Positions 1 to 64,000 of a stretch of 64,000 nucleotides of DNA are shown here, one piece after another (the first letter of the stretch is position 1; each line of letters opens with the position of its first letter). A program made the translations under genes and the position numbers. The stretch spans positions 31,320,651 to 31,384,650 of the forward strand of contig OX424558.1 of the NCBI GenBank assembly GCA_949152475.1. The letters are read 5' to 3'. A model generated the notes under the pieces. It had not been told where the DNA came from, did not search any database, and worked only from the letters and a program-made list of their open reading frames with translations. Source of the DNA: Terebella lapidaria (Eukaryota; Annelida; Polychaeta; Terebellida; Terebellidae).

Positions 1-129
1 ATTTGATGAAACCGAACGTAATTGTCATTATCGATTAACGTGGGTAACTCCGTGCATTTTAGGATTTCAGGCCAAAGATATACATACTTGATCATACAGA
101 TGTCCCGAGATACATATTGCTGCGGGTTT

Positions 130-1000
130 GTGATGTTCATACTGATATGGTTGCAGTTAACCTAACAATAAAGTGATATGTGTGCCCATACATCATCATT
201 GTTATAAGATAATGTTCAGATTGTATTTTGGTTATATGGCCGCCGTTAGTCGAGCTGGAAGAAATAATATACTTTGATGCTCGTCCAAAAAACATTAAGT
301 TCCCATCCGTGTCATGATTTTCACATTCACCCTGAATTTGAGTTGACGTCAATGAGAGAAAACGTGTCACGATATCTAAGGTGACCTTTGCATCATACAA
401 ACAATGATAATTTATCATTATGTTACGGGGAAAGGGCCATTCAAGCTTTTATACACACGTTACATGAGATCTGTCCTCACTATGGGACACTTAGCCTCAT
501 ATCACGTTTATCTAAGAGCAGACACGTCGCACTCTAATTGATCAATTTCACGGGGTTTTGTGTAATTCTGTCCGGTCAGTTTCCACGAATTGGGACGCTC
601 TCTGACAATGATCCGGCCATGTGAGATGCATCAATTAGCAGTCCAAGGTCGGTCATTTGCGGTAAATTACATCACCTCAAGGTATTGTAATGGTAGAACT
701 TGCGATGAAAGGAGATCTGTGTTTTTATCTAATGAAATATCGGACTGTTCAACCAGATATTATTGATGCATCATCGTAGAAAAATACCAAAGTAATGCAT
801 TCGGAAGTAAAATAGACGAAAAATGCTTGTCAAATATGAGCAACATTCATAGTGATGTAACTCTTGATACCTCCTCCAATTCTGTATTATGCAATAAACA
901 TAGAACCAGTAACCAAGTACTAAGTATTCCGAGCGAACAAAACCAAGTCCGTTATCCTATCTCAAAGTCCAGGGTCAATAATACCTTCCCTTGAATTTGG
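130..1000 (-). repeat. Diverged, rearranged copy of the repeated 0-25 kb segment
   Basis: Three pieces match other parts of the window. The GACGTCAATGAG stretch near 346 matches 16,531 and 23,296 in the same orientation. Block 905-985 matches 16,788-16,855 in the same orientation, and its minus strand still reads like the protein fragment at 16,564-16,875 but with a stop. Block 425-665 is the inverted complement of 10,520-10,700 and 13,960-14,110. The inverted block beside direct blocks shows a local rearrangement. No intact gene is visible; the 93-codon minus-strand frame at 137-418 is at most a degraded exon. Confidence 0.6.
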
Positions 1001-2319
1001 AATATATATCTTAATGGTTAGGCAGAGTCTAAGGGAACAAGTAGGGATAATTTTAAAAATATTCTTAGGCAAAACTTGTAGCTTTTATTATATTTTCAAT
1101 TTGCTATTATTCGACTTGGACGTACGAAGAGGCATTCTGGTAAATTTATTGCGATTAGCTGATTATTGTCGGCGGTTGGATGACAATTATCTTCAATGCC
1201 GTGTTTGATATTGCTGCGCATCGGGAAACAGCAAATGAATATTAGGATTCCTTTGCACTCGTTGACATGGTGCTTCTTCTCTCTGGTATCAGCTGGGGAC
1301 TTGGGTTGTGCACTACTTGACGCGTGAAAGCACACGTACTTGTCATTCACTGTAGAGTCACTTGAACTGTGTTATGGAAATCATTAGCGAAAATCCTAAG
1401 ATTTTTTATTCTATTTGACATTGAATGCAGTACCATTCAAGACGAGAAATCATCAATAAATATAAAGTTAGAACGGCCAATACAAATTGAATACAAACTA
1501 TCGGTGCTATCCACGTTTTTCTGAGGTAGAATTTGTCAACAGTCCTGTATCGAGTGTATTGATGGGTATAAACATGGATCTCCACTCATTCTCTCTCTCT
1601 CTCTCTAGTGATCTGATCCCTGTAGTTCGGTTGAAAAGCCAAAAGTCATCGCCTTTGCCTCACTTGAACGATTCGCTATCGCTACAAAGGTGACATGAAA
1701 CACGCAACGAAGACACACTCGCTTTTCACCAGGCACGTTCTCACATGTGGTGTGTCACAGGTGTGTCTATTGGATGATGATCAGTTGTGTGATGTGATTG
1801 GCTATGAACTACCTTGGAATGTTGCCTACGTGACATGATATATCGAGTTTTTCATGTATTTTTAACTCCATTTTGTGATACTCCTGTGGTATTCCTCGTC
1901 TGGTCATGGTGGACAGGTCTCCATATACTGGATTTGTTGTGGTCGCACCTCTGCCGTGTCTGACTTAATAATCACTGTCTGTGCCTTCGTCACCGGAATT
2001 TGGTTCTTAGTCTCTCTAATATTTCTCGGTAATTTTGATATGAGTTCAAATGGAAGACAGCAGTAGCTAATATGGTATCCATGTTTTCCATAGATACATA
2101 TTATTATCTCAAATTATCTTCCACATATATATACAACTCGTCTATGTGAAAACTGTAAATAATTATATTCTTTTCTCCATGAAGGAAGTTATGAATCACA
2201 TTGATAATTCGATAGCATTATATCTGGTGAGAAGCATATTGCCACAAAATCTGGCAGCGTATTATTTCACGGTATGGAAGTTCATTATAAGTATTGTGTG
2301 TTGATAGAGACATTACTGG
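1001..2319. other. No supportable gene
   Basis: AT-rich sequence with only short open frames and a small CT-rich run near 1,593. I see no recognisable protein, RNA gene or element. Confidence 0.5.
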
Positions 2320-2703
2320 TTACGGTTTGCAGCGTTCTTGAAGTCTATTTGTGAAACTGTTAGTAATGCATGATGGCTTGATGCCTTTTGTGAATAAAGA
2401 ATTGTTCACATAGTTTAGTTGATCCAGACATTTCATTCTGTGCGAACACATATTACACTTTGGGAAAAATATGAGGATTGTTGTGATATTACTTCGATGT
2501 TGTACATACTGTAACTGGTATCTTAAGCTTTTATTCAAGTACAAAGTTGAGGAATCTTGTACAATGTTATAAAACATCGGGTGATTTATCCCAGCTTTAC
2601 TAGAGGTAATTAGGAATAGCATGGTCACGATGATAAAAAATATTATGCCATTTCCTAATAACTGCAATACGCCTAAGTTCTTAAGATTCACTGTTGTCGC
2701 CAT
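2320..2703 (-). CDS. Candidate secreted or membrane protein, 127 codons, unrecognised
   Basis: An open frame of 127 codons starts at an ATG (2,703-2,701) just downstream of a TA-rich tract that could serve as a TATA region. Residues about 8-37 form a long hydrophobic stretch (GNGIIFFIIVTMLFLITSS) typical of a signal peptide or signal anchor. The rest is polar, with five cysteines and several N-x-S/T sites (NKS, NIT, NNS), as expected for an extracellular domain. A consensus splice donor (GTAAGT) lies on the same strand about 70 bases upstream of the ATG, near 2,773, so an upstream non-coding exon is possible. No family is recognised. It could be a chance frame in AT-rich DNA; the signal-like start and the absence of stops are the only support. 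Confidence 0.3.
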   Translation of the reverse strand: MATTVNLKNLGVLQLLGNGIIFFIIVTMLFLITSSKAGINHPMFYNIVQDSSTLYLNKSLRYQLQYVQHRSNITTILIFFPKCNMCSHRMKCLDQLNYVNNSLFTKGIKPSCITNSFTNRLQERCKP

Positions 2704-3540
2704 TGCGACAATCCTTTCATCTATATATATATATATTTCTATGTAATGTATCTATGTACAGCACTTACCCACGAATAAGATGCTCATTTGTATCTTCAAG
2801 TCCATCAAACTTCATAGTCAGAGTCACGAATGCACTCGGCACAGTAGTGAAGTTCTGTTTGAAGTTTCACAGAAAGAATTTTTCAGCGGTGAGAAATTAT
2901 TTTGCAAGATGTAAATGGCTCGAATCACACACATACTAGTACTTTGGTATCACACAACTTTTTTCACCGATCCTTCTTATAATATATTTTGGCTACCATG
3001 GGGGAGATGAGCGATCCAAGTTCAATGGAACTCATAATCGTTGCAAGGGTAGCCATGGGGGAGTACAATGTGTAAATTGGCTAAAAAAAGTCCATGGTAA
3101 TGGTAATTTCAAAGCATGATAGCTCTTTTCACTTTTCAATGTAACCGAGGGTCAAAATCAAGGTCACCACTAACGTTATCATGTCTGACTTCTCATTTGA
3201 ATGTTCTGATATCTAAGCAATATCCTCAAGAAGAGTGCTGATACATGTTTGTATCATACCACCACTGACAGTACGACAAGAGTTTGACGATGTAAAAACG
3301 CAACATCATACACTTTTGGGATAAGAAATCAGCAAACAGATTAAAAATATTTACAGCTCATAATATAGGGAGGAAGTTATTGGACTAATCACTCGTCCGG
3401 TAACTCAAACAAGAGTTGTTTTAAAAAATAAGGTGGAAATCTCCAATCATATGAATATACATGTTGTGAATGATGTTTGGATGCGTCAAGATTGACCAAC
3501 GTGGTCAAAGAGTTTCCCGACCGGAAGAAGAAATTGAGAA
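2704..3540. other. Degenerate interspersed repeat, no gene
   Basis: Contains a repeated GGCTACCATGGGGGAG-like phrase at about 2,991 and 3,048, and AAGGTCA-type phrases that recur elsewhere in the window (8,740, 57,660, 58,110). No coding signal. Confidence 0.4.
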
Positions 3541-4231
3541 CTACGGTGGCTCATATTCGCCAGATTGAGGCATACAAAATTTATTTTACAGCGTTATTAC
3601 ACTCTAATTTAAACCGTTCAACCTTTTATCATCTTTCCATTGTCGTGGTTTGTAATACACATATCTAGATCAGAGTAATTTTGAGATTTCCCTGCATATG
3701 ATTGAGCTGATGAACCAGCAGGTCCGATGATGCATCTGGCAGTGTAAATTAGAGTGTTATTATGCTTTAATTTAGAGCGTTATTACGCTGTAATTAAGAG
3801 CGTTAGTACGCTGTATTAGAACGTTATTGCGCTGTAAATTAGAGCGTAATTACGATGTAAAATACAGCGTTGTAACCCTTTAATACAGCGTAGTAACGCT
3901 CTAATACAGCGTTATAACGCTCTATTAAAGCGTAATTACGCTGTAAATTAAAGCGTAATTACGCTATAAATTAAAGCGTTATAACGCTGTAATAGAGCGT
4001 TATAACGCTGTAATTTACAGCATAATAATTGTCTAATTTACAGCGTAATTACGCTCTAATTTACAGCGTTAATACACTGTATTAGAGCATTATAACGCTG
4101 TATTAAAGCATATTTACGCTGTAAATCAGAGCGTTATTATGCTGTAAATTAGAGCGTTATAACGCTGTATTAGAGTGTTATAACGCTGAAAAAAATGCAT
4201 TCCTCCAACTGGCGAATATGAGTCACCGTAG
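3541..4231. mobile_element. Foldback/MITE with palindromic minisatellite core
   Basis: The ends are inverted repeats of about 45-50 bp: the left begins CTACGGTGGCTCATATTCGC at 3,541 and the right ends with its near-complement at 4,231. Between them (about 3,585-4,190) lies a tandem array of ~21-23 bp units built around GCGTTATAACGC, itself a perfect palindrome, separated by TGTAAATTAGA-like linkers. No coding sequence. A target duplication could not be defined because the next foldback begins 5 bases downstream. Confidence 0.7.
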
Positions 4232-4236
4232 AAAAC

Positions 4237-4596
4237 TATGGAATTCCGATTACGAACCGCGAGCTGCGAGCTGCGACCTGCGTACTGCGAGCTGCGACCT
4301 GCGAGCTAGTATAGAAACGAGAAATGGCATTATAGGCTAGATATGGCTTATACCGTAGTAAACCATGGTTTAATACGGAAAATGTATATAGACCTACCAA
4401 ACATTTAGGTTGTATTTTGTTGCACACAGGTAGCACTTTGGTAACATGAGCTCGCAGGTCACAGTTTAACCTCGCAGGTCGCAGTTTTACCTCGCAGGTC
4501 GCAGTTTTCACCTCGCAGGTCACATTTCTGTATCAGTTTATAGCTCGCAGCTCGTAGTACGCAGGTCGCAGCTCGCGGTTCGTAATGGGAATTCCA
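4237..4596. mobile_element. Foldback element with 8-bp flanking duplication (hAT-like MITE?)
   Basis: Terminal inverted repeats of about 60 bp start TATGGAATTCC at the left and end GGAATTCCA at the right. They are made of alternating 10-bp units, GCGAGCT and GCGACCT types; more units of the same kind occur inside (4,448-4,520). TAGAAAAC occurs immediately left (4,229-4,236) and right (4,597-4,604), giving a possible 8-bp target duplication as made by hAT transposases. A shorter reading (6-bp GAAAAC, or TA as in Tc1/mariner) is possible because the ends contain TA. No coding capacity. Confidence 0.65.
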
Positions 4597-4599
4597 TAG

Positions 4600-5063
4600 A
4601 AAACAGATAGGGAAAAACTAAAAAGGGGAAAATAATATACTGACAAAACCATGGGACAATCTGTGCATAAATGTCAAACAGAGCACAGGCATTGCAGAAT
4701 CGTTTGGAGAGATCAAATCGACTGCAGCACCCCGCGTGGGGATCCTTTGACGGGAGAGAAGCTTCATTCAGACGCTCCGACACAAACAGCCAGCCACGGG
4801 CCATTCGTGGCTCAGAGAATCAGAGCGGCAGTGCCTCGGCTTGACGACAGCTTGTGCCACTCGCTGGCGAACCGAGAGGTCTACATCAGACGGCTGGCTG
4901 GCTGGCTGGGATTGGACTGCAGCCGGGACTGTGTGAGATCGACGCACAAGTGTGAATTTTCCTGGGCCATTTCGGTATACAGGATTGGTTGTAAACCAGG
5001 CATTTAAAGGGCTAGAATCACTGAGACCTTTCGCCAGAGGAAAGAATCGAATACGTGTTCAAA
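4600..5063 (+). other. Upstream region of the globin gene
   Basis: Somewhat more GC-rich than its surroundings. It has a long but unconvincing open frame (4,651-5,007) with no recognisable protein. A TATA-like ATTTAAA lies near 5,001, about 60 bases before the globin ATG. This may be the promoter and 5' leader, but nothing else supports that. Confidence 0.25.
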
Positions 5064-5736
5064 ATGGGAGGCGTATTGTCTGTAAAGACTAGTGACTTTA
5101 CGTCTGGAATAAAGTTGATTGACGGAAAACCCTGTGTGGATACCCCCGAGTTCTCACAGAGAGAGAAGGAAATAATCACCAGCACGTGGAAAGTGATTGA
5201 AAGCAAATCAGGCGAGGCAGCAGGGGATATTTTTCTGCGCATATTCGAGCTGCGACCTGATGTGAAAGCATTCTTTCCATTCAGCAAAGCCGTGGGTGAT
5301 GCACTCGTTAACCACCCATACTTCAAAGGACATTCCGTAAGATTCCTCAATGCCATTGGAATGACAGTCATGAACCTGGACGCCTTGGATGTTATACATA
5401 TACCTAACCTGAATAAACTCGGTCGATACCACACAAAAATCCCCGGATTTACTCATGACATTTTCGAGGTGTTTTATCACTCTATGAACTATGTCTGGGC
5501 CAAACATCTGGGCCGAGCTTAGAAACGCCGAGACCAAACGAATCTGGTGTGTGATATTCAAGTTTATTGTCGGTCAAGTAGAGCTGGGATATCACGAAGC
5601 TCTGGCAGAGGAACAAAGTGTGAAACGGCGTACTGAAGCCAATGGTCATGTGGCTGGAAATGCCCAGTCCATGGATGGGGTCGCATCTACGAATGAATCT
5701 GTTTCCACCTCATCTGACGCATCGGAAATCTCGTGA
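5064..5736 (+). pseudogene. Globin (globin X-like, N-myristoylated), intronless, one frameshift
   Basis: Haem-binding globin. The ATG at 5,064 is chosen over upstream GTG because it gives MGGVLS, a perfect N-myristoylation signal (Gly2, Ser6) as in membrane-attached globin X proteins, and has A at -3 and G at +4. Helices A to G are continuous: Trp42 (A12), Phe70/71 (CD corner), His90 (distal E7) and His123 (proximal F8, in GRYH). The frame ends at 5,522 after KHLG. The H helix (LRNAETKRIW...VELGY) and a Ser-rich tail continue in the +1 frame to 5,736. Removing one base near 5,507-5,516 gives exactly the family spacing between the LG and the H-helix Trp. No splice sites flank the break, and the usual globin introns (B12, G7) are absent, suggesting a retrocopy. 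It could be a real lesion or a sequencing error. Family globin: near certain; globin X: likely. Confidence 0.88.
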
Positions 5737-6269
5737 GATTAGTTGATTGCAATGCCTGACGGAATACACTTTAGCTGTACACTTCGAATTGCTGCAACGT
5801 TTTGATTTTGTTTTGGAACATGGGCATCAATCTAGGAATATTTGGCTATGCAAAATGACTTTATTAGCCAATTTATTGTAATAGTCAGGGATTTCTTCAA
5901 AACGATTTGTCAATTTTTAAGGCAATACAATGTACATAATGTATACTGCGAGAGTTTGTCTAATGTAGAAAATATGTAGGGAGGAGCCTTGATGTCATTA
6001 CCGCTGGTTGGGATGACAATCAACCTAAATGAAAGTTTGGTTAGGCAGTATGTCTGTCTAACTTGACATATTGGCATGTCAGACATATTGGTAGTTTTGC
6101 ATGGATAAATCATGTGTGGATGAGTGTAAATCTGTGTTGCTTTAGTAATTCACTCGCTCATTATGATAGTCTGTTTCTAGATTCATTATCTCACATGGTA
6201 TGAAGCTAATCTCCTGTCAAAGGATTTTCCCCAAAAGTTTTCGAACTTTGCTCTCTAAGAACAGGTACA
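5737..6269. other. 3' flank of the globin gene, no feature
   Basis: AT-rich DNA with no clear AATAAA signal and no gene. Confidence 0.4.
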
Positions 6270-7560
6270 AATATTATCTTCGCCCCCGTAGGGGGGGGGG
6301 GGGGGGAGGGTATTGCATTTGGGTCCGTCTGTTTCTTTGTCTGTCTGTCTGTCCGCGCACATAACCCGGACACAAATGGTTCAATCGATGTTAAATTTAT
6401 AGAGATGAAGCGGTATGGCAGTGGCTCGGTCCTCCTCAAAATCAGATGAAAACAGTTGTCATGGCAATGGAAAAGTCGCATAGTTGGTTATAACTCCGGT
6501 TCTACATGATATTATTTTTTTCAGCTATTTTTTTTAAGTGAGGGGGGGGGGGGGGATCAAGATTCAGGTTATTTTTTGCCAGCGACTTTTCAGTGCAAAT
6601 GTCTGCGCACATAACTCGCAGACAAACTATCCAATCGATCTGAATGTAATAGGACTGAAGCGCTAAGGTAGTGGATCGGTCCCCTTCAAATATTGTCAGA
6701 ATTTGATAAAATCAAAAATGAAAATCATAATTGGCTATATCTCCTGTTTCAATGAGTATTAATTTTTCTGGATATTTTTTCGTATTTTTTTTGGCCAATT
6801 CCCGATCGTATGGTGTATGATGATTGGTCTTCAGACCAAAGCTCCCCATTATCGCCTGAGGTCGAAAATTTAGTGGTCACGATTTTACGACCTTTGAGTG
6901 TTCTGAGATTCAAGGCCATGTTGTGAGACAAGTTTTCAATCTTTTACATCCAGAAGATGTACCTTGATGATATGAACAATTCAGTGGAATTTTACAGCTC
7001 AATATCGAGCGACAAGGTCAAGGTCACAGAAAAGATCAAAATCAAAAAGTTGCATTAACTCTGTTTACACTCATGATTATTTTTCTCTCTTATTTTTCTA
7101 TAGTCAATTCTCTATCATTTGCTTTATGACCGATGGTCGTATGATCACAATTCACTATTATCGCCCCAGGTCGAATATGTAAGGGTCATCAGCTGAAATC
7201 ACCGATTCGTAATATTTCAAGTGGTAGTAATTCCAAAGCCACTGAAGATATTCATAGAATATTGAAAATAAAGTATGCTGTATAAATCTGAGAGAGCTTG
7301 CAAAGTTTGAGAGGTCAGTATTAGGAATTCAGGTTGTGGTCGAGAATATGGTCAAGATAGAAAAATCGCAAGAGATCTACTTTTATTGAAGGTTACTCTC
7401 CGATTATTTGTGTATTTTTGCTATGGCCAATTCGGGACCACTTGATATATGAACAATAGTCGTATGACCAAAATCCCCAATTATCGCCCAAGTGGAAAAT
7501 GTATGGATCATCAGCTTTAATTTTAGTAACTAAATCTGAAGGGCCGAGGGTCTGCAATCT
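6270..7560 (+). repeat. Degenerate tandem ~230-330 bp repeat block with poly-G runs
   Basis: At least four related units follow one another. Each carries phrases such as GCACATAACYCG, CAATCGAT, 'gactgaagcg..ggtagtgg.tcggtcc' and CAATTC..GATCRTATG..TGACC. Two units begin beside long G runs (6,292-6,306 and 6,542-6,555). The same kind of sequence, with AAGGTCAAGGTCAC phrases, recurs at 8,700 and 57,900. Non-coding interspersed repeat of unknown family. Confidence 0.5.
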
Positions 7561-10519
7561 CTGATTGTCTCGTTTGAATTGTACTTACTGGATTACAGAG
7601 TGTAAGATACATTTGTAGAAGTGATACTGCATTTATATACTAAAATATCGCCGTCATCGTCAATTTCACATTTTGTGCACCCATCCTGATTATGATACAA
7701 AATATATGCCAATTTTCATGAAATTCTATTCAAAAACGGCAGAGATATGGATCTAAGATAAAATAGAATATGGTACCTGTATATTTCTTCTGTAGCATTT
7801 CTGATCCCTCGTGTTAATTTGATGGTGATCAACTCCTAGTATATACATGATATATGCATTGATTTGTGATTTACAACGACTAAATAACTAGTAAGCTACA
7901 ATTGTTAACTACTACCATTGGTAATTTCCTAGCAATATTTGATGAAACGATGATGCTTATGAGACATTGTCCTTCAACAATGTTCAGCACTAGACTTATA
8001 TATTCTTATGTTCATTCCAAAACTACTCATCTATATAATGTTGAATCTAGGTAAGTAGATATTTATCAAAATGTCCCGACGTGTGAGCCAGTCTGGAGAT
8101 TCAATCTGGAGAACAAATGTTGAATCTGGAGAGAAGATTGCGGCAACACCAACAAAAACCCTATTTAATGCATTTCCTCACCATTTCCTCTGTGCATTCA
8201 ATACGTACTTGTTCGGCATGTTTTTGCCACCACCCCTACCACCAAACCAATCCATCATATCCTTCTGAAATCTACTATGCTCGAATATTTGTATGTTGCA
8301 AACTTTCAGAGATTCAACTGTGAACCTCAAAGATGAAATTTTGCATGGACGACGGACCCACAAATTTACCAATTAGGTTATCTGGCAATAATCTAACTCT
8401 TGCCCCAATGTTAAGTTTCAGTCCAAAATGAGATCTAAATACATTCCAACAAATCCAGGGCTTTTATCATGTTTATGCTCATACAGAATGGACCTATTGC
8501 GGTGACTTGGTGTCGGAAGACATTGTCGGTGTATATTAGGTAAATATGTTTAGTTTGAAGCAAACTATAACAAACAGCGAATAATTTTTGTGTGTGTGTG
8601 GGTAGATTGCCAAGTGGGGGTAGATTGGGTAGGTCATCCAATTGATTCCTAAGCACCAAAGTTGATAATGAGCGAGATACTACCCATTTTGTTCTCTGAC
8701 TTTGAAATGTATGTATCAACCTATACAAAAATCAGGTGAGAGGTCAAATTCAAGGTCACGAGAATATTCAGCATGTATCATTTCCTATATGTCCACAATT
8801 GATTCCTAATCTCTGATCTCGATATTAAGTGAGATATTGGCAATAATGTGTCCCATTATAAAGCATAGTGGTCAGACAGTTTTTGAGAAAATGATCGCCA
8901 AAGTCCAAAATTGGACATTTTTCGTCAAAAATGGCTGCCATTTTGAAAAAATTGCGAAAATAAAAAACTAAAAAATATCTTCTCTTGAAATATTTTAAGG
9001 TATTTTTCTCCAACCAATTTTTCTCGATCAATATTATTGTAATAATTGTAACATACACTAGTCATGTATGTTAAAATACACTAGTCATCCAGCCCCAGCC
9101 GTCGTGAAACAGCCTTCAGTGTTTTATATCACAGTATACTTTCATTAAGGGAAGTAACTCATTGTAACACAAGTGACAGGAATCTTCGCCGTTTCCTGTT
9201 CCACTCGTGCCCGTTTCCTGCGTTTCAACCAACGACATTGTATCGTATAGCAGGTCATTTATGGATTGTTACAGTTTTCACGAATGATATTTTGCTGGCA
9301 ATCCATAATAGCTTCTAAGCTAAGTTTGTGTTTATGTCCTACTCCCAAAGCGTTCGCCATAAATTATTTTGTCACATCAATTCTAATTGCAAATATTCAC
9401 TTACCGGTGCCACTGTGATGTCCTATACATCTTTTGTTAATACCGGCTCTATAAAAATCACCATATATGGGTAATTACATAAAACCAGAAAGAGCTGATA
9501 GAAAACACATCAATATTGTGATTTTTGGAACAGAAACGAACGAAACAAAACACACCGGTATCATCAGGTCACGAAAGACATCAATATAAATGTCAAGTAC
9601 AGTGATAATCGCACATCATTGAAGTAGATTGTCTGCAATACACTTGACCAACTTACCTCAAATTGTTTCGTTTGAGACGTTTGTATTTCACAAGTGTCAA
9701 CGATTCTCGAGACCAATGTTGGACATCCCATGATTGTCCGCATGAAAATTAAACACGATATTGTTTGCACACTTTTGATATACAGGAATAATTGACCCCA
9801 TATGATCTTGGGAAAAGCAAGGAGAATCCAGTCATGAATAAAACAAGACGAGACCATGCACAAATAATTTAAGCTGGCATGTAGATTGCTCTATGGTCTA
9901 CCGCCATCCATTACATACTGTGTTACTGTGATAGTGTGATTCTACTATGAAAGTACTCGCAACGTCCGCCACTTAGTGTAGCAGGTTTTCATTACTATCC
10001 AGTACATCTATATTAACTTGCTCTCAGCAGAATCTTTTGCACCACAACGACTCAAGGTAACATTCAAATCATAGTAGTTAGGTCCGAAAATTGACAGAAG
10101 CGACAATCTATGGCGGTATTTCCCAGATGACAACTGAACATACCATCATACGTTTTATCACAAACTAATCATACCATCATAACACCGTGATATATATGGT
10201 CTTCTGAATTGTATCATAGAAAAAAAAAACAATACTAGCTAGATTTTTTACACTACAATAGTTAACGTGTTATCACCTACTGTTTGTGTTAATAGAAAGA
10301 CTACACCAGGTAATACATTATGGGTTCAGTTGTCTTTGAGTTTAACCAAGTAATGTGGAGTATCAGTGCAGGATACATTTGTCTGACACATACGTGTGCT
10401 CTCTGCTAAATTCTCATTGAACAATTTATATATTTATATATTTTCCACTAATATCTTTTAGTTAAAAAAGTTATCCCATTCAACCGCCTCATATTCATAG
10501 AGTTACACCATTATAGACA
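7561..10519. other. Intergenic DNA, no gene recognised
   Basis: Only short frames on either strand. The phrase around 8,890-8,945 (TTTTTCGTCAAAAATGGC) recurs at 58,079, marking a dispersed repeat. The 99-codon minus-strand frame at 9,564-9,863 has no recognisable domain or plausible splice context. Confidence 0.4.
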
Positions 10520-10870
10520 GCCCTGGACTGTAATTGATGCATCTCACATAGTCTTATCATTGCGGGAAACGTTCTCAATTCGTACAAATTGACCCCAGAG
10601 AATTGCACAGAACCCCGTGAAATTGACCAATTAGTGTGACGTATCTGCCCATAGATGCACGTGATATGTGGCACAGAAATGTCTCTTAGTGAGGCCAGAT
10701 CTTACACAACGTATGCATAAAGGTTTAATTGCCCTTATCAGGATAGCAGTTTACCATCGTTTGTATAGGTCACTTTGGACGAATCGTGGTAGTTTTTGAT
10801 CAATATGCCACCCTATTCAGGAAATGTGTGAAAACCCTGACCCTGCAGGGAACATATTGGTCCCTGAATG
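10520..10870 (+). repeat. Conserved block A of the repeated segment, copy 1
   Basis: Carries ATTGATGCATCTCACAT, then GACCAATTAG and GGTCACTTTGGA in the same order and spacing as at 13,960-14,340. It also matches 21,345-21,450, 24,755-24,850 and, inverted, 425-665. Non-coding in every copy. Spacing of successive plus-strand copies is about 3.45 kb (10.5 to 14.0), about 4.0 kb (14.0 to 21.3 after removing the Naiad insertion) and 3.4 kb (21.3 to 24.7). Confidence 0.7.
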
Positions 10871-11009
10871 GACATCAACGTACACTATTTCTCAAAGTTT
10901 TACTAACTTTATTTATATGAAAAAAACCATTTGGCGACAACACCACATATTGACGATACCTTATGATGTGTCACGTCCGAGCATCACAAACCCTTTAAAG
11001 TCAACATAT

Positions 11010-11285
11010 CATGTTGCATTTTGTGTGTGTATTGGTACACGGATTATTGCCCGAGAGAGATTGTCTCACGAGGGGAATAATCCGCTGTGCCAATATACAC
11101 ACAGGGTGGTATTTATAATATTATACCGAATTTCGGTTTTCATAAAACGTCATTGAAAAACGCAACCCATGATTCTGCCGGTTAGTATATCAAATTAGCG
11201 TATTACTTCACGTGTATTGGCCAATCACAGAGCGTGATTCTTACATGAGGTATAATATATCACAATACCAACCGGTTATGTTACT
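11010..11285. repeat. Dispersed repeat with internal hairpin (copy 1)
   Basis: TTGGTACACGGATTATTGCC at about 11,030 is followed within 75 bases by its near-complement GGGGAATAATCCGCTGTGCC, then a tail with GCCGGTTAGTATATCAAA and CAGAGCGTGATTCTTACA. The same layout occurs at 37,330-37,690, so this is a mobile or amplified repeat. Confidence 0.6.
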
Positions 11286-11289
11286 ATTA

Positions 11290-11575
11290 CACATTAGCCT
11301 CTAACAGTAGCGTATGTCGAGTACATGAATTTTCTGCAACACGTGGCTATACGTTGAAAAACGTTATGGATACGTGGGACATACGTAGCATTCGTTTTAT
11401 GTCATACGCTGACATACGCACTAGCCGAGAAAAGTCTTTGAGCATGCACAACATTTTGAACGTATGTTTCACAGGTTAGGCGTACGTTGGACGTACGTTA
11501 TACGTATGTTAGGAATACGTTGAACAACGCTAGACCTGCGTCGGTGACACGCCGAAATACGCTGGGTGAACTTAT
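11290..11575. repeat. Short-period TACGTTG-type minisatellite
   Basis: Irregular 10-13 base units built on TACGTTG/ACGTATG, many of them palindromic (TACGTA). No coding potential. Confidence 0.5.
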
Positions 11576-12307
11576 TGATAGTTCAATGCCAACATGAATT
11601 ACTGTACTGCCAACTTATTGATAGCAATTGAGCAATTCACGTCCAGCTTATGTATGACCTATATTTGACATGTGAGCAACGAGTTGTTACCTCTACAGAA
11701 GTATCGATAATGTGTCTAACGATTGATGAACGTATTGAACGTTTTTGTACAGTACAACTAACATACAGGCTGGTGCTTGCGAACGTACAACGTGATAAAT
11801 GAAAAAAAAATAACGTCCTGTGTGTGGCGTCATTGACATTTATTCGTTGATCACACCATACATATATTGGCAAATGCATTATGGTGTCAAACGTAAATTC
11901 ATATTTTGACGACAATTTTATAACAATGTTTCACAAAATTTATGCCATCTGGATGAATATACATGCCTTTGACTTTGAGACATGTTTAACATTTTGCCAA
12001 CCAATCTTGAGGCAAACTTCCATCCTGTTGGTGATGTTAGAATCTTCTGAGCACATTTGTTTTTTTATACGTCTACATGTATTTCCTTCTATAATCTTTG
12101 CATACCGTCTTTAGAAACGGCTCGCCAGCTTTGTGTATTTCAGTGTCATTACCGATAATATTACTTATGATCTTGAAATTCACATACATTGTAGTTTTAT
12201 CAGGCGGGCAAAAATCAACAGACATTAAATTTTGTCACCTAAAAACATTTACCTTTTTCCTGAGTTACACTTTGTAGAAACAATTTAAGCTAACGGTCAA
12301 ATTCATG

Positions 12308-12577
12308 TCACTGGAAATTATCCTTATTGTATTCAGTATCATACCACATGAGCGTCACTGATGACGTGGGTTCGTCATTGATAATTCCATTATTGATAAT
12401 GGAGCCAATCCATGTAGTGAAAGGCAGTGATATATTGTAACCGACATAGACAATGGGCTTTGTTGATGTTATCGTGAACACGTCAATGCCGTATGGTGTG
12501 TTTTCATCATTTTGAGGGAAGTACATTTGCACATTTCCAACTTTTGTTGAAGTCCTACATCTTGCCTGGGTATTCAT
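12308..12577 (-). pseudogene. Fragment of an unrecognised repeated protein family
   Basis: Minus-strand frame of 89 codons. Its C-terminal half (DVFTITSTKPIVYVGYN ... IINDEPTSSVTLMWYD) has a counterpart at about 14,940-15,080, where the frame reads APLSDGIVNGEPTSYMM. The two are about as similar in protein as in DNA, with substitutions spread over codons, so this looks like a former exon. A CAG acceptor-like triplet (CCCAG) precedes it, but I could not place a donor. The pattern beta-strand, ITSTKP, beta-strand suggests an extracellular domain; no family is assigned. Confidence 0.35.
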
Positions 12578-12739
12578 GTCAAATGGGTGTTATATGTTAT
12601 GGCGATTTGGCTCGTAATAAGACCTCTACCAAAAAAAATCTGAATGATCTATACTGGGCTGGCAATGGAACCTGTGTTGTTTCCACCTTAGGGATATTTT
12701 TTTTGGAGTTCTTTTTGAGTATGTTACTGTAACTACACT

Positions 12740-13745
12740 GGAGTTAGCGCATATACAATACGTCAAACATATTCCTGAGTTGATCAAGTATGACAAAATT
12801 CGCCAGTCTTCTTTTGTTTCATGAACATGCAAAACCCCTGCCTTCAGCATTTTGCTCTTCAAACAGCCGTTGTCCCCGCTTATGGAAATTATGCTCGTAT
12901 TACGCCGGAAGTCTCGGCGGGTAACATGAACAGAGTGGCTTGTACCTATTTACCATGTTGATTCATTCCTTCTAGAAACCAGTCCACACTAAAAGTTTAA
13001 CACAGTAGTAAAAATGGCACGTATTAGTTAAAAAATCAATCCTACATGTATTATTTGTTCTACTTGGCGAGGACGTGAGAAACACCGCTGCAGTATATGT
13101 ATTACAGAGGAAATGATAAGATTTTCAACCGAGTATTGTTTTTGTTGGCTTTGCGATATCTCTGTTGATTCAATATTTGGTCTGGAAATAAGTATGACTT
13201 ATCATGTTTCATGTAGGTTTCATCTTTCAACAGCAGTCTAACAGCAGCATGCATGTTAATTTCAAAACTCATAGAGATACCTATTAGATAGGCCTATTAG
13301 TGTACTCCAGTTGTTGATGGCGATGGGAACAGGATAACATCAAAATGTTTTAGCACCACCACAAGAAATCAGATCTACCTCTCAACAATTCACTTAGAGT
13401 GATGAGTGATAATCTTTACACCATATATTACTGGTGAAAGATGTGTTTGGAAAGGTCTATTTTTAGCGATAAAACAGCACTAAATTTTCCCAGATGAAAA
13501 TTCGAATTTTTTGTCAGTGGCATTTCAGATGGTTTAGTATCCCAATTGTAAGTTTAGTCCATGCATACTTCACATAACAATGCGATGGTTTGGGATTAAT
13601 ATCATGAATTTTGATAATAATGAAAAAATATTGTGGAAGTATTTGTTCAATTAAAAGCTACTGCATGATATGTGTTTATTGATAGGAGCCTAACAATATT
13701 GATTCCGTGCATAGCTGCTTTTCTTATATGAATACAAGGTCATGA

Positions 13746-13749
<4 letters not shown>
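12740..13749. other. No gene recognised
   Basis: AT-rich intervening part of the repeated segment without readable frames or motifs. Confidence 0.4.

Positions 13750-13804
<55 letters not shown>
13750..13804. repeat. (TA)n microsatellite
   Basis: About 27 TA dinucleotides in a row. Confidence 0.95.
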
Positions 13805-13807
<3 letters not shown>

Positions 13808-13959
13808 TTTAATAATGCTACCCAAACAAAGATGTAGATAATCTGTTCATTGTTTTATGATTTTTGATGTACACGTTCATTGTTCACATCCTGTTCACCT
13901 CAACACTAAGTTGATGCATCAAGTCCTGCCATTACGTCGCCTTTTGGTGATGGATTATA

Positions 13960-14340
13960 CGCCATTATTGACCGACCTTGAACTGCTTATTGATGCATCT
14001 CACATGGTCGGATCATTTCCAGAACGCTTCCCAAGTCTTGAAAACTGACCCGAGAGAATTACACAGAAGCCTGAGAATTCGACCAATTAGAGTATGACGT
14101 GTTGGCTCATAAAACCGTGATACGTAAAGAGTATGGCGTGTCTCCTAATGAGGACATTACCGCAACATGTAAAAGCTTTAATTGCCCTTCCCCTAACATA
14201 ATAATAAATTATCATTGTTTGTAGGTCGCAAAGGTCACTTTGGATAAATCGTGACATGTTTTTGCTCGCTGACGTCAACCTTTATATTTAGAATAAATGT
14301 GAAAACTACATGACACTGCTGGGAACGACATGTTCCTTGG
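13960..14340 (+). repeat. Conserved block A of the repeated segment, copy 2
   Basis: Best-preserved copy: ATTGATGCATCTCACATGG, GACCAATTAGAGT, GGTCACTTTGGATAAATCGT and GGGAACGACATGTTCC. It matches 10,520-10,870 in order and orientation, and the complement of 425-665. Confidence 0.7.
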
Positions 14341-14929
14341 ACGTGAGTGTATTATTGCTCCCAGCTGTCCTGACCGCATATAGCTGACATACAATCAGCG
14401 ACATCAACTTATATAAGTGATAGTCCATGATGTATATATCAGTGTGTTATTGTTAAGATTAGTGGACCTAAATCGCGTCCCGGCAACCCCAGAATGTCAA
14501 CAAATCTTGGAACATCTGTATGATCAGGAATGTATAGAAATAATTTAGAATTCCATGGTGCACGGAGTTACCAACACAGGTCAATAAAAACAGTTCAGTT
14601 TCATTGAATAATTCTAGTGAGGCACTCGATAAGGAAGATTGGGTATATATTTATTATACACAATTCTGATGTTTGTAGGGTCCATTACCACTATTGCCAC
14701 GAATCTCGCTACCATTAGTATTGTTCAGTGATGGTTCTACTACCTCAGGAATATACTATAATCTTCAGATTCCTGCACTGCTGTTAATTGATGTTATGTC
14801 TGGCAGAAATATCAATATATAATGTATGATATGCAGTGTATATTATTCCATTTTTTGAACCAGAATCGTTTACTTTAACCTAGCTGGAGTACACATTGTA
14901 GAAACAGTTTATGCTAAAAGTGGCATACA

Positions 14930-15090
14930 TGTCACTGAAAAGTACTCATCATACTTTATGAACATCATATATGATGTGGGTTCGCCATTGACGATTCCAT
15001 CCGATAACGGAGCATAATCCGTGCGGTATGTAGTGATAAATTACATATATATGTAGCTCTTCATTGTTCTATGATGTGTTTTCATCATTT
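14930..15090 (-). pseudogene. Counterpart of the 12,308-12,577 protein fragment
   Basis: Minus-strand reading gives APLSDGIVNGEPTSYMM, collinear with SIINNGIINDEPTSSVT in the other copy. The surrounding DNA (GATGTGTTTTCATCATTT at 15,071 and TTGTTTCCACCATTGGGAT at 15,157) also matches 12,496 and 12,675. Frames are interrupted, so it is a relic. Confidence 0.35.
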
Positions 15091-15807
15091 GGTGAGGAGT
15101 GTGGGCGCAGTCCAACTGGTTTGAAGAACGAAACTGAGTTCGTTATCGAACATGGGTTGTTTCCACCATTGGGATTTTTGTTTTTCCCTATGCTTCTGTA
15201 ATTAGACTGGGGTAGTTAATCAATAATGATACAAATCATTTGATATTCGTTGAAATGATTTCCCAGTGGCGGGCACGGAGCTCCTTACAAAAAGATTTCA
15301 ATTACTTTGAAGTTGTCTCATTTACATATTGTCCACCTCCGATTTACACCAGTTTTGTTTCGGTTCGTTTATCCACTATTAATCTGAATTGTATTCGATT
15401 TTTGATTTGTCATCATCGATATAGTAGTGACAACATGTCGATACAAACACGATGCTCAATGTCTATAAAAAACATTGTGTTATCATGTATCCGTCATACA
15501 TTCTCGCGTTGTATCATATGCAGTTACACATATACATATTATGATTGTATTTAATTCTAGCTATTGGATGGAATTATGTTCTGTTCTGTCATCGTGATAA
15601 TTAGGTGTCGTCGAACAGCCTCTGAATCGATAATTACGTGAACAGTGAAAATATAAAAATCTTTCGTGGCCATAGTAATTTCCGTATCGTAAATACAAGT
15701 ACATATACTTTATTCAAGTGTCATTGCTGAAGCACTCATCACTCATGAACTTGATATCTCACCATCAAGGTCTACAAACATAACCCATGCAGCTGCCCCA
15801 GCATCAT

Positions 15808-16044
15808 TCATTCCGGCAGCCAGGACAAACCTCTCGTTCTAATAGAGTATATGGGCAAGTGGAGTGGCTTGGGGCTGAAATTTGGTCTGAGCTTCGGGTC
15901 AAGCTTCCAATCCATCAACTGGTTTTGTGAGCTGGAGGCTGGAATCGCTGATATCACAGTTCTCCCCATGTGTGTGCTTATAACTTGATCAAGTTTGATG
16001 TTCAGGTCATCTGATGTGTGGAGGAAGGGCTGCTTCGAGGACAA
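15808..16044 (-). pseudogene. Fragment of the same repeated protein family
   Basis: Minus-strand frame of 78 codons (HTSDDLNIKLDQVISTHMG ... LPIYSIRTRGLSWLPE). The DNA matches 22,450-22,690, where phrases such as CTTATAACTTGATCAAGTT and the CATCATTCA..GCAGCCAG run are kept but the frame is interrupted. Probably a former exon of the gene whose other pieces lie at 16,564-16,875 and 14,930-15,090. Function unknown. Confidence 0.35.
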
Positions 16045-16563
16045 GTGAAGATTGTAATAATTATAAAGAATATCAATACACTTGTTTTTCTAGCATTGTG
16101 TCAGGATGCTAGATGCAGTAAAGACATGTACCGCTGTGATCGGGGCCAAAGCGGGCCCATGGAGAGGCAGTCTGAGAGGGACGGTGTCCAGATACACAGG
16201 GTTTATCTATCTAGAAGCGTATATAGTGTAGGGAAAGGATAGTTTAGTGATAGCCAACAGAGGCATTTTGGGCTGTCCTATACCTTTAAATCTACTGTTC
16301 CATTCAGTTGTTCTATCATGATGAAAATAGACTATAGCTTTTATTTTACTTGAAAAACATCAATGATAAATGGCCCACTCTGCAAACGAGCAGACTTTTT
16401 AACTGAATGAAAGTGCAAAATAGACACTCGAGTTTTCGCGCTGCGTTAATTAACGATCAGATTCCTCGTTTGCTGATTCAGTCCCAGCATTGTAAAAGCA
16501 ATTTCAAATTCATAAATCAGCCGCTGAGTTGACGTCAATGAGCAAAATAATTCGTGATAACGC

Positions 16564-16875
16564 TTATCTTGGAGAGTTATCAACAGCTCCCCAAATGGCC
16601 AATCTGTTTTCTCCTGATTTTACCAAGGCGACTTTTGTCAAGGGAGTTATGATTGATACATTACCATGTGTATCGAGGCCAGTTACGACAAAATCCAATG
16701 GCTGTTGCTTATATTTTGATGAATTTTGCAACATAAAGGGGCGTGAGTCGACAGTGACGGCTAGGGAGAGAGAGATAGACGTGGAATCAATACCCAGTAT
16801 CAAGTATTCCGAGCAAACAAAACAGGGTCCGTTATCCAATCTCATAGTCCGGGGACAGAAAGTCATATCAGGCAT
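16564..16875 (-). pseudogene. Best-preserved exon of the repeated protein family
   Basis: 103-codon minus-strand frame with a protein-like composition (CFVCSEYLILGIDST..., LQNSSKYKQQPLDFVVTGLD, TKVALVKSGENRLAIWGAV). The copy at 23,430-23,510 reads KYTQQPLEFVATGSD, with conservative changes (D/E, V/A) against KYKQQPLDFVVTGLD, and the copy at 925-985 reads DNGLGFVRSEYLVLGY. Conservative substitution across copies argues for a protein once under selection. The 5' part (16,775 onward) lies inside the 233-bp duplication that flanks the Naiad element, so the insertion hit this exon. No known family recognised. Confidence 0.4.
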
Positions 16876-17007
16876 ACGAAGTGAGAGAAAACAAAAATGA
16901 CAGGGAAACTCATGAACCCCCGTAAATGGCCATCAGGAGGTGAAATCAGGTGTTCCGGAAAGAGTGAGCATTTCCTGCCCCACTAGTGGCACCCGTCATG
17001 AATTCCC
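16775..17007. repeat. 233-bp direct duplication, left copy
   Basis: Identical by eye to 20,118-20,350; both begin ATAGACGTGGAATCAATACC and end ACCCGTCATGAATTCCC. The sequence is host DNA, not element DNA, because a diverged copy of its first part exists at 905-985 with no element nearby. Host-segment similarity continues leftward from this copy and rightward from the other one. Confidence 0.85.
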
Positions 17008-17012
17008 CAAAA

Positions 17013-19307
17013 TTAACATGAAAATAGATCTAGTTGCATGGCAGACATGGATTTGCTGTATTTATCAACCAGATCATGATGACGTCCATAGAATTTCTTA
17101 AACGCAGCGATAAGTCTTGGTAAAACATATCCTTGTCGTAGCAGTTTAGAGACTAGCTGGGCACTTCGATAAACAAAGTCCTCATATTTGCAACTAGCTC
17201 TGGAATAGCGTATAAGTTGAGAAACAAACACACCATATGCCGGTGACATAGGAATGTTGCTGCTTAGAAAAGGGAAATTGACTATGGAAAAATTGAAATC
17301 ATCACGTTTGTCATATAATCTAGTTGACAGGTTAGAATCATTATCAATCTCCAACCTCAGGTCTAGATAGTTGGAAAAATTAGCGGATTCTGTAGTATCC
17401 TTAATTTCAAGTTCCTTAGGATATATGATATCCAAATAATCACCAAACTTGGGATTATTTAGCGACAATACATCATCTATGTATCGGAAAGTGAAATTAA
17501 AATTACATGTTAGTTTCTTAGAACCTCCTCTTTGTAAATGTTGGATAAAATCTGATTCATATGAGTATAAAAACAGGTCTGCCAATAATGGTGCACAGTT
17601 TGTACCCATGGGAATACCAATAGTTTGTTGAAATATTCGACCACCAAATTCCACAAAAATATTATCAATCAGAAAATTAACCATATTTACCACATCTATT
17701 TCAGTATATTTGTATGGGGCATCAGAGTCGCCTTTAACAAAATAAGCGGTATTATATTTAACTACAATATAGTGGTACCGACGTTGTCCCTTTTTAGAGA
17801 AAAATGAATTATTGATTTGTTTTTTAAGCTGAGATTTCAGTTCAGAATGAGGTATAGTTGTGTACAAAGTGGAGAAATCAAATGTTTTGATAGACGTTAC
17901 TTTTGAAAGTGTGTGCGCATGTAGATATTCCAATAAAGATTTGGAATTTTCTAATATCCACATTTGGTTTATACCACTTCTAGAATAGATGGTTTCAGAG
18001 TACTTTTGGAGACCCTGTTTAATTTTAGACAATATAGTAGTTAATATTTTAGAAAGGGCTTTGGTAGAACATGATGCTGAACCTGAAATATATCTTTGTT
18101 TGTGTGGATTTTTGTGCAACTTTGGGATCCAATATAAGTTCGGTAGATTAGAATCTTTACATGAGGTAGTAATACCAAACGAATGCAATACAGACAAATG
18201 ATTTGATAAGATATCCTGTTTGGGCACGGTAATGGCTTGGTATGTACTATTGGGATTAGTATTGTTGGCAATACCCAGTTCGTCAAACAGGCACTGTATA
18301 TAGTATGCTTTACAAACAAAAACAACATTATTAGAAGCTTTATCTGCAGGGACAATGACGAACCTTTCTTGAAGTTTCAACAAACTATTAGTAACCACGG
18401 GATCATTGAAGACAGAGCTATATTTAGTACTAACTGACTTTGACAAAACATTGATGCGTTTGTTTACCAATGACCTAATCTGTTTGACCCATTCTGACAG
18501 AGAATCAGTTTCTGCCTTTTCTCGCTTTGTCCATTTTCTGGCATGCTCCTCAACTGCATCCATGATTAACTTAAAATTGTATCTCCATGAAAACGACGTG
18601 GGCTCTCTATATTTGGGACCTTTGGACAAAATGTCTTTCAATGATTCATTCTCCACTATATTGAGGTCGCCTGAAATAACATGCCCAACTGGATCGTGTA
18701 TGAACGGAGAGTTAATGCAAGTGCAGGAGGGTGGGTTATGTAAGAGATCATCAATATCCAAATCATTCAATGTTTGTTTGTAGTTGAAAATCTTGGAAGC
18801 AACAGATTTGGTATATGAGTAGGATACAGATGGAGCAGCCGTGTCAGTGAAGTATGATGGTACCTGGGACTGAACAGACTTATGATGTAATATATTACCG
18901 ATGTTAATTGCATCAATACCTTTATTGGCAAATTTTATCTTCAGAAAAGACCGTTTGGGTGGTATATATTCGGAATTCTGTGTTGGCTTATCAAGCCGAT
19001 GATAAACAATATCCATGATAATGGAATACAGACGAAATTCATAGCTATTGGTATTTCTGATATAGTGGGTAGGACATTGGTCCTCTAGTTCTTTAAGTTT
19101 AACATGAGGTATGGCAAATAATTTAGTGCGAACATAGTGCAGTCCAAGTGGTTGTTTCAATATTTCGAGTAGACCATCAAAGGAAATATTATGAATAGAT
19201 GGTCGATTATAATGTCGTTGTCCATGGCTTCGTTTCCTACGTTTAAATGATGTAAATAAATTCATTACATTGACTGAACTGCATCCTGGGCTTGTCAGGT
19301 TTCCCAC
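17013..19307 (-). CDS. Naiad reverse transcriptase domain
   Basis: Copies the element's RNA into DNA at a nicked target. 764 codons, counted from a GTG that is only the edge of the open frame, since the protein reads in from upstream. Linker motif C195-T-C197 is followed by HVISGDLNIV, both typical of Penelope-like RTs. RT motifs: FDFSTLYTTIP (motif A, Asp477), GIPMGTNCAPLLADLFLY (motif B), YIDD at 609-612 (motif C), NYLDLRLEI (motif D/E). The C-terminal FKKFYGRHHDLV thumb-end motif is also found in a fragment at 63,680-63,750. The basic segment KRRKRSHGQRHYNR near residue 22 may bind nucleic acid. The whole stretch is open, which suggests a young insertion. Family assignment is near certain. 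Confidence 0.93.
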   Translation of the reverse strand: MGNLTSPGCSSVNVMNLFTSFKRRKRSHGQRHYNRPSIHNISFDGLLEILKQPLGLHYVRTKLFAIPHVKLKELEDQCPTHYIRNTNSYEFRLYSIIMDIVYHRLDKPTQNSEYIPPKRSFLKIKFANKGIDAINIGNILHHKSVQSQVPSYFTDTAAPSVSYSYTKSVASKIFNYKQTLNDLDIDDLLHNPPSCTCINSPFIHDPVGHVISGDLNIVENESLKDILSKGPKYREPTSFSWRYNFKLIMDAVEEHARKWTKREKAETDSLSEWVKQIRSLVNKRINVLSKSVSTKYSSVFNDPVVTNSLLKLQERFVIVPADKASNNVVFVCKAYYIQCLFDELGIANNTNPNSTYQAITVPKQDILSNHLSVLHSFGITTSCKDSNLPNLYWIPKLHKNPHKQRYISGSASCSTKALSKILTTILSKIKQGLQKYSETIYSRSGINQMWILENSKSLLEYLHAHTLSKVTSIKTFDFSTLYTTIPHSELKSQLKKQINNSFFSKKGQRRYHYIVVKYNTAYFVKGDSDAPYKYTEIDVVNMVNFLIDNIFVEFGGRIFQQTIGIPMGTNCAPLLADLFLYSYESDFIQHLQRGGSKKLTCNFNFTFRYIDDVLSLNNPKFGDYLDIIYPKELEIKDTTESANFSNYLDLRLEIDNDSNLSTRLYDKRDDFNFSIVNFPFLSSNIPMSPAYGVFVSQLIRYSRASCKYEDFVYRSAQLVSKLLRQGYVLPRLIAAFKKFYGRHHDLVDKYSKSMSAMQLDLFSC

Positions 19308-19439
19308 TGAACTGATATTATCGTTACAGCCATAAGGTGTAGCTGTGCCTAGTTCACGTATCCAATGTTCTTCTCGTTTCCTGCGGGTGGGTGTACCTAA
19401 TGAGGGACTATTAGTATGGTGGTATATTTTTTCTATGAC

Positions 19440-19943
19440 TCAAACTTTCATTGACAAAATAGAATGGTCATCCTGATTAAAATGTTGATAAAGTAGATGA
19501 TTAGAATTATTATTGATGTTGGAACGATGACCATTAACTCTCTTGTTAAGCTGTCCTTTGGTTTCTCCAATATATACGAGACCACATATAGTGCATTCAA
19601 GTCCATATACGATATTGCTGGTCTTGCAATTGATGTTTTCATAACTTTTACTAGTATATGTACGTTTGGTAAGTGAACTTGTGAACTGTGAATCTATAAT
19701 TAATATATCACAAGTTTTGCAGTTTTTTGCTCTACATTTATTAATACTATATTGACAATCATCACCCTCTGCTTTCATTATATCTGGAAGTTTGATTTTG
19801 CAATCTCTAATATTAATAAAATTACACGAGTTGTTGTACCATAGGGAACGATCAGAAGAGACTACGTATGATGTTTTCATAATATCTGATATGATGAGTC
19901 TAGGGGCACCTTCTGAGGAAGCTGTGACCGTGCCCTTGGACAC
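19440..19943 (-). CDS. Naiad GIY-YIG endonuclease domain
   Basis: Nicks target DNA. Cysteines in CQYSINKCRAKNCKTC (upstream zinc-knuckle-like cluster) precede the GIY-YIG core: NIVYGLECTICGLVYIGET with Y124-I-G126 (counted from the GTG at 19,943), then the catalytic arginine region LNKRVNGHRSNI and a downstream HLLYQHF. The frame ends at TGA 19,442-19,440 after SMKV, but the same frame continues directly: VIEKIYHHTNSP...RRKREEHWIRELGTATPYGCND, which is the usual end of this nuclease, and on into the RT. The TGA is therefore either a nonsense change (CGA to TGA at a CpG would do it) or a recoded codon; Naiads of some clams and spiders are reported to use selenocysteine. The true start is upstream and not preserved. 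Confidence 0.9.
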   Translation of the reverse strand: MSKGTVTASSEGAPRLIISDIMKTSYVVSSDRSLWYNNSCNFINIRDCKIKLPDIMKAEGDDCQYSINKCRAKNCKTCDILIIDSQFTSSLTKRTYTSKSYENINCKTSNIVYGLECTICGLVYIGETKGQLNKRVNGHRSNINNNSNHLLYQHFNQDDHSILSMKV

Positions 19944-20117
19944 AGCTTTTTGACACCTTTTTATACTGGGCGCCGTGTCAACCAGTTTGTTTGTCTTTGT
20001 ACTGCATAGTCATTTCAAATACTAGGTTAAACCTAACTATACTAGGTTTACTGAGCTGATGGTGCCAGCGGGGACAAATAATTATCCACCAGCAAAGACA
20101 CCGACTCAGTTATAGTA

Positions 20118-20350
20118 ATAGACGTGGAATCAATACCCAGTATCAAGTATTCCGAGCAAACAAAACAGGGTCCGTTATCCAATCTCATAGTCCGGGGACA
20201 GAAAGTCATATCAGGCATACGAAGTGAGAGAAAACAAAAATGACAGGGAAACTCATGAACCCCCGTAAATGGCCATCAGGAGGTGAAATCAGGTGTTCCG
20301 GAAAGAGTGAGCATTTCCTGCCCCACTAGTGGCACCCGTCATGAATTCCC
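20118..20350. repeat. 233-bp direct duplication, right copy
   Basis: Partner of 16,775-17,007. Downstream of it (20,385-20,450) the host repeat resumes, matching 23,520-23,590 (GGAATTAYGCCTT, AGTTGTGCTGCATACT). Confidence 0.85.
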
Positions 20351-20564
20351 ATATGTAAATGCCCATATGTAAATTAGGTGTAGGTGTGGAATTATGCCTT
20401 GATTCACATGTGTCAGGTTATCTTGTCAGTAGTTGTGCTGCATACTAATGTGTCAATTTCGCAGGGTAGGTGCAATGATGTCGCTGTTTTCGCTAATTGG
20501 GAAGCTACAACCATACAATATCCACAAATTATCGTTCGGAACTTTGCTGGTAACACGGAAGCCC

Positions 20565-20985
20565 ATGTGTGATTTTTGCAGAACGAACGTACACGTATAA
20601 ATTCAAGGCAACTATGTTCACATGTGGAAGTATTTAACGCTTTGACGTTCGCACCTAGAAACGTCTATCTGTCTACCACGTTCAGAGGTGTACCACGTTC
20701 TCACGTGTATAGATGTTAGGCTTCCACGTTCACACGTAGCAAGATTCAAAGCTACGACATCCACACATGAAAACATTCGAGGCTATCACACCTAAAGTTT
20801 TCAATGTACAAACTTGGTAGTCCTAAAAGCTTCCACGTGTGAACGTGGTAGCTTTGAATATTTCTACGTCCGAATCTTTTCACATGTGGTAGAGTTGAAC
20901 TGTCAATGTTCCAACATGATAGCTCCTAAAGTTTCCATGTACGAACGTGAAGGCATTAAATGCTTCCACATGTGAACAAGTAGGT
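20565..20985. repeat. ~30-bp degenerate minisatellite (CACRTGTGAACGTGG type)
   Basis: About a dozen diverged units with TTCCACGT, CACATGTG and ACGTTCACACGT, present in both orientations, so the array can fold back. No coding potential. Confidence 0.55.
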
Positions 20986-21319
20986 GTTATGTGTGTGGCA
21001 TTGTGTATATATCCTAGGACGGATAAAAGGATTCAGAATGAGAGACTGTGTGAAGTCATCGCTTCTTTGAGATCATCCCTTCCGTCCTCCAAGTTATCTA
21101 ATCAGCAATGGGAATGTTTCGGGAACGTTCGTGGGTAATGGTCCATAATGTTCCACAAGTTGCTTGCACCTGAGCAAATTCCCGGAAGGTCTTCAGAAAG
21201 GAGATATATGAGGGAGAAAAATGCATAAATTAAATGGATCACCGAAGAAGAAACTGTTTTCCACATAACCGTAAGAACAAATTGGGACAACTCATATTTT
21301 CAAGAAAAAAAGGCTCAGC

Positions 21320-21490
21320 CGTTATGTCCTGAGCAAACACTCCATTATTGAGTGACCTTGGACTGATAATTTATGTATCCAGTATATTTTGTCAGAGAGC
21401 TACTCCGAACTTAGTAGTAAAACTGACCAGTTAGCATGCATCATCTCGGACGCCAGCAAAACATGATATGTTGCTTGAGTTTCATGGTGA
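21320..21490 (+). repeat. Conserved block A of the repeated segment, copy 3 (eroded)
   Basis: GAGTGACCTTGGACTGATAAT, TGACCAGTTAGCATGCATC and neighbouring phrases match block A at 13,960 and 24,720. More diverged than copies 1 and 2. Confidence 0.5.
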
Positions 21491-21622
21491 GAACGGATAA
21501 CAGGCACGTGTGTTGTCGTTAGTTTGTGTTTCATTGGAGATAAGTTGCGACAGACTTTGACGTTCACCGATGATTTATGGACGTGATACTCAAATGAATA
21601 ATGAATGAAATATGTAAGAATG

Positions 21623-21624
<2 letters not shown>

Positions 21625-21668
<44 letters not shown>
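21625..21668. repeat. (TA)n microsatellite
   Basis: About 22 TA repeats. Confidence 0.95.
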
Positions 21669-21671
<3 letters not shown>

Positions 21672-22400
21672 AAAAAACATATATGTAAATTCTAGTATTT
21701 GGACATTGTCACACTGTAATTGATTGTATTGTACTTATAAATTAAAGCTGCTGCCTTCGAATGTATGCACTAATTTTTTCAAAACCAATTTTTTGTTAAA
21801 CACATCTAATGCAATATAAGAAAAGGTGTGCTAAATGATTTTGATGATTACAGTCCGTCCGAGTTGTCTTTTCACCCGTTTTAGTGCCAATTTTGTACCG
21901 GTTTTGTAAATAAACAAACAAAGTGTATCCATCAAACCCGAATGTGAACAAATGCCCAAATCGCGCTTAAAAGTCCACATCAAGTACATTTTCTAATTCG
22001 TATGCGCATTAAATAGTGTAGTTATGAGAAAATAATCAGTGACATACCATGATGTGCGTGGAATTGTCGCACTTTTATGCTTTGTTTACACCTGCGTGTG
22101 ATGGATACAGTTCCTGTATTTACACGAGAACCGCCTGTTCAAATGAGCAAAATTTTCCTGAGGACTGGCTATTTTCATTACATTTGATGTGAGTATGTTT
22201 CATTCAGTTAGTTTAGCATGTTTAATATGAAATATAGTTTTCAAAAAATATTGACCCGGGTTCGAAGGCAGCTGCTTTAATTAGGTGTAGCCAACCAGCT
22301 TTGACAGTCACATAAACAGTGCACATACATCTACAAGAGTCTTGTATCACCATGACCGTAGTAAATTTTTAATACAGATAAAATGAATAATCCACTTCAT
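21669..22400. other. Non-coding, no feature recognised
   Basis: AT-rich sequence. The phrase 'attaaagctgctgccttcgaa' near 21,742 has its near-complement 'ttcgaaggcagctgctttaatt' at 22,261, so these two points may be the ends of a ~540-bp inverted-repeat element (21,742-22,282). Confidence 0.4.
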
Positions 22401-22439
22401 ACAAATATTTTCGATGTCACATCAAGGTAATATCTCACA

Positions 22440-22690
22440 ATCATGGTCTGCATATATAGCGCTGCCAATCCGCCATCATTCAGTTGCGCAGCCAGAAATA
22501 TACCAGGGACAAACCTGTCGTGCTGTCGTCCGAACACTGTGTATTGACGGGTGGCCCGAGGCTTCAGTTTGGTTTGAGCTCATGAGTGAAGCTTTCATTT
22601 CCCCAATCGACATGCTGACCTGGAGACTGGAATTGATTTGCTACTCCACCATTCTCCTGTCTGTTCTTATAACTTGATCAAGTTCTCATC
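22440..22690 (-). pseudogene. Relic copy of the 15,808-16,044 fragment
   Basis: DNA similarity to 15,786-16,025 throughout (CATCATTCA, GCAGCCAG, CTTATAACTTGATCAAGTT). The minus-strand frame is interrupted. Confidence 0.35.
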
Positions 22691-23279
22691 TGATGTGCCC
22701 AGAGGATATATTGATGATATGTTCAGTAAATCCATACAAGACATCTCCCAGCTCTGTATTAACCTGCAAAAATCTTGCTTTACTGTACTTGAAAAGCGCT
22801 AATTGATTGCATTGTACTTATAAATTGGATGTAAGTTTTCTGTTCTTCCATCATGATAATTAAGTGTAGCCAACCAGGTTCGACATTCAATATCGACAGT
22901 CACATGACTGTCCATGATGTACCAATGGCATCTGTAAGCAAGAAGTGTTCCATGCCGTCTTTCCAAGGACGAGATGAATATGTCTTACCGTTTCTGACAA
23001 AATTCGTTCGTAGTGAAACTGAGCAAGAACGAGTCTTTCCACTGGTATTGCTTTCGCCAATATAGTCATCAATCCACACAATTATCCACAAGATGATATA
23101 TTGAACACAAACTTTTCGTGTTCAAAGGCACAATTATTATGATGTTTAACAAAATTGACACATTGTTCACTGATGTCCAAAATCCATAAGTGAGTTTTCA
23201 CAAGGGCCTGTTTTTATCAGACCGGATCCCCGTTATATGAATGTATTCCCAGCAGTGTAAAAGTAATTTCAAATTCATA

Positions 23280-23620
23280 AATCAGCCCTTGGTTTGACGT
23301 CAATGAGCAAGATAATTCCTGATAAGGTTTTTCTTGGAGTGATCACCAATATCTCTCCAACGGCCATCCTGCTTTTGAAACCGATTTGCCATACACACTA
23401 GGCGAGAATTAATTCACGATTCATTATCTAATTCATCAGATCCAGTAGCAACAAATTCCAAGGGTTGTTGAGTGTATTTTATTAGTTCAGATACAGAAAT
23501 CGGTGTTATCTGACAGCGACAGCGGAATTACGCCTTAGGTCACGTGTATCAAGTTCCCTCGGCAACAGTTGTGCTGCATACTTATTAATCAGTTGTACAT
23601 GGTTCAGTGCAATTCTACTT
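23280..23620 (-). pseudogene. Relic copy of the 16,450-16,775 exon region
   Basis: GACGTCAATGAGCAAGATAA at 23,297 matches 16,531. The minus-strand piece at about 23,440-23,500 reads KYTQQPLEFVATGSD. Frames are interrupted further on. Confidence 0.4.
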
Positions 23621-23827
23621 TGGAGGATCTCTGATAATTATGACCAGACATAATCCATAGAATCCAAGGTCATGGTAATTCATATCATCCCTGACGAAAA
23701 CGCTTGATATCCTGTCGCTTATGATTCCCGATGTTTCACTCAATATATTGTCATTAAATGCAGAGCAAAATTGTAAATCTTGTGATACGATAGTTAAAGA
23801 TTCACAATTTACAAAATCACTTAGCAA
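23615..23827 (-). pseudogene. Possible further exon of the repeated family
   Basis: A 70-codon minus-strand frame (SLTIVSQDLQFCSAFND...SSVFVRDDMNYHDLGFYG) with protein-like composition, next to the 23,280-23,620 relic. No second copy was found to support it. Confidence 0.25.
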
Positions 23828-24365
23828 ACGTGCTACTTGCTGTTGAAATTATGATAACATCAACGGCAAAACTGGTAATATTTGATATGAAATTTGAGTG
23901 CAATATATGCGATCATTATACACTTGGGAAACCAAAGGCCAATTCAACAAAAGGACCGTTTCAACAAGAATAATTGTTCTAATCAACCAATAATTGTTCT
24001 ATAATAAAATCTCAACCAGGACGACCATTCAACTCCGACTATGACAGTTCAGCTTATAGAGAAAATATATCTTCATATAAATAAGCATCATCAGTCAGCA
24101 GCCAGTAGAAAACAGGAAAATATTTATTCTTGAATCAGGAAACGACAACGATAATATCTGCTCAGTAGGAAACATATTCCTAATATATTCACATAATTCA
24201 GACGTATCCTCAATGGCATTATAACGTTCTACTCAAGGCATTCGGTTGGATGGTCTACTCGAAATAAACATAACAATCAAACTATTTGCCATAGCACATG
24301 TAAAGCTTCGATAATTACAGGACCGGTGAATATTGTCTGTGTTTCATTATCATGGTTATTGTTTA

Positions 24366-24578
24366 TCACCAACTTTTACACGCCAACACAGACTTCCAAC
24401 TATGTTCCCAATCTTGAGGATTTACTATTTCCATATCCCACATTACTTCCTCGCCATCATACGGCGTGTTGGTGTCGCAATTTATACCAGGTGTGTGCTG
24501 TGACTGGTATATAGTCACCTGACTGTTCTCAAGTATACATTGTGACATTCTTGCGTTCCATTTCTGTAGGGCAGTCAT
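24366..24578 (-). pseudogene. Possible relic related to the 12,308-12,577 fragment
   Basis: The minus-strand frame contains NCDTNTPYDGEEV, resembling NDENTPYGIDVF of the 12.3-kb fragment, at the matching place relative to the next block A (24,720). Similarity is short. Confidence 0.25.
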
Positions 24579-24719
24579 CCTTACACATGAAGCTATTTAA
24601 AATTGCATAGGTAAATATTCACTTGTCTCTATTCAGGAAGTTTTGATCCTCTCAAATAAACTTAAGAAGGTAGTGACATCACATATTTTCATGAAAGGAA
24701 TATGCTGATTTCTAATGTC

Positions 24720-24860
24720 GCAACCGTTATATCGTGGGCGGAAACCCCATTATTCTTGGACCTTGTACAGCTGATTGATGCATCCGGCATGATGGTCCAT
24801 TGTCAAAGAGCTTCCATCAACCGTGCAAAATTGACCAATTAGCATGCGTCCTCTTTTACG
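24720..24860 (+). repeat. Conserved block A of the repeated segment, copy 4
   Basis: CTGATTGATGCATCCGGCATG, CAAAATTGACCAATTAGCATG and CATTATTCTTGGACCTTG match block A elsewhere. Confidence 0.6.
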
Positions 24861-25007
24861 AAAACAAAACCAGATTTGTGGAAAGATGTAAGCGTAGCAT
24901 ATGTTATTATCTTTCACCATTATGTGTCTGCATCAGATCAATAAAACCACTTTGATAAAAATGCAAATTCAATATCAAAGCATTATCCTCATGTGTTTCA
25001 CAGGAAT

Positions 25008-25140
25008 GAAATTCATGATTATTATCGTCACTTCGTTCGTGTTATTCATCAACATTGGACTAACTTCGTTTTCGGAATGGCATTGTCACTGTATTTTGAC
25101 CACACAAGACTGTGAAGGTCATGTGCGCATTTGCTATTAA
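25008..25140 (+). CDS. Candidate short secreted cysteine-containing peptide
   Basis: From the ATG at 25,008: MKFMIIIVTSFVLFINIGLTS resembles a cleavable signal peptide. The remaining 23 residues include four cysteines (CHC, DC, IC) and end at a stop. It lies just after block A. No family is recognised, no other copy was seen, and a frame this short can arise by chance. Confidence 0.18.
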
Positions 25141-25372
25141 TAATTTGGTATTATTGCGTACTAGTGTATATGCCAATGTACAGCCTTTTGGAAGACATTA
25201 TATTAAACTATTGGGAATCTTGATTGGTTCATTTATATTTGAAGTCATTAGCTACCGTTTTGCATTCATCAGTATTTCATGAAAACGACAAAAATGTAAT
25301 GTGATTGTGAAAATAATTTATATATGTACAAACAAAATGTTCTTTGTTTTGAATATTGATTCAAAGGGACAA

Positions 25373-25461
<89 letters not shown>
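25373..25461. repeat. (TA)n microsatellite
   Basis: About 40 TA repeats, abutting the TTAGCTGTACAT element. Confidence 0.95.
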
Positions 25462-25464
<3 letters not shown>

Positions 25465-25477
25465 TCTAAAGTGTATA

Positions 25478-26540
25478 TTAGCTGTACATATACCCTGTTA
25501 TTAGATGTACATTTCGGTTAGCTGTACATTTTCGTGTACACCTAATATTTGGTGTGCGTCTCCTGCATGGCTCGTTTATTTTTTGGCATAGCCGTCCATA
25601 ACTTGAGACCAATGTGACCACCTTTATACTCAAGTTCAACACAAAACCTCATATGATTTTCGGCGATAATTTCTTTTAGGATGGTTGGATCAATTTGAAA
25701 TTTTATATGCTTCCATTTGGCACAAAACCATATATTTTCACCAAATTTCAGACTTATATCTTGAAAACTGAAAAAGTTGGCAATCTACCCCAATGTTAAA
25801 TGTTGGGCACTAATCGGATCACAGGAATTTAAGGAAATATGGGGATTTCATGATCTTTATTCCGCAAAGAAATGAAATATGAGGAAAGTTTTTGAGTTTG
25901 AAGAATCATATAGGTGTATTCTAATAAAATATCATTCTTACAGAGTACTGTGCAGTGTGAACATCGAACAACATGCCAAATTCTGTTCAAACTTGCCAAT
26001 TTCACGTTTGATGTGAAATTTAACATAGGAGTAGATTGCCACTTTTTTCAATTTTCAAGATAGAAGTCTGAAATTTAGTGAAAAAATACGGTTTTATGCC
26101 AAATAGAAACAAATAAAATTTCAAATTGATCCGACCATCCTAAACAAAGTTATCTCGAAAAACCATATGAGGTTTTGTGTTGAACTCGAGTTTACCTGTT
26201 TCCGCAATATTATTGACTTTTCATCAATAGAAAAGACTACACACCAACGACTCCAATCATGGGAGTATACTTCTTTCGTGCTATTAGCTGTACATAATAT
26301 TTTATACGAATTTTAGTGTCATAAATGGAGTATACTTGAAAGTTTGCATCAGTATATTATCATACCACATGTTTTACATGACTCAACTGCAACAGTAAGA
26401 CAAAATACCAATCATCGTGAAAAGTGATCAAAATGTCACTGTGAAATCACGCAAAAAAATATACTTTGTCCGAATGTACAGCTAATAACCACTTTTTGCT
26501 AAAAAATATACCCGGCATATATGTACAGCTAATAACCTCA
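25478..26540. mobile_element. Foldback element with TTAGCTGTACAT ends
   Basis: Ends carry TATTAGCTGTACATATA (left, about 25,478) and its complement (right, about 26,520), with extra copies of the 12-mer at 25,510, 26,285 and 26,475. Inside, two long arms (about 25,608-25,796 and 26,029-26,205) are inverted complements of each other with roughly 85-90% identity by eye (phrases TCAACACAAAACCTCATATG, AATCTACYCC). The middle (25,800-26,030) is non-coding. The same 12-mer surrounds the Harbinger insertion at 38-43.7 kb. Confidence 0.6.
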
Positions 26541-26631
26541 TAACCTCATTGACTGTGTAGGTTGTGTGTTACGTTGCATTGCAGTTATATCCACCCCTAG
26601 GCCTACTGCAATTTTGTGGGCCTATTATTTT

Positions 26632-27340
26632 GGCTAAATCACCCTATAGCAATAGATCTACAACTCAAATGCGGGATTCCGGGCACTCCGTTGTATGATA
26701 ATGGGCGACATTGTGCAACGTAGGCCTACTGACTATTCTGCACTGACATGCGGACAAAGGGAGGATCCATGCACCTCTGCGCCCAAAGATACGTGTACCC
26801 CCCCCCCCCCCACCTCCTCCCGCCAATATTCACTCCAGGTAATGGTTTCGCCTATTCTCGGCGGCAAACGGCCGTTTCACGCCTGTTCTGGGCGGTTCTC
26901 GGCGTTAGTGCAGACTATTCTCGGCGGCAACAAGTAAACAAAATCCGAGACAACACGGTTCTTTGTACATTTTCTTGTAGTTGAAACGGCCGTTTGCCGC
27001 CGAGAATAGGCGAAACCATTACCTGGTGTGAATATTGGCGGGGGGGGGGGGGGGGGGGTACACGTATCTTTGGGCGCAGAGGTGCATGGATCCTCCCTTT
27101 GTCCGCATGTCAGTGCAGAATAGTCAGTAGGCCTACGTTGCACAATGTCGCCCATTATCATACAACGGAGTGCCCGGAATCCCGCATTTGAGTTGTAGAT
27201 CTATTGCTATAGGGTGATTTAGCCAAAATGCCGCCGAGAATAGTCTGCACTAACGCCGAGAGGCGGCGTTGCCGCCCAGAACAGGCGTGAAATGGCCGTT
27301 TGCCGCCGAGAATAGGCGAAACCATTGCCTGGTGTGATAT
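26632..27340. repeat. Large near-perfect palindrome plus partial third arm
   Basis: Arms 26,632-26,879 and 26,983-27,229 (about 247 bases each) are nearly perfect complements, differing mainly in the length of a homopolymer (C run at about 26,799 versus G run at about 27,040). The spacer is about 100 bases. A further copy of the GCCGCCGAGAATAGG / GGCCGTTTGCCGCC portion follows inverted at 27,230-27,320. Open frames in the two arms are mirror images of the same sequence, not genes. Confidence 0.85.
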
Positions 27341-27479
27341 TTAGACCCATTCACTACGCGCGCGCGACGAATTATCAGCTATATGTCGTTGATGAGTTAT
27401 CTCACACATCAAATTGAAGGCTCAAAGGTGGCACTTTCTAAAACGCAAAAGCGTAGTCCTATATTTCCTCAAAAAAGAA

Positions 27480-29694
27480 TTAATCAAATGTCAACATTTT
27501 GGTATGTTTGAGAAAAAAACAACCGAGAAAAGTATAGTGATCGTGCGTGGTTTTTTTTCGTTAGGGAACAATTCAGGCAACGAATCTTGAATGCCATTTT
27601 ATAATGGAGAGTAGAAGGGAAATACAAGTAGGCTATATCGTCCATTTGAACGTGCAATATTATCGAACAATTGCCAGTTATACCAGCGTGATAATACATC
27701 ATTTCAAGGAAAAAAGCTACCCTTACATATGAAGCCAAGAAAATATCGCGTCACCGTTAGAATTGTTGCACTAATTTCTGACATTTTACTTGCCGGAAAC
27801 TAACATGTTACAATTTAGGGGAAATAAACGTAGGCCTATATATCGCATATCTGTACAAAGTTACCTGACAATCGTCAGTTTTATCTGCATAAGTACTACA
27901 TCATGTTGAAGGAAAGAAGCTACCCTTACATATGAAACCAAAAAAAATATGGGGTCACCGTTAGAATTGTTGCGCTAATTGGCATTTTTATTCGCCGGAA
28001 TCTGACACATAACGATTCAGGGGAAATATACTGGTATACATCGCATTTCTGTACAATATAAATTAACAATTGTCAGTTTTATCGGCATGTGTAATACATC
28101 ATGTTGAAGGAAAGAAGCTACCCTTACATACGAAACCAAAAAAATCTGGGGTTACCGTTAGAATTGTTGCACTAATTTCTGACATTTTACTCGCCAAAAC
28201 CTGACATGTTACGATTTTAACGGAAATAAACTCGTCGTTTTAAAGGTTAAAACTAGTATTATTCACTATACTTACCTCCATAATACTACACGGGTAACTC
28301 CTAACAGCCTACTTAAATTAGGCTCCCCCATAGAGAAACCATGGTCGGCTCAGCTCACTCAAACAGGAAAACCTGGGCGTGGACTACCGTCTCACGTGAT
28401 AAAAAGGACACCCCTAACACTAATAGTCCTTTCCTGCCAAGTTTCCACAATAGTGGAACAATCCAATCCACAAAATTAAATAAAAAGTTAGAGTAGGCAT
28501 AAAGTAGGTCTGCTTCCTTCAATAGGAGAATTGGGAATGGAGGAAGTGGCTACGGTGTTGCCCCTGGTGGCAGCAATGGAAGGGTCATTCTTTAATCTTC
28601 CCCATATGAGAGGTTTCTCTATGGGGGAGCCTAATTTAAGTAGGCTGTTAGGAGTTACCCGTGTAGTATTATGGAGGTAATGTATAGGACAATAATGTAT
28701 ATATCACATTTCTGTACAATACTATTTAACAATCGTCAGTTTTACCGACATGTGTAACACATCATGTTGAAGGGAAGAAGCTACCCTGACATATGAAACT
28801 AAAAAAATATGGGGTCACCGTTAGAATTGTTGCACTAATTTCTGACATTTTACTCGCTGGAATATGACATACTACGATTTAGGGGAAATAAACGTATGTA
28901 GGCCTATCGCATTTCTGTACAATACTACTAAACAATCGTCAGTTTTATCGGCATGTGTAATACATCATGTTGAAGGAAAGAAGCTACCCTTACATATGAA
29001 ACCCAAAAAATATGGGGTCACCGTTAGAATTGTTGCGCTAATTGGCATTTTTACTCGGCGGAATCTGACAGAGGAAATTCTGATTCTTTCAGAGGAAATA
29101 AAGTATATATCGCATTTCTGTACAATATTAATTAACAATCGTCAATTTTATCGGCATATGTAATACATCATGTTGGAGGAAAGAATCTGACCTAACATAT
29201 GGAACAAACAAAAATCTGAGGTCTCCTTTAGAATTGTTGCGCTAATTGGCATTTTTACTCGCCGGAATCTGACACATAACAATTCAGAGCAAACAAACGG
29301 AGGTATACCTCGAATTTCTGTACAATATTAATTAGCAATCGTCAGTTTTATTGGCATATGTAATACATCATGTTGAAGGGAAGAAGCTATCCTCACATAT
29401 GAAACAAAAAAAATATGGGGTCACCGTTAGAATTGTTGTGCTAATTGGCATTTTTACTCGCCGGAATCTGACATGTTACGATTTAGGGAAAATATACGTA
29501 TATCCCATTTCTGTACAATACTACTAAACAATCGTCAGTTTTATCGGCATGTGTAATACATCATGTTGAAAGATAAAAGCTACCCTTACCTATCAAACCC
29601 CAAAAATATGGGGTAACCGTTAGAATTGTTGTGCTAATTGGCATTTTTACTCGCCGGAATCTGACATGTAACAATTCAAAGGAAATAACGCATA
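27480..29694 (+). repeat. ~195-205 bp satellite, left part of array
   Basis: About eight tandem units, with the CGTCAGTTTTATCGGCATG phrase or its variant at about 27,668, 27,877, 28,071, 28,733, 28,937, 29,141, 29,339 and 29,533. Other fixed phrases are TACATCATGTTGAAGG, GGGGTCACCGTTAGAATTG and ATTGGCATTTTTACTCG. Open frames seen inside repeat from unit to unit and reflect periodicity. Interrupted by a MITE at 28,272-28,680 and cut at 29,694 by the long-inverted-repeat element. Confidence 0.9.
28272..28680. mobile_element. 409-bp MITE with 69-bp perfect terminal inverted repeats
   Basis: Arms 28,272-28,340 and 28,612-28,680 start TTACCTCCATAATACTACAC and are exact complements by eye. It sits inside a satellite unit. 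No target duplication could be fixed with confidence, and there is no coding sequence. The perfect arms imply recent insertion or arm homogenisation. Confidence 0.85.
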
Positions 29695-32600
29695 TAGTCT
29701 AGGGAATATAGGGTTCAACCTCAAACAAATTGCAATACTTTCGATTCATGTTTTTTTTCACTCTTCAATAGGAATACAACAATCAGTGAAGAATCTACTC
29801 GAATCAACAAAGTGGAAGAGTGTCTAATTAGCATAAATCCAAGATGGCCGCCATGGACTTGTCGGAAATACTGAAATCACCATATCTCGGCTATTATTCA
29901 TGCTATTGACACGATTTTGGTGTCTAAACAAATGGTTTTCAGGTCGAGGAATTCAACTGGCACATTGAAATTTTTCATAAATGTCATTTGTTTGAGTTAT
30001 CGAACTTCTTCATGTGATTTGTATGACGATTTTATGAAACGCGATGTGTCGGACACACGAAAACGGATCACGTTCTTGTCTTCCAGAATCTCTAATGTGG
30101 CAATAACATATCGTTCCAATGTGACAATAAATGTTCAGAATCTTGAACAATGATGCGACACATTAGTATGTCTTGATTGGGTGTGTGGAAGTGGAAGAAT
30201 GTCTAATCAGCATAAATCCAAGATGGCCACCATGGACTTGTCGGAAATACCGAAATCACCATATATATCTCGGCTTTTATTTATGCTATTTACATGATTT
30301 TGGTGTCAAAGCAAATGGTTTTCAGGTCAATAAATTCAACTGGCACATTGAAATTTATAATAAATATCATTTGTTTGAGTTATTGAACTAATTCATGTGA
30401 TTTATATGACGATTTTATGAAACGCGATATGTCGGACACACAAAAACCGATCACGTTCTTGCCTTCAAGGATCTCCATTTTGGGAATAAAATATAGTTCC
30501 AATATGATAATAAAATCACAAAATCTTGAGCAATGATGCGACACATTAATATGTTCTGATTGGGTGATTGTTGTGGTGTTTATGCCTAAGTGTGTCAGAA
30601 TATATGTTACCCCATTTTTGATACATATCAAACTTTTCTATTTCTTCTTGCAAATACTTGTACCATACTTCAGTGGGTAGTGCATCTTTCACCTACCGTA
30701 ATATCCTGAATATATCAATAAATATTTCTCTTTTTGGAAACAAAATTGAAAGGTCTGGAGGTTTTGACATTCTGGGTGAACTCCGGACAGGAGGTTGTGT
30801 CTGCGGATGTGTCCTCATCCATGGCTCTGGTCTGGATAGCTTATTCGCTACTCTGGAATCTGTTGGAGTCATCATCTGATTCCTTAAAGCAACATCGCTT
30901 GCCACAGATGTGTCCTTCGCTTGCAGCGAGTGTCGACGATTCTGGATATAATTGGCACCCGTTTGACTCGTCACCTGATAAGAATGTGGTGCGACTCATG
31001 ACCATGATGACGTGACTCTAGCCTTAGACTTCCATCAATCCTCAGACCGAATGCGGACTTTATCCCCAGCAGGTCATCCTTTGAGTGAGTTTGTAGTTCT
31101 GTCATAGAAGCGTTTCTGTTTGCAACTTTCCTCTCGGTGACAGTTTCTTGTGTCTCGAAGTCTGCTCCGTAACTGTCTGTGTATTAGGAGCTGAGACGGG
31201 ACTTGCCACATTCCAATGGTGCAGTGCGGTATGCCAAAAAAGGCAAGGTATGGGTCCACACTGTTCTCTTTGCACTATTTCCACAGTCTCTTAATAGTTT
31301 ACGCTCTTTTTTCACCTTGCAATTCGATTGTGCATGAGGCCAAAAAAAGTATTATGGTTCTGGTTATTGGGGTCCCCGAAAAAGTGATGCGACGACGTGA
31401 TTTTTTTTTTGCTAAAATTGGCGGCCGATGACTGGTCCGGTCAAATATGGCCCATTTGGCCAACCATTCAGTGCGTTGTTGGTGTGACGATATAAGCGTC
31501 GATGTTTGAGATGCCAAGTTGTGGTCCACGTAATTGGCCATGCCCATGAAGTGTTGCAGTGCATTACTGCCAGTAGGCTTTTCCGTTGATATGACTGCTG
31601 ATACCTTCTTCTTGTCCGTTTGAAGACAACTGGTATCCAAGAAATGCTTTCTCCTCACTTGTGATGGCATACTTGTCTCTATTGAGCTTGCAAACTTACT
31701 GCTTTACTGCACGCAGTCTAGTGTCATGTTCTTCATGTGTCCTCTCCCACACAAGGACTTCATTCATATACACTCTAACGCCTTCCAGACCTTCAAAAAT
31801 ACCTTCTATCACTCTGTGGAAAGACTCATATGCCAAATGGCAATCTGTTTCAACAATAGCCTTCAAATGGTGTATTGAATGTACATAATCGAGCATTAGA
31901 AAAAGTACTTTAGCTCCAATCATTTCACTCAAAATTTCTTCTTTCTATGGGAGTTGAAATTATCTCAAGCAAATGCGCAACACATCGTTGGGCTTGTGGA
32001 CAATGACCATTGAATTTACCCACTCTGTAGGTTGTGTTATCTTTGAAATAATTCCCATACTTCCATTCCGTTCAGTTTTTTTTTCAGCTCATAACGCAAA
32101 GCTACTGGTACTCTGCGTGCTGCATGTACCCAGGAGCAGAGTTATCTATCAATACAATTATGTGTGTGAATGACAGAGCTGCATGCTGCCCTGCAATATG
32201 TTCAAATGCTTCAGAACAAGATGTTTAATTCGACTGTCATCATATACAACATCAATACTCAACCTTTTCACAAGACCTAAGCGTTCACAATCATTAACAC
32301 CCATGATTGTTTGGCCCGACTGGATGACTACAATCATACATTGATAGGTATTGCCATGTTTAGTTACCTGCAGTCTATATTTTCCTTGAGTTTTAATCTC
32401 TGTGCCACGGTAGACTGTCATTTTTTGACATTAGAGCGTTGGGGGCGAAGCCCCCAACCCTCTACATGTCTATGTGCTGACTTTTTCATGGAGGTTTCAT
32501 GCCAACCTATCGAAGCACGTTTTGGCATTTAAACGTTTAGATACCTACTTCAAATGAGGATTTTCTTCGTCCTTGACATAAAATCTCTCGAATTGATGGG

Positions 32601-35346
32601 AAACTTTGACTATTCCACAGATATATCAGGCATGAATCGATGTGCTAGGTTTGACAAAATAACGTAAATGTTCAAATTATCTAAAAATGTCCCAAAATGG
32701 CGGAGCCGATGGAAATTGGCGTTCCCAGAATGCAAAGCAAATTTTACCACAATCACGCGTATTTTGGAACACAATTTCTGTTCAGCAAGTCGTGCATGCA
32801 TACATGCATATGGGTATCTGAGTGTGGACATTTTTGGCGTTATGAAGTAAACACAGCGATTCGTCTGCGATGCCACGGCTACATTTACCGTAATTTGACG
32901 TATTTTATAACATGACAATTAAGCTGGTGGTCTGTGCTGGATTGCGAAGTCTTTTTATTCTTAACTGGTATTTTAATTTGCCCAGAAACTGAGTAAAGGC
33001 ATGTGTTAGGCTATATCTGATGATATCAGATGCAGATATTCCTCATAGTTTCCAATGTTTTGAGGATATTTTAATGAGATTCCATATCATTTTAGCAGGC
33101 GTATCTGTTCCATTGATCGATTTTAAAATAAATGTTTACTAATTAGTAATATGAATGAAGTAGGCCATGTTGTTCATCTTATAGAATACGGAAATGAATT
33201 GGAATCACAAAGGGGATGAAGTTATGGCTTCTTCTTTTCTTTTTTTTTTTTTGGGGGGGGGGGGGGGGGGCGGGTAACGTTGTGTAAGATAATTCAGCTG
33301 TCGTGGTGCTGAAGATGTGCTCAAGCTCTAATGTCGTCTTCCGCAGTTTGCTGCATTTTCTTGTTTCTTATTTCTGCAATGTGACGTGGCTGCACAGCCA
33401 ACTGTATGAAATCATCATTCAGTATCAAGTTACCTTCGGTCCCAGTGTCTAACCTGACAGGCAACAAACTCTCATTCACAATTAGGGGTGTGAAGCATTT
33501 CAGTGTTACAACATTACAATTCACATCACCATGCTTATTCACTGTACACTCATTTGCATCATCGTAATGTACATCATCATTTCACATGATGTACATTCTC
33601 ATTTCACACGATGTACATTCTCAGTACATTCTCAGTCTCACACGAACGAAGTCTGGTCACTTTCATCATCTTGCTGATCTTGAACTCTTTGATCAAGTTG
33701 TACCTTCTTCCATAGCGCACAGTCTCGACGTGGTTTAATCCCCCACAAGTCACATGTTTTTTATGGTGGGGCATCTCCCAAAGTGATGTGTATCTCGAGA
33801 CCAGTTGCGGGCTGCCGGTTGCTGTTGATCACTTGATCTGGCACTGGATCTTTCTTGTTGGACCACGATTTGCTGTGGCTGTCGTGGCCGCTGTACACTT
33901 GCAGGTTTCGATACTTTGATTTGTCGCCTATGGTCCCTTGACCCAACATTGATACCGCCTTGTTCGTTGGGATGAACACCCACTGGCTGATTGTTGAAAG
34001 CTTTCATTTGACTTTGGGTAATTTCGTTGACACGGCAAATTTTTACAATTTTTTTCAAAGTCAAGTCAGCTTCTCACAGTAACAGCTCTCTTACTTGGTT
34101 AGAGACACGATCTGGTCATAAGAATCACATATTGCAGATCTTTACTTTCAAACGTAAATCAGTCACGAACGGATCACCATGTTTTTGTCCACGGCAGCGG
34201 AAAATATACCGCTCATACACCTTAATTTTTTTGGGCGAGTAATATTATTCAAACCTTTGAATCAATGTGTCATATTCCTCAATTTGTGCTTGAGTCAGAT
34301 TGAGTCAGGTGTTGGAAATGTTGATGTCCCCATGGCCGACAATCGAAAGAATGGTGTCCCAGGAACAAAGTAGAACGAGTATTAACTAATCAGTGGCAGC
34401 ATTGGTGAAAGGCAACATTTGACCTGTGGAATGTGTAAAACAGTCATAAGAAACAGTCAAAAAATAGAATAATATATGTGAAAACTCAACCAAATGTCAC
34501 CCAGTATTAATTTGAGTGTGCTAATTGACTTCCTTGACATTGGAAACATATGGTTACACATCAAAATCATGTTAATAGCATGCATAGAAGATATGGTGAT
34601 TTGAGTCGATCAGAGTGGATCAGACTTTCTTCTACTATGAGATACTTCAACCAAAAGTCATCCAGTATTAATTTGGGTGTGCTAATTGAATTCCTTGACC
34701 TTGGAAACATATGATTAGACATCAAAATCATGTTAATAGCAGGCATAGAAGATTATATATGGTGATTTGAGGAATTACGAAAAGTCGATGGTGGCCATCT
34801 TGGATTTAAGTCGATCAAACTATCTTCCACTATGATATACTTCAACCAAATGTCATCCAGTATTAATTTGGGTGTGCTAATTGAATTCTTTGACCTTGGC
34901 AACATATGGTTAGACATCAAAATCATGTTAATAGCATGTTTAGAAGATTATATATGGTGATTTGGGGATTTTGGAAAAGATCGATGGTGGCCATCTTGGA
35001 TTTACGTTGATTAGACATTCTTCCACTATGATAACTCAACCAAATCCCATCCAGTATCAATTTAATTGTGCCGATTGAATTCCTTGACCTTGAAAACATA
35101 TGTGCAGATATCAAAAACATGTTGATAGCATGCATAGAAGATTAGATACAGTGATTTGGTGATTTACGGAATGTCTCTGGTGGCCATCTTGGATTTACGT
35201 CGATTTGACCTTCTTCCACTCTGTTGAATTGAGTAGATTCTTGATATGTTGTTGATGACATATTTCGCCATCAAATATTATATGAATCATTACTATTGCA
35301 ATTTATTTGAGGTTGAGCCCTTTTTTGACCTAATTTCCGTAGACTA
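29695..35346. mobile_element. 5.65-kb element with long terminal inverted repeats made of ~190-370 bp subrepeats
   Basis: The left end TAGTCTAGGGAA (29,695) and right end TTTCCGTAGACTA (35,346) are complements, and ATA flanks both sides (29,692-29,694; 35,347-35,349), a possible 3-bp target duplication. The arms extend roughly 0.9 kb each. Shared phrases: GGTTCAACCTCAAA, AGAATCTACTC, then repeated units with TAAATCCAAGATGGCC and GAAATCACCATAT (about 29,840, 30,215 left; 34,800, 34,990, 35,185 right, inverted). The satellite resumes immediately outside both ends. The interior holds the Gypsy fossil. No transposase was recognised. Confidence 0.7.
30690..34400 (-). mobile_element. Ty3/Gypsy LTR retrotransposon fossil (broken)
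   Basis: Old, broken copy on the minus strand, read from high to low coordinates: end of gag near its zinc-knuckle region (about 34,060-33,750), aspartic protease (about 33,540-32,160), reverse transcriptase with a YMDD-like centre (about 31,930-31,300), and the integrase C-terminal end with the polyprotein tail (about 31,260-30,690). Much of RNase H and integrase is missing. LTRs were not recognised. There are many breaks, at least ten by rough count, so it is long dead. It lies within the 29,695-35,346 element. Confidence 0.75.
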
Positions 35347-36640
35347 ATAGGCCTATTATCGCATTTCTGTACAATATTAATTAACAATCGTCAGTTTTAT
35401 CGGCATGTGTAATACATCATGTTCAAGGAAAGAAGCTGACCTTACATATGAAACAACAAAAATATGAGGTCTCCGTTAGAATTGTTGCGCTAATTGGCAT
35501 TTTTACTCGACGAAATCTGACACATAACGATTGAGAGGAAATAAACGGAGGTATATATCGCATTTCTGTACAATATTAATTAACAATTGTCAGTTTTATC
35601 GGCATGTGTGATACAGCATGTTGAAGGGAAGAAGCTATCCTTACATATGAAACCAAAAAAATATGGTGTCACCGTTAGAATTGTTGCGCTATTGGCATTT
35701 TTATTCGCCGGAATCTGACATGTTATGATTTAGGGGAACGTATATATCGCAATTTCGTACAATACTACTAAACAATCGTCAGTTTTATCGGCATGTGTAA
35801 TACATCATGTTGAAAGATAGAAGCTACCCTTACAAATGAAACTCCAAAAATATGGGGTCACCGTTAGATTGTTGCGCTAATTGGCATTTTTTACATGCCG
35901 GAATCTACGATTTACGGGAAATAGGCTACATCGCACTACCTGCGTGACGATTGTCAGTTTTATCTGCATGTGTAATATACCATTTTGAACGTAAACAGCT
36001 ACCCTTACATATAAAAATAAAAATAAAAAAGAATGATCACCGTTAAAACTGTTGTGCTAATTGTCATTTTTACTTACCGGAATTTACGATTTGGGAAAAA
36101 TACAAGTATATCGAACTTCTGTACTTGCAATATTACCTATAACGTCAGTTTTATCGGCATGTGTAATAGGCCCCTACATCATTTTGAAGGTAAAAAGCTA
36201 CCTTTACATATTAGACAAAAAAATCAGTTTCACCTTTAGAATTTTTGCGCTAATTGGCATTTTTTACTTGCCTGAATCTACGGTTTATAGGAAATACATC
36301 GCACTTCTATACAATATTACCTGACGATTGTCAATTTTATCCACATGTGTAATATACCATTTTGAACGTAAACAGCTACCCTTACATATAAAACAAAAAA
36401 GAATGACCACCGCTAAAACGGTTGTGCTGTCATTTTTACTTATCGGAATTTACTATTATGGGAGAAATACAAGTATATCGCACTTCTATACATGCAATAA
36501 TACCTAACAATCGTCAGTTTTATCGGCATGTATAATACATCATTTTGAAGGTAAAAAGCTACCCTTACACTTGCCGGAATTTTATGGGAAATTCAAGTAG
36601 GCCCATATCGCACTTCTGTACAGTATTACCTATAATACTA
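35347..36640 (+). repeat. ~190 bp satellite, right part of array
   Basis: About seven further units in the same orientation (phrase at about 35,390, 35,586, 35,775, 35,956, 36,145, 36,331, 36,511), progressively more diverged and shorter to the right. Continues the array cut at 29,694. Confidence 0.88.
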
Positions 36641-37300
36641 TCGTAAAATCATATCGTAAAATCTACATATCGTAAATTCATATCGTAAAATTCACAAAAG
36701 TCTTACAAGAAGACCCAATCAAAGATCATCACCTGCTGGGAAGAACTGAGAAAAGGCAACATCTCCGCGAAGGATTTCCTCAAGAATTGTTTGACTGTCA
36801 ACGGACCCTGCATTCCTCTACTTTAATTACTGTACATTTTTATATGATATGTTTGTTTTTAAAGTTCCTCTGTTGCATACGGATAGGCCCTAATGAAAAT
36901 AAATGATGCCGATGTATGAATTTGCTTTCATGCGTTTTGTGCCAAATAATAAAAGTATGTCTACAGTAGAACACTCGTCTTCTGAAGTGAATCTAATCAT
37001 TCACATATTATATTATAAATTCTCTCAAATGACCGCCGACATTGCACGAAAAACAACATTGATATCAATGATTCTCACAGCGTGCATGATCAGTTATCAA
37101 AACTGGAAATAAAGAACACTTAAATTGCGCTTTGTTTGAGCATTTATCAGTTTTACCATTAATTTACCAGCGCCTCTCTTGAATGAGCCTGTCTTGAAAG
37201 AGCGCCGGGGGGGGGGGGGGGGGGGGTGTGGGGGGGGGGGGTGGGGGAGGTGGGGGAAACTTCACTGACAAATAATTGAGCGTCCCAGCGCTTAATCGAG
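36641..37300. other. Low-complexity and G-rich DNA, no gene
   Basis: ATATCGTAAAATC repeats at 36,645-36,690, then AT-rich DNA, then a nearly uninterrupted G tract at about 37,206-37,255. A 46-codon plus-strand frame ending at about 36,825 (EELRKGNISAKDFLKNCLTV) looks protein-like but has no recognised family. Confidence 0.4.
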
Positions 37301-37309
37301 CCATTACGA

Positions 37310-37695
37310 TATTATATAAATACAACACTGTATGTATATTGGTACAGCGGATTATTCTCCGAGAGAAATACTAATGGTAATGTCTCACAAAGGGAATATT
37401 CCGCTGTGCCAAAATGCACACAGGTATGTATTTATTTTACTATACCGAATATCTGTTCTGATATAATGTCATTGACGGAAAATCGATTGTCAATCTCTAT
37501 AAGCAACATGTGAACAATGCAACATCCGAAGGCTGCCGGTTATAGTATATCAAAATTACCATCCGGTCAGTATATAGTTTACTGTCTCGACATTGCGGGC
37601 GGCTCCAGCAGAGCAAATTATTTCATTGCAATTGACATATCACAGAGCATGATTCTTACAGGAGGTATAGTGATTGCATTTCACAATGCGAAGAG
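37310..37695. repeat. Dispersed repeat with internal hairpin (copy 2)
   Basis: Second copy of the 11,010-11,285 family: TTGGTACAGCGGATTATTC and GGAATATTCCGCTGTGCCAA frame the hairpin, followed by GCCGGTTATAGTATATCAAA and CAGAGCATGATTCTTACA. Confidence 0.6.
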
Positions 37696-37984
37696 ATAAG
37701 AACTCGCCTGAGAACAGAAGTACAGAAGCACAGACGCCACAAGATTTTTCTATTGCGTTATTTCGCGATATTTCGCGAATGCGTTTTCATCATTATGAAT
37801 GTTAATCCGTGTGATAACTCATCATGTTAGTACCATACCGTGTCATCGTCTATTGTTTATGAACGATATCCTCAGAATAGTCAAAGAGAAAAGTCCACTC
37901 TGTCCTCCAGCCCTAAGTTTAGTCTTTCTTAAAGCCTGGACCCGTCCAGAATATTATCTGTAGATCCTTTGTATATGTTCATGC

Positions 37985-38090
37985 AACATTAGCTGTACAT
38001 ATATTCAGATGTATATATTCAGGTAATATTAGCTGTACATATATTCAGATGTACAGCTAATACACACTTTGGAGAAAATCCGGCAGCTAA
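37985..38090. repeat. TTAGCTGTACAT-type repeat split by the Harbinger insertion
   Basis: Three copies of TTAGCTGTACAT or its complement, with TATATTCAGATG between. Matching material resumes right of the Harbinger element at about 43,515-43,715 (TTAGATGTACACG, then TGTACAGCTAATGTTAACAT). Same family as 25,478-26,540. Confidence 0.5.
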
Positions 38091-38099
38091 AGCTACAGT

Positions 38100-38720
38100 C
38101 ACACCGGGACCCCGGATCGCCCCGGATTGTCCCGGACCTAAATCCGGGGTGGTCCGGGAAGTAATCCGTAGCAGTCCTGGACGGTCCGGGAACGTCCTGG
38201 GTGTGTCAGGGTGATCCTGGGCAATCCGGGGAGTGACCCCGGCGTTTTTAAACTGTTTAAAATTGCCGTGATGGTCCGTGATGGTCCGTGGTGAAAAGTC
38301 AGATCGGGCCGAACCGTGTTGGAACCGTAGTTATACCGTGACGGTCCGGGAAGTACCGTGTTGGCACCGTAGTGGCTCCGTGGCAATCCGTAGTCATCTG
38401 GGAAGTATATTCGGTCCTGAAGAACAATACAGACTGCCACGGACCAACACGGACCACCCCGGATGCACTACGAATGTATACGGACTAACAAGGACCACCC
38501 AGGATGCAGTACGAATGTACACGGACTAACAAGGACCACTAAGGATTGTCCCGGTTTATTTCCCGATTGAACCCGACTTGGCACGTTTCAATACGTTTCA
38601 ACACGATCCAGCACCCGGATGAACACGGACCGTCCCGAACCATCCCGTTTCAATACGGTCATGCACGGTGTCAACACGGTGCAACACGAACGTGTACGGA
38701 AGAAGCCGGACTATAACTTC
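38100..38720. repeat. Left subterminal array of the Harbinger element
   Basis: Irregular 13-20 bp units on the theme CCGGGRTGRTCCGTG and its complement, in both orientations. Likely transposase or partner-protein binding region, by analogy with Harbinger subterminal motifs. Confidence 0.65.
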
Positions 38721-38787
38721 AGCACTATAAAAAGGCCATATTTTCAGCAGAAAGTTTCATTACAAAATCAATCAGAGACGAGTCATC

Positions 38788-40128
38788 ATGTCGGAGAAAA
38801 TGACAACTCAGAAACGTCTTCAGCTTATGGATCTCCAACTCAAGTTAATGAAACACCAAAATGAGACCACTATTTTAATGGCGAGAGCCAATAAAATGGC
38901 ACAGAAGAAAAGACAGAAGAAAAACCAAAATCCATTGTTCCAGAAGAAGCCAAAACGCAAGAGGAGATCCTTATGGGTCCGAAATTGGCTACAAAGAAGA
39001 CCCCAGCTCGGACAGTATGCAAGACTCATGAACGAACTTAAACGAGAAGATACCAAGGGCTTCAAAAACTTTCTACGTGTAGATCCCGACTTTTACTACG
39101 AAATCCTGGAAAGGATAGAAGAAAGAATAACTATGCAAGACACCAACTACAGAAAAGCGCTGACACCAGGGCTGAAGCTGGCGATTACGCTGCGCTATTT
39201 GGCATCCGGGGACAATTACCATTCGCTAATGTATGGGTTCAGAGTGGCACACAACACAATCAGCCACGTCATCAGTGAAGTCTGTGAAGCCATCATAGCG
39301 GAGTATGCTTCGGAACAAGTGAAATGTCCCACCACCACAGAGGAATGGAAGAACATCAGCGACAAGTTCTCTGAAAAGTGGAACTTTCATCACTGCCTGG
39401 GAGCACTTGACGGAAAACACATTGCAATTAAGTGTCCAGAGAACAAAGGATCATTGTACTACAATTACAAGGGATTTCCCTTGAATATACTCATGGCTCT
39501 CGTCGACGCGGATTATAAATTTATATGGGTGGATATCGGCAGCCATGGTTCCGCAGGAGATGCCAATGTTTTCAATAATGGAGAACTGAAGGAGGCAATC
39601 AATGCCAATTGCCTGAACTTTCCACCTCCCGACAACCTGCCTAACGATGATCAACCCATGCCATACTTCATTGTTGCCGACGATGCTTTCGCTCTACGTT
39701 CATGGTTGATGAAGCCATATTCCCAGAGACTTATGACCAACGCTCAAAGGATATTCAACTATCGTCTATCGAGAGGAAGAAGAATTGTGGAGAATGCCTT
39801 CGGTATTCTCGCTCATCGATTTAGGTGATTGTTAACGACCATGCAACAGACACCGAAAAACGTCACCTCCATTGTTTTGGCTTGTGTGTGCTTGCACAAT
39901 CTTCTACGTTCTAGAGTACCTGGAGAAGCCAGAGCCATCGCCGATCAGGGGGACTCAGAACATCGTATAATCCCAGGGTTTTGGCGCCAGGACACAGAAC
40001 TCGTCGACGGAACCTCCAGTTTTGCGAACAACACCACTACAGCTGCAGCCAAGAAACAACGTGATTACCTTCGGGAGTACTACAACTCGGAGGCTGGAGC
40101 AGTACCATGGCAGAATGCCATGATATGA
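38788..40128 (+). CDS. Harbinger transposase (DDE_Tnp_4 type), one in-frame stop
   Basis: Cuts and joins the element. The ATG at 38,788 begins a basic N-terminus (KKRQKKNQ... KPKRKRRSLWVRNW, about residues 40-67), then a helix-turn-helix-like region (LKLAITLRYLASGDNYHSLMYGFRVA, 129-154, with NTISHVISEVCEAI following). Catalytic triad: Asp208 in GALDGKH, Asp298 in VADDAF, Glu335 in VENAFGILAHRFR. A TGA at 39,826-39,828 follows HRFR; the same frame resumes at once (LLTTMQQTPKNVTSIVLACVCLHNLL) and runs to the stop at 40,128. Relatives usually have Trp, Cys or another large residue here, so one base change (for example TGG or TGC to TGA) explains it. Otherwise full length. Confidence 0.92.
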
Positions 40129-41451
40129 CTGTTATTATCAACTGTAAACATTGGAAACAATTGGACTGTTATAAAATACAATCTTATTTGTATTTGTGAT
40201 TGATATTGAATCTCAATTGTAAGATGTTTTCAGGACGGTTTCATGAAAGTATATTATAAAAGATAATAGATGTCTTCATTTTACTTCGAAACAAATAAAA
40301 ATGTTTGTTAGCCATTGGTAACTATGTGAGATATTGTTGGTCTATCACAATAAACATTATTGATTAATAACAATCTAAACACAAGGGGTGAGATATTGTT
40401 GGTCACACAGAATAAAAATTTTTGAATAATAACCGAGGAGCAAGAGGCGATATATAACAATACAATATTTTGGCTCGCAATAAATAATTTAGTGCATGAA
40501 ACAATTATTTTAAGGCAATGTGAAATCATTTCTACACAATTACAAGCCTCACCTAATAACAACTGTGCAAGAAATATATTATAAGTTTAGATGAACTAAA
40601 TTGATTGCTAGTTCACACAAAATAATGTAGGAATTTTTTTCATTATCATTAGTATCAATTGCGTGCGAAGGCCTCAATGACGATCAAGCCTGTAGTTCGG
40701 TTTACGGCCAGGTAATCTGGCCCACAGCCACGATATGTGTCATAAACAACGGCCAATTAGAAGGCACGAATTTTTTTTACGTGCGCTGATTGGCTGCTTA
40801 CGATCATGACCAGCAACAAGCAGTGCGGCACACGGGCAAATTTTCCAGACGATCGCGCTTGGGAATAATGTAATTAACAGTGATATCAACGTTTGTTTAG
40901 CCATTTCACACATAGTTTGTCGATAGACCTAGTGTGATGCTTCGGTGGTTAAATAGATAAAAATAAATAAAGAGATAATCACCCTCGCGCTATCATGACA
41001 CCCGGCCATGTAATCTGCTCACCGTGCTCGGCTTTGTGTCTTTATATTTTAGACATTTATACCTTTTACAGCTACATGGATATGTAGATTCGTTATTATT
41101 CGTTAATATTTTGATTCGTTAATTTTTCCCATGTTTTTTCTCCCAATGTTTTAAGATTGGTTGCGTTCTGTTGATTCTACTATTGATTTTGGATTTGTCA
41201 CTTCTGGCATTTTTTTTTTTTGCATTTCAATTATTTATGATGTTTCATTCCCATTGATTTTGGAATTATATATTTCTTTTATTCACCATCAACGTTTTAT
41301 AACAATACATGTTATGACCATGAAAATTAAGTTCCAAAGCCATCATTTTTATTTCACAGAACAAGAAGCAATTGCACACAAATAAAAGTCAAATATGACG
41401 GCAAACAAATTATTGAGTACAGGTGCTTAGTCCCTGATTAGTGTTCTGATT
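40129..41451. other. Intergenic spacer inside the Harbinger element
   Basis: AT-rich, with repeated GTGAGATATTGTTGGTC at 40,325 and 40,387 after the transposase. The two genes converge here. No further frames. Confidence 0.6.
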
Positions 41452-42968
41452 TCAATTGTCCTGAGGTGACACAAGCAGAGACTGAGATATATCCGACAAC
41501 CGCGGCAGAGATCCTGAGGCAGAGCCGAGGTTTGGTGTGCTCTGAGGTCGAACTGGCTGTGGAGTGTTTTGTCCGGCTGTAGGAGAAGCACTGTCCCAAT
41601 GCGTAGCTATCCCTGTATGTGTAGCGGGTCCAGACGGAGGAGGTCCAAGTAATGCTGTGAACGTGTCCTGTGTCTGGAAGTTGTCCGCCCCAGTGGTATG
41701 GACTCGTACAGCGTCTCCGACATAGGGCTGAGGTTGTTGAGGTTGTTGGAAGGGTTGAGGTTGTTGGAAGAACTGAGGAGGTTGAGCAGGTACGAAAGGC
41801 TGTAGGGGAGGAGGCAGACGTCGAGAACGATCGATAGCGCGAAGGGTGAGGTCCAGGGCCTCTCTGTAGTACTCGTGTACTATTCGGTCGTCAATCTGCT
41901 GTCCCAGTTTTCCCAGAAACGACCCGAACTGCGTCATGGCTGTTGCTTGATCGGTGGCCAATAAACGGCTGATTTCCCCCTGAATATTGCCTGCCTCTTC
42001 CTGCTGCCGTCGAAGTAAAGTGGTGAGCGCCGCCTCTTCTTCATCGCTCTTGCTGGTAGGTGCTGGTGCTGGCTGATTCATTTTCCCCTTCCCTTTGCCT
42101 GTCCCCTTCCCCTTCGATGTGCTGGCAGCTAATGGCTCGATGTCGGACGATGGGGTCTGGCTGAGGGCTCGTGGCTCATCTTCTAACTCGGACCCGGATG
42201 GAGGATAAGTGGAGGCACCAGGAGGGGCTGACGACTCAATCTGGGACTTCAACTACAGGTAAAATAGAGACATATTATACCTATCACATTAGAAAGATAT
42301 AAAACATGTCAAGAAATGTATGTCTTTCAATTGGAATGTAGATATACGTATTTCATGAATACTTACACTCATCGCTGTTCGTCCTCGGACACGGGAGATG
42401 TGCTCCTTGAGGAACCCGAAGTTGATATTAAGGAACAGGTCCCTCTCTGTCAACTCGCGAGCCGCCGACCCCGACTTGGAAATTTTTCCGATCCTCGTCC
42501 TCACACTCTCATACCATATTTTGAGGAGAGACACTTCTATGTCGAGGTCACGAGCTTTGTCTTCCCATAGCTTCGTTTTCTTCCCGGTATCCTTGAATGC
42601 TTTGAGAGATTTCGTGTAAATTTCAGGATGCGCCCTCAGCCACTCCCCCATGTCTACCTCCTGGTCGTCAGTGAGCACGATGCCTTTCTTTTTTCTTTTT
42701 TTCGATTGGCCGCTTGCCTCCCCTAACTCCTGTTGTAATTCTTCAGGCTCTGGCTCCTCCTCCTCCGGTCGCTCGTCTTGAGTTTTCTTCGATGTCGTCT
42801 TCTTTTTTTTGCTGCAGGCTTCGTGATGCGTTGTTCAGTGTCGGAGGAGTCGAGGGAGCTTGACGACTCTTTGGCCTCAACAGTCACCTTTTTCTGAGGA
42901 GCCCTTGTTATCTGCCCCACTACTCTCGGAGTACGCAGGGAACTAGCTGTAGTCGTTTTTTTCGGCAT
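41452..42968 (-). CDS. Harbinger partner protein with MADF (Myb/SANT-like) domain, spliced, one frameshift
   Basis: DNA-binding partner usually needed for Harbinger transposase import and target recognition. The ATG at 42,968 gives MPKKTTTAS and a Lys/Ser-rich lead. The frame changes at an A8 run (42,803-42,810 on plus) that is one A short of keeping frame. After it comes an acidic stretch (ERPEEEEPEPEELQQEL), then the MADF domain: DMGEWLRAHPEIYTKSLKAF...LWEDKARDL...KIWYESVRTRIGKI. Exon 1 ends at 42,367 with donor GTAAGT; acceptor CCTGTAG ends at 42,253; the 114-bp intron keeps phase 0. Exon 2 (42,252-41,452, 266 codons) holds a GKGKGKGKM basic linker, a predicted helix (TALLRRQQEEAGNIQGEISRL-like) and a Pro/Gln-rich tail. 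Function from family knowledge. Confidence 0.8.
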
Positions 42969-43059
42969 CTTCAAAGCTTCTCTAATTCGCTGTGTATACA
43001 CGTCTCATTTGAGGTCAGGCAAACAATGGTCATCAACCCCAAAATACGCTTTTTTTTAT

Positions 43060-43470
43060 AACAATCGGCTACGATCGGGACAGTCCGGGGTGATCCGGGG
43101 TTGTCCGTGTTTGTGCCGGGGTGATCCGTCTTTGTGCCGGGATGAACCGGGACGGACCGTGTTATGTCCGGGGTGAAATGGGATGGTCCGTGTTCAATCG
43201 GGGTGATCCGTGATGGTTCGTGGTGATCCGTGTAGGCTCCGGGACCAATCGTACTAACACCGGGGTGGTCTGGGAAGCAATCCGTAGTTATACCGTGTTT
43301 ATCCGGGGTCATCCTTCTTGGTGCCGTGATTATCCGGGGTGGCCTGCGTTTGATTGCCGTCGGACGACCGTTGACTGAAAAAAAACGTCATTTCATCCCG
43401 GATCACCCCGGTTTCAGTTCGTGTTGGTCCGGGAAAGTCCGCCATGATCCGTAGTGGATCCGGGGTTGGT
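43060..43470. repeat. Right subterminal array of the Harbinger element
   Basis: Units such as GGGGTGATCCGTG and CCGGGGTTGTCCGTG in tandem, mirroring 38,100-38,720. Confidence 0.65.
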
Positions 43471-43723
43471 GTGACTCTAGCTTTATATACAATATAGAGA
43501 TAAAACGGCAAGTAAAATATTAGATGTACACGAAAAAAATGATATCTTCAGATATTAGTTGTTGAGAGAATAGTCTTTCACCGCGATTATGTCCTTGAAA
43601 ATGCTTTTTAAAAAAGTGAACCGATAATATCTAACACTTATATTTCTCTAGTAATAGCTATATAAGTATATGTACAGCTAATGTTAACATTAGCTGTACA
43701 GTACAGCTAATATCGCTTTTAGT

Positions 43724-43725
<2 letters not shown>

Positions 43726-43760
<35 letters not shown>
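43726..43760. repeat. (TA)n microsatellite
   Basis: About 17 TA repeats directly left of an AGGTCAAATT-type repeat; the same pairing occurs at 61,655-61,801. Confidence 0.9.
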
Positions 43761-43774
43761 CTACATAAACAGGA

Positions 43775-44075
43775 TTAGGTCAAATTCATGGCATTAAGTC
43801 AAATTCACAGCATTAGGTCAAATTTTCAGTATATCTAAAATATACACACTTTTTTTTATCATTTGGCCAGTGTTGATTAGGCAGCATACTATTTATCTAA
43901 CTACTGTTTTATTCTGTAGCATTAACGTTTACATATCAAGTAGCATATAGAACATAGAAATATAATTTGACTTAATCCCTTTGACCTAATGCCATTTGAC
44001 TTAATGCCATTTCACTCTACTATACAAGTGGCATTATGTCAAATTAGGGCACTAGGTCAAATTATATCGTAATAT
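43775..44075. repeat. GCATTAGGTCAAATT-type inverted repeat element
   Basis: Left side: ATTAGGTCAAATTCATGGC, GCATTAAGTCAAATTCACAG, GCATTAGGTCAAATTTTC. Right side: TTTGACCTAATGCC, TTTGACTTAATGCC and GGCATTATGTCAAATTAG. Possible MITE with repeated ends. A relative lies at 61,655-61,765. Confidence 0.55.
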
Positions 44076-44784
44076 ATATATATATGTTGCTGTTATACAT
44101 AGATCTGCCTGTATACCTGAAGCCACTATCATGAAAACGAGCCAGACTCTAACTTCAGCAGTGATTTGATATGGTTTTCAGTTTAGCTGTAAAAATGTGG
44201 AATTTGAGTATACATGTCGGTGCGCACCAAGTCTTGGACAAGGGATTGCATAGTCCTTTAGTTTTTATGACTTCCATGGTTAATTGAATGGGACTACAGC
44301 CTACTGCCGTCCAATATTCTAAAACATATTTGATATTCGATAATATTCATGTACCGTAATGGACGAAATCTCATTAATCTTTCTGTTATGAATAGAATAA
44401 TGCACATTGTTCCTATAATTAATAGTATTTGAAACTAAATGAACCTACAATTTAGATGTTTTGTAGTGTTTTTGAATCAATGAATTTTACTGCTTTCACC
44501 ATACTGTAAAAACACTTTTGCGGGTATTAAATTTTGCGGTTTCAACCTCAGGCAATTTCGCAGGGATTCAATTTCGCGGTTCAATGATTGCCAGTATTCA
44601 CGTAAAAAATTTGCACTTCATTCAATTACTATGATGCATGATATGGACATCACAGTATATCATTGCAATTTGTGTGAAAATGGAAAAACGCAGGAAATCA
44701 AATTAGATTCATTTGAAATTTTTAACATACATCCATACAAATATTATAGGATTTATTTGAATTTTTATTTTAATATTAAATTAG
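44076..44784. other. AT-rich DNA, no gene
   Basis: Contains TTTTGCGGG / AATTTCGCGGTT phrases at 44,517-44,582 that look like a small dispersed repeat. Nothing coding. Confidence 0.4.
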
Positions 44785-45169
44785 TCTAAACATAGAGAAA
44801 TCAAATATTGTACATTTCAGGCCGAAGCGTTGTTCTCCAACCTCTTTTAAATATAATTTTGATGGTGATGCGCTGGTTGTGGTTAATATGTACAAGAATC
44901 TAGGTTTGTTTATAGATGAACATTCAATATTTAGCCACTGTGAAACTGTACTATCTGAAGCAAGTGGTCGTGCTCTAGGAGGAATTATTAATAAGTTTAA
45001 AATGCTCAAAGATGTGGGTCTAAACACTTCCGAAAAATTGTATAATTCTGGTGTTGTTTATGATTATGATGTGAATATGGTGCTGGGATTTGGGGATATA
45101 AATATTTTGCTCTATGTAATAATATTCAAAATCGTGCAATCCTTTATTATTTAGGGGTGCATAGGTTTG
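44785..45169 (+). mobile_element. LINE remnant A (RT C-terminal region), left part
   Basis: Plus-strand frame reads SFKYNFDGDALVVVNMYKNL, then LGLFIDEH and SEASGRALGGIINKFKMLKD, typical of the region after the RT domain in CR1/RTE-group LINE proteins. It continues, with frame changes, to YYLGVHRF at 45,169. There it is interrupted by LINE B and resumes at 49,182 as APIVGMQGDLGWLSLRYRRF. 5' truncated and decayed. Confidence 0.7.
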
Positions 45170-45204
45170 AATATTTGAAAAAAATGTAGCACCATATATA
45201 TTGT

Positions 45205-46287
45205 TTGCAAGACATTCATTGCAGTACAGACATGATGTCCAAATTTGAGAAAGATTGGAATGGTAAAGTACTTATTTCTTGCGGTAGTTCGAATTCCCGT
45301 GGCACTGCAATATTGTTCGCCGAAAATCTGGAATATAAAATATTAGATACCATATTGGATCCGATGGGTAATTTTATTGTGACACAATTAGATATAATGG
45401 ATATGCATGTTTGCCTGATCACACTGTATGGTCCTAATAATGACCAACCAGATTTCTATACGAGTATTATGACACATATAACTAATGCGAATACGTCTAC
45501 CGTTATCATATGTGGAGATTGGAATCTAGTCCAGAATCAACAACTGGACACAAAGAATTATATTAAAGATAATAATGTAAAAAGCAGACAAACCGTTCTG
45601 ATGATGAAAAACCAGTACGATTTAGTAGATCCATGGCGAGTTTTGAATCCCAATGCAAATCAGTACACTTGGTTCAATCGAAATCCAATCAAAATGTCCC
45701 GGTTAGATTTCTTTTTGGTTTCATCCGATATTATGGCTCTAATTAATTATGTTAAACTGAAAACGGGATATCGATCAGATCATTCATTTGTAACAGTGGA
45801 AATAAAAATGTCTAATGAAGAACGGGGTAGGGGTTTCTGGAAATTTAACACATCCCTTCTACAAGACGAAACATATAAAACTCTTGTAAAAAATACTGTG
45901 GAAGAAAACATTACTAGATATCCTGTCGAAGGTGAGGATCTCTCCAACCCTGATGTTAAGTTAACAATAAGTGACCAGCTTTTTTTTGAGACGATAAAGA
46001 TGGAAATTCGAAAAGTAACGATACCCTATTGTAGCAAAAAAAGACGAGATTCGCATAATCGAGAAAAACATATAGAAAAAGAGTTAAAACAATTAGTTGA
46101 ATCGCATCGAGACACCCAACACACAAGTCAGTACATGGATAAAATTAATTCCCTTCAAGATGAACTTCAAGATTTAAGACATGAAACAATTAAAGGCATG
46201 ATTTTGAGGACAAAACTACAATGGATAGAAGAAGGTGAAAAGCCAACCAAAGTTTTTCCGCAAATCTCGAAAAAAAAACTATATTAG
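45205..46287 (+). CDS. LINE B endonuclease domain (APE type), truncated
   Basis: Nicks target DNA to prime reverse transcription. Starts inside the domain at LQDIHCST (the QETHC-type motif), so the first strands with the catalytic Asn are lost or upstream. GDWN at 104-107 (Asp105), SRLDFFLVS, and SDHSF with Asp192-His193 are the expected APE motifs. The second half is a coiled, charged linker (KHIEKELKQLVESH, INSLQDELQDLRHE) leading to LQWIEEGEKPTK, the usual lead-in to the RT. The frame then runs off at an A9 run: with eight A residues it would join the RT frame exactly (ISKKNYISKT). Confidence 0.88.
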   Translation: MQDIHCSTDMMSKFEKDWNGKVLISCGSSNSRGTAILFAENLEYKILDTILDPMGNFIVTQLDIMDMHVCLITLYGPNNDQPDFYTSIMTHITNANTSTVIICGDWNLVQNQQLDTKNYIKDNNVKSRQTVLMMKNQYDLVDPWRVLNPNANQYTWFNRNPIKMSRLDFFLVSSDIMALINYVKLKTGYRSDHSFVTVEIKMSNEERGRGFWKFNTSLLQDETYKTLVKNTVEENITRYPVEGEDLSNPDVKLTISDQLFFETIKMEIRKVTIPYCSKKRRDSHNREKHIEKELKQLVESHRDTQHTSQYMDKINSLQDELQDLRHETIKGMILRTKLQWIEEGEKPTKVFPQISKKKLY

Positions 46288-48898
46288 CAAAACAATTAAC
46301 AAATTAGATATTAACGGTAAAGCTGTTTATGAGTTTAAAGATATTTTACAAGAAAGCAAGAAATATTATCAAAATCTATATAATACTAAAATCAACAAAA
46401 AGGAGCAGGACAATAACATAAATACTTTTTTAGGTAGGGGTATCGTTAATCCACTTTCTGACCAGCTTAGCTCAATTTGCGAAAAAGATTTCACCTTAAC
46501 AGAAATAAAAACAGTAATAAACGACATGAAACAAAATAAAACTCCGGAAATAGATGGTTTTCCAGCAGAAATGTATAAAACATTTTGGAATGAATTAGGT
46601 TATTTCTTACTTAGATCTATAAGAGAGGCATTTAAAGAGGGACAATTATCTATTACTCAGCGACGTGGGATTATTACTTGTATACCAAAAGGAGATAAAC
46701 CCAGGGAATTCTTGAAAAACTGGCGTCCAATTTCTTTATTAAACTCCGATTATAAAATTATAACAAGTGTTTTGGCAAAAAGAATGAAATCTATACTCCC
46801 ACAAATAATAGGGCTACAACAAAAGGGATTCTTGAAAGACAGATTTATCGAAGAAAATACAAGAATGGTTTACGATATAATACAATACTGTAAGGATTCT
46901 AATCGGGAGGGATTGCTACTACTATTAGATTTTGAGAAAGCATTCGATTCGATAGAGTGGTCATATATCAGGAAGGTACTCGCCGCATATAATTTTGGTG
47001 CAAATTTTATCAGATGGTTCGATACTATTTATAATGGGGCCCAGAGTTGTGTCATTAATAATGGCCATTTTTCAGAATTCTTTGCATTAGGTCGGGGGTG
47101 TAGACAGGGTGATCCTTTATCACCGTATATTTTTATCCTAGCAATTGAACCTTTAGCTCAAGCCATTATTAAATGTAGAGATATACGCGGTTTATATTTC
47201 GGGAACCTCGAAGTCAAAATAGGTCAATACGCAGACGATACCTTCCTAATACTCAATGGTAATCAAAATTCTACAAAAGAAGTTATCCATATACTAAATA
47301 ATTTTGAAAAAACATCGGGATTGAAAATCAATGTTGACAAATCTCAAGCAATTAAATTAGGGCCACCTCCTCAAGACAATATATGCCCGGTCCTAAATAT
47401 ACCGTTTTCATCTTCGTTTAAGCTTCTGGGAATAAGTTTTTCTACAAACCTAAATGATATGGATGACCAAAATTTCAGAGGAAAAATTAATAAAATTAAA
47501 AATATTTTACAATTTTATTCGAAACACACATACACGCTTCCGGGTAGGATTACAGTAGTAAAAATGCACATTCTTCCCCAACTCGTACACCTTTTGGTAG
47601 TCCTTCCAAATCCACAACCACAGTATCAAAAGGAAATCAATGATATCCTGTCTAAATTTATTTGGAATTCAAAAAGGCCAAAAATTCAGTTTAATTTACT
47701 GGTTCAGGAAATTAAAATCGGGGGACAAAAAATGTTACATTTTGATGCTTTTTGTAAAGCTTCAAAACTTGCATGGATAAATGAAATTAATAAATCATCA
47801 ATTGCTAACTCATGGATGAGTGTTGTTTCGGTAATATTAAAGGAAAAACATGTAAATTTGCTATTTGAAGGAAGCGTTCAATTTATCAAAGAGAAGGGCA
47901 AGTTGATAAATAATAACTTTTGGAAAAATGTGCTTGATTCATGGGTCTATTACAGGCAGAATGTACAATCCACCCCAATTGTTGAACAAATATCGGATAC
48001 AGTTATATGGAATGCGCAATATATCAAAAACACGAACATTCTACATCGTAAAAACTATTTTATTGAAAAAGGTTTGGTTTATTATAAACAACTTTTAACA
48101 AAAAACGGCACTTTCCACACTAGGGAGGGTATTAAACATAACTTCGGAATAGAATTCAATTTTCTAGATTACATGACCATAATTCAATCAATACCTGTGG
48201 TTAACAGACACTTTTTACTGAATATCTATAACGGAAGGGGACAAGACAATGGGGAAATTATTAGAAATGTGTGCGCGAAGCAAAAGGTCTGTAAAGTAAT
48301 ATACAACCAAATAATCGTCAAACTTCCGTATGATGTAAAATGTATTCACAAATGGAATGAATGTCTTGCAATACAACTAACATATGAAGACTGGAGTAAC
48401 ATTTTTGATCTAGCGAATGCAATTTCTATTAACAAACAACTCACATCCTTCCAATATAAAATCCTACACCGCATTCTCCCTACAAATAAGCTCCTTGTCC
48501 TGTATAATATAAAGAATAATGCAAATTGTGAATATTGCCCGAATGCCATTGAGGACTTGTTACACCTCTTCCATGTATGTCCCACGAAATTGAAAATTTG
48601 GTACGGAATTGCGGATTGGTTATTACCGGATTTAGATATTTATCCATTCATTAATTCGGAATTTATACTTTTGGGAATTTACAGTCTGAATAAACCCTTG
48701 GAAAATTCCATAATACTTTTAGTTAAAAGGTATATATATGTTAAGAAATGTAAGGAACAGGCGGTGAGCATTGCGGGAGCAAAACATTTTATAAAGCAAA
48801 ACATGATAAATGATTTTAACTTGAAAGATGAAACTTTCCGTTCGAAACAGAAAGGTATATGGGCACCGATTTATTCTAAAGTAAATAATATAAAGTAG
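46235..48898 (+). CDS. LINE B reverse transcriptase and C-terminal zinc knuckle
   Basis: 887 codons, continuing the endonuclease protein after a one-base frameshift. RT motifs: finger region (PKGDKPREFLKNWRPISLLN), motif A LLDFEKAFDS (Asp232), motif B GRGCRQGDPLSPYIF, motif C QYADDTFL (Tyr332-Asp335), motif D LKINVDKSQ. The C-terminal part has the L1-clade CCHC-like knuckle beginning CEYC at 765-768, then LLHLFHVC. The QYADDT form and the length fit the L1/Tx1 group. No stops to the natural end, 18 bases after a Lys/Trp-rich tail. Clade call by motif style only. Confidence 0.93.
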   Translation: MKSQPKFFRKSRKKNYISKTINKLDINGKAVYEFKDILQESKKYYQNLYNTKINKKEQDNNINTFLGRGIVNPLSDQLSSICEKDFTLTEIKTVINDMKQNKTPEIDGFPAEMYKTFWNELGYFLLRSIREAFKEGQLSITQRRGIITCIPKGDKPREFLKNWRPISLLNSDYKIITSVLAKRMKSILPQIIGLQQKGFLKDRFIEENTRMVYDIIQYCKDSNREGLLLLLDFEKAFDSIEWSYIRKVLAAYNFGANFIRWFDTIYNGAQSCVINNGHFSEFFALGRGCRQGDPLSPYIFILAIEPLAQAIIKCRDIRGLYFGNLEVKIGQYADDTFLILNGNQNSTKEVIHILNNFEKTSGLKINVDKSQAIKLGPPPQDNICPVLNIPFSSSFKLLGISFSTNLNDMDDQNFRGKINKIKNILQFYSKHTYTLPGRITVVKMHILPQLVHLLVVLPNPQPQYQKEINDILSKFIWNSKRPKIQFNLLVQEIKIGGQKMLHFDAFCKASKLAWINEINKSSIANSWMSVVSVILKEKHVNLLFEGSVQFIKEKGKLINNNFWKNVLDSWVYYRQNVQSTPIVEQISDTVIWNAQYIKNTNILHRKNYFIEKGLVYYKQLLTKNGTFHTREGIKHNFGIEFNFLDYMTIIQSIPVVNRHFLLNIYNGRGQDNGEIIRNVCAKQKVCKVIYNQIIVKLPYDVKCIHKWNECLAIQLTYEDWSNIFDLANAISINKQLTSFQYKILHRILPTNKLLVLYNIKNNANCEYCPNAIEDLLHLFHVCPTKLKIWYGIADWLLPDLDIYPFINSEFILLGIYSLNKPLENSIILLVKRYIYVKKCKEQAVSIAGAKHFIKQNMINDFNLKDETFRSKQKGIWAPIYSKVNNIK

Positions 48899-49181
48899 GC
48901 GTGTGGTACTATCGTGTGTATTTTAGCTTGCTTCCTGTTAAATATTTTACTATATATGGTTGTAGATTTTTTTCTCTATATAATGCTAAAATTTACAATT
49001 TGAATTGCTGTACAGATTGATAACTTGTATTACTTGTTGAGACTTGAGAACTGTGTGTAAGTAGGTGTTGTTTGTGTATGAAGCTAATATACACTTCTTT
49101 TCAGAACGAATAAAGTTATATAAAAAAAAAAAAATAAAAAAAAAAATAAAATAAAATAAAAAAAAAAAAAAAAAAGGTTTG

Positions 49182-49470
49182 CTCCAATTGTTGGAATGCA
49201 GGGTGATTTGGGTTGGCTTTCTCTAAGGTATAGACGTTTTGGTTGCATGTTACGTTTTTTAAAATATATTGTGTGATATGAGTGATGACAGGTTAACAAA
49301 GCAGATATTTTTTTATGACTACTTACATTGTTCTCAGAATTGGTCAAGTGAAGTCGAGAGCATAATCCATTTTAGGTCTAAATGTACGGCGGCCCAATGC
49401 TGCCATTATTTATGACTGAGTTAAGAGTAGTTTTGAAATCAGTTGCCTAGTTAGTAAACAGTTATTTTCA
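49182..49470 (+). mobile_element. LINE remnant A, right part
   Basis: Resumes LINE A after the LINE B insertion: FAPIVGMQGDLGWLSL, RYRRFGCMLRFLKYIV, then frame changes and decay (LHCSQNWSSEVESI in another frame). Ends gradually near 49,470. Confidence 0.65.
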
Positions 49471-49483
49471 GTTATGAAACTAG

Positions 49484-49895
49484 TTTATAGCACGTCGCAA
49501 ACCTTCGTAGTAGGGCGCAAACCTTTTTAGCAGGGCACAAACCTTTTTAGCATGGCACAAACATTTTTAGCAGGGCGTAAACCTTTTTAGCAGGACACAA
49601 ACCTTTTTACCACGGCACAAACCTTTTTAGCATGGCACAAACTTTTTTAGCAGGGCGCAAATCTCTTTAACAAGGCACAAACCTTTTTAGCAGGGCGCAA
49701 ACCTTTCTAGCAGGCACAAACCTTTTTAGCATGGCACAAACCTTTTTAGCATGGCACAAACCTTTTTAGCACGGGGCAAACCTTTTTAGCATGTCACAAA
49801 TTTTTTTAGAATGCCGTGTAAAAAACGTTCAAGCCCTGCTAAAAAGGTTTGCGCCATGCTAAAAAGGTTTGTGCCATGCTAAAAACGTTTAACTC
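49484..49895. repeat. ~20-bp minisatellite with inverted terminal copies
   Basis: About 16 copies of GCRSGGCRCAAACCTTTTTA in one direction (49,484-49,810), followed by three copies in the opposite direction (49,832-49,890), so the end of the array can form a hairpin. It leads into a second short repeat, TCGTATGTACGAATTACTAA type, at 49,890-49,985. Confidence 0.85.
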
Positions 49896-50379
49896 ATACA
49901 TACAAATTACTAACTCATAAGCACTTACGAATTACTAACTCGTATGTACGAATTCTGACTCTTATGTACGAATTAGTAACTTGTTGTATATTGGCAGCTC
50001 CACGCTGCCTATATTTCCATGCGTAAATTATGTTGGTGTAGTGTAAATAACGAGATACTAGTAGATGATGTCTCTGTACATGGGTGTTGAAAGTGTATGT
50101 GGCATTTGTGGCTTAGTATTGAAAATTGCTACTTCCAGTGTAAGTTAATTAGATACTCTCCAGTCACTGAGGACCGCATACTAGGTGTATCTCTCTGATG
50201 CCCTATCATCACTGTTGCCCAGATATTATTGTTACATGGAATTCAGACAAATATTACTGACGAGCCATAAATGCAGTTCCAGACCTTATCTATATTAATC
50301 ATGTTAATTCCATGCAGTAATACTGCAGTAATTTATTTTTTGATAAGAACTGAGTTATAAATAAATTTACTATGTTTTC

Positions 50380-51410
50380 CAGAAAATCTTGAAACTTTTC
50401 CTCAATACCCTCATTACAATCTACAAGTATGGGCGATTAAAAATGACCATATCCCATGCCTGCAACAAAAATAATAAAATACTTCCGAGCTTTAAAGCCT
50501 AACTAAGAAAAAATAAACGATAATATTCTCCCTTCTACAGAACATGAATATCTTTATCTTATGTCGCATTTTCATGACTTTTTCACTGAAATATTTGAAG
50601 TACTTTATCTATTATAATTTTATTATAATGAGTATTCTTGACGTCACACATGTAGATTGCTTTTATTAGGTACATTCAGAGCCTTATTCTGTATTTCTTA
50701 TGTATAGTATCACTAAAATAATTCTCAGGATGCCTTATAATAGATAATATACCATGTTTATAAAATGTATCAGGCCACCATGGCAACCACACTATAGATA
50801 TGACCCATAGCAACATGGTTACTAGGGGCTTTATTTCTGGACTGGTGTAATTTTTTTTCTTCTTAATTTGTGATACGGTCTGAGAAAAGTGTCTCGCACA
50901 CATTCTGACTAATTTTGCGTCCATAATTCAATATTCATGGCACTGGGGCCCTTAGCATCCACCGTTGCTATGGGACATATATCAGGATTAGGTACCTTGG
51001 CAACCAGATTTGGTAACAGAATACTGATTATGTCTCATATTAAACAAAATGCATGCGAAATTAGCATAGATCGCCACATTTATCATCAGAAATATAGGAG
51101 TATTATTAGCGCATTAACTTGTTGAACCCTCGTGACATCACGAATACTCATTATAATCGAATTATAATAGTTAATTAGGTCTGGAGAATTTCCTCAGTAA
51201 AATGCCATTTCTTTGTAACTAATTATGATATTGACGTGCTGTAAAAACTAAAATAATCCATAGGATTCACTCCATATTCTGTTGAAAATAAGTTTCCCGA
51301 CTTTAGTTAGGCTTTGAAACGTTTGCATGAATGTCTGCACAGATGCTGCACATGCTTGCAAATCCATACACTGTAGTATCCACCAAACTTCGTTCAGGGA
51401 GAAGTTTTGG
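50380..51410. mobile_element. ~1-kb foldback element
   Basis: Complementary landmarks are arranged symmetrically about 50,890: AAAGCCTAACTAAG (50,494) with CTTTAGTTAGGCTTT (51,302); TATTATAATTTTATTATAAT and GAGTATTC (50,609) with ACTCATTATAATCGAATTAT (51,147); CCATGGCAACCA (50,778) with TACCTTGGCAACCAGA (50,993); GACCCATAGCAACATGG with CCGTTGCTATGGGACA. Arms of about 400 bases, diverged 15-20% by eye, no coding sequence. Confidence 0.7.
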
Positions 51411-51514
51411 GGACACAATAACTAAAATACAACAAATAAATTCTTACTTGCAACAAATTCCAACACTGTTTAAAATTGTAGCTTTAATTTCTTTTCGTTT
51501 TGCAATGTCATAGT

Positions 51515-51835
51515 TTGGTTCCACATGTTACCATGGTTACAGTATGCTTCATGGTTCTCCATTGTTTACAGTTTACAACACAACATTAATGGTACAGTTT
51601 GGTTCACAATTTTCATTGTTTAAAGTTTACAACACATTTCGATTCATAACACAATTTTCTAATTTGGTTCACGGTTTTCTGTTGTGTACAGTTTACAAGA
51701 CACCATTTCAATTCATATGGGCTGGTAAGCTTAGAACTACTGACCACAAACCGGGGGAGAATTTCTTTACCGCAAACCGGCTGGGCTCTACTGTTTACTG
51801 ACATAGTATACCGTTTACTGTGTAACTTTGTCTGA
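51515..51835. repeat. ~65-bp tandem repeat (GTTTACAGTTTACAACACA type)
   Basis: Four to five units with TTTGGTTCAC, TTCTCCATTGTTTACAGTTT-like and TTTACAAnACA phrases. Non-coding. Confidence 0.6.
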
Positions 51836-52139
51836 GATTACGGACAACTGGACATGTAGACATATAAAATATATTTGGCACTGAAGGAGGATCACATAAA
51901 ATTGTAATAACATACATGTATATTTATATATATTTTAGTAAATGGTACCTAGGTATGATAGAGTTTCGCCTTGTTATGACCATGATGATGACAGGTTCAC
52001 CGACATGTCTGTCAATAAAGAATAAACCTTTTTATTTGAATGAAATGAAAGAGGTATTTCAGTATAAAACAATATATGGGCAAATTTTCTTTTTAAAAAT
52101 GCTGACACAGCAAAATAAAATTTGGCCGTCCATTTTTTA

Positions 52140-52700
52140 ATTTGAGACGACACAAGTCATGTTTGTTCACGGGCCAGGAGGCTAATTTTGCTCTACGACA
52201 CACCGTTTCCGAGATATGGCCAAGAATAAAGAAATACTGACTCGGCACAATTTTTTGACCCAGGGCCAAATTCACCAATAGTGCCCATCCTTCGGCATAT
52301 TTGTCTAGTGCACCAGTCCAAAAATAACATCCATTTCGCTCTACAATGCACCAATCCTGAGATATGGATGAAACTGAAAAATGCTGACTCGGCACAATTT
52401 TTTTTCGCCCCAGGGCTTTAAGTACCCTTTAGGTATGTTTGTCTAGGGCCAGGAGGCCGAAAATAATGTCCGTTTTCAGTTTCTGCTCTAAGGCGCACTG
52501 TTTCCGAGACATGGCAGAAAATAAAAAAACTGGCCCAGGGACAAATTCATCCAAAGTACCCCTCAGGCATTTTGTCTAGGGCCACAAATTATACCGTGCA
52601 TTTGCTCTACGATGCACCATTTATGTGATATGGGAGGAACTTTGTTCATGACTCGGCCAAAAAGGTCAAGTGCCCTGGGTCAAAGGTCATTTGATGGATC
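52140..52700. repeat. ~140-bp tandem repeat, four units
   Basis: Each unit has GGGCCAGGAGGCnnAA or equivalent, TTTGCTCTACGAYGCACC, TCCGAGATATGG and CTGACTCGGCACAATTTTTT. A lone diverged unit lies at 53,355-53,460. Frames inside are by-products of the repeat. Confidence 0.75.
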
Positions 52701-53179
52701 AGCCCCAAATTCTGACGCTGATGGACGTCTGATTAACCCATAAACATGATAAAGGGAAATCGAAAGTGCCTTAATTCAACAGAAGATACTAGTATTGAAT
52801 TGAGTAAGTGTTTGAAAGTGATAATCAGAGGAATCACATTATCCTGTAAGCCTACCATCTGAGAGCAATTATTGTATATCGCCAATCTTGTTACAGCGAA
52901 AAATTGTTACAGCAAAACATCACTTGTATTACTATTAGGCTGTTTTCCATTGACGCGGTTACCCGTACGTTTACCAGTGCGGCTAGCCGTGCGGGTGGAA
53001 CCCGACACTGTTATCAAAGTCGAACCTACATGTATAAGTTATACAAGTGACCTATTCATACACGCGGTTTGCCAAGCACACGGCTAGCCATACGGCCTGG
53101 TTTGCGGTCAGTAGTTCTACCAGACATCAAGTGAACATGATCACTGAGTTACATTTTTCATTTTTTTCTGCAGTTTTTG

Positions 53180-54297
53180 TTATTCGTTGAAGACCTTCGT
53201 GTAGAGTTTCTCACATGTTGAGTGGGGAATCTTTGTCGACAACAGAAAGTCTTCCAGCTCTTGTGGGGCTGAAACAATACACAACAAGACGTCAATTTCT
53301 GCAAGCATTCTGATATAAAGCATGAAAATCAGTTAGATCATCCCTATACACCTAGACATGTCCAGGCCACGAGTCCAAAAATAATGCCTATTTGTGTGAT
53401 TTGGCATGCATCGTTTCCAAAATACTGACGAACAAAAAAATAGCCCAAGGGCTGAAATAGGTTACTAGACAATTTCATATTTTTACATTGCAGGTGAGAT
53501 ATGACTCTGAGATTGAATTCAAGGTCATCTGAGGTCAAGATTTGGGCCTAAATTTCAGGCCTTTCAAGCAATTCAAGGCACTCCATCTTTACACATTGTC
53601 AAGGACTCCCATTAGCATATTTTCAAACAAAAATCTCCAACTTATACACATCACAAAAGTATATAAGGGGAATTTGTTGAAACAAAAATCTCGAAACTGT
53701 CTGAACAGTTTTCGAGAAAAACGCTCGAACCGGTAACCTATAGGGTCGGTGACCTAATAGTCAACTGGGGCATAGACCCACAAATTGTTTCACCAGTTCC
53801 ATGTATGTCTACTTACATGGATACTTTTTGCCTCTTGATCCATCAATGTAGTCCGCAAAAAGGTGAATAACAGCGGAAGTGGCCGCTGTACTCCATTTGA
53901 ATGACTTCTTTTTCTGTGACAAAATATCGTTAAATTTGTAGGAAAGTATATATATATCACAATACAGTCAAATGAAGATCCGGATCACCCGGTACCTAAG
54001 AGTAAATGTTGCTGTGGACTGACTTTTTCTGGTAATGATGTGTCCATCAAATCCACAGCATATTGTTTGATGGTCCAATCTCACAGTAATCTGGCTGCAC
54101 CATGAAGTAAACATGGAACATTTTTAAAAAGTGAGAACATTTAACAATGTTTAAAGATCAAAAAGTTTTCTGGATCGATTTTTAAACTAGACAAACAGAG
54201 ACAAACAGAGATTGCGAACCCTCGCGCCTTAAACTTAATCACTATAGGTTCAGCGGATGACCCTTACCTTAGCAGTATTCCTCTTTCGAGTGTTGAT
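53180..54297 (-). CDS. 3' exons of a spliced host gene with a W...DYI...KVFNE domain
   Basis: Three minus-strand exons chain in phase with consensus splice sites. 54,297-54,268 (acceptor TTTTTGCAG, donor GTAAGG) encodes INTRKRNTAK. 53,913-53,817 (acceptor TGTCACAG, donor GTAAGT) encodes KKKSFKWSTAATSAVIHLFA, then DYIDGSRGKKYP. 53,268-53,180 (acceptor TTGTTTCAG) completes a Ser codon and encodes PQELEDFLLSTKIPHSTCEK and LYTKVFNE, then TAA. A Lys/Arg-rich lead followed by W, V..LF.DYI, P...EL..FL and a final V-N resembles the short C-terminal domain of many uncharacterised invertebrate and fish proteins that begins with a basic K-R-x-W motif and is often near zinc fingers or transposon-derived domains. 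Probably nuclear. Function unknown. The splice sites and the kept phase make this the best host gene model in the window. Confidence 0.65.
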
Positions 54298-54597
54298 CTG
54301 CAAAAAGGGGTGAAAATCAATTAGTCAGTCATTTGGAGTGCTATTTATTCATAAACAATGTGAAAAATACATGCGACGAAATCATACAAGGATAGGGCGA
54401 AATCATACAAGCATGCAATTCAATTTATGGCAGCAACCATCATCTAGATGCATTGACTCGGTGGTGGAAAAATTATCCAAACAGATAATTCACGGTGGAA
54501 TCGGATGGTGCTGGACATACAAACACAGTTTTGAGAATTTGATCGCAGTTTACGAGCACCCAGAGATGAACTAGACATAGACGACCGCAACTGGCAG

Positions 54598-54640
54598 ACC
54601 TCCCTCCACTACCCCCCCCCCCCCCGCACCTATATCAGTG
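54598..54640. repeat. Poly-C run and flank in intron
   Basis: A 13-base C run at about 54,612 between CCACTA and GCACC; low-complexity sequence in intron DNA. Confidence 0.6.
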
Positions 54641-55004
54641 ATTGCACATTAAGGCCTGGATATTTTTAAAACTTTCCTTTTAAATGGGTTTTGTAAACGT
54701 TCAAGATCAGTCGCCAAGTTGTGCATAAAATACATTTAATAAGGTGGGCATCTTGCTTTCGGATATTAGGCAAAAATTGAAAACTCTTCATTTAACAATG
54801 TCTAAATAGGTTTACAAGCATGACAAGCTAGATGCATGCTGCTAAGTTGCACAGCGAAAATTCATGATGTGGCCTTTCACTGATAGCCCAGACAGCTTGT
54901 GAACAGTCAATGATCATGATGAATTACACAAGTGAAATTTCATTACAATATATCGCAAGAATTAGTTTGAAGACTACTAGTAAATTAATTATATGACTTC
55001 CACC

Positions 55005-55078
55005 ATGTCCACTGGACATGTGGAGCACAAATCTAAAACTGCCAAACGAAAATGGCGGTATACTAAAGTACCGTACCG
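55005..55078 (+). CDS. Candidate first exon on the plus strand (basic N-terminus)
   Basis: ATG at 55,005 in a good context (CCACCATGT) starts MSTGHVEHKSKTAKRKWRYT and KVPYR, ending at a consensus donor (CCG|GTAAGG at 55,079). The K-R-K-W motif resembles the basic lead of the minus-strand gene's domain (KKKSFKW), so this may be a first exon of a related gene or a rearranged copy. No downstream exon could be chained. Could be chance. Confidence 0.3.
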
Positions 55079-55445
55079 GTAAGGCTTTAGAGCAAGGCCA
55101 AGCGTGCAAGTGCGCACGGGTTTGGGCTCATATTAACATGATTAACGATTCTGTCCAGCACGATCTAGTGGATCGAGGAGGAGCGTGTACATGTAGTAGT
55201 TCAGGGTGGTTTGCATTTATACAAGTTAGCAATAAATTCATCGATACCATTGATTGTTCAAATCAAACATGTGAAATGGCTAGAAAATAAAGACAGGAAT
55301 GTTTTCAAAGCTACAGGGACATTAAACAATAGAGTCCCAATAAAAACAATTTTTATCATGAATGTAGATCATGTAATACATGTATATTGTGATAAGATAC
55401 TCAAATAATAGGTTAAAAGAAAAGCATGGGTATTGTTACGGTTAC

Positions 55446-57614
55446 CTATTGAGGAGTTGATCCAAGATATTGCGAATCCTTCTTGATCTTTTTATTTCTC
55501 AATATTCTCAAGGGCAAATTCATTTGGAATCTTCCTCTTTTTCTGAAATTTAAGACAAAATTGTACATGCTATAAAACATTAGACACTGTCAGTCACACA
55601 CGACCGAGAATGGTGTATCCCAGGATGCAAATATCAGTGACTGAACATGCTGAATAGACGATACTAGTATGTTCAATGCAAAACTATTAAGATCAATATA
55701 GTACACGGCTACACGCATAGCAAAATGCAACACCCATGCTAGCTTTTGCTTTTAGCTATAGCATCATGCAATTGCTGACAGCAAATGCTAGCATGGATAG
55801 CACTTTCATTTCAATGCAAGCACAATCAGACATATTTCTAGCATTTTCTATCATTTTCCAGCATCATTTGCAAAACAGTGTGTCTGACGAATTTGTGTAT
55901 ATCTTTCTTTATTTTGCTCCTATGTTTGAGCTGGTGATATCTGGTGAAGTTGGAAGATAATCTTCGCCTTGTTGGTGGGCTATACATGTAATACGTGATG
56001 CGAAAATTTAGCTGTAGCCCATTTTGCTATGGCAACCAAAGCCGCTAGGTGTCTTGATACTACCATGCTTATCATGTCCATGATGTCAGAGAACAGAGCA
56101 TGTGATCACTGTAGGAACCCCCGGTCGAAACGATTACCGTAACGCGCGTTACGGTAATCAAAAACATGGCGGAGGGTGAGCCAGTTCGAATATAAACTGC
56201 GTTATTTGCGAGGTATCTCGGGTATATTATTGGAGTCACAGTGATACGTATATATCACACGTTGTGGTAAATTCCTCGGTACCATTTCTGAAACACGTTG
56301 TAGAGTTTTATACGAGTAAGGAGGGATTTTAAAATTTGGGAAAGATTACCGTAACTTCTAGGCTTGATTACCGTAACGTTGGATGGCACAGTGAGGCAGA
56401 TTACCGTAACGTGTTGTCATGCTGTCCTGAAATCACTGGGATTTCTCGCATATACCGTCTCAAATTAGCAGGAAAATCACAAATACATGTATCCACATCA
56501 ATAATCAATTGATCCAAATACAAGTATCCACATCATCAATTTAGATGAGCAATGCAGATGTACTACAACAGCCGTTTGAAGCTGTATAATCGTCTTCGGT
56601 CAAACACGGAATACATCACCACAGTTGGTCCAACAATGTATTGACTATTAAACGAAAATGCCTTGATCCACCAACCGGTACCTTATCTTGTGTGCCAGTA
56701 CAATATGTTCTGGCTAAACTTCTATTCAGTAACGAACAGAAATTAAAGGCGTACCCACCCTCCCACCTTCTTTCTTAATTATGGACAATATATCATTTAT
56801 TCTCAGTACATTCAAGGAATGTGTGTTGAAAATAAGGTTTCATTAACTAACATCTCGAAATTACGTATCGACGACCTTGATAATATTGATAATACGACCC
56901 GTATTTCCGTGTTTGTGTGTTCTTGTATTTCCTAGCTATTTTACAGTGACGATTATTCAAATAAAACAAAACCATGTTATATTCCACATAATCTATTGGG
57001 TATTCAGGCATATTGGGTAAATGATTTCCTCAACCTTAAATATAATTTACATATATTCTATAAATTAGCCCAAGGACTATGGCAGGTTACCGGACAATTT
57101 CAGTTTTATAATTGCATGAGAAATAATACATGTATTGAATGACCGAGATTTCACAATTTCATCAAAAATATCACATACATATATGATCAATATATGAACC
57201 TATGATCTACTAGTATCATGATAATTACTTTGCCTGGAAAAACCAATACACAAATTTCAAAACAGACATGATCTTGAGATTTACTACTCAAGGTCATCTT
57301 AAGTCCTTCGAGGTCTCTTCGGTCTGGCTCTGATGGGTGGAAACTCGTTGTGAGTCGTGTGTCACGCCAGTATGGGTCGCGCTCATTCCCTGTACGTGGA
57401 GCTAAAATGTGGAACGAACTTCCTGCTGCCATGCGGTGCCCTATGACCACCAGTACTTTTAAAACTTCTTAAAACCCACATCTTTAAATGTTCTTACAGC
57501 ATCATTTAGACCTATGTTTCATGTGTTTTATATTATACAGGACTCACTTTTCACATGTTTTATACCTGTTAAGCGCTAGTAACGAATATAATGTTGCGCT
57601 CAACAAATGAATAA

Positions 57615-57655
<41 letters not shown>

Positions 57656-60600
57656 GTCAAGTTTAAGCATAATGTTAAGGTCACCATTTGAAGTGACACG
57701 CATGATTTCCGATGTTCATAACACAAACATTTATAAGTTCCATCTAAAAGTATTTTATCTGCAGAGGCCAATTTACACATTTCAGGTCAAGTCACTCATA
57801 ATATATGTGACCTTGCGATTTAGCCATCAATGTCATCTGAGTTCAAGTTCCAGGTCACTAAAAGATAAATAAAGATGACTTATGCTTGTATAAGGTCATG
57901 CATAAGGTCATTTGACCTCTAAGGCCAATTTGTGCATATCAGGCTGTTTTGAGCCTTTCAGGCCTACATATCCTGCCTTATGATCAATTTATGGTGGTCC
58001 AGCTCTATATACAACGTCAAGTGCCCCAACTGGCATATTCTGAAATACAGATACAGTCTAATCTGATCAGAATTGGGCATTTTTCGACAAAAAATGGCTG
58101 TTTTGACCTTTCAATGTCATTGAGATCAACTTCAAGGTCACCATCCAAATCGTAATATATGACTTCCCATTTGAAAGTGCCAATATCTAAGCTACTTAGT
58201 ATATCTTCATGCGTTCTAGGAGTACAGTTGTGGCAGTATTTATAATACCCACTTTCAAAGTAGGAGGTCACCCTGTTATTTTGTATTGCTATTATATTCG
58301 ACTATTGACTACTACTTGTTTCACCGATAAGGTGAGTACTCAGGTCACGTCTTCGCCAGATCGCCATTTCTCGTCCACCTGTCACTATTTCATGTCTACA
58401 TGTATTTGTTGTATGTTGTATTTTTGTAGGCTTGAAAATATTGAATTCATCCCGGACATGTTTGCTGTAAAATAGATAACATATGTGCCGTTATATTTAA
58501 GAATGAGCAAATGTCTGTGCGTCCTTTGGCCTGTAGGTATTTTCCCTGGCTATGTACATTCACATAAAATAAGATTTTATATATTAGTTTCTCAAATAAT
58601 ATCCAGATATTCTGAATTATGAGTCATATGCACTGGAGGAGGCAGCACGCACTACTTTTATACTTACATCACTTGAAATATGTATTTTGATATCTCACGT
58701 TACCGTAATCAGCCCTAAACGTTACGGTAATCACAGCTGCCAAACCTGATGACGTTACGGTAATCCAGAGATATTTTTTCTCAGACAAAATAAACGTGCG
58801 TGCCGTAAGTTGAGACAAACGTCCAACTCGCTGAATATTAAACAATGTCTAAACTCCCATATGAATACTGCGAGTGTATAAAACAAGTCGTGATTTCTTT
58901 GGGAACGGACATGGACGAAACGAAGCGACTGGCCTTTCGCCATGTTTTTGATTACCGTAACGCGCGTTACGGTAATCGTTTCGACCGGGGGTTCCTACAG
59001 TGGTGATGAGATACATGAGATATGTCCACATAAAAAATATTGGAATCGGTTAAGATTTGCAATCTGCAGAGTGTTCACAAAAAAGTGTCTACGGCGGCGG
59101 CGCGACGATCGCAAATCCATGGTACTAATATCCGCCGAATTTTGTTCGGGGGATAAAATTAATCAGCACAGAATTCACACAACATGCACAGGAATAACCA
59201 TGATAACCAATTTACCATGATGCAATGAACTTACCCTATGGAGATGACCCAGGTGTATTGTGTCTTCGCTTCCTGGGCATTTTCTGAAACCAGATTTTGA
59301 TAACCATGATAACTGCAGTCTGTAGATCTATGCACATGGTCAGCTCAGCAGTATTCATTGTATTTCACATGTCTTTAGGAATAAGTAGTTTCTGGTTTCC
59401 GTATTAATGGGGAAGACCTAAATATGTAAAAGTCAGGAAATGATTGATGTAATGCCTATACAGTTCTTTTATGTGTTAATTTTGTAAACATCGCCCAGAT
59501 TTGATGTTTAAAACAACAGAAGACCTTGTTATTAAACTGAAGACAGTTACCATGGTTAAAAGTAAAGAACACAGTATTTTTTTCTGCAAAAGAGTGGGAA
59601 TTTTTCCATCAGGGCATGTGCTTCTATTGGGATGAATATGGTATCAATTTTCATGTAGGTACCTCATTCAGGTCGACAGATACACTGAAGGTTTTGTGCC
59701 AATAACAGTACAATTATCTGATTTCAAATATTTTGATCCTCGTAGTTTGGCTCATTTTCGACCCCCCCCCCCTCCACAAAGTAGAATAATTCGGCTATGT
59801 TTCCAGAGACATGATTTAGCATCTATGCGGCAGCCCCGGTGCAATACATAGTGAATTGACGATTTAGATCTATTTCAAACTTTTTGCAAATGTTGGGAAT
59901 TTGATACGAGTACTCGGTTAGGAGTCGAGTCACAACACTCAAGTAGATCTACTCGAGTTATGAAATTTGTACTTGTGCTGACCCGGCCATGGACCCAGCC
60001 CTAAATTATAAATATTGATCAATCATGTAGGCCTAACCACAACTTACAAATCGCATTCGAACCCGACGGCTGGCTGCTTATTAGGGCTTCAACGAGTACA
60101 TAATTCTGTAACCAGTTACTCGTCACTCTGTAACCGAACTGTATTACCAGGTTAATCGTCTAAAAATATAGAGCTAAAGAAGTCCGCTAAAGAATGCCGC
60201 AGGGTGCCCAGGCATGCTAGATTGACTAAGTAACGTTCAGGCTAACCTTACCCTTATCTTACTGAATTTTGCTAGTTACGTCTATTATTGAGTACAATAA
60301 AAAAAATAGTTAAGGTGAGAAACATTTATCATTGGACTCGGCAAGGAAAAGCTTCTTTGCGGTTGTAATGGTGTTGATGTCATTGAAGAAATTAATATTG
60401 CACCTGGGCATACATCTATCGTTCCGGGCGACACGGATCATGGGGCTTAGGGGAATACACCCACGCGGTTGACAGCGACCGGAGAGCATCTAGTTAATAT
60501 TTATTTAATTATTTGTGAACATGTATAAATAGGGCCTTAGGGGCCTATATAAATGTGTATATGTGGAACACTAGTGTCCGATCACTGTCCCTATTTTGCA

Positions 60601-61041
60601 TCAGAACATGCGTCACACAACACTTGTAGTGAGTAGCCGCAGATATAGATCTATCGCCCTAGCCGGCCGAAGGAAATTAGTTACCAGGGTTGACCATGGG
60701 GTTGACAGCTGACAAACACTCTTTTATTTCAAGTTATTTGCAGCAACTATATTTATTTAATTTTCTCATAACATATCATCAACCACGTTTCAGTGTCTGA
60801 TCACTGGTGCAGTTTGGCTAGATCTAATACAGCCGTAGTCATCTAGATCTATCATGATCTATCACCTATTTTCGCCCAATTGGAGTCCGATCCCAACACT
60901 GCCAATCCAAAACATGGTAGATCTAGATCTATCTAGGCCTAACCGGGTGCCACACGGGGACTGTCTGACTGTTGCTTTAACAACTGTTAAGATTTTTTAG
61001 TAGATCTACCAGAGTATACTTACATTTGTCCGACCAGGCAT
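55446..61041 (-). CDS. Probable upstream exons of the minus-strand gene (model incomplete)
   Basis: Three more segments look like exons on the same strand. 61,041-61,024: ATG then MPGRTN, donor GTAAGT, preceded by about 100 bases of leader. 59,284-59,235: acceptor GGTTTCAG, donor GTAAGT, 50 bases. 55,542-55,446: acceptor TAAATTTCAG, donor GTAACC, 97 bases; frame 0 reads KKRKIPNEFALENIEK then stop. Reading from MPGRTN in phase 0, the middle exon stays open but leaves phase 2, and the 55.5-kb exon then ends at a stop, so the phases do not reach 54,297. Skipping both and joining the first exon to 54,297 gives an open 77-residue protein. Either these are alternative or poison exons, or one boundary is wrong. 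A 2.9-kb transposon lies between 59,235 and 55,542. Confidence 0.35.
55710..55960. repeat. ATGCTAGCAT-rich local repeat
   Basis: Repeated and inverted ATGCTAGC / AGCATC / GCAATTGC phrases over about 150 bases. The 74-codon frame here is probably a by-product. Confidence 0.35.
56107..59002. mobile_element. 2.9-kb non-autonomous DNA transposon, CACTG ends, 5-bp target duplication
   Basis: Perfect 65-bp terminal inverted repeats (56,107-56,171 and 58,938-59,002) start CACTGTAGGAACCCCCGGTC. GTGAT flanks both sides (56,102-56,106; 59,003-59,007). Inside each terminal repeat is a 28-bp palindrome made of GATTACCGTAACGC and its complement. Three more copies of GATTACCGTAAC lie inward of the left end (56,344, 56,366, 56,399), and three inverted copies inward of the right end (about 58,699 with one mismatch, 58,720, 58,753). 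No transposase frame; the interior holds a LINE tail. Ends starting CAC with 5-bp duplications are known for the Transib/ProtoRAG group, but without a transposase this is only the best guess. Located in an intron of the minus-strand gene. Confidence 0.85.
57290..57655 (+). mobile_element. 5'-truncated LINE 3' end with (ATT)n tail
   Basis: The plus frame reads VVSRVSRQYGSRSFPVRGAK and MWNELPAAMRCPMTTSTFKT, the standard C-terminal end of CR1/L2-group LINE proteins, followed by a stop, a 3' UTR with TAAGCGCTAGTAACGAATAT, and an (ATT)n tail at 57,614-57,654. Inserted inside the 56,107-59,002 transposon. Confidence 0.8.
59300..61017. other. Intron-like DNA rich in TAGATCTA motifs
   Basis: TAGATCTA or AGATCTA occurs a dozen or so times between 59,860 and 61,010, often doubled (for example around 60,925). 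A C run lies at 59,762. No frame of note. Confidence 0.45.
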
Positions 61042-61654
61042 ATCACCCGTCACTTGAAATTCAGCGCAAGGACTCACAAGGTCAAGGTCAAGTCGTGCTC
61101 GAGCCTAGCAAAACACGGACACACACGCACTGGAACCGGCGTCAATCAATATAATATAGTATCGAATTAACAGTCAGGACTTGTGTTTATAAAATGGTAT
61201 ATGCTATAATATCGTTAATATGTTTATAAGAGTGTCTGGTATGAGTTATACATAGATAGGAAGAAAGCTTTACGTTGTCCGAGTTCAATATAGAATTCCG
61301 TGATTCATACACCTCCTGTGGCGCTACAGTTCACCGAAGCACGGTGCACGATGTCAATGAAAAATATATATTTTTCTCTTATTTTCAGCATGTATTATAT
61401 TTAATTTCTAGCCCACCTACCTGACTTTCCAGGACCATTAATGACTTATTCTCCCGTTGTAATCAATATATAGGGTCATTTAGAAAAATAACACACGATG
61501 GTAAAATATGCACTGTAAATCATATGATGTTCAACAATAGCATGCCATAAACCACTGAAAATCGCGCGAGTCAGTCCAAGATCACATGCGCAAGATTAAG
61601 CGACAAACAATAAAGAATTTCAGGTTGAGTATGTTTGACAAATTCATTTTCAAT
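61042..61654. other. 5' flank of the minus-strand gene, no other feature
   Basis: Contains CAAGGTCAAGGTCAAG at 61,077-61,093 directly upstream of the presumed first exon. No TATA box was recognised. Otherwise AT-rich. Confidence 0.35.
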
Positions 61655-61766
61655 CGGAGTATCGATCTGTCAAACATTAGGTCAAATTGACCTAATGCTA
61701 TACTATCGCTTATGTAGTAGATTTCCGACATTAGGTCAAATTGAATTTGACCTAATGCTGCCTATG

Positions 61767-61801
<35 letters not shown>
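61655..61801. repeat. AGGTCAAATT-type inverted repeat with (TA)n
   Basis: ACATTAGGTCAAATTGACCTAATG at 61,674 is a palindrome of ATTAGGTCAATT type, repeated at 61,731, followed by (TA)n at 61,768-61,801. Same pairing as 43,726-44,075. Confidence 0.6.
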
Positions 61802-61806
<5 letters not shown>

Positions 61807-61820
61807 TCAAATCGTGATTA

Positions 61821-62153
61821 GTGTCATCATATGGTTTACACAATAACATATGGAAGGAGACTGTGAAGACCGCCGTTTGTATATCACTAAGACGTGGTTT
61901 CACGGTTGGCGATGACAATGAGTATGTTGGATATGAGCAGCAGCCATACGGACATAAATTTGTGCCCAAAGAGCTGCGTTCTTGTCTTTGCCAGTGCAGA
62001 AGCGGAGCTCAAGGAATTCTGCCACATGCCGTCCCTCAACCTTTGGACCTGCCGAGGCCTTCTAGACACGTTGACAGACAATCAGTTGCCTGCACTAATG
62101 ACATAATTAATATTTCACGCCCGCGGAAGAATTTTCAATACACTCTGCAATGA
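61821..62153 (+). CDS. Unrecognised 110-codon frame
   Basis: Open frame with some protein-like character (KTAVCISLRRGFTVGDDNEY, GHKFVPKELRSCLCQCRSGA), but the opposite strand is also open over part of it. No domain, no convincing splice sites and no second copy. It may be an exon or relic, or chance in a more GC-balanced stretch. Confidence 0.2.
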   Translation: MSSYGLHNNIWKETVKTAVCISLRRGFTVGDDNEYVGYEQQPYGHKFVPKELRSCLCQCRSGAQGILPHAVPQPLDLPRPSRHVDRQSVACTNDIINISRPRKNFQYTLQ

Positions 62154-62640
62154 ATCGTGTTTACATCAATACAGATATTGGTGTATATTGTTATTATAAA
62201 AGGATATATTTGGAGATCACACTACAATGCTGGGATACCAGAAACTGATCAATATAGTGGACACGTTAGATAAAATACCTACCCATAACACTCACACACT
62301 CTATAATTTACATGTATGTTTTTGTTAGCACTATGTCAATCACAATTCAAAGCATGAGTTTATCCAATAAAACGCACCAATAATGTACGGTACACCACAT
62401 CCATTCTATCGAAAAACATCACATTATTTGATTTTATATGCAATACATCACAGGTTTGCTATGTGTGACGGGAGCGCATCGTCGGTGGGTCCATTATTGT
62501 TAAAAATGGAACATGTTCCAGGTAAGCCAATTGCAGTTATATATTATTATCATTTTTGCGGGCGCTGCTGTCCGTTAACGAAACAATACACGCATGTTAT
62601 TCACGCAACCGATGACATCAAATAACGTTTTCGGCTACCC
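62154..62640. other. No feature recognised
   Basis: AT-rich DNA with short frames only. Confidence 0.4.
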
Positions 62641-62644
62641 AACA

Positions 62645-62716
62645 CAAGACGCGGGCCTCGAATGAAACTGCTCTTCATTCGACGCCAGCGTCTTTCATTC
62701 GACGCCCGCGTCTTGA
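62645..62716. repeat. GC-rich hairpin (TTTCATTCGACGCCCGCGTC type)
   Basis: AAGACGCGGGCCTCGAATGAAA is followed by ATTCGACGCCAGCGTCTT and TTTCATTCGACGCCCGCGTC, so inverted and direct copies of an 18-20 base unit pack into 72 bases. Confidence 0.7.
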
Positions 62717-62986
62717 GAAACTAGTCCAAACGACTGTTTTTGTTATTTGCAACTGATACCTTATGATAGATACGTTATGAAATCGTACATGCAAATATAA
62801 ATGCAAATATATATACATGCCTTTTAGTGCACGTTAGTGCGTCGGAGGGAGTGTGCTATGACCAGAGTGAGAATCAGTGCAATCGAAACAGTCAAACACA
62901 AAATTGAGTCGTCCGTCAAATGCTACACAGGTTTACTGTCCTTATCAAGTGTTTCAAGTTCTAGTCAGACTATGAAAATGATAATA

Positions 62987-63170
62987 ATAGTAATAACGAT
63001 GGTTTGCCAGGCGGTATGACGGTTTGAAGGCCCTCCTTGGGTCATTGGACGCCTTCCAGACATTGTCTGCCCTCGCCAAGGCTCGGGTAGACAATTACTG
63101 TCAGACGTCCAATGGACCAAGTCGGGCCTTCAAACCGTCATACCGCCTGGCAAACCATCGTTATTGTTAT
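62987..63170. mobile_element. 184-bp hairpin MITE
   Basis: The left arm (AATAACGATGGTTTGCCAGG, CGGTATGACGGTTTGAAGGC) and right arm are near-perfect complements over about 60 bases, with partial pairing through the centre (TTGGACGCCTTCCAGAC / GTCAGACGTCCAA). No coding sequence. Confidence 0.8.
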
Positions 63171-63394
63171 ATTGTGTACCGGCAATAGGCCACGTCGATT
63201 TTATCCGGAACACTCTGTTGCTATTGTTTATCATACACCGTTTCGGGTTCTGAAACCACAAATATCATTTTCGTAGCGGTTATATAATTCAGGCAGTTGT
63301 TTGTTCTTTTGGCCTATTTAAATTGACATTTTGCCTTAAATATAGTTCGTCGGTCGATATTGACCAAATTAGGAAATTGTTTGTTATGTATGAG

Positions 63395-63490
63395 ATAATG
63401 CACTGATGAGAGAGGTGTGATATCACTATCAGATCGAGGCGCAGCCGAGATCTGATGGTGATATCACACCGAGTATCATCAGTGTATTAT
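63395..63490. mobile_element. 96-bp hairpin repeat
   Basis: Arms ATAATGCACTGATGA...GGTGTGATATCA...CAGATC (63,395-63,435) and its complement (63,449-63,490) around a GAGGCGCAGCC loop. Confidence 0.75.
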
Positions 63491-63659
63491 CTGCCATAAA
63501 TCCCGTGAACATATCTGCAAATTTAGTAGTGATATCAACGCCGTCTTTAATTTGATATCACCCCCTAGGGGTTTATACATAGAACGTGGTCATTTCAACC
63601 ACCCCCACTCCCCCCCCCCCCCTCCCCCAGTCAAATTTCCTTATTTTTTAGATGTAAGG

Positions 63660-63765
63660 ACTGTTGCGACAAGGATTTATTTTATCGAGATTAATAGCTA
63701 CTTTTAAGAAATTTTATGGACGTCACCACGATCTGGTAAACAAATACTTAAATTGGATAACAGAC
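63660..63765 (+). mobile_element. 3' fragment of a second Naiad-type element
   Basis: The plus strand reads LSRLIATFKKFYGRHHDLVN, matching LPRLIAAFKKFYGRHHDLVD at the C-terminus of the RT at 17,013. DNA identity is high in the core (TTTTATGGACGTCACCACGA). It starts abruptly, so this is a severely truncated copy. Confidence 0.8.
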
Positions 63766-63879
63766 TCAGAATAACGATTTAACGCTGCAATTTAAGTCAC
63801 TGTTTAGTCTAGATGGTGCTCCTATTATTGGATATACAATTCCATATTTTGTTTGTGTTATACTACCCCAAGCTGAGTT

Positions 63880-64000
63880 CGATATCTTGGTGAAAATATT
63901 AATGATATGGCCAATATAGCTAGCGTTCACCCGAGCTGGTTTATTGTAGTGATAGGTATATTTTGACAAGATATCATTAATATTTTCACCAAGATATCGA
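63880..64000. mobile_element. Small inverted-repeat element at the window edge
   Basis: TCGATATCTTGGTGAAAATA...TTAATGATAT at 63,880-63,910 is the exact complement of the last 31 bases of the window. The element spans about 121 bases, or continues past the edge. Confidence 0.75.

Follow-up and report, generated by a model that had tools for sequence, protein, structure and literature searches.

The window, by which we mean the whole 64,000-nucleotide stretch of Terebella lapidaria DNA that was analysed, raises the question of what kind of Penelope-like element (PLE) it holds, whether this copy is still intact, and how such an element could reach its insertion sites. The first-pass annotation had given the element an extent of 17008..20117, but direct repeats and unit mapping define a wider insertion on the minus strand, 16775..20350 (3576 bp), composed of a 3343-bp unit and a 5'-truncated second copy of 233 bp. 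Two identical 233-nt direct repeats form its ends: a 5' pseudo-LTR (pLTR) at 20118..20350 (-), with 100% identity to 16775-17007, and a 3' pLTR at 16775..17007 (-), which stops where the family's insertions usually terminate on their 3' side. Between them, all on the minus strand, lie an RNA stem-loop (20047..20110, 7 nt past the 3'-end point); the N-terminal part of a GIY-YIG endonuclease (EN), including the position of the start codon of sister copies (19443..20013, start codon at 20013); a premature TGA in the endonuclease domain (19440..19442); and the remainder of GIY-YIG, a CxC linker and a telomerase-like reverse transcriptase (RT) with the YIDD motif (17016..19439). Read from stop to stop, the RT frame covers 17013-19439 (808 aa), and a 189-aa ORF with GIY-YIG (19440-20009) is found upstream of it in the same frame.

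RVT_1 scores above the Pfam cut-off in the RT frame of the window. GIY-YIG reaches 20.3 bits in the upstream ORF alone, under the cut-off of 22.6, and exceeds it once the stop is read through (23.0) or in the intact sister copy P0001 (23.6), where GIY-YIG (136-225) and RVT_1 (635-852) occupy one ORF. The order of the two domains and their common frame, as originally described, were therefore borne out, but the endonuclease is not unbroken, since the TGA sits inside the domain. The CxC motif (Cys-Thr-Cys, 18717..18725, -) had been assigned to Cys195 and Cys197 of a 764-residue frame, which are residues 239 and 241 of the 808-aa frame; both cysteines are kept in 30/30 copies, and the motif also occurs in a second family (L043), 61% identical, which has the same GIY-YIG/CxC/RT layout in a single frame. 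RT motifs A and B are separated by 77 residues with an IFD-like insert (17619..17849, -), the same spacing as in P0001 and L043, compared with 51, 49 and 51 in L039, L040 and L046, which are PLEs of the same genome with a C-terminal EN (C-EN). The check for an insertion-in-fingers domain (IFD) thus points, by length only (77 vs 49-51), to its presence between the two motifs.

Naiad elements reportedly combine an N-terminal GIY-YIG, a CxC linker, an IFD between RT motifs A and B, pseudo-LTR tandems and high copy number with the lack of a hammerhead. A CCHH motif in the EN is said to set Naiad apart from Chlamys; the EN described here has Cys-x2-Cys immediately before the VYIGET stretch, plus several His. 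The canonical layout of C-EN PLEs (Penelope/Poseidon, Neptune, Nematis), in which GIY-YIG follows the RT, is not that of this element. In a small RT tree built from in-genome sequences (3 with an N-terminal EN, 3 C-EN and 4 LINE, with the window RT omitted as a near-copy of P0001), the N-terminal-EN and C-EN groups were separate (96/97 and 98/97), so the RT stands apart from the three same-genome C-EN PLEs, with which it might have grouped had the annotation been wrong. When 81 loci and the element of the window were scanned strictly for the canonical hammerhead core, no Naiad-type element showed one, and such cores turned up only in 4/7 C-EN loci (L039, L041, L046 and L048). Rfam at E<=0.5 missed the cores of L039, L041 and L046, and for this reason the silence of Rfam alone is weak evidence; a genome search for the hammerhead family gave 0 matches among the 73 of 196,455 candidates that were scored, but it detected no control either and, given the cores seen in C-EN loci, is uninformative. 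Solved structures (PDB) gave no match by sequence and 10 weak matches by profile (best E 0.29, none named telomerase), and no relatives on viral contigs were confirmed. Since the domain order, the CxC motif, the longer A-to-B stretch, the lack of a hammerhead core and the position of the RT apart from C-EN PLEs all agree, a Naiad-type PLE, as first proposed, is supported by features of the published description together with the in-genome tree. The element adds one more family to the Naiads, with which it has in common the EN order, CxC, longer A-to-B stretch, pLTR tandems, missing hammerhead core and high copy number.

The two ORFs seen in the window could also be read as pieces of two neighbouring insertions, one contributing the endonuclease and the other the RT. 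We consider this extremely improbable, and it is ruled out by the single ORF of the sister copies and by the layout of the L043 family: an intact 1001-aa ORF containing GIY-YIG, the CxC linker and the RT was found in 26/30 fetched copies (a fraction biased upward, because these 30 were chosen for matching the window best), and elsewhere in the genome 39/40 scored matches span the whole query. What separates the two ORFs is a single stop, the TGA at 19442-19440, which falls within the GIY-YIG match and therefore breaks the endonuclease frame of the window copy. Being single and in-frame, this TGA might instead code for selenocysteine, making the element an intact selenoprotein, and selenoprotein Naiads reportedly exist in some spiders and clams. 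However, Arg occupies this position in 29/29 other fetched copies; the 21-mer containing the TGA occurs once in the genome, against 163 exact sites for the version with the Arg codon; and the same copy also carries a frame-shifting deletion of 5 nt near 19992, close to the start codon, which leaves the ATG at 20013 out of frame, these 5 nt being kept in 29/29 other fetched copies. No SECIS match was obtained at E<=1 in 15500-21500 of the window. The sister copies rule out a selenoprotein for the family, which differs in this respect from those Naiads, and we attach virtually no probability to the selenocysteine reading. The window copy is an inactivated Naiad-type element.

The family to which this dead copy belongs is young, abundant and recently active, with many intact, near-identical sisters. 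The 40 genome matches scored, from 3083 first-look candidates, were all 99-100% identical, which is far beyond chance, and the count of copies suggested as a check gave 1,767 RT motif-B sites at <=3 mismatches (control 0). Sister copies consist of tandem 3348-bp units with common pseudo-LTRs, and of the 24 loci that have both pLTRs in full, 18 show no difference between the two. Coding variants among 29 copies comprise 80 N, 54 S and 2 stop, the neutral N/S expectation being 2.5-3.4. Recent activity had been deduced from the intact RT frame of the window copy; it holds for the family, but not for that reason, this copy being inactivated.

Among the 30 fetched copies, 24/24 in-locus 3' ends fall at unit nt 232-234, and insertions end 104 nt upstream of the sister-copy ATG, with no tail seen; the 17 in-locus 5' ends are at scattered positions. 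No clear signal of a target site duplication (TSD) was detected in 12 long copies (mean 5.33 vs 4.84, with 36/500 shuffled pairings equally high; L035, which has both ends in the locus and an element-like 5' flank, was omitted) or in 16 short copies (5.19 vs 5.08, 176/500; of 20 fetched, 2 lacked a clear 5' end, and L060 and L068 were omitted from the 18 with in-locus 5' ends). About 7 nt past the fixed 3' end lies the hairpin of the Naiad-type element, whose fold in a sister copy has a z of -4.45; the window hairpin scores 90.1 bits with a model built partly from the window's own family. The same model gave 21 matches of 31-58.7 bits in 11 loci of a second, much shorter element, a non-coding tandem repeat of ~363 bp. 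In a joint alignment fitted to the model (16 distinct rows), 4 pairs changed on both sides, a result reached by 0/500 shuffles. This covariation signal arises from all three groups combined: that of the two Naiad families alone lies within shuffles (62/500), and none was found among the rows of the 363-bp element alone. Matches that failed to reach E 0.001 (E 0.044 and 0.25), in L042 and at 17572-17632 on the plus strand of the window, were set aside as chance.

The 363-bp repeat has 11,553 core sites at <=2 mismatches (control 0), with a run of 16 sites spaced 363 bp among the matches listed, and we read it in 12 loci (L070-L081). Its units measure 361-363 bp with a GC of 0.385-0.408 (8 units from 3 arrays), and its 3' end is at unit nt 358-364 in 9/11 readable loci, with the hairpin 1-7 nt beyond (6-7 nt in 6/9 loci, 1-4 nt in 3). 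A type I hammerhead was found neither by Rfam at E<=1 (L070-L075) nor by the strict core scan (L070-L081); L073, L075, L076 and L080 have loose, unpaired matches to the core. Metazoan retrozymes resemble this element in their tandem monomers of ~300 bp (~350-390 bp in mussels), GC <45%, thousands of copies and suspected dependence on PLEs, but they carry a type I hammerhead, none being detected here (Cervera and de la Pena 2020, PMC7229834). The 363-bp repeat is a candidate for a retrozyme-like element that lacks a hammerhead and is mobilised by Naiads. What the two elements have in common is the hairpin and a similar position of the 3' end, the only basis for proposing mobilisation in trans. 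Judging from these sequences, we would put at about even the chance that the hairpin is a cis-acting signal common to both, and that the 363-nt element is a hammerhead-free, retrozyme-like parasite whose RNA the Naiad protein binds and copies in trans.

The 363-bp repeat could instead be a satellite in its own right, or belong to the UTR of an unsampled Naiad family, without any movement by Naiads, and we rate this a real possibility, somewhat short of even. Only 12 loci were read, no autonomous partner carrying the 363-bp sequence was identified, and one Naiad copy (L042) holds a fragment of the repeat upstream of its ORF. Nevertheless, the repeat forms dispersed short arrays whose flanks differ but whose 3' ends coincide, immediately ahead of the hairpin, its core sites are ~6.5x more numerous than Naiad RT sites (mismatch limits differing), the longest stop-free stretch in one tandem unit is 70 codons, and the window resembles it in the hairpin region only. 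A similar choice arises at the 5' junctions of the Naiad-type copies, where short repeats are strongly enriched (mean 8.76 vs 5.48 in shuffles). Naiads are said to be biased toward microsatellites, and repeats of at least 9 nt are present in the 60-nt host flank alone in 8/17 long copies, and in 0/17 at 160-220 nt, as expected if the insertions had entered existing microsatellites. On the other hand, the excess is small at 3' junctions (5.42 vs 4.87 in shuffles) and similarly small in the 3' flank 90-140 nt off (5.58 vs 5.13), and in 4/17 long copies (one of them, L027, with an uncertain boundary) the repeated piece, of at least 10 nt, consists of sequence from the 5' end of the element itself, compared with 3/272 mismatched pairs. 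We consider pre-existing microsatellites a rather unlikely source, and infer that young 5' junctions carry templated filler. In short, older copies the filler is weak (mean 5.94 vs 5.13, 1/200), which argues against a universal filler rule.

The window very probably holds a copy, now inactivated, of a Naiad-type PLE that was active until recently, and for which we propose the following way of inserting. The Naiad protein would bind its own RNA at the hairpin, the GIY-YIG domain would nick DNA, and reverse transcription would start not at the end of the RNA but a few nt upstream of the hairpin. A multimeric or circular RNA may serve as template, and cDNAs would therefore exceed one unit; in the array L025/L030 the units differ at 11 positions, which speaks against a single template for each and every array. 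The 5' junction would be closed via end joining with templated filler, and, as the least certain step, the ~363-nt tandem element would be copied in trans by the same machinery. To our knowledge, the abstract in which Naiads were described includes no 3'-end hairpin, 363-bp repeat or 5' filler. If the proposal is true, the hairpin, or an unrecognised processing RNA containing it, would fill the role of the hammerhead region in canonical PLEs, and the filler would be a sequence signature of how PLE insertions are closed. A hairpin that a PLE has in common with an abundant short repeat, close to the 3' end of each, would identify both a candidate enzyme and the RNA signal for it, a link that carries more weight than an added Naiad family. 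It would also be sequence evidence that a PLE drives short tandem repeats; PLEs have been proposed as movers of metazoan retrozyme-like repeats from co-occurrence and shared hammerheads (PMC7229834, PMC7761336).

Two known systems resemble the Naiad-type family in part. In Poseidon PAc of Anolis, the start of reverse transcription is internal, close to where pLTR and ORF meet, with a stem loop at the start site, and the element likewise forms tandem repeats with common pLTRs; PAc differs in its C-terminal EN and hammerhead, in an optional tail of 30-40 bp, none being seen here, and in a main start site that lies inside the ORF, at 111-118 bp, whereas the insertions studied here end 104 nt before the sister ATG (Frangieh et al. 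2024, PMC11167929). EN+ Penelope elements of Adineta vaga are of the C-terminal-EN type, their pLTRs are commonly inverted, and several insertions have 8-10 bp TSDs, none being detectable in our family, but they also form partial tandems, and one TSD-less insertion has a 5' junction made by microhomology (PMC3846280).

On the minus strand of the window, part of a 761.6-Mb genome, we found an 808-codon frame without stops (17013-19439), in which Pfam matched RVT_1, and a 189-codon frame (19440-20009) in the same reading frame, a single TGA being the sole break between them. Identical 233-nt direct repeats (16775-17007 and 20118-20350) lie at the element's two ends and, because they bound it, we place the insertion at 16775-20350; the extent in the first-pass annotation, 17008..20117, lies inside the element and is too narrow. 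That annotation had GIY-YIG upstream of RT in one frame. The order stands, but the frame is split by the TGA, and GIY-YIG is sub-threshold in Pfam in the 189-codon frame alone, narrowly passing the cut-off (23.0 vs 22.6) when the TGA is read through. The claimed Cys195/Cys197 of the CxC motif correspond to residues 239 and 241 when counted along the 808-aa frame. Overall, the element is an unexceptional, inactivated copy belonging to an already known clade. The window also holds a LINE with endonuclease-like and RT frames (45190-48898), a DDE_Tnp_4 transposase ORF (38731-39828) and a Globin exon, likely of a host gene (5025-5519).

A DNA search of the same genome gave 3083 first-look candidates; 40 of them were scored, all at 99-100% identity. 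We extracted 30 loci for comparison (L009, the window copy, through L038), a sample that leans to young, whole copies because these were chosen as best matches. Five nt near the start codon are missing in the window copy and present in all 29 others, which also carry an Arg codon at the TGA position; the TGA-bearing 21-mer has one genome site and its Arg version 163. An intact 1001-aa ORF was found in 26 of these 30 best-match copies and was broken only in the window copy, L031, L034 and L036. Private substitutions of the window copy number nine (one silent, seven amino-acid changing, one nonsense). Variants among the other 29 copies (N 80, S 54, stop 2) give an N/S of 1.48; since 2.5-3.4 is expected without selection, the copies descend from functional parents. 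For a 33-mer from RT motif B we counted 1,767 genome sites (control 0), a number that may take in close relatives because up to three mismatches were allowed. Of the 24 loci with both pseudo-LTRs complete, 18 had an identical pair; the remaining six of the 30 loci lack one pseudo-LTR. The window copy is dead; the family is not. Thus the recent activity proposed at first pass holds for the family, which has the many copies then anticipated, but the window copy itself is inactivated.

Craig et al. 2021 are said to characterize Naiads by domain order, CxC, an insertion-in-fingers domain and no hammerhead. As comparators we used Penelope-like elements (PLEs) of the same genome with C-terminal endonuclease (C-EN; L039-L041, L046-L049). 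The window family and L043, a second, divergent Naiad-type family, have 77 residues between RT motifs A and B, vs 51, 49 and 51 in L039, L040 and L046; the longer stretch falls where the insertion-in-fingers domain is expected, so that this domain, which the first-pass annotation had proposed to search for, is indicated by length. L043 is 61% identical to the window family across 1003 aligned positions and has the same single-frame layout and CxC. In an RT tree including LINE rows, elements with N-terminal endonuclease stood apart from C-EN elements (support 96/97 and 98/97), on three rows each, with the window row omitted as a near-copy of P0001 (the protein of an intact sister copy), a program warning of meeting long branches, and a root for drawing only. 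Neither a grouping with C-EN PLEs nor two adjacent fragments, the outcomes earlier named as adverse, was seen: the RT separates from C-EN PLEs in this small in-genome tree, and the ORF is one in most copies and laid out alike in L043. Scanning 81 loci plus the window element for strict hammerhead cores gave matches in four of the seven C-EN loci, with paired stem II (L039:3281, plus strand; L041 3184, L046 3160 and L048 3254, reverse strand), and none in the window element or other loci. A looser core is present in L040; the cores of L039, L041 and L046 were unreported by Rfam at E<=0.5. Other publications list Naiad and Chlamys among the classes of PLEs.

In-locus 3' ends, available in 24 of the 30 loci (the other six being units within arrays, with matches that continue past the locus boundary), all fall at nt 232-234 of the 3348-bp tandem unit. 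BLAST extends 2-11 nt past this end, with mismatches, in six (L019, L022, L027, L031, L033, L035), which we read as chance or microhomology. The 17 in-locus 5' ends are scattered across the unit. Insertions exceeding one unit are common, and units differ at 0-1 positions within three arrays and at 11 in a fourth (L025/L030). No clear signal of target-site duplication was found in 12 long or 16 short copies of the family. For the 21-mer at the 3' end, we counted 1,488 genome sites at which the next base is A, C or G. The pattern of ends and arrays fits target-primed synthesis that would start at an invariant point within the RNA, with a template that may be multimeric or circular. In vitro work on PAc, a Poseidon element, demonstrated such internal-start synthesis (PMC11167929); unlike PAc as described there, the window family's insertions stop 104 nt upstream of the ATG and showed no tail.

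At the 5' junctions of the 17 long copies, the longest direct repeat in a 50-nt stretch spanning the junction averaged 8.76; the shuffled mean was 5.48 (0 of 100), and flanking sequence 90-140 nt off gave 5.06. At the 3' junctions (n=24) the mean was 5.42 vs 4.87 (0 of 100), with 5.58 vs 5.13 (1 of 100) in the 3' flank at a distance of 90-140 nt; as the 3' side also exceeds shuffles, the genome is slightly repetitive there too, and the effect is small. In 4 of 17 long copies, one of which (L027) has an uncertain boundary, the filler repeats a piece of at least 10 nt from the 5' end of the element itself, vs 3 of 272 mismatched pairs. In short, older copies the figures were 1 of 18 vs 3 of 306, and the general repeat signal, averaged over 16 of these 18, was weak (5.94 vs 5.13; 1 of 200). 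Templated filler is a mark of end joining by polymerase theta, and its presence suggests joining of that type or RT template switching. For an Adineta PLE, a section of PMC3846280 describes a 5' junction by microhomology and no target-site duplication.

An RNA hairpin (window 20047-20110, minus strand) lies 7 nt past the 3'-end point, unit nt 233. The 146-nt stretch containing it folds with z -4.45 in the sister copy L013 and -2.80 in its L043 counterpart. Between the two, 6 of 21 pairs are changed, three doubly, and none is broken, a result equalled in 62 of 500 shuffles. A covariance model built from both Naiad-family hairpins recognised 21 sites (31-58.7 bits), spread over 11 further loci; the C-EN loci L039-L041 had no match at E<=0.001. 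In an alignment of 16 distinct rows, fitted to that model, 93.3% of cells pair and four pairs show double changes, a level that none of 500 shuffles reached (0-1 in slid controls); in helix 1, one pair fails to form in 11 of the 16 rows. On contig C2 (G000:C2:52243159-52279263) we observed five groups of six hairpin copies, spaced 76 bp within a group. The groups lie 7.9-9.3 kb apart, each followed after about 1 kb by a Naiad endonuclease site.

A loose hairpin pattern matched 1,245 genome sites (control 1). Among the 100 matches listed, all on contig G000:C1, six belonged to the two Naiad types; most of the others represented a third, often in tandem at ~355-365 bp. Twelve loci of this third type (L070-L081, e.g. 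L071:60-2185) revealed a tandem element of ~363 bp that carries the Naiad hairpin and has a shared 3' end. It is non-coding (longest stop-free stretch 70 codons, L071 unit), with units of 361-363 bp and GC 0.385-0.408. Units share 99.6% identity inside an array (8 pairs from 3 arrays) and 89.2% when they come from different arrays (20 pairs). Allowing up to two mismatches, the core of the repeat matched 11,553 genome sites (control 0), including one run of 16 at 363-bp spacing. The 3' end falls at unit nt 358-364 in 9 of 11 readable loci (L073 runs off both ends), preceding the next hairpin by 1-7 nt, and by 6-7 nt in six; L076 (~80% identical) and L081 are exceptions. The window resembles this repeat in the hairpin region only, and no covariation was found within its rows alone. 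At the 5' junction of Naiad copy L026, 23 nt resemble unit nt 331-353, a segment close to the 3' end of the repeat. A 93% identical piece (unit nt 148-362) lies directly upstream of a divergent Naiad copy (L042:3588-3801).

The repeat is like metazoan retrozymes, as portrayed in part of PMC7229834, in size, tandem habit, GC and copy number, but their defining feature there, a hammerhead, was found neither by Rfam (L070-L075) nor by the strict scan (including L070-L081). PLE-driven retrozyme mobilisation has already been proposed, in sections of PMC7229834 and PMC7761336. We found no Naiad hairpin or hammerhead-free partner described in a literature search that lay outside the main Naiad paper, and novelty is unproven. 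A hairpin common to Naiad and an abundant short repeat is a lead worth following. Elsewhere in the genome, five equal-score RT matches on one strand, 18.7-21 kb apart (G000:C3:8222261-8300302), suggest a segmental tandem array.
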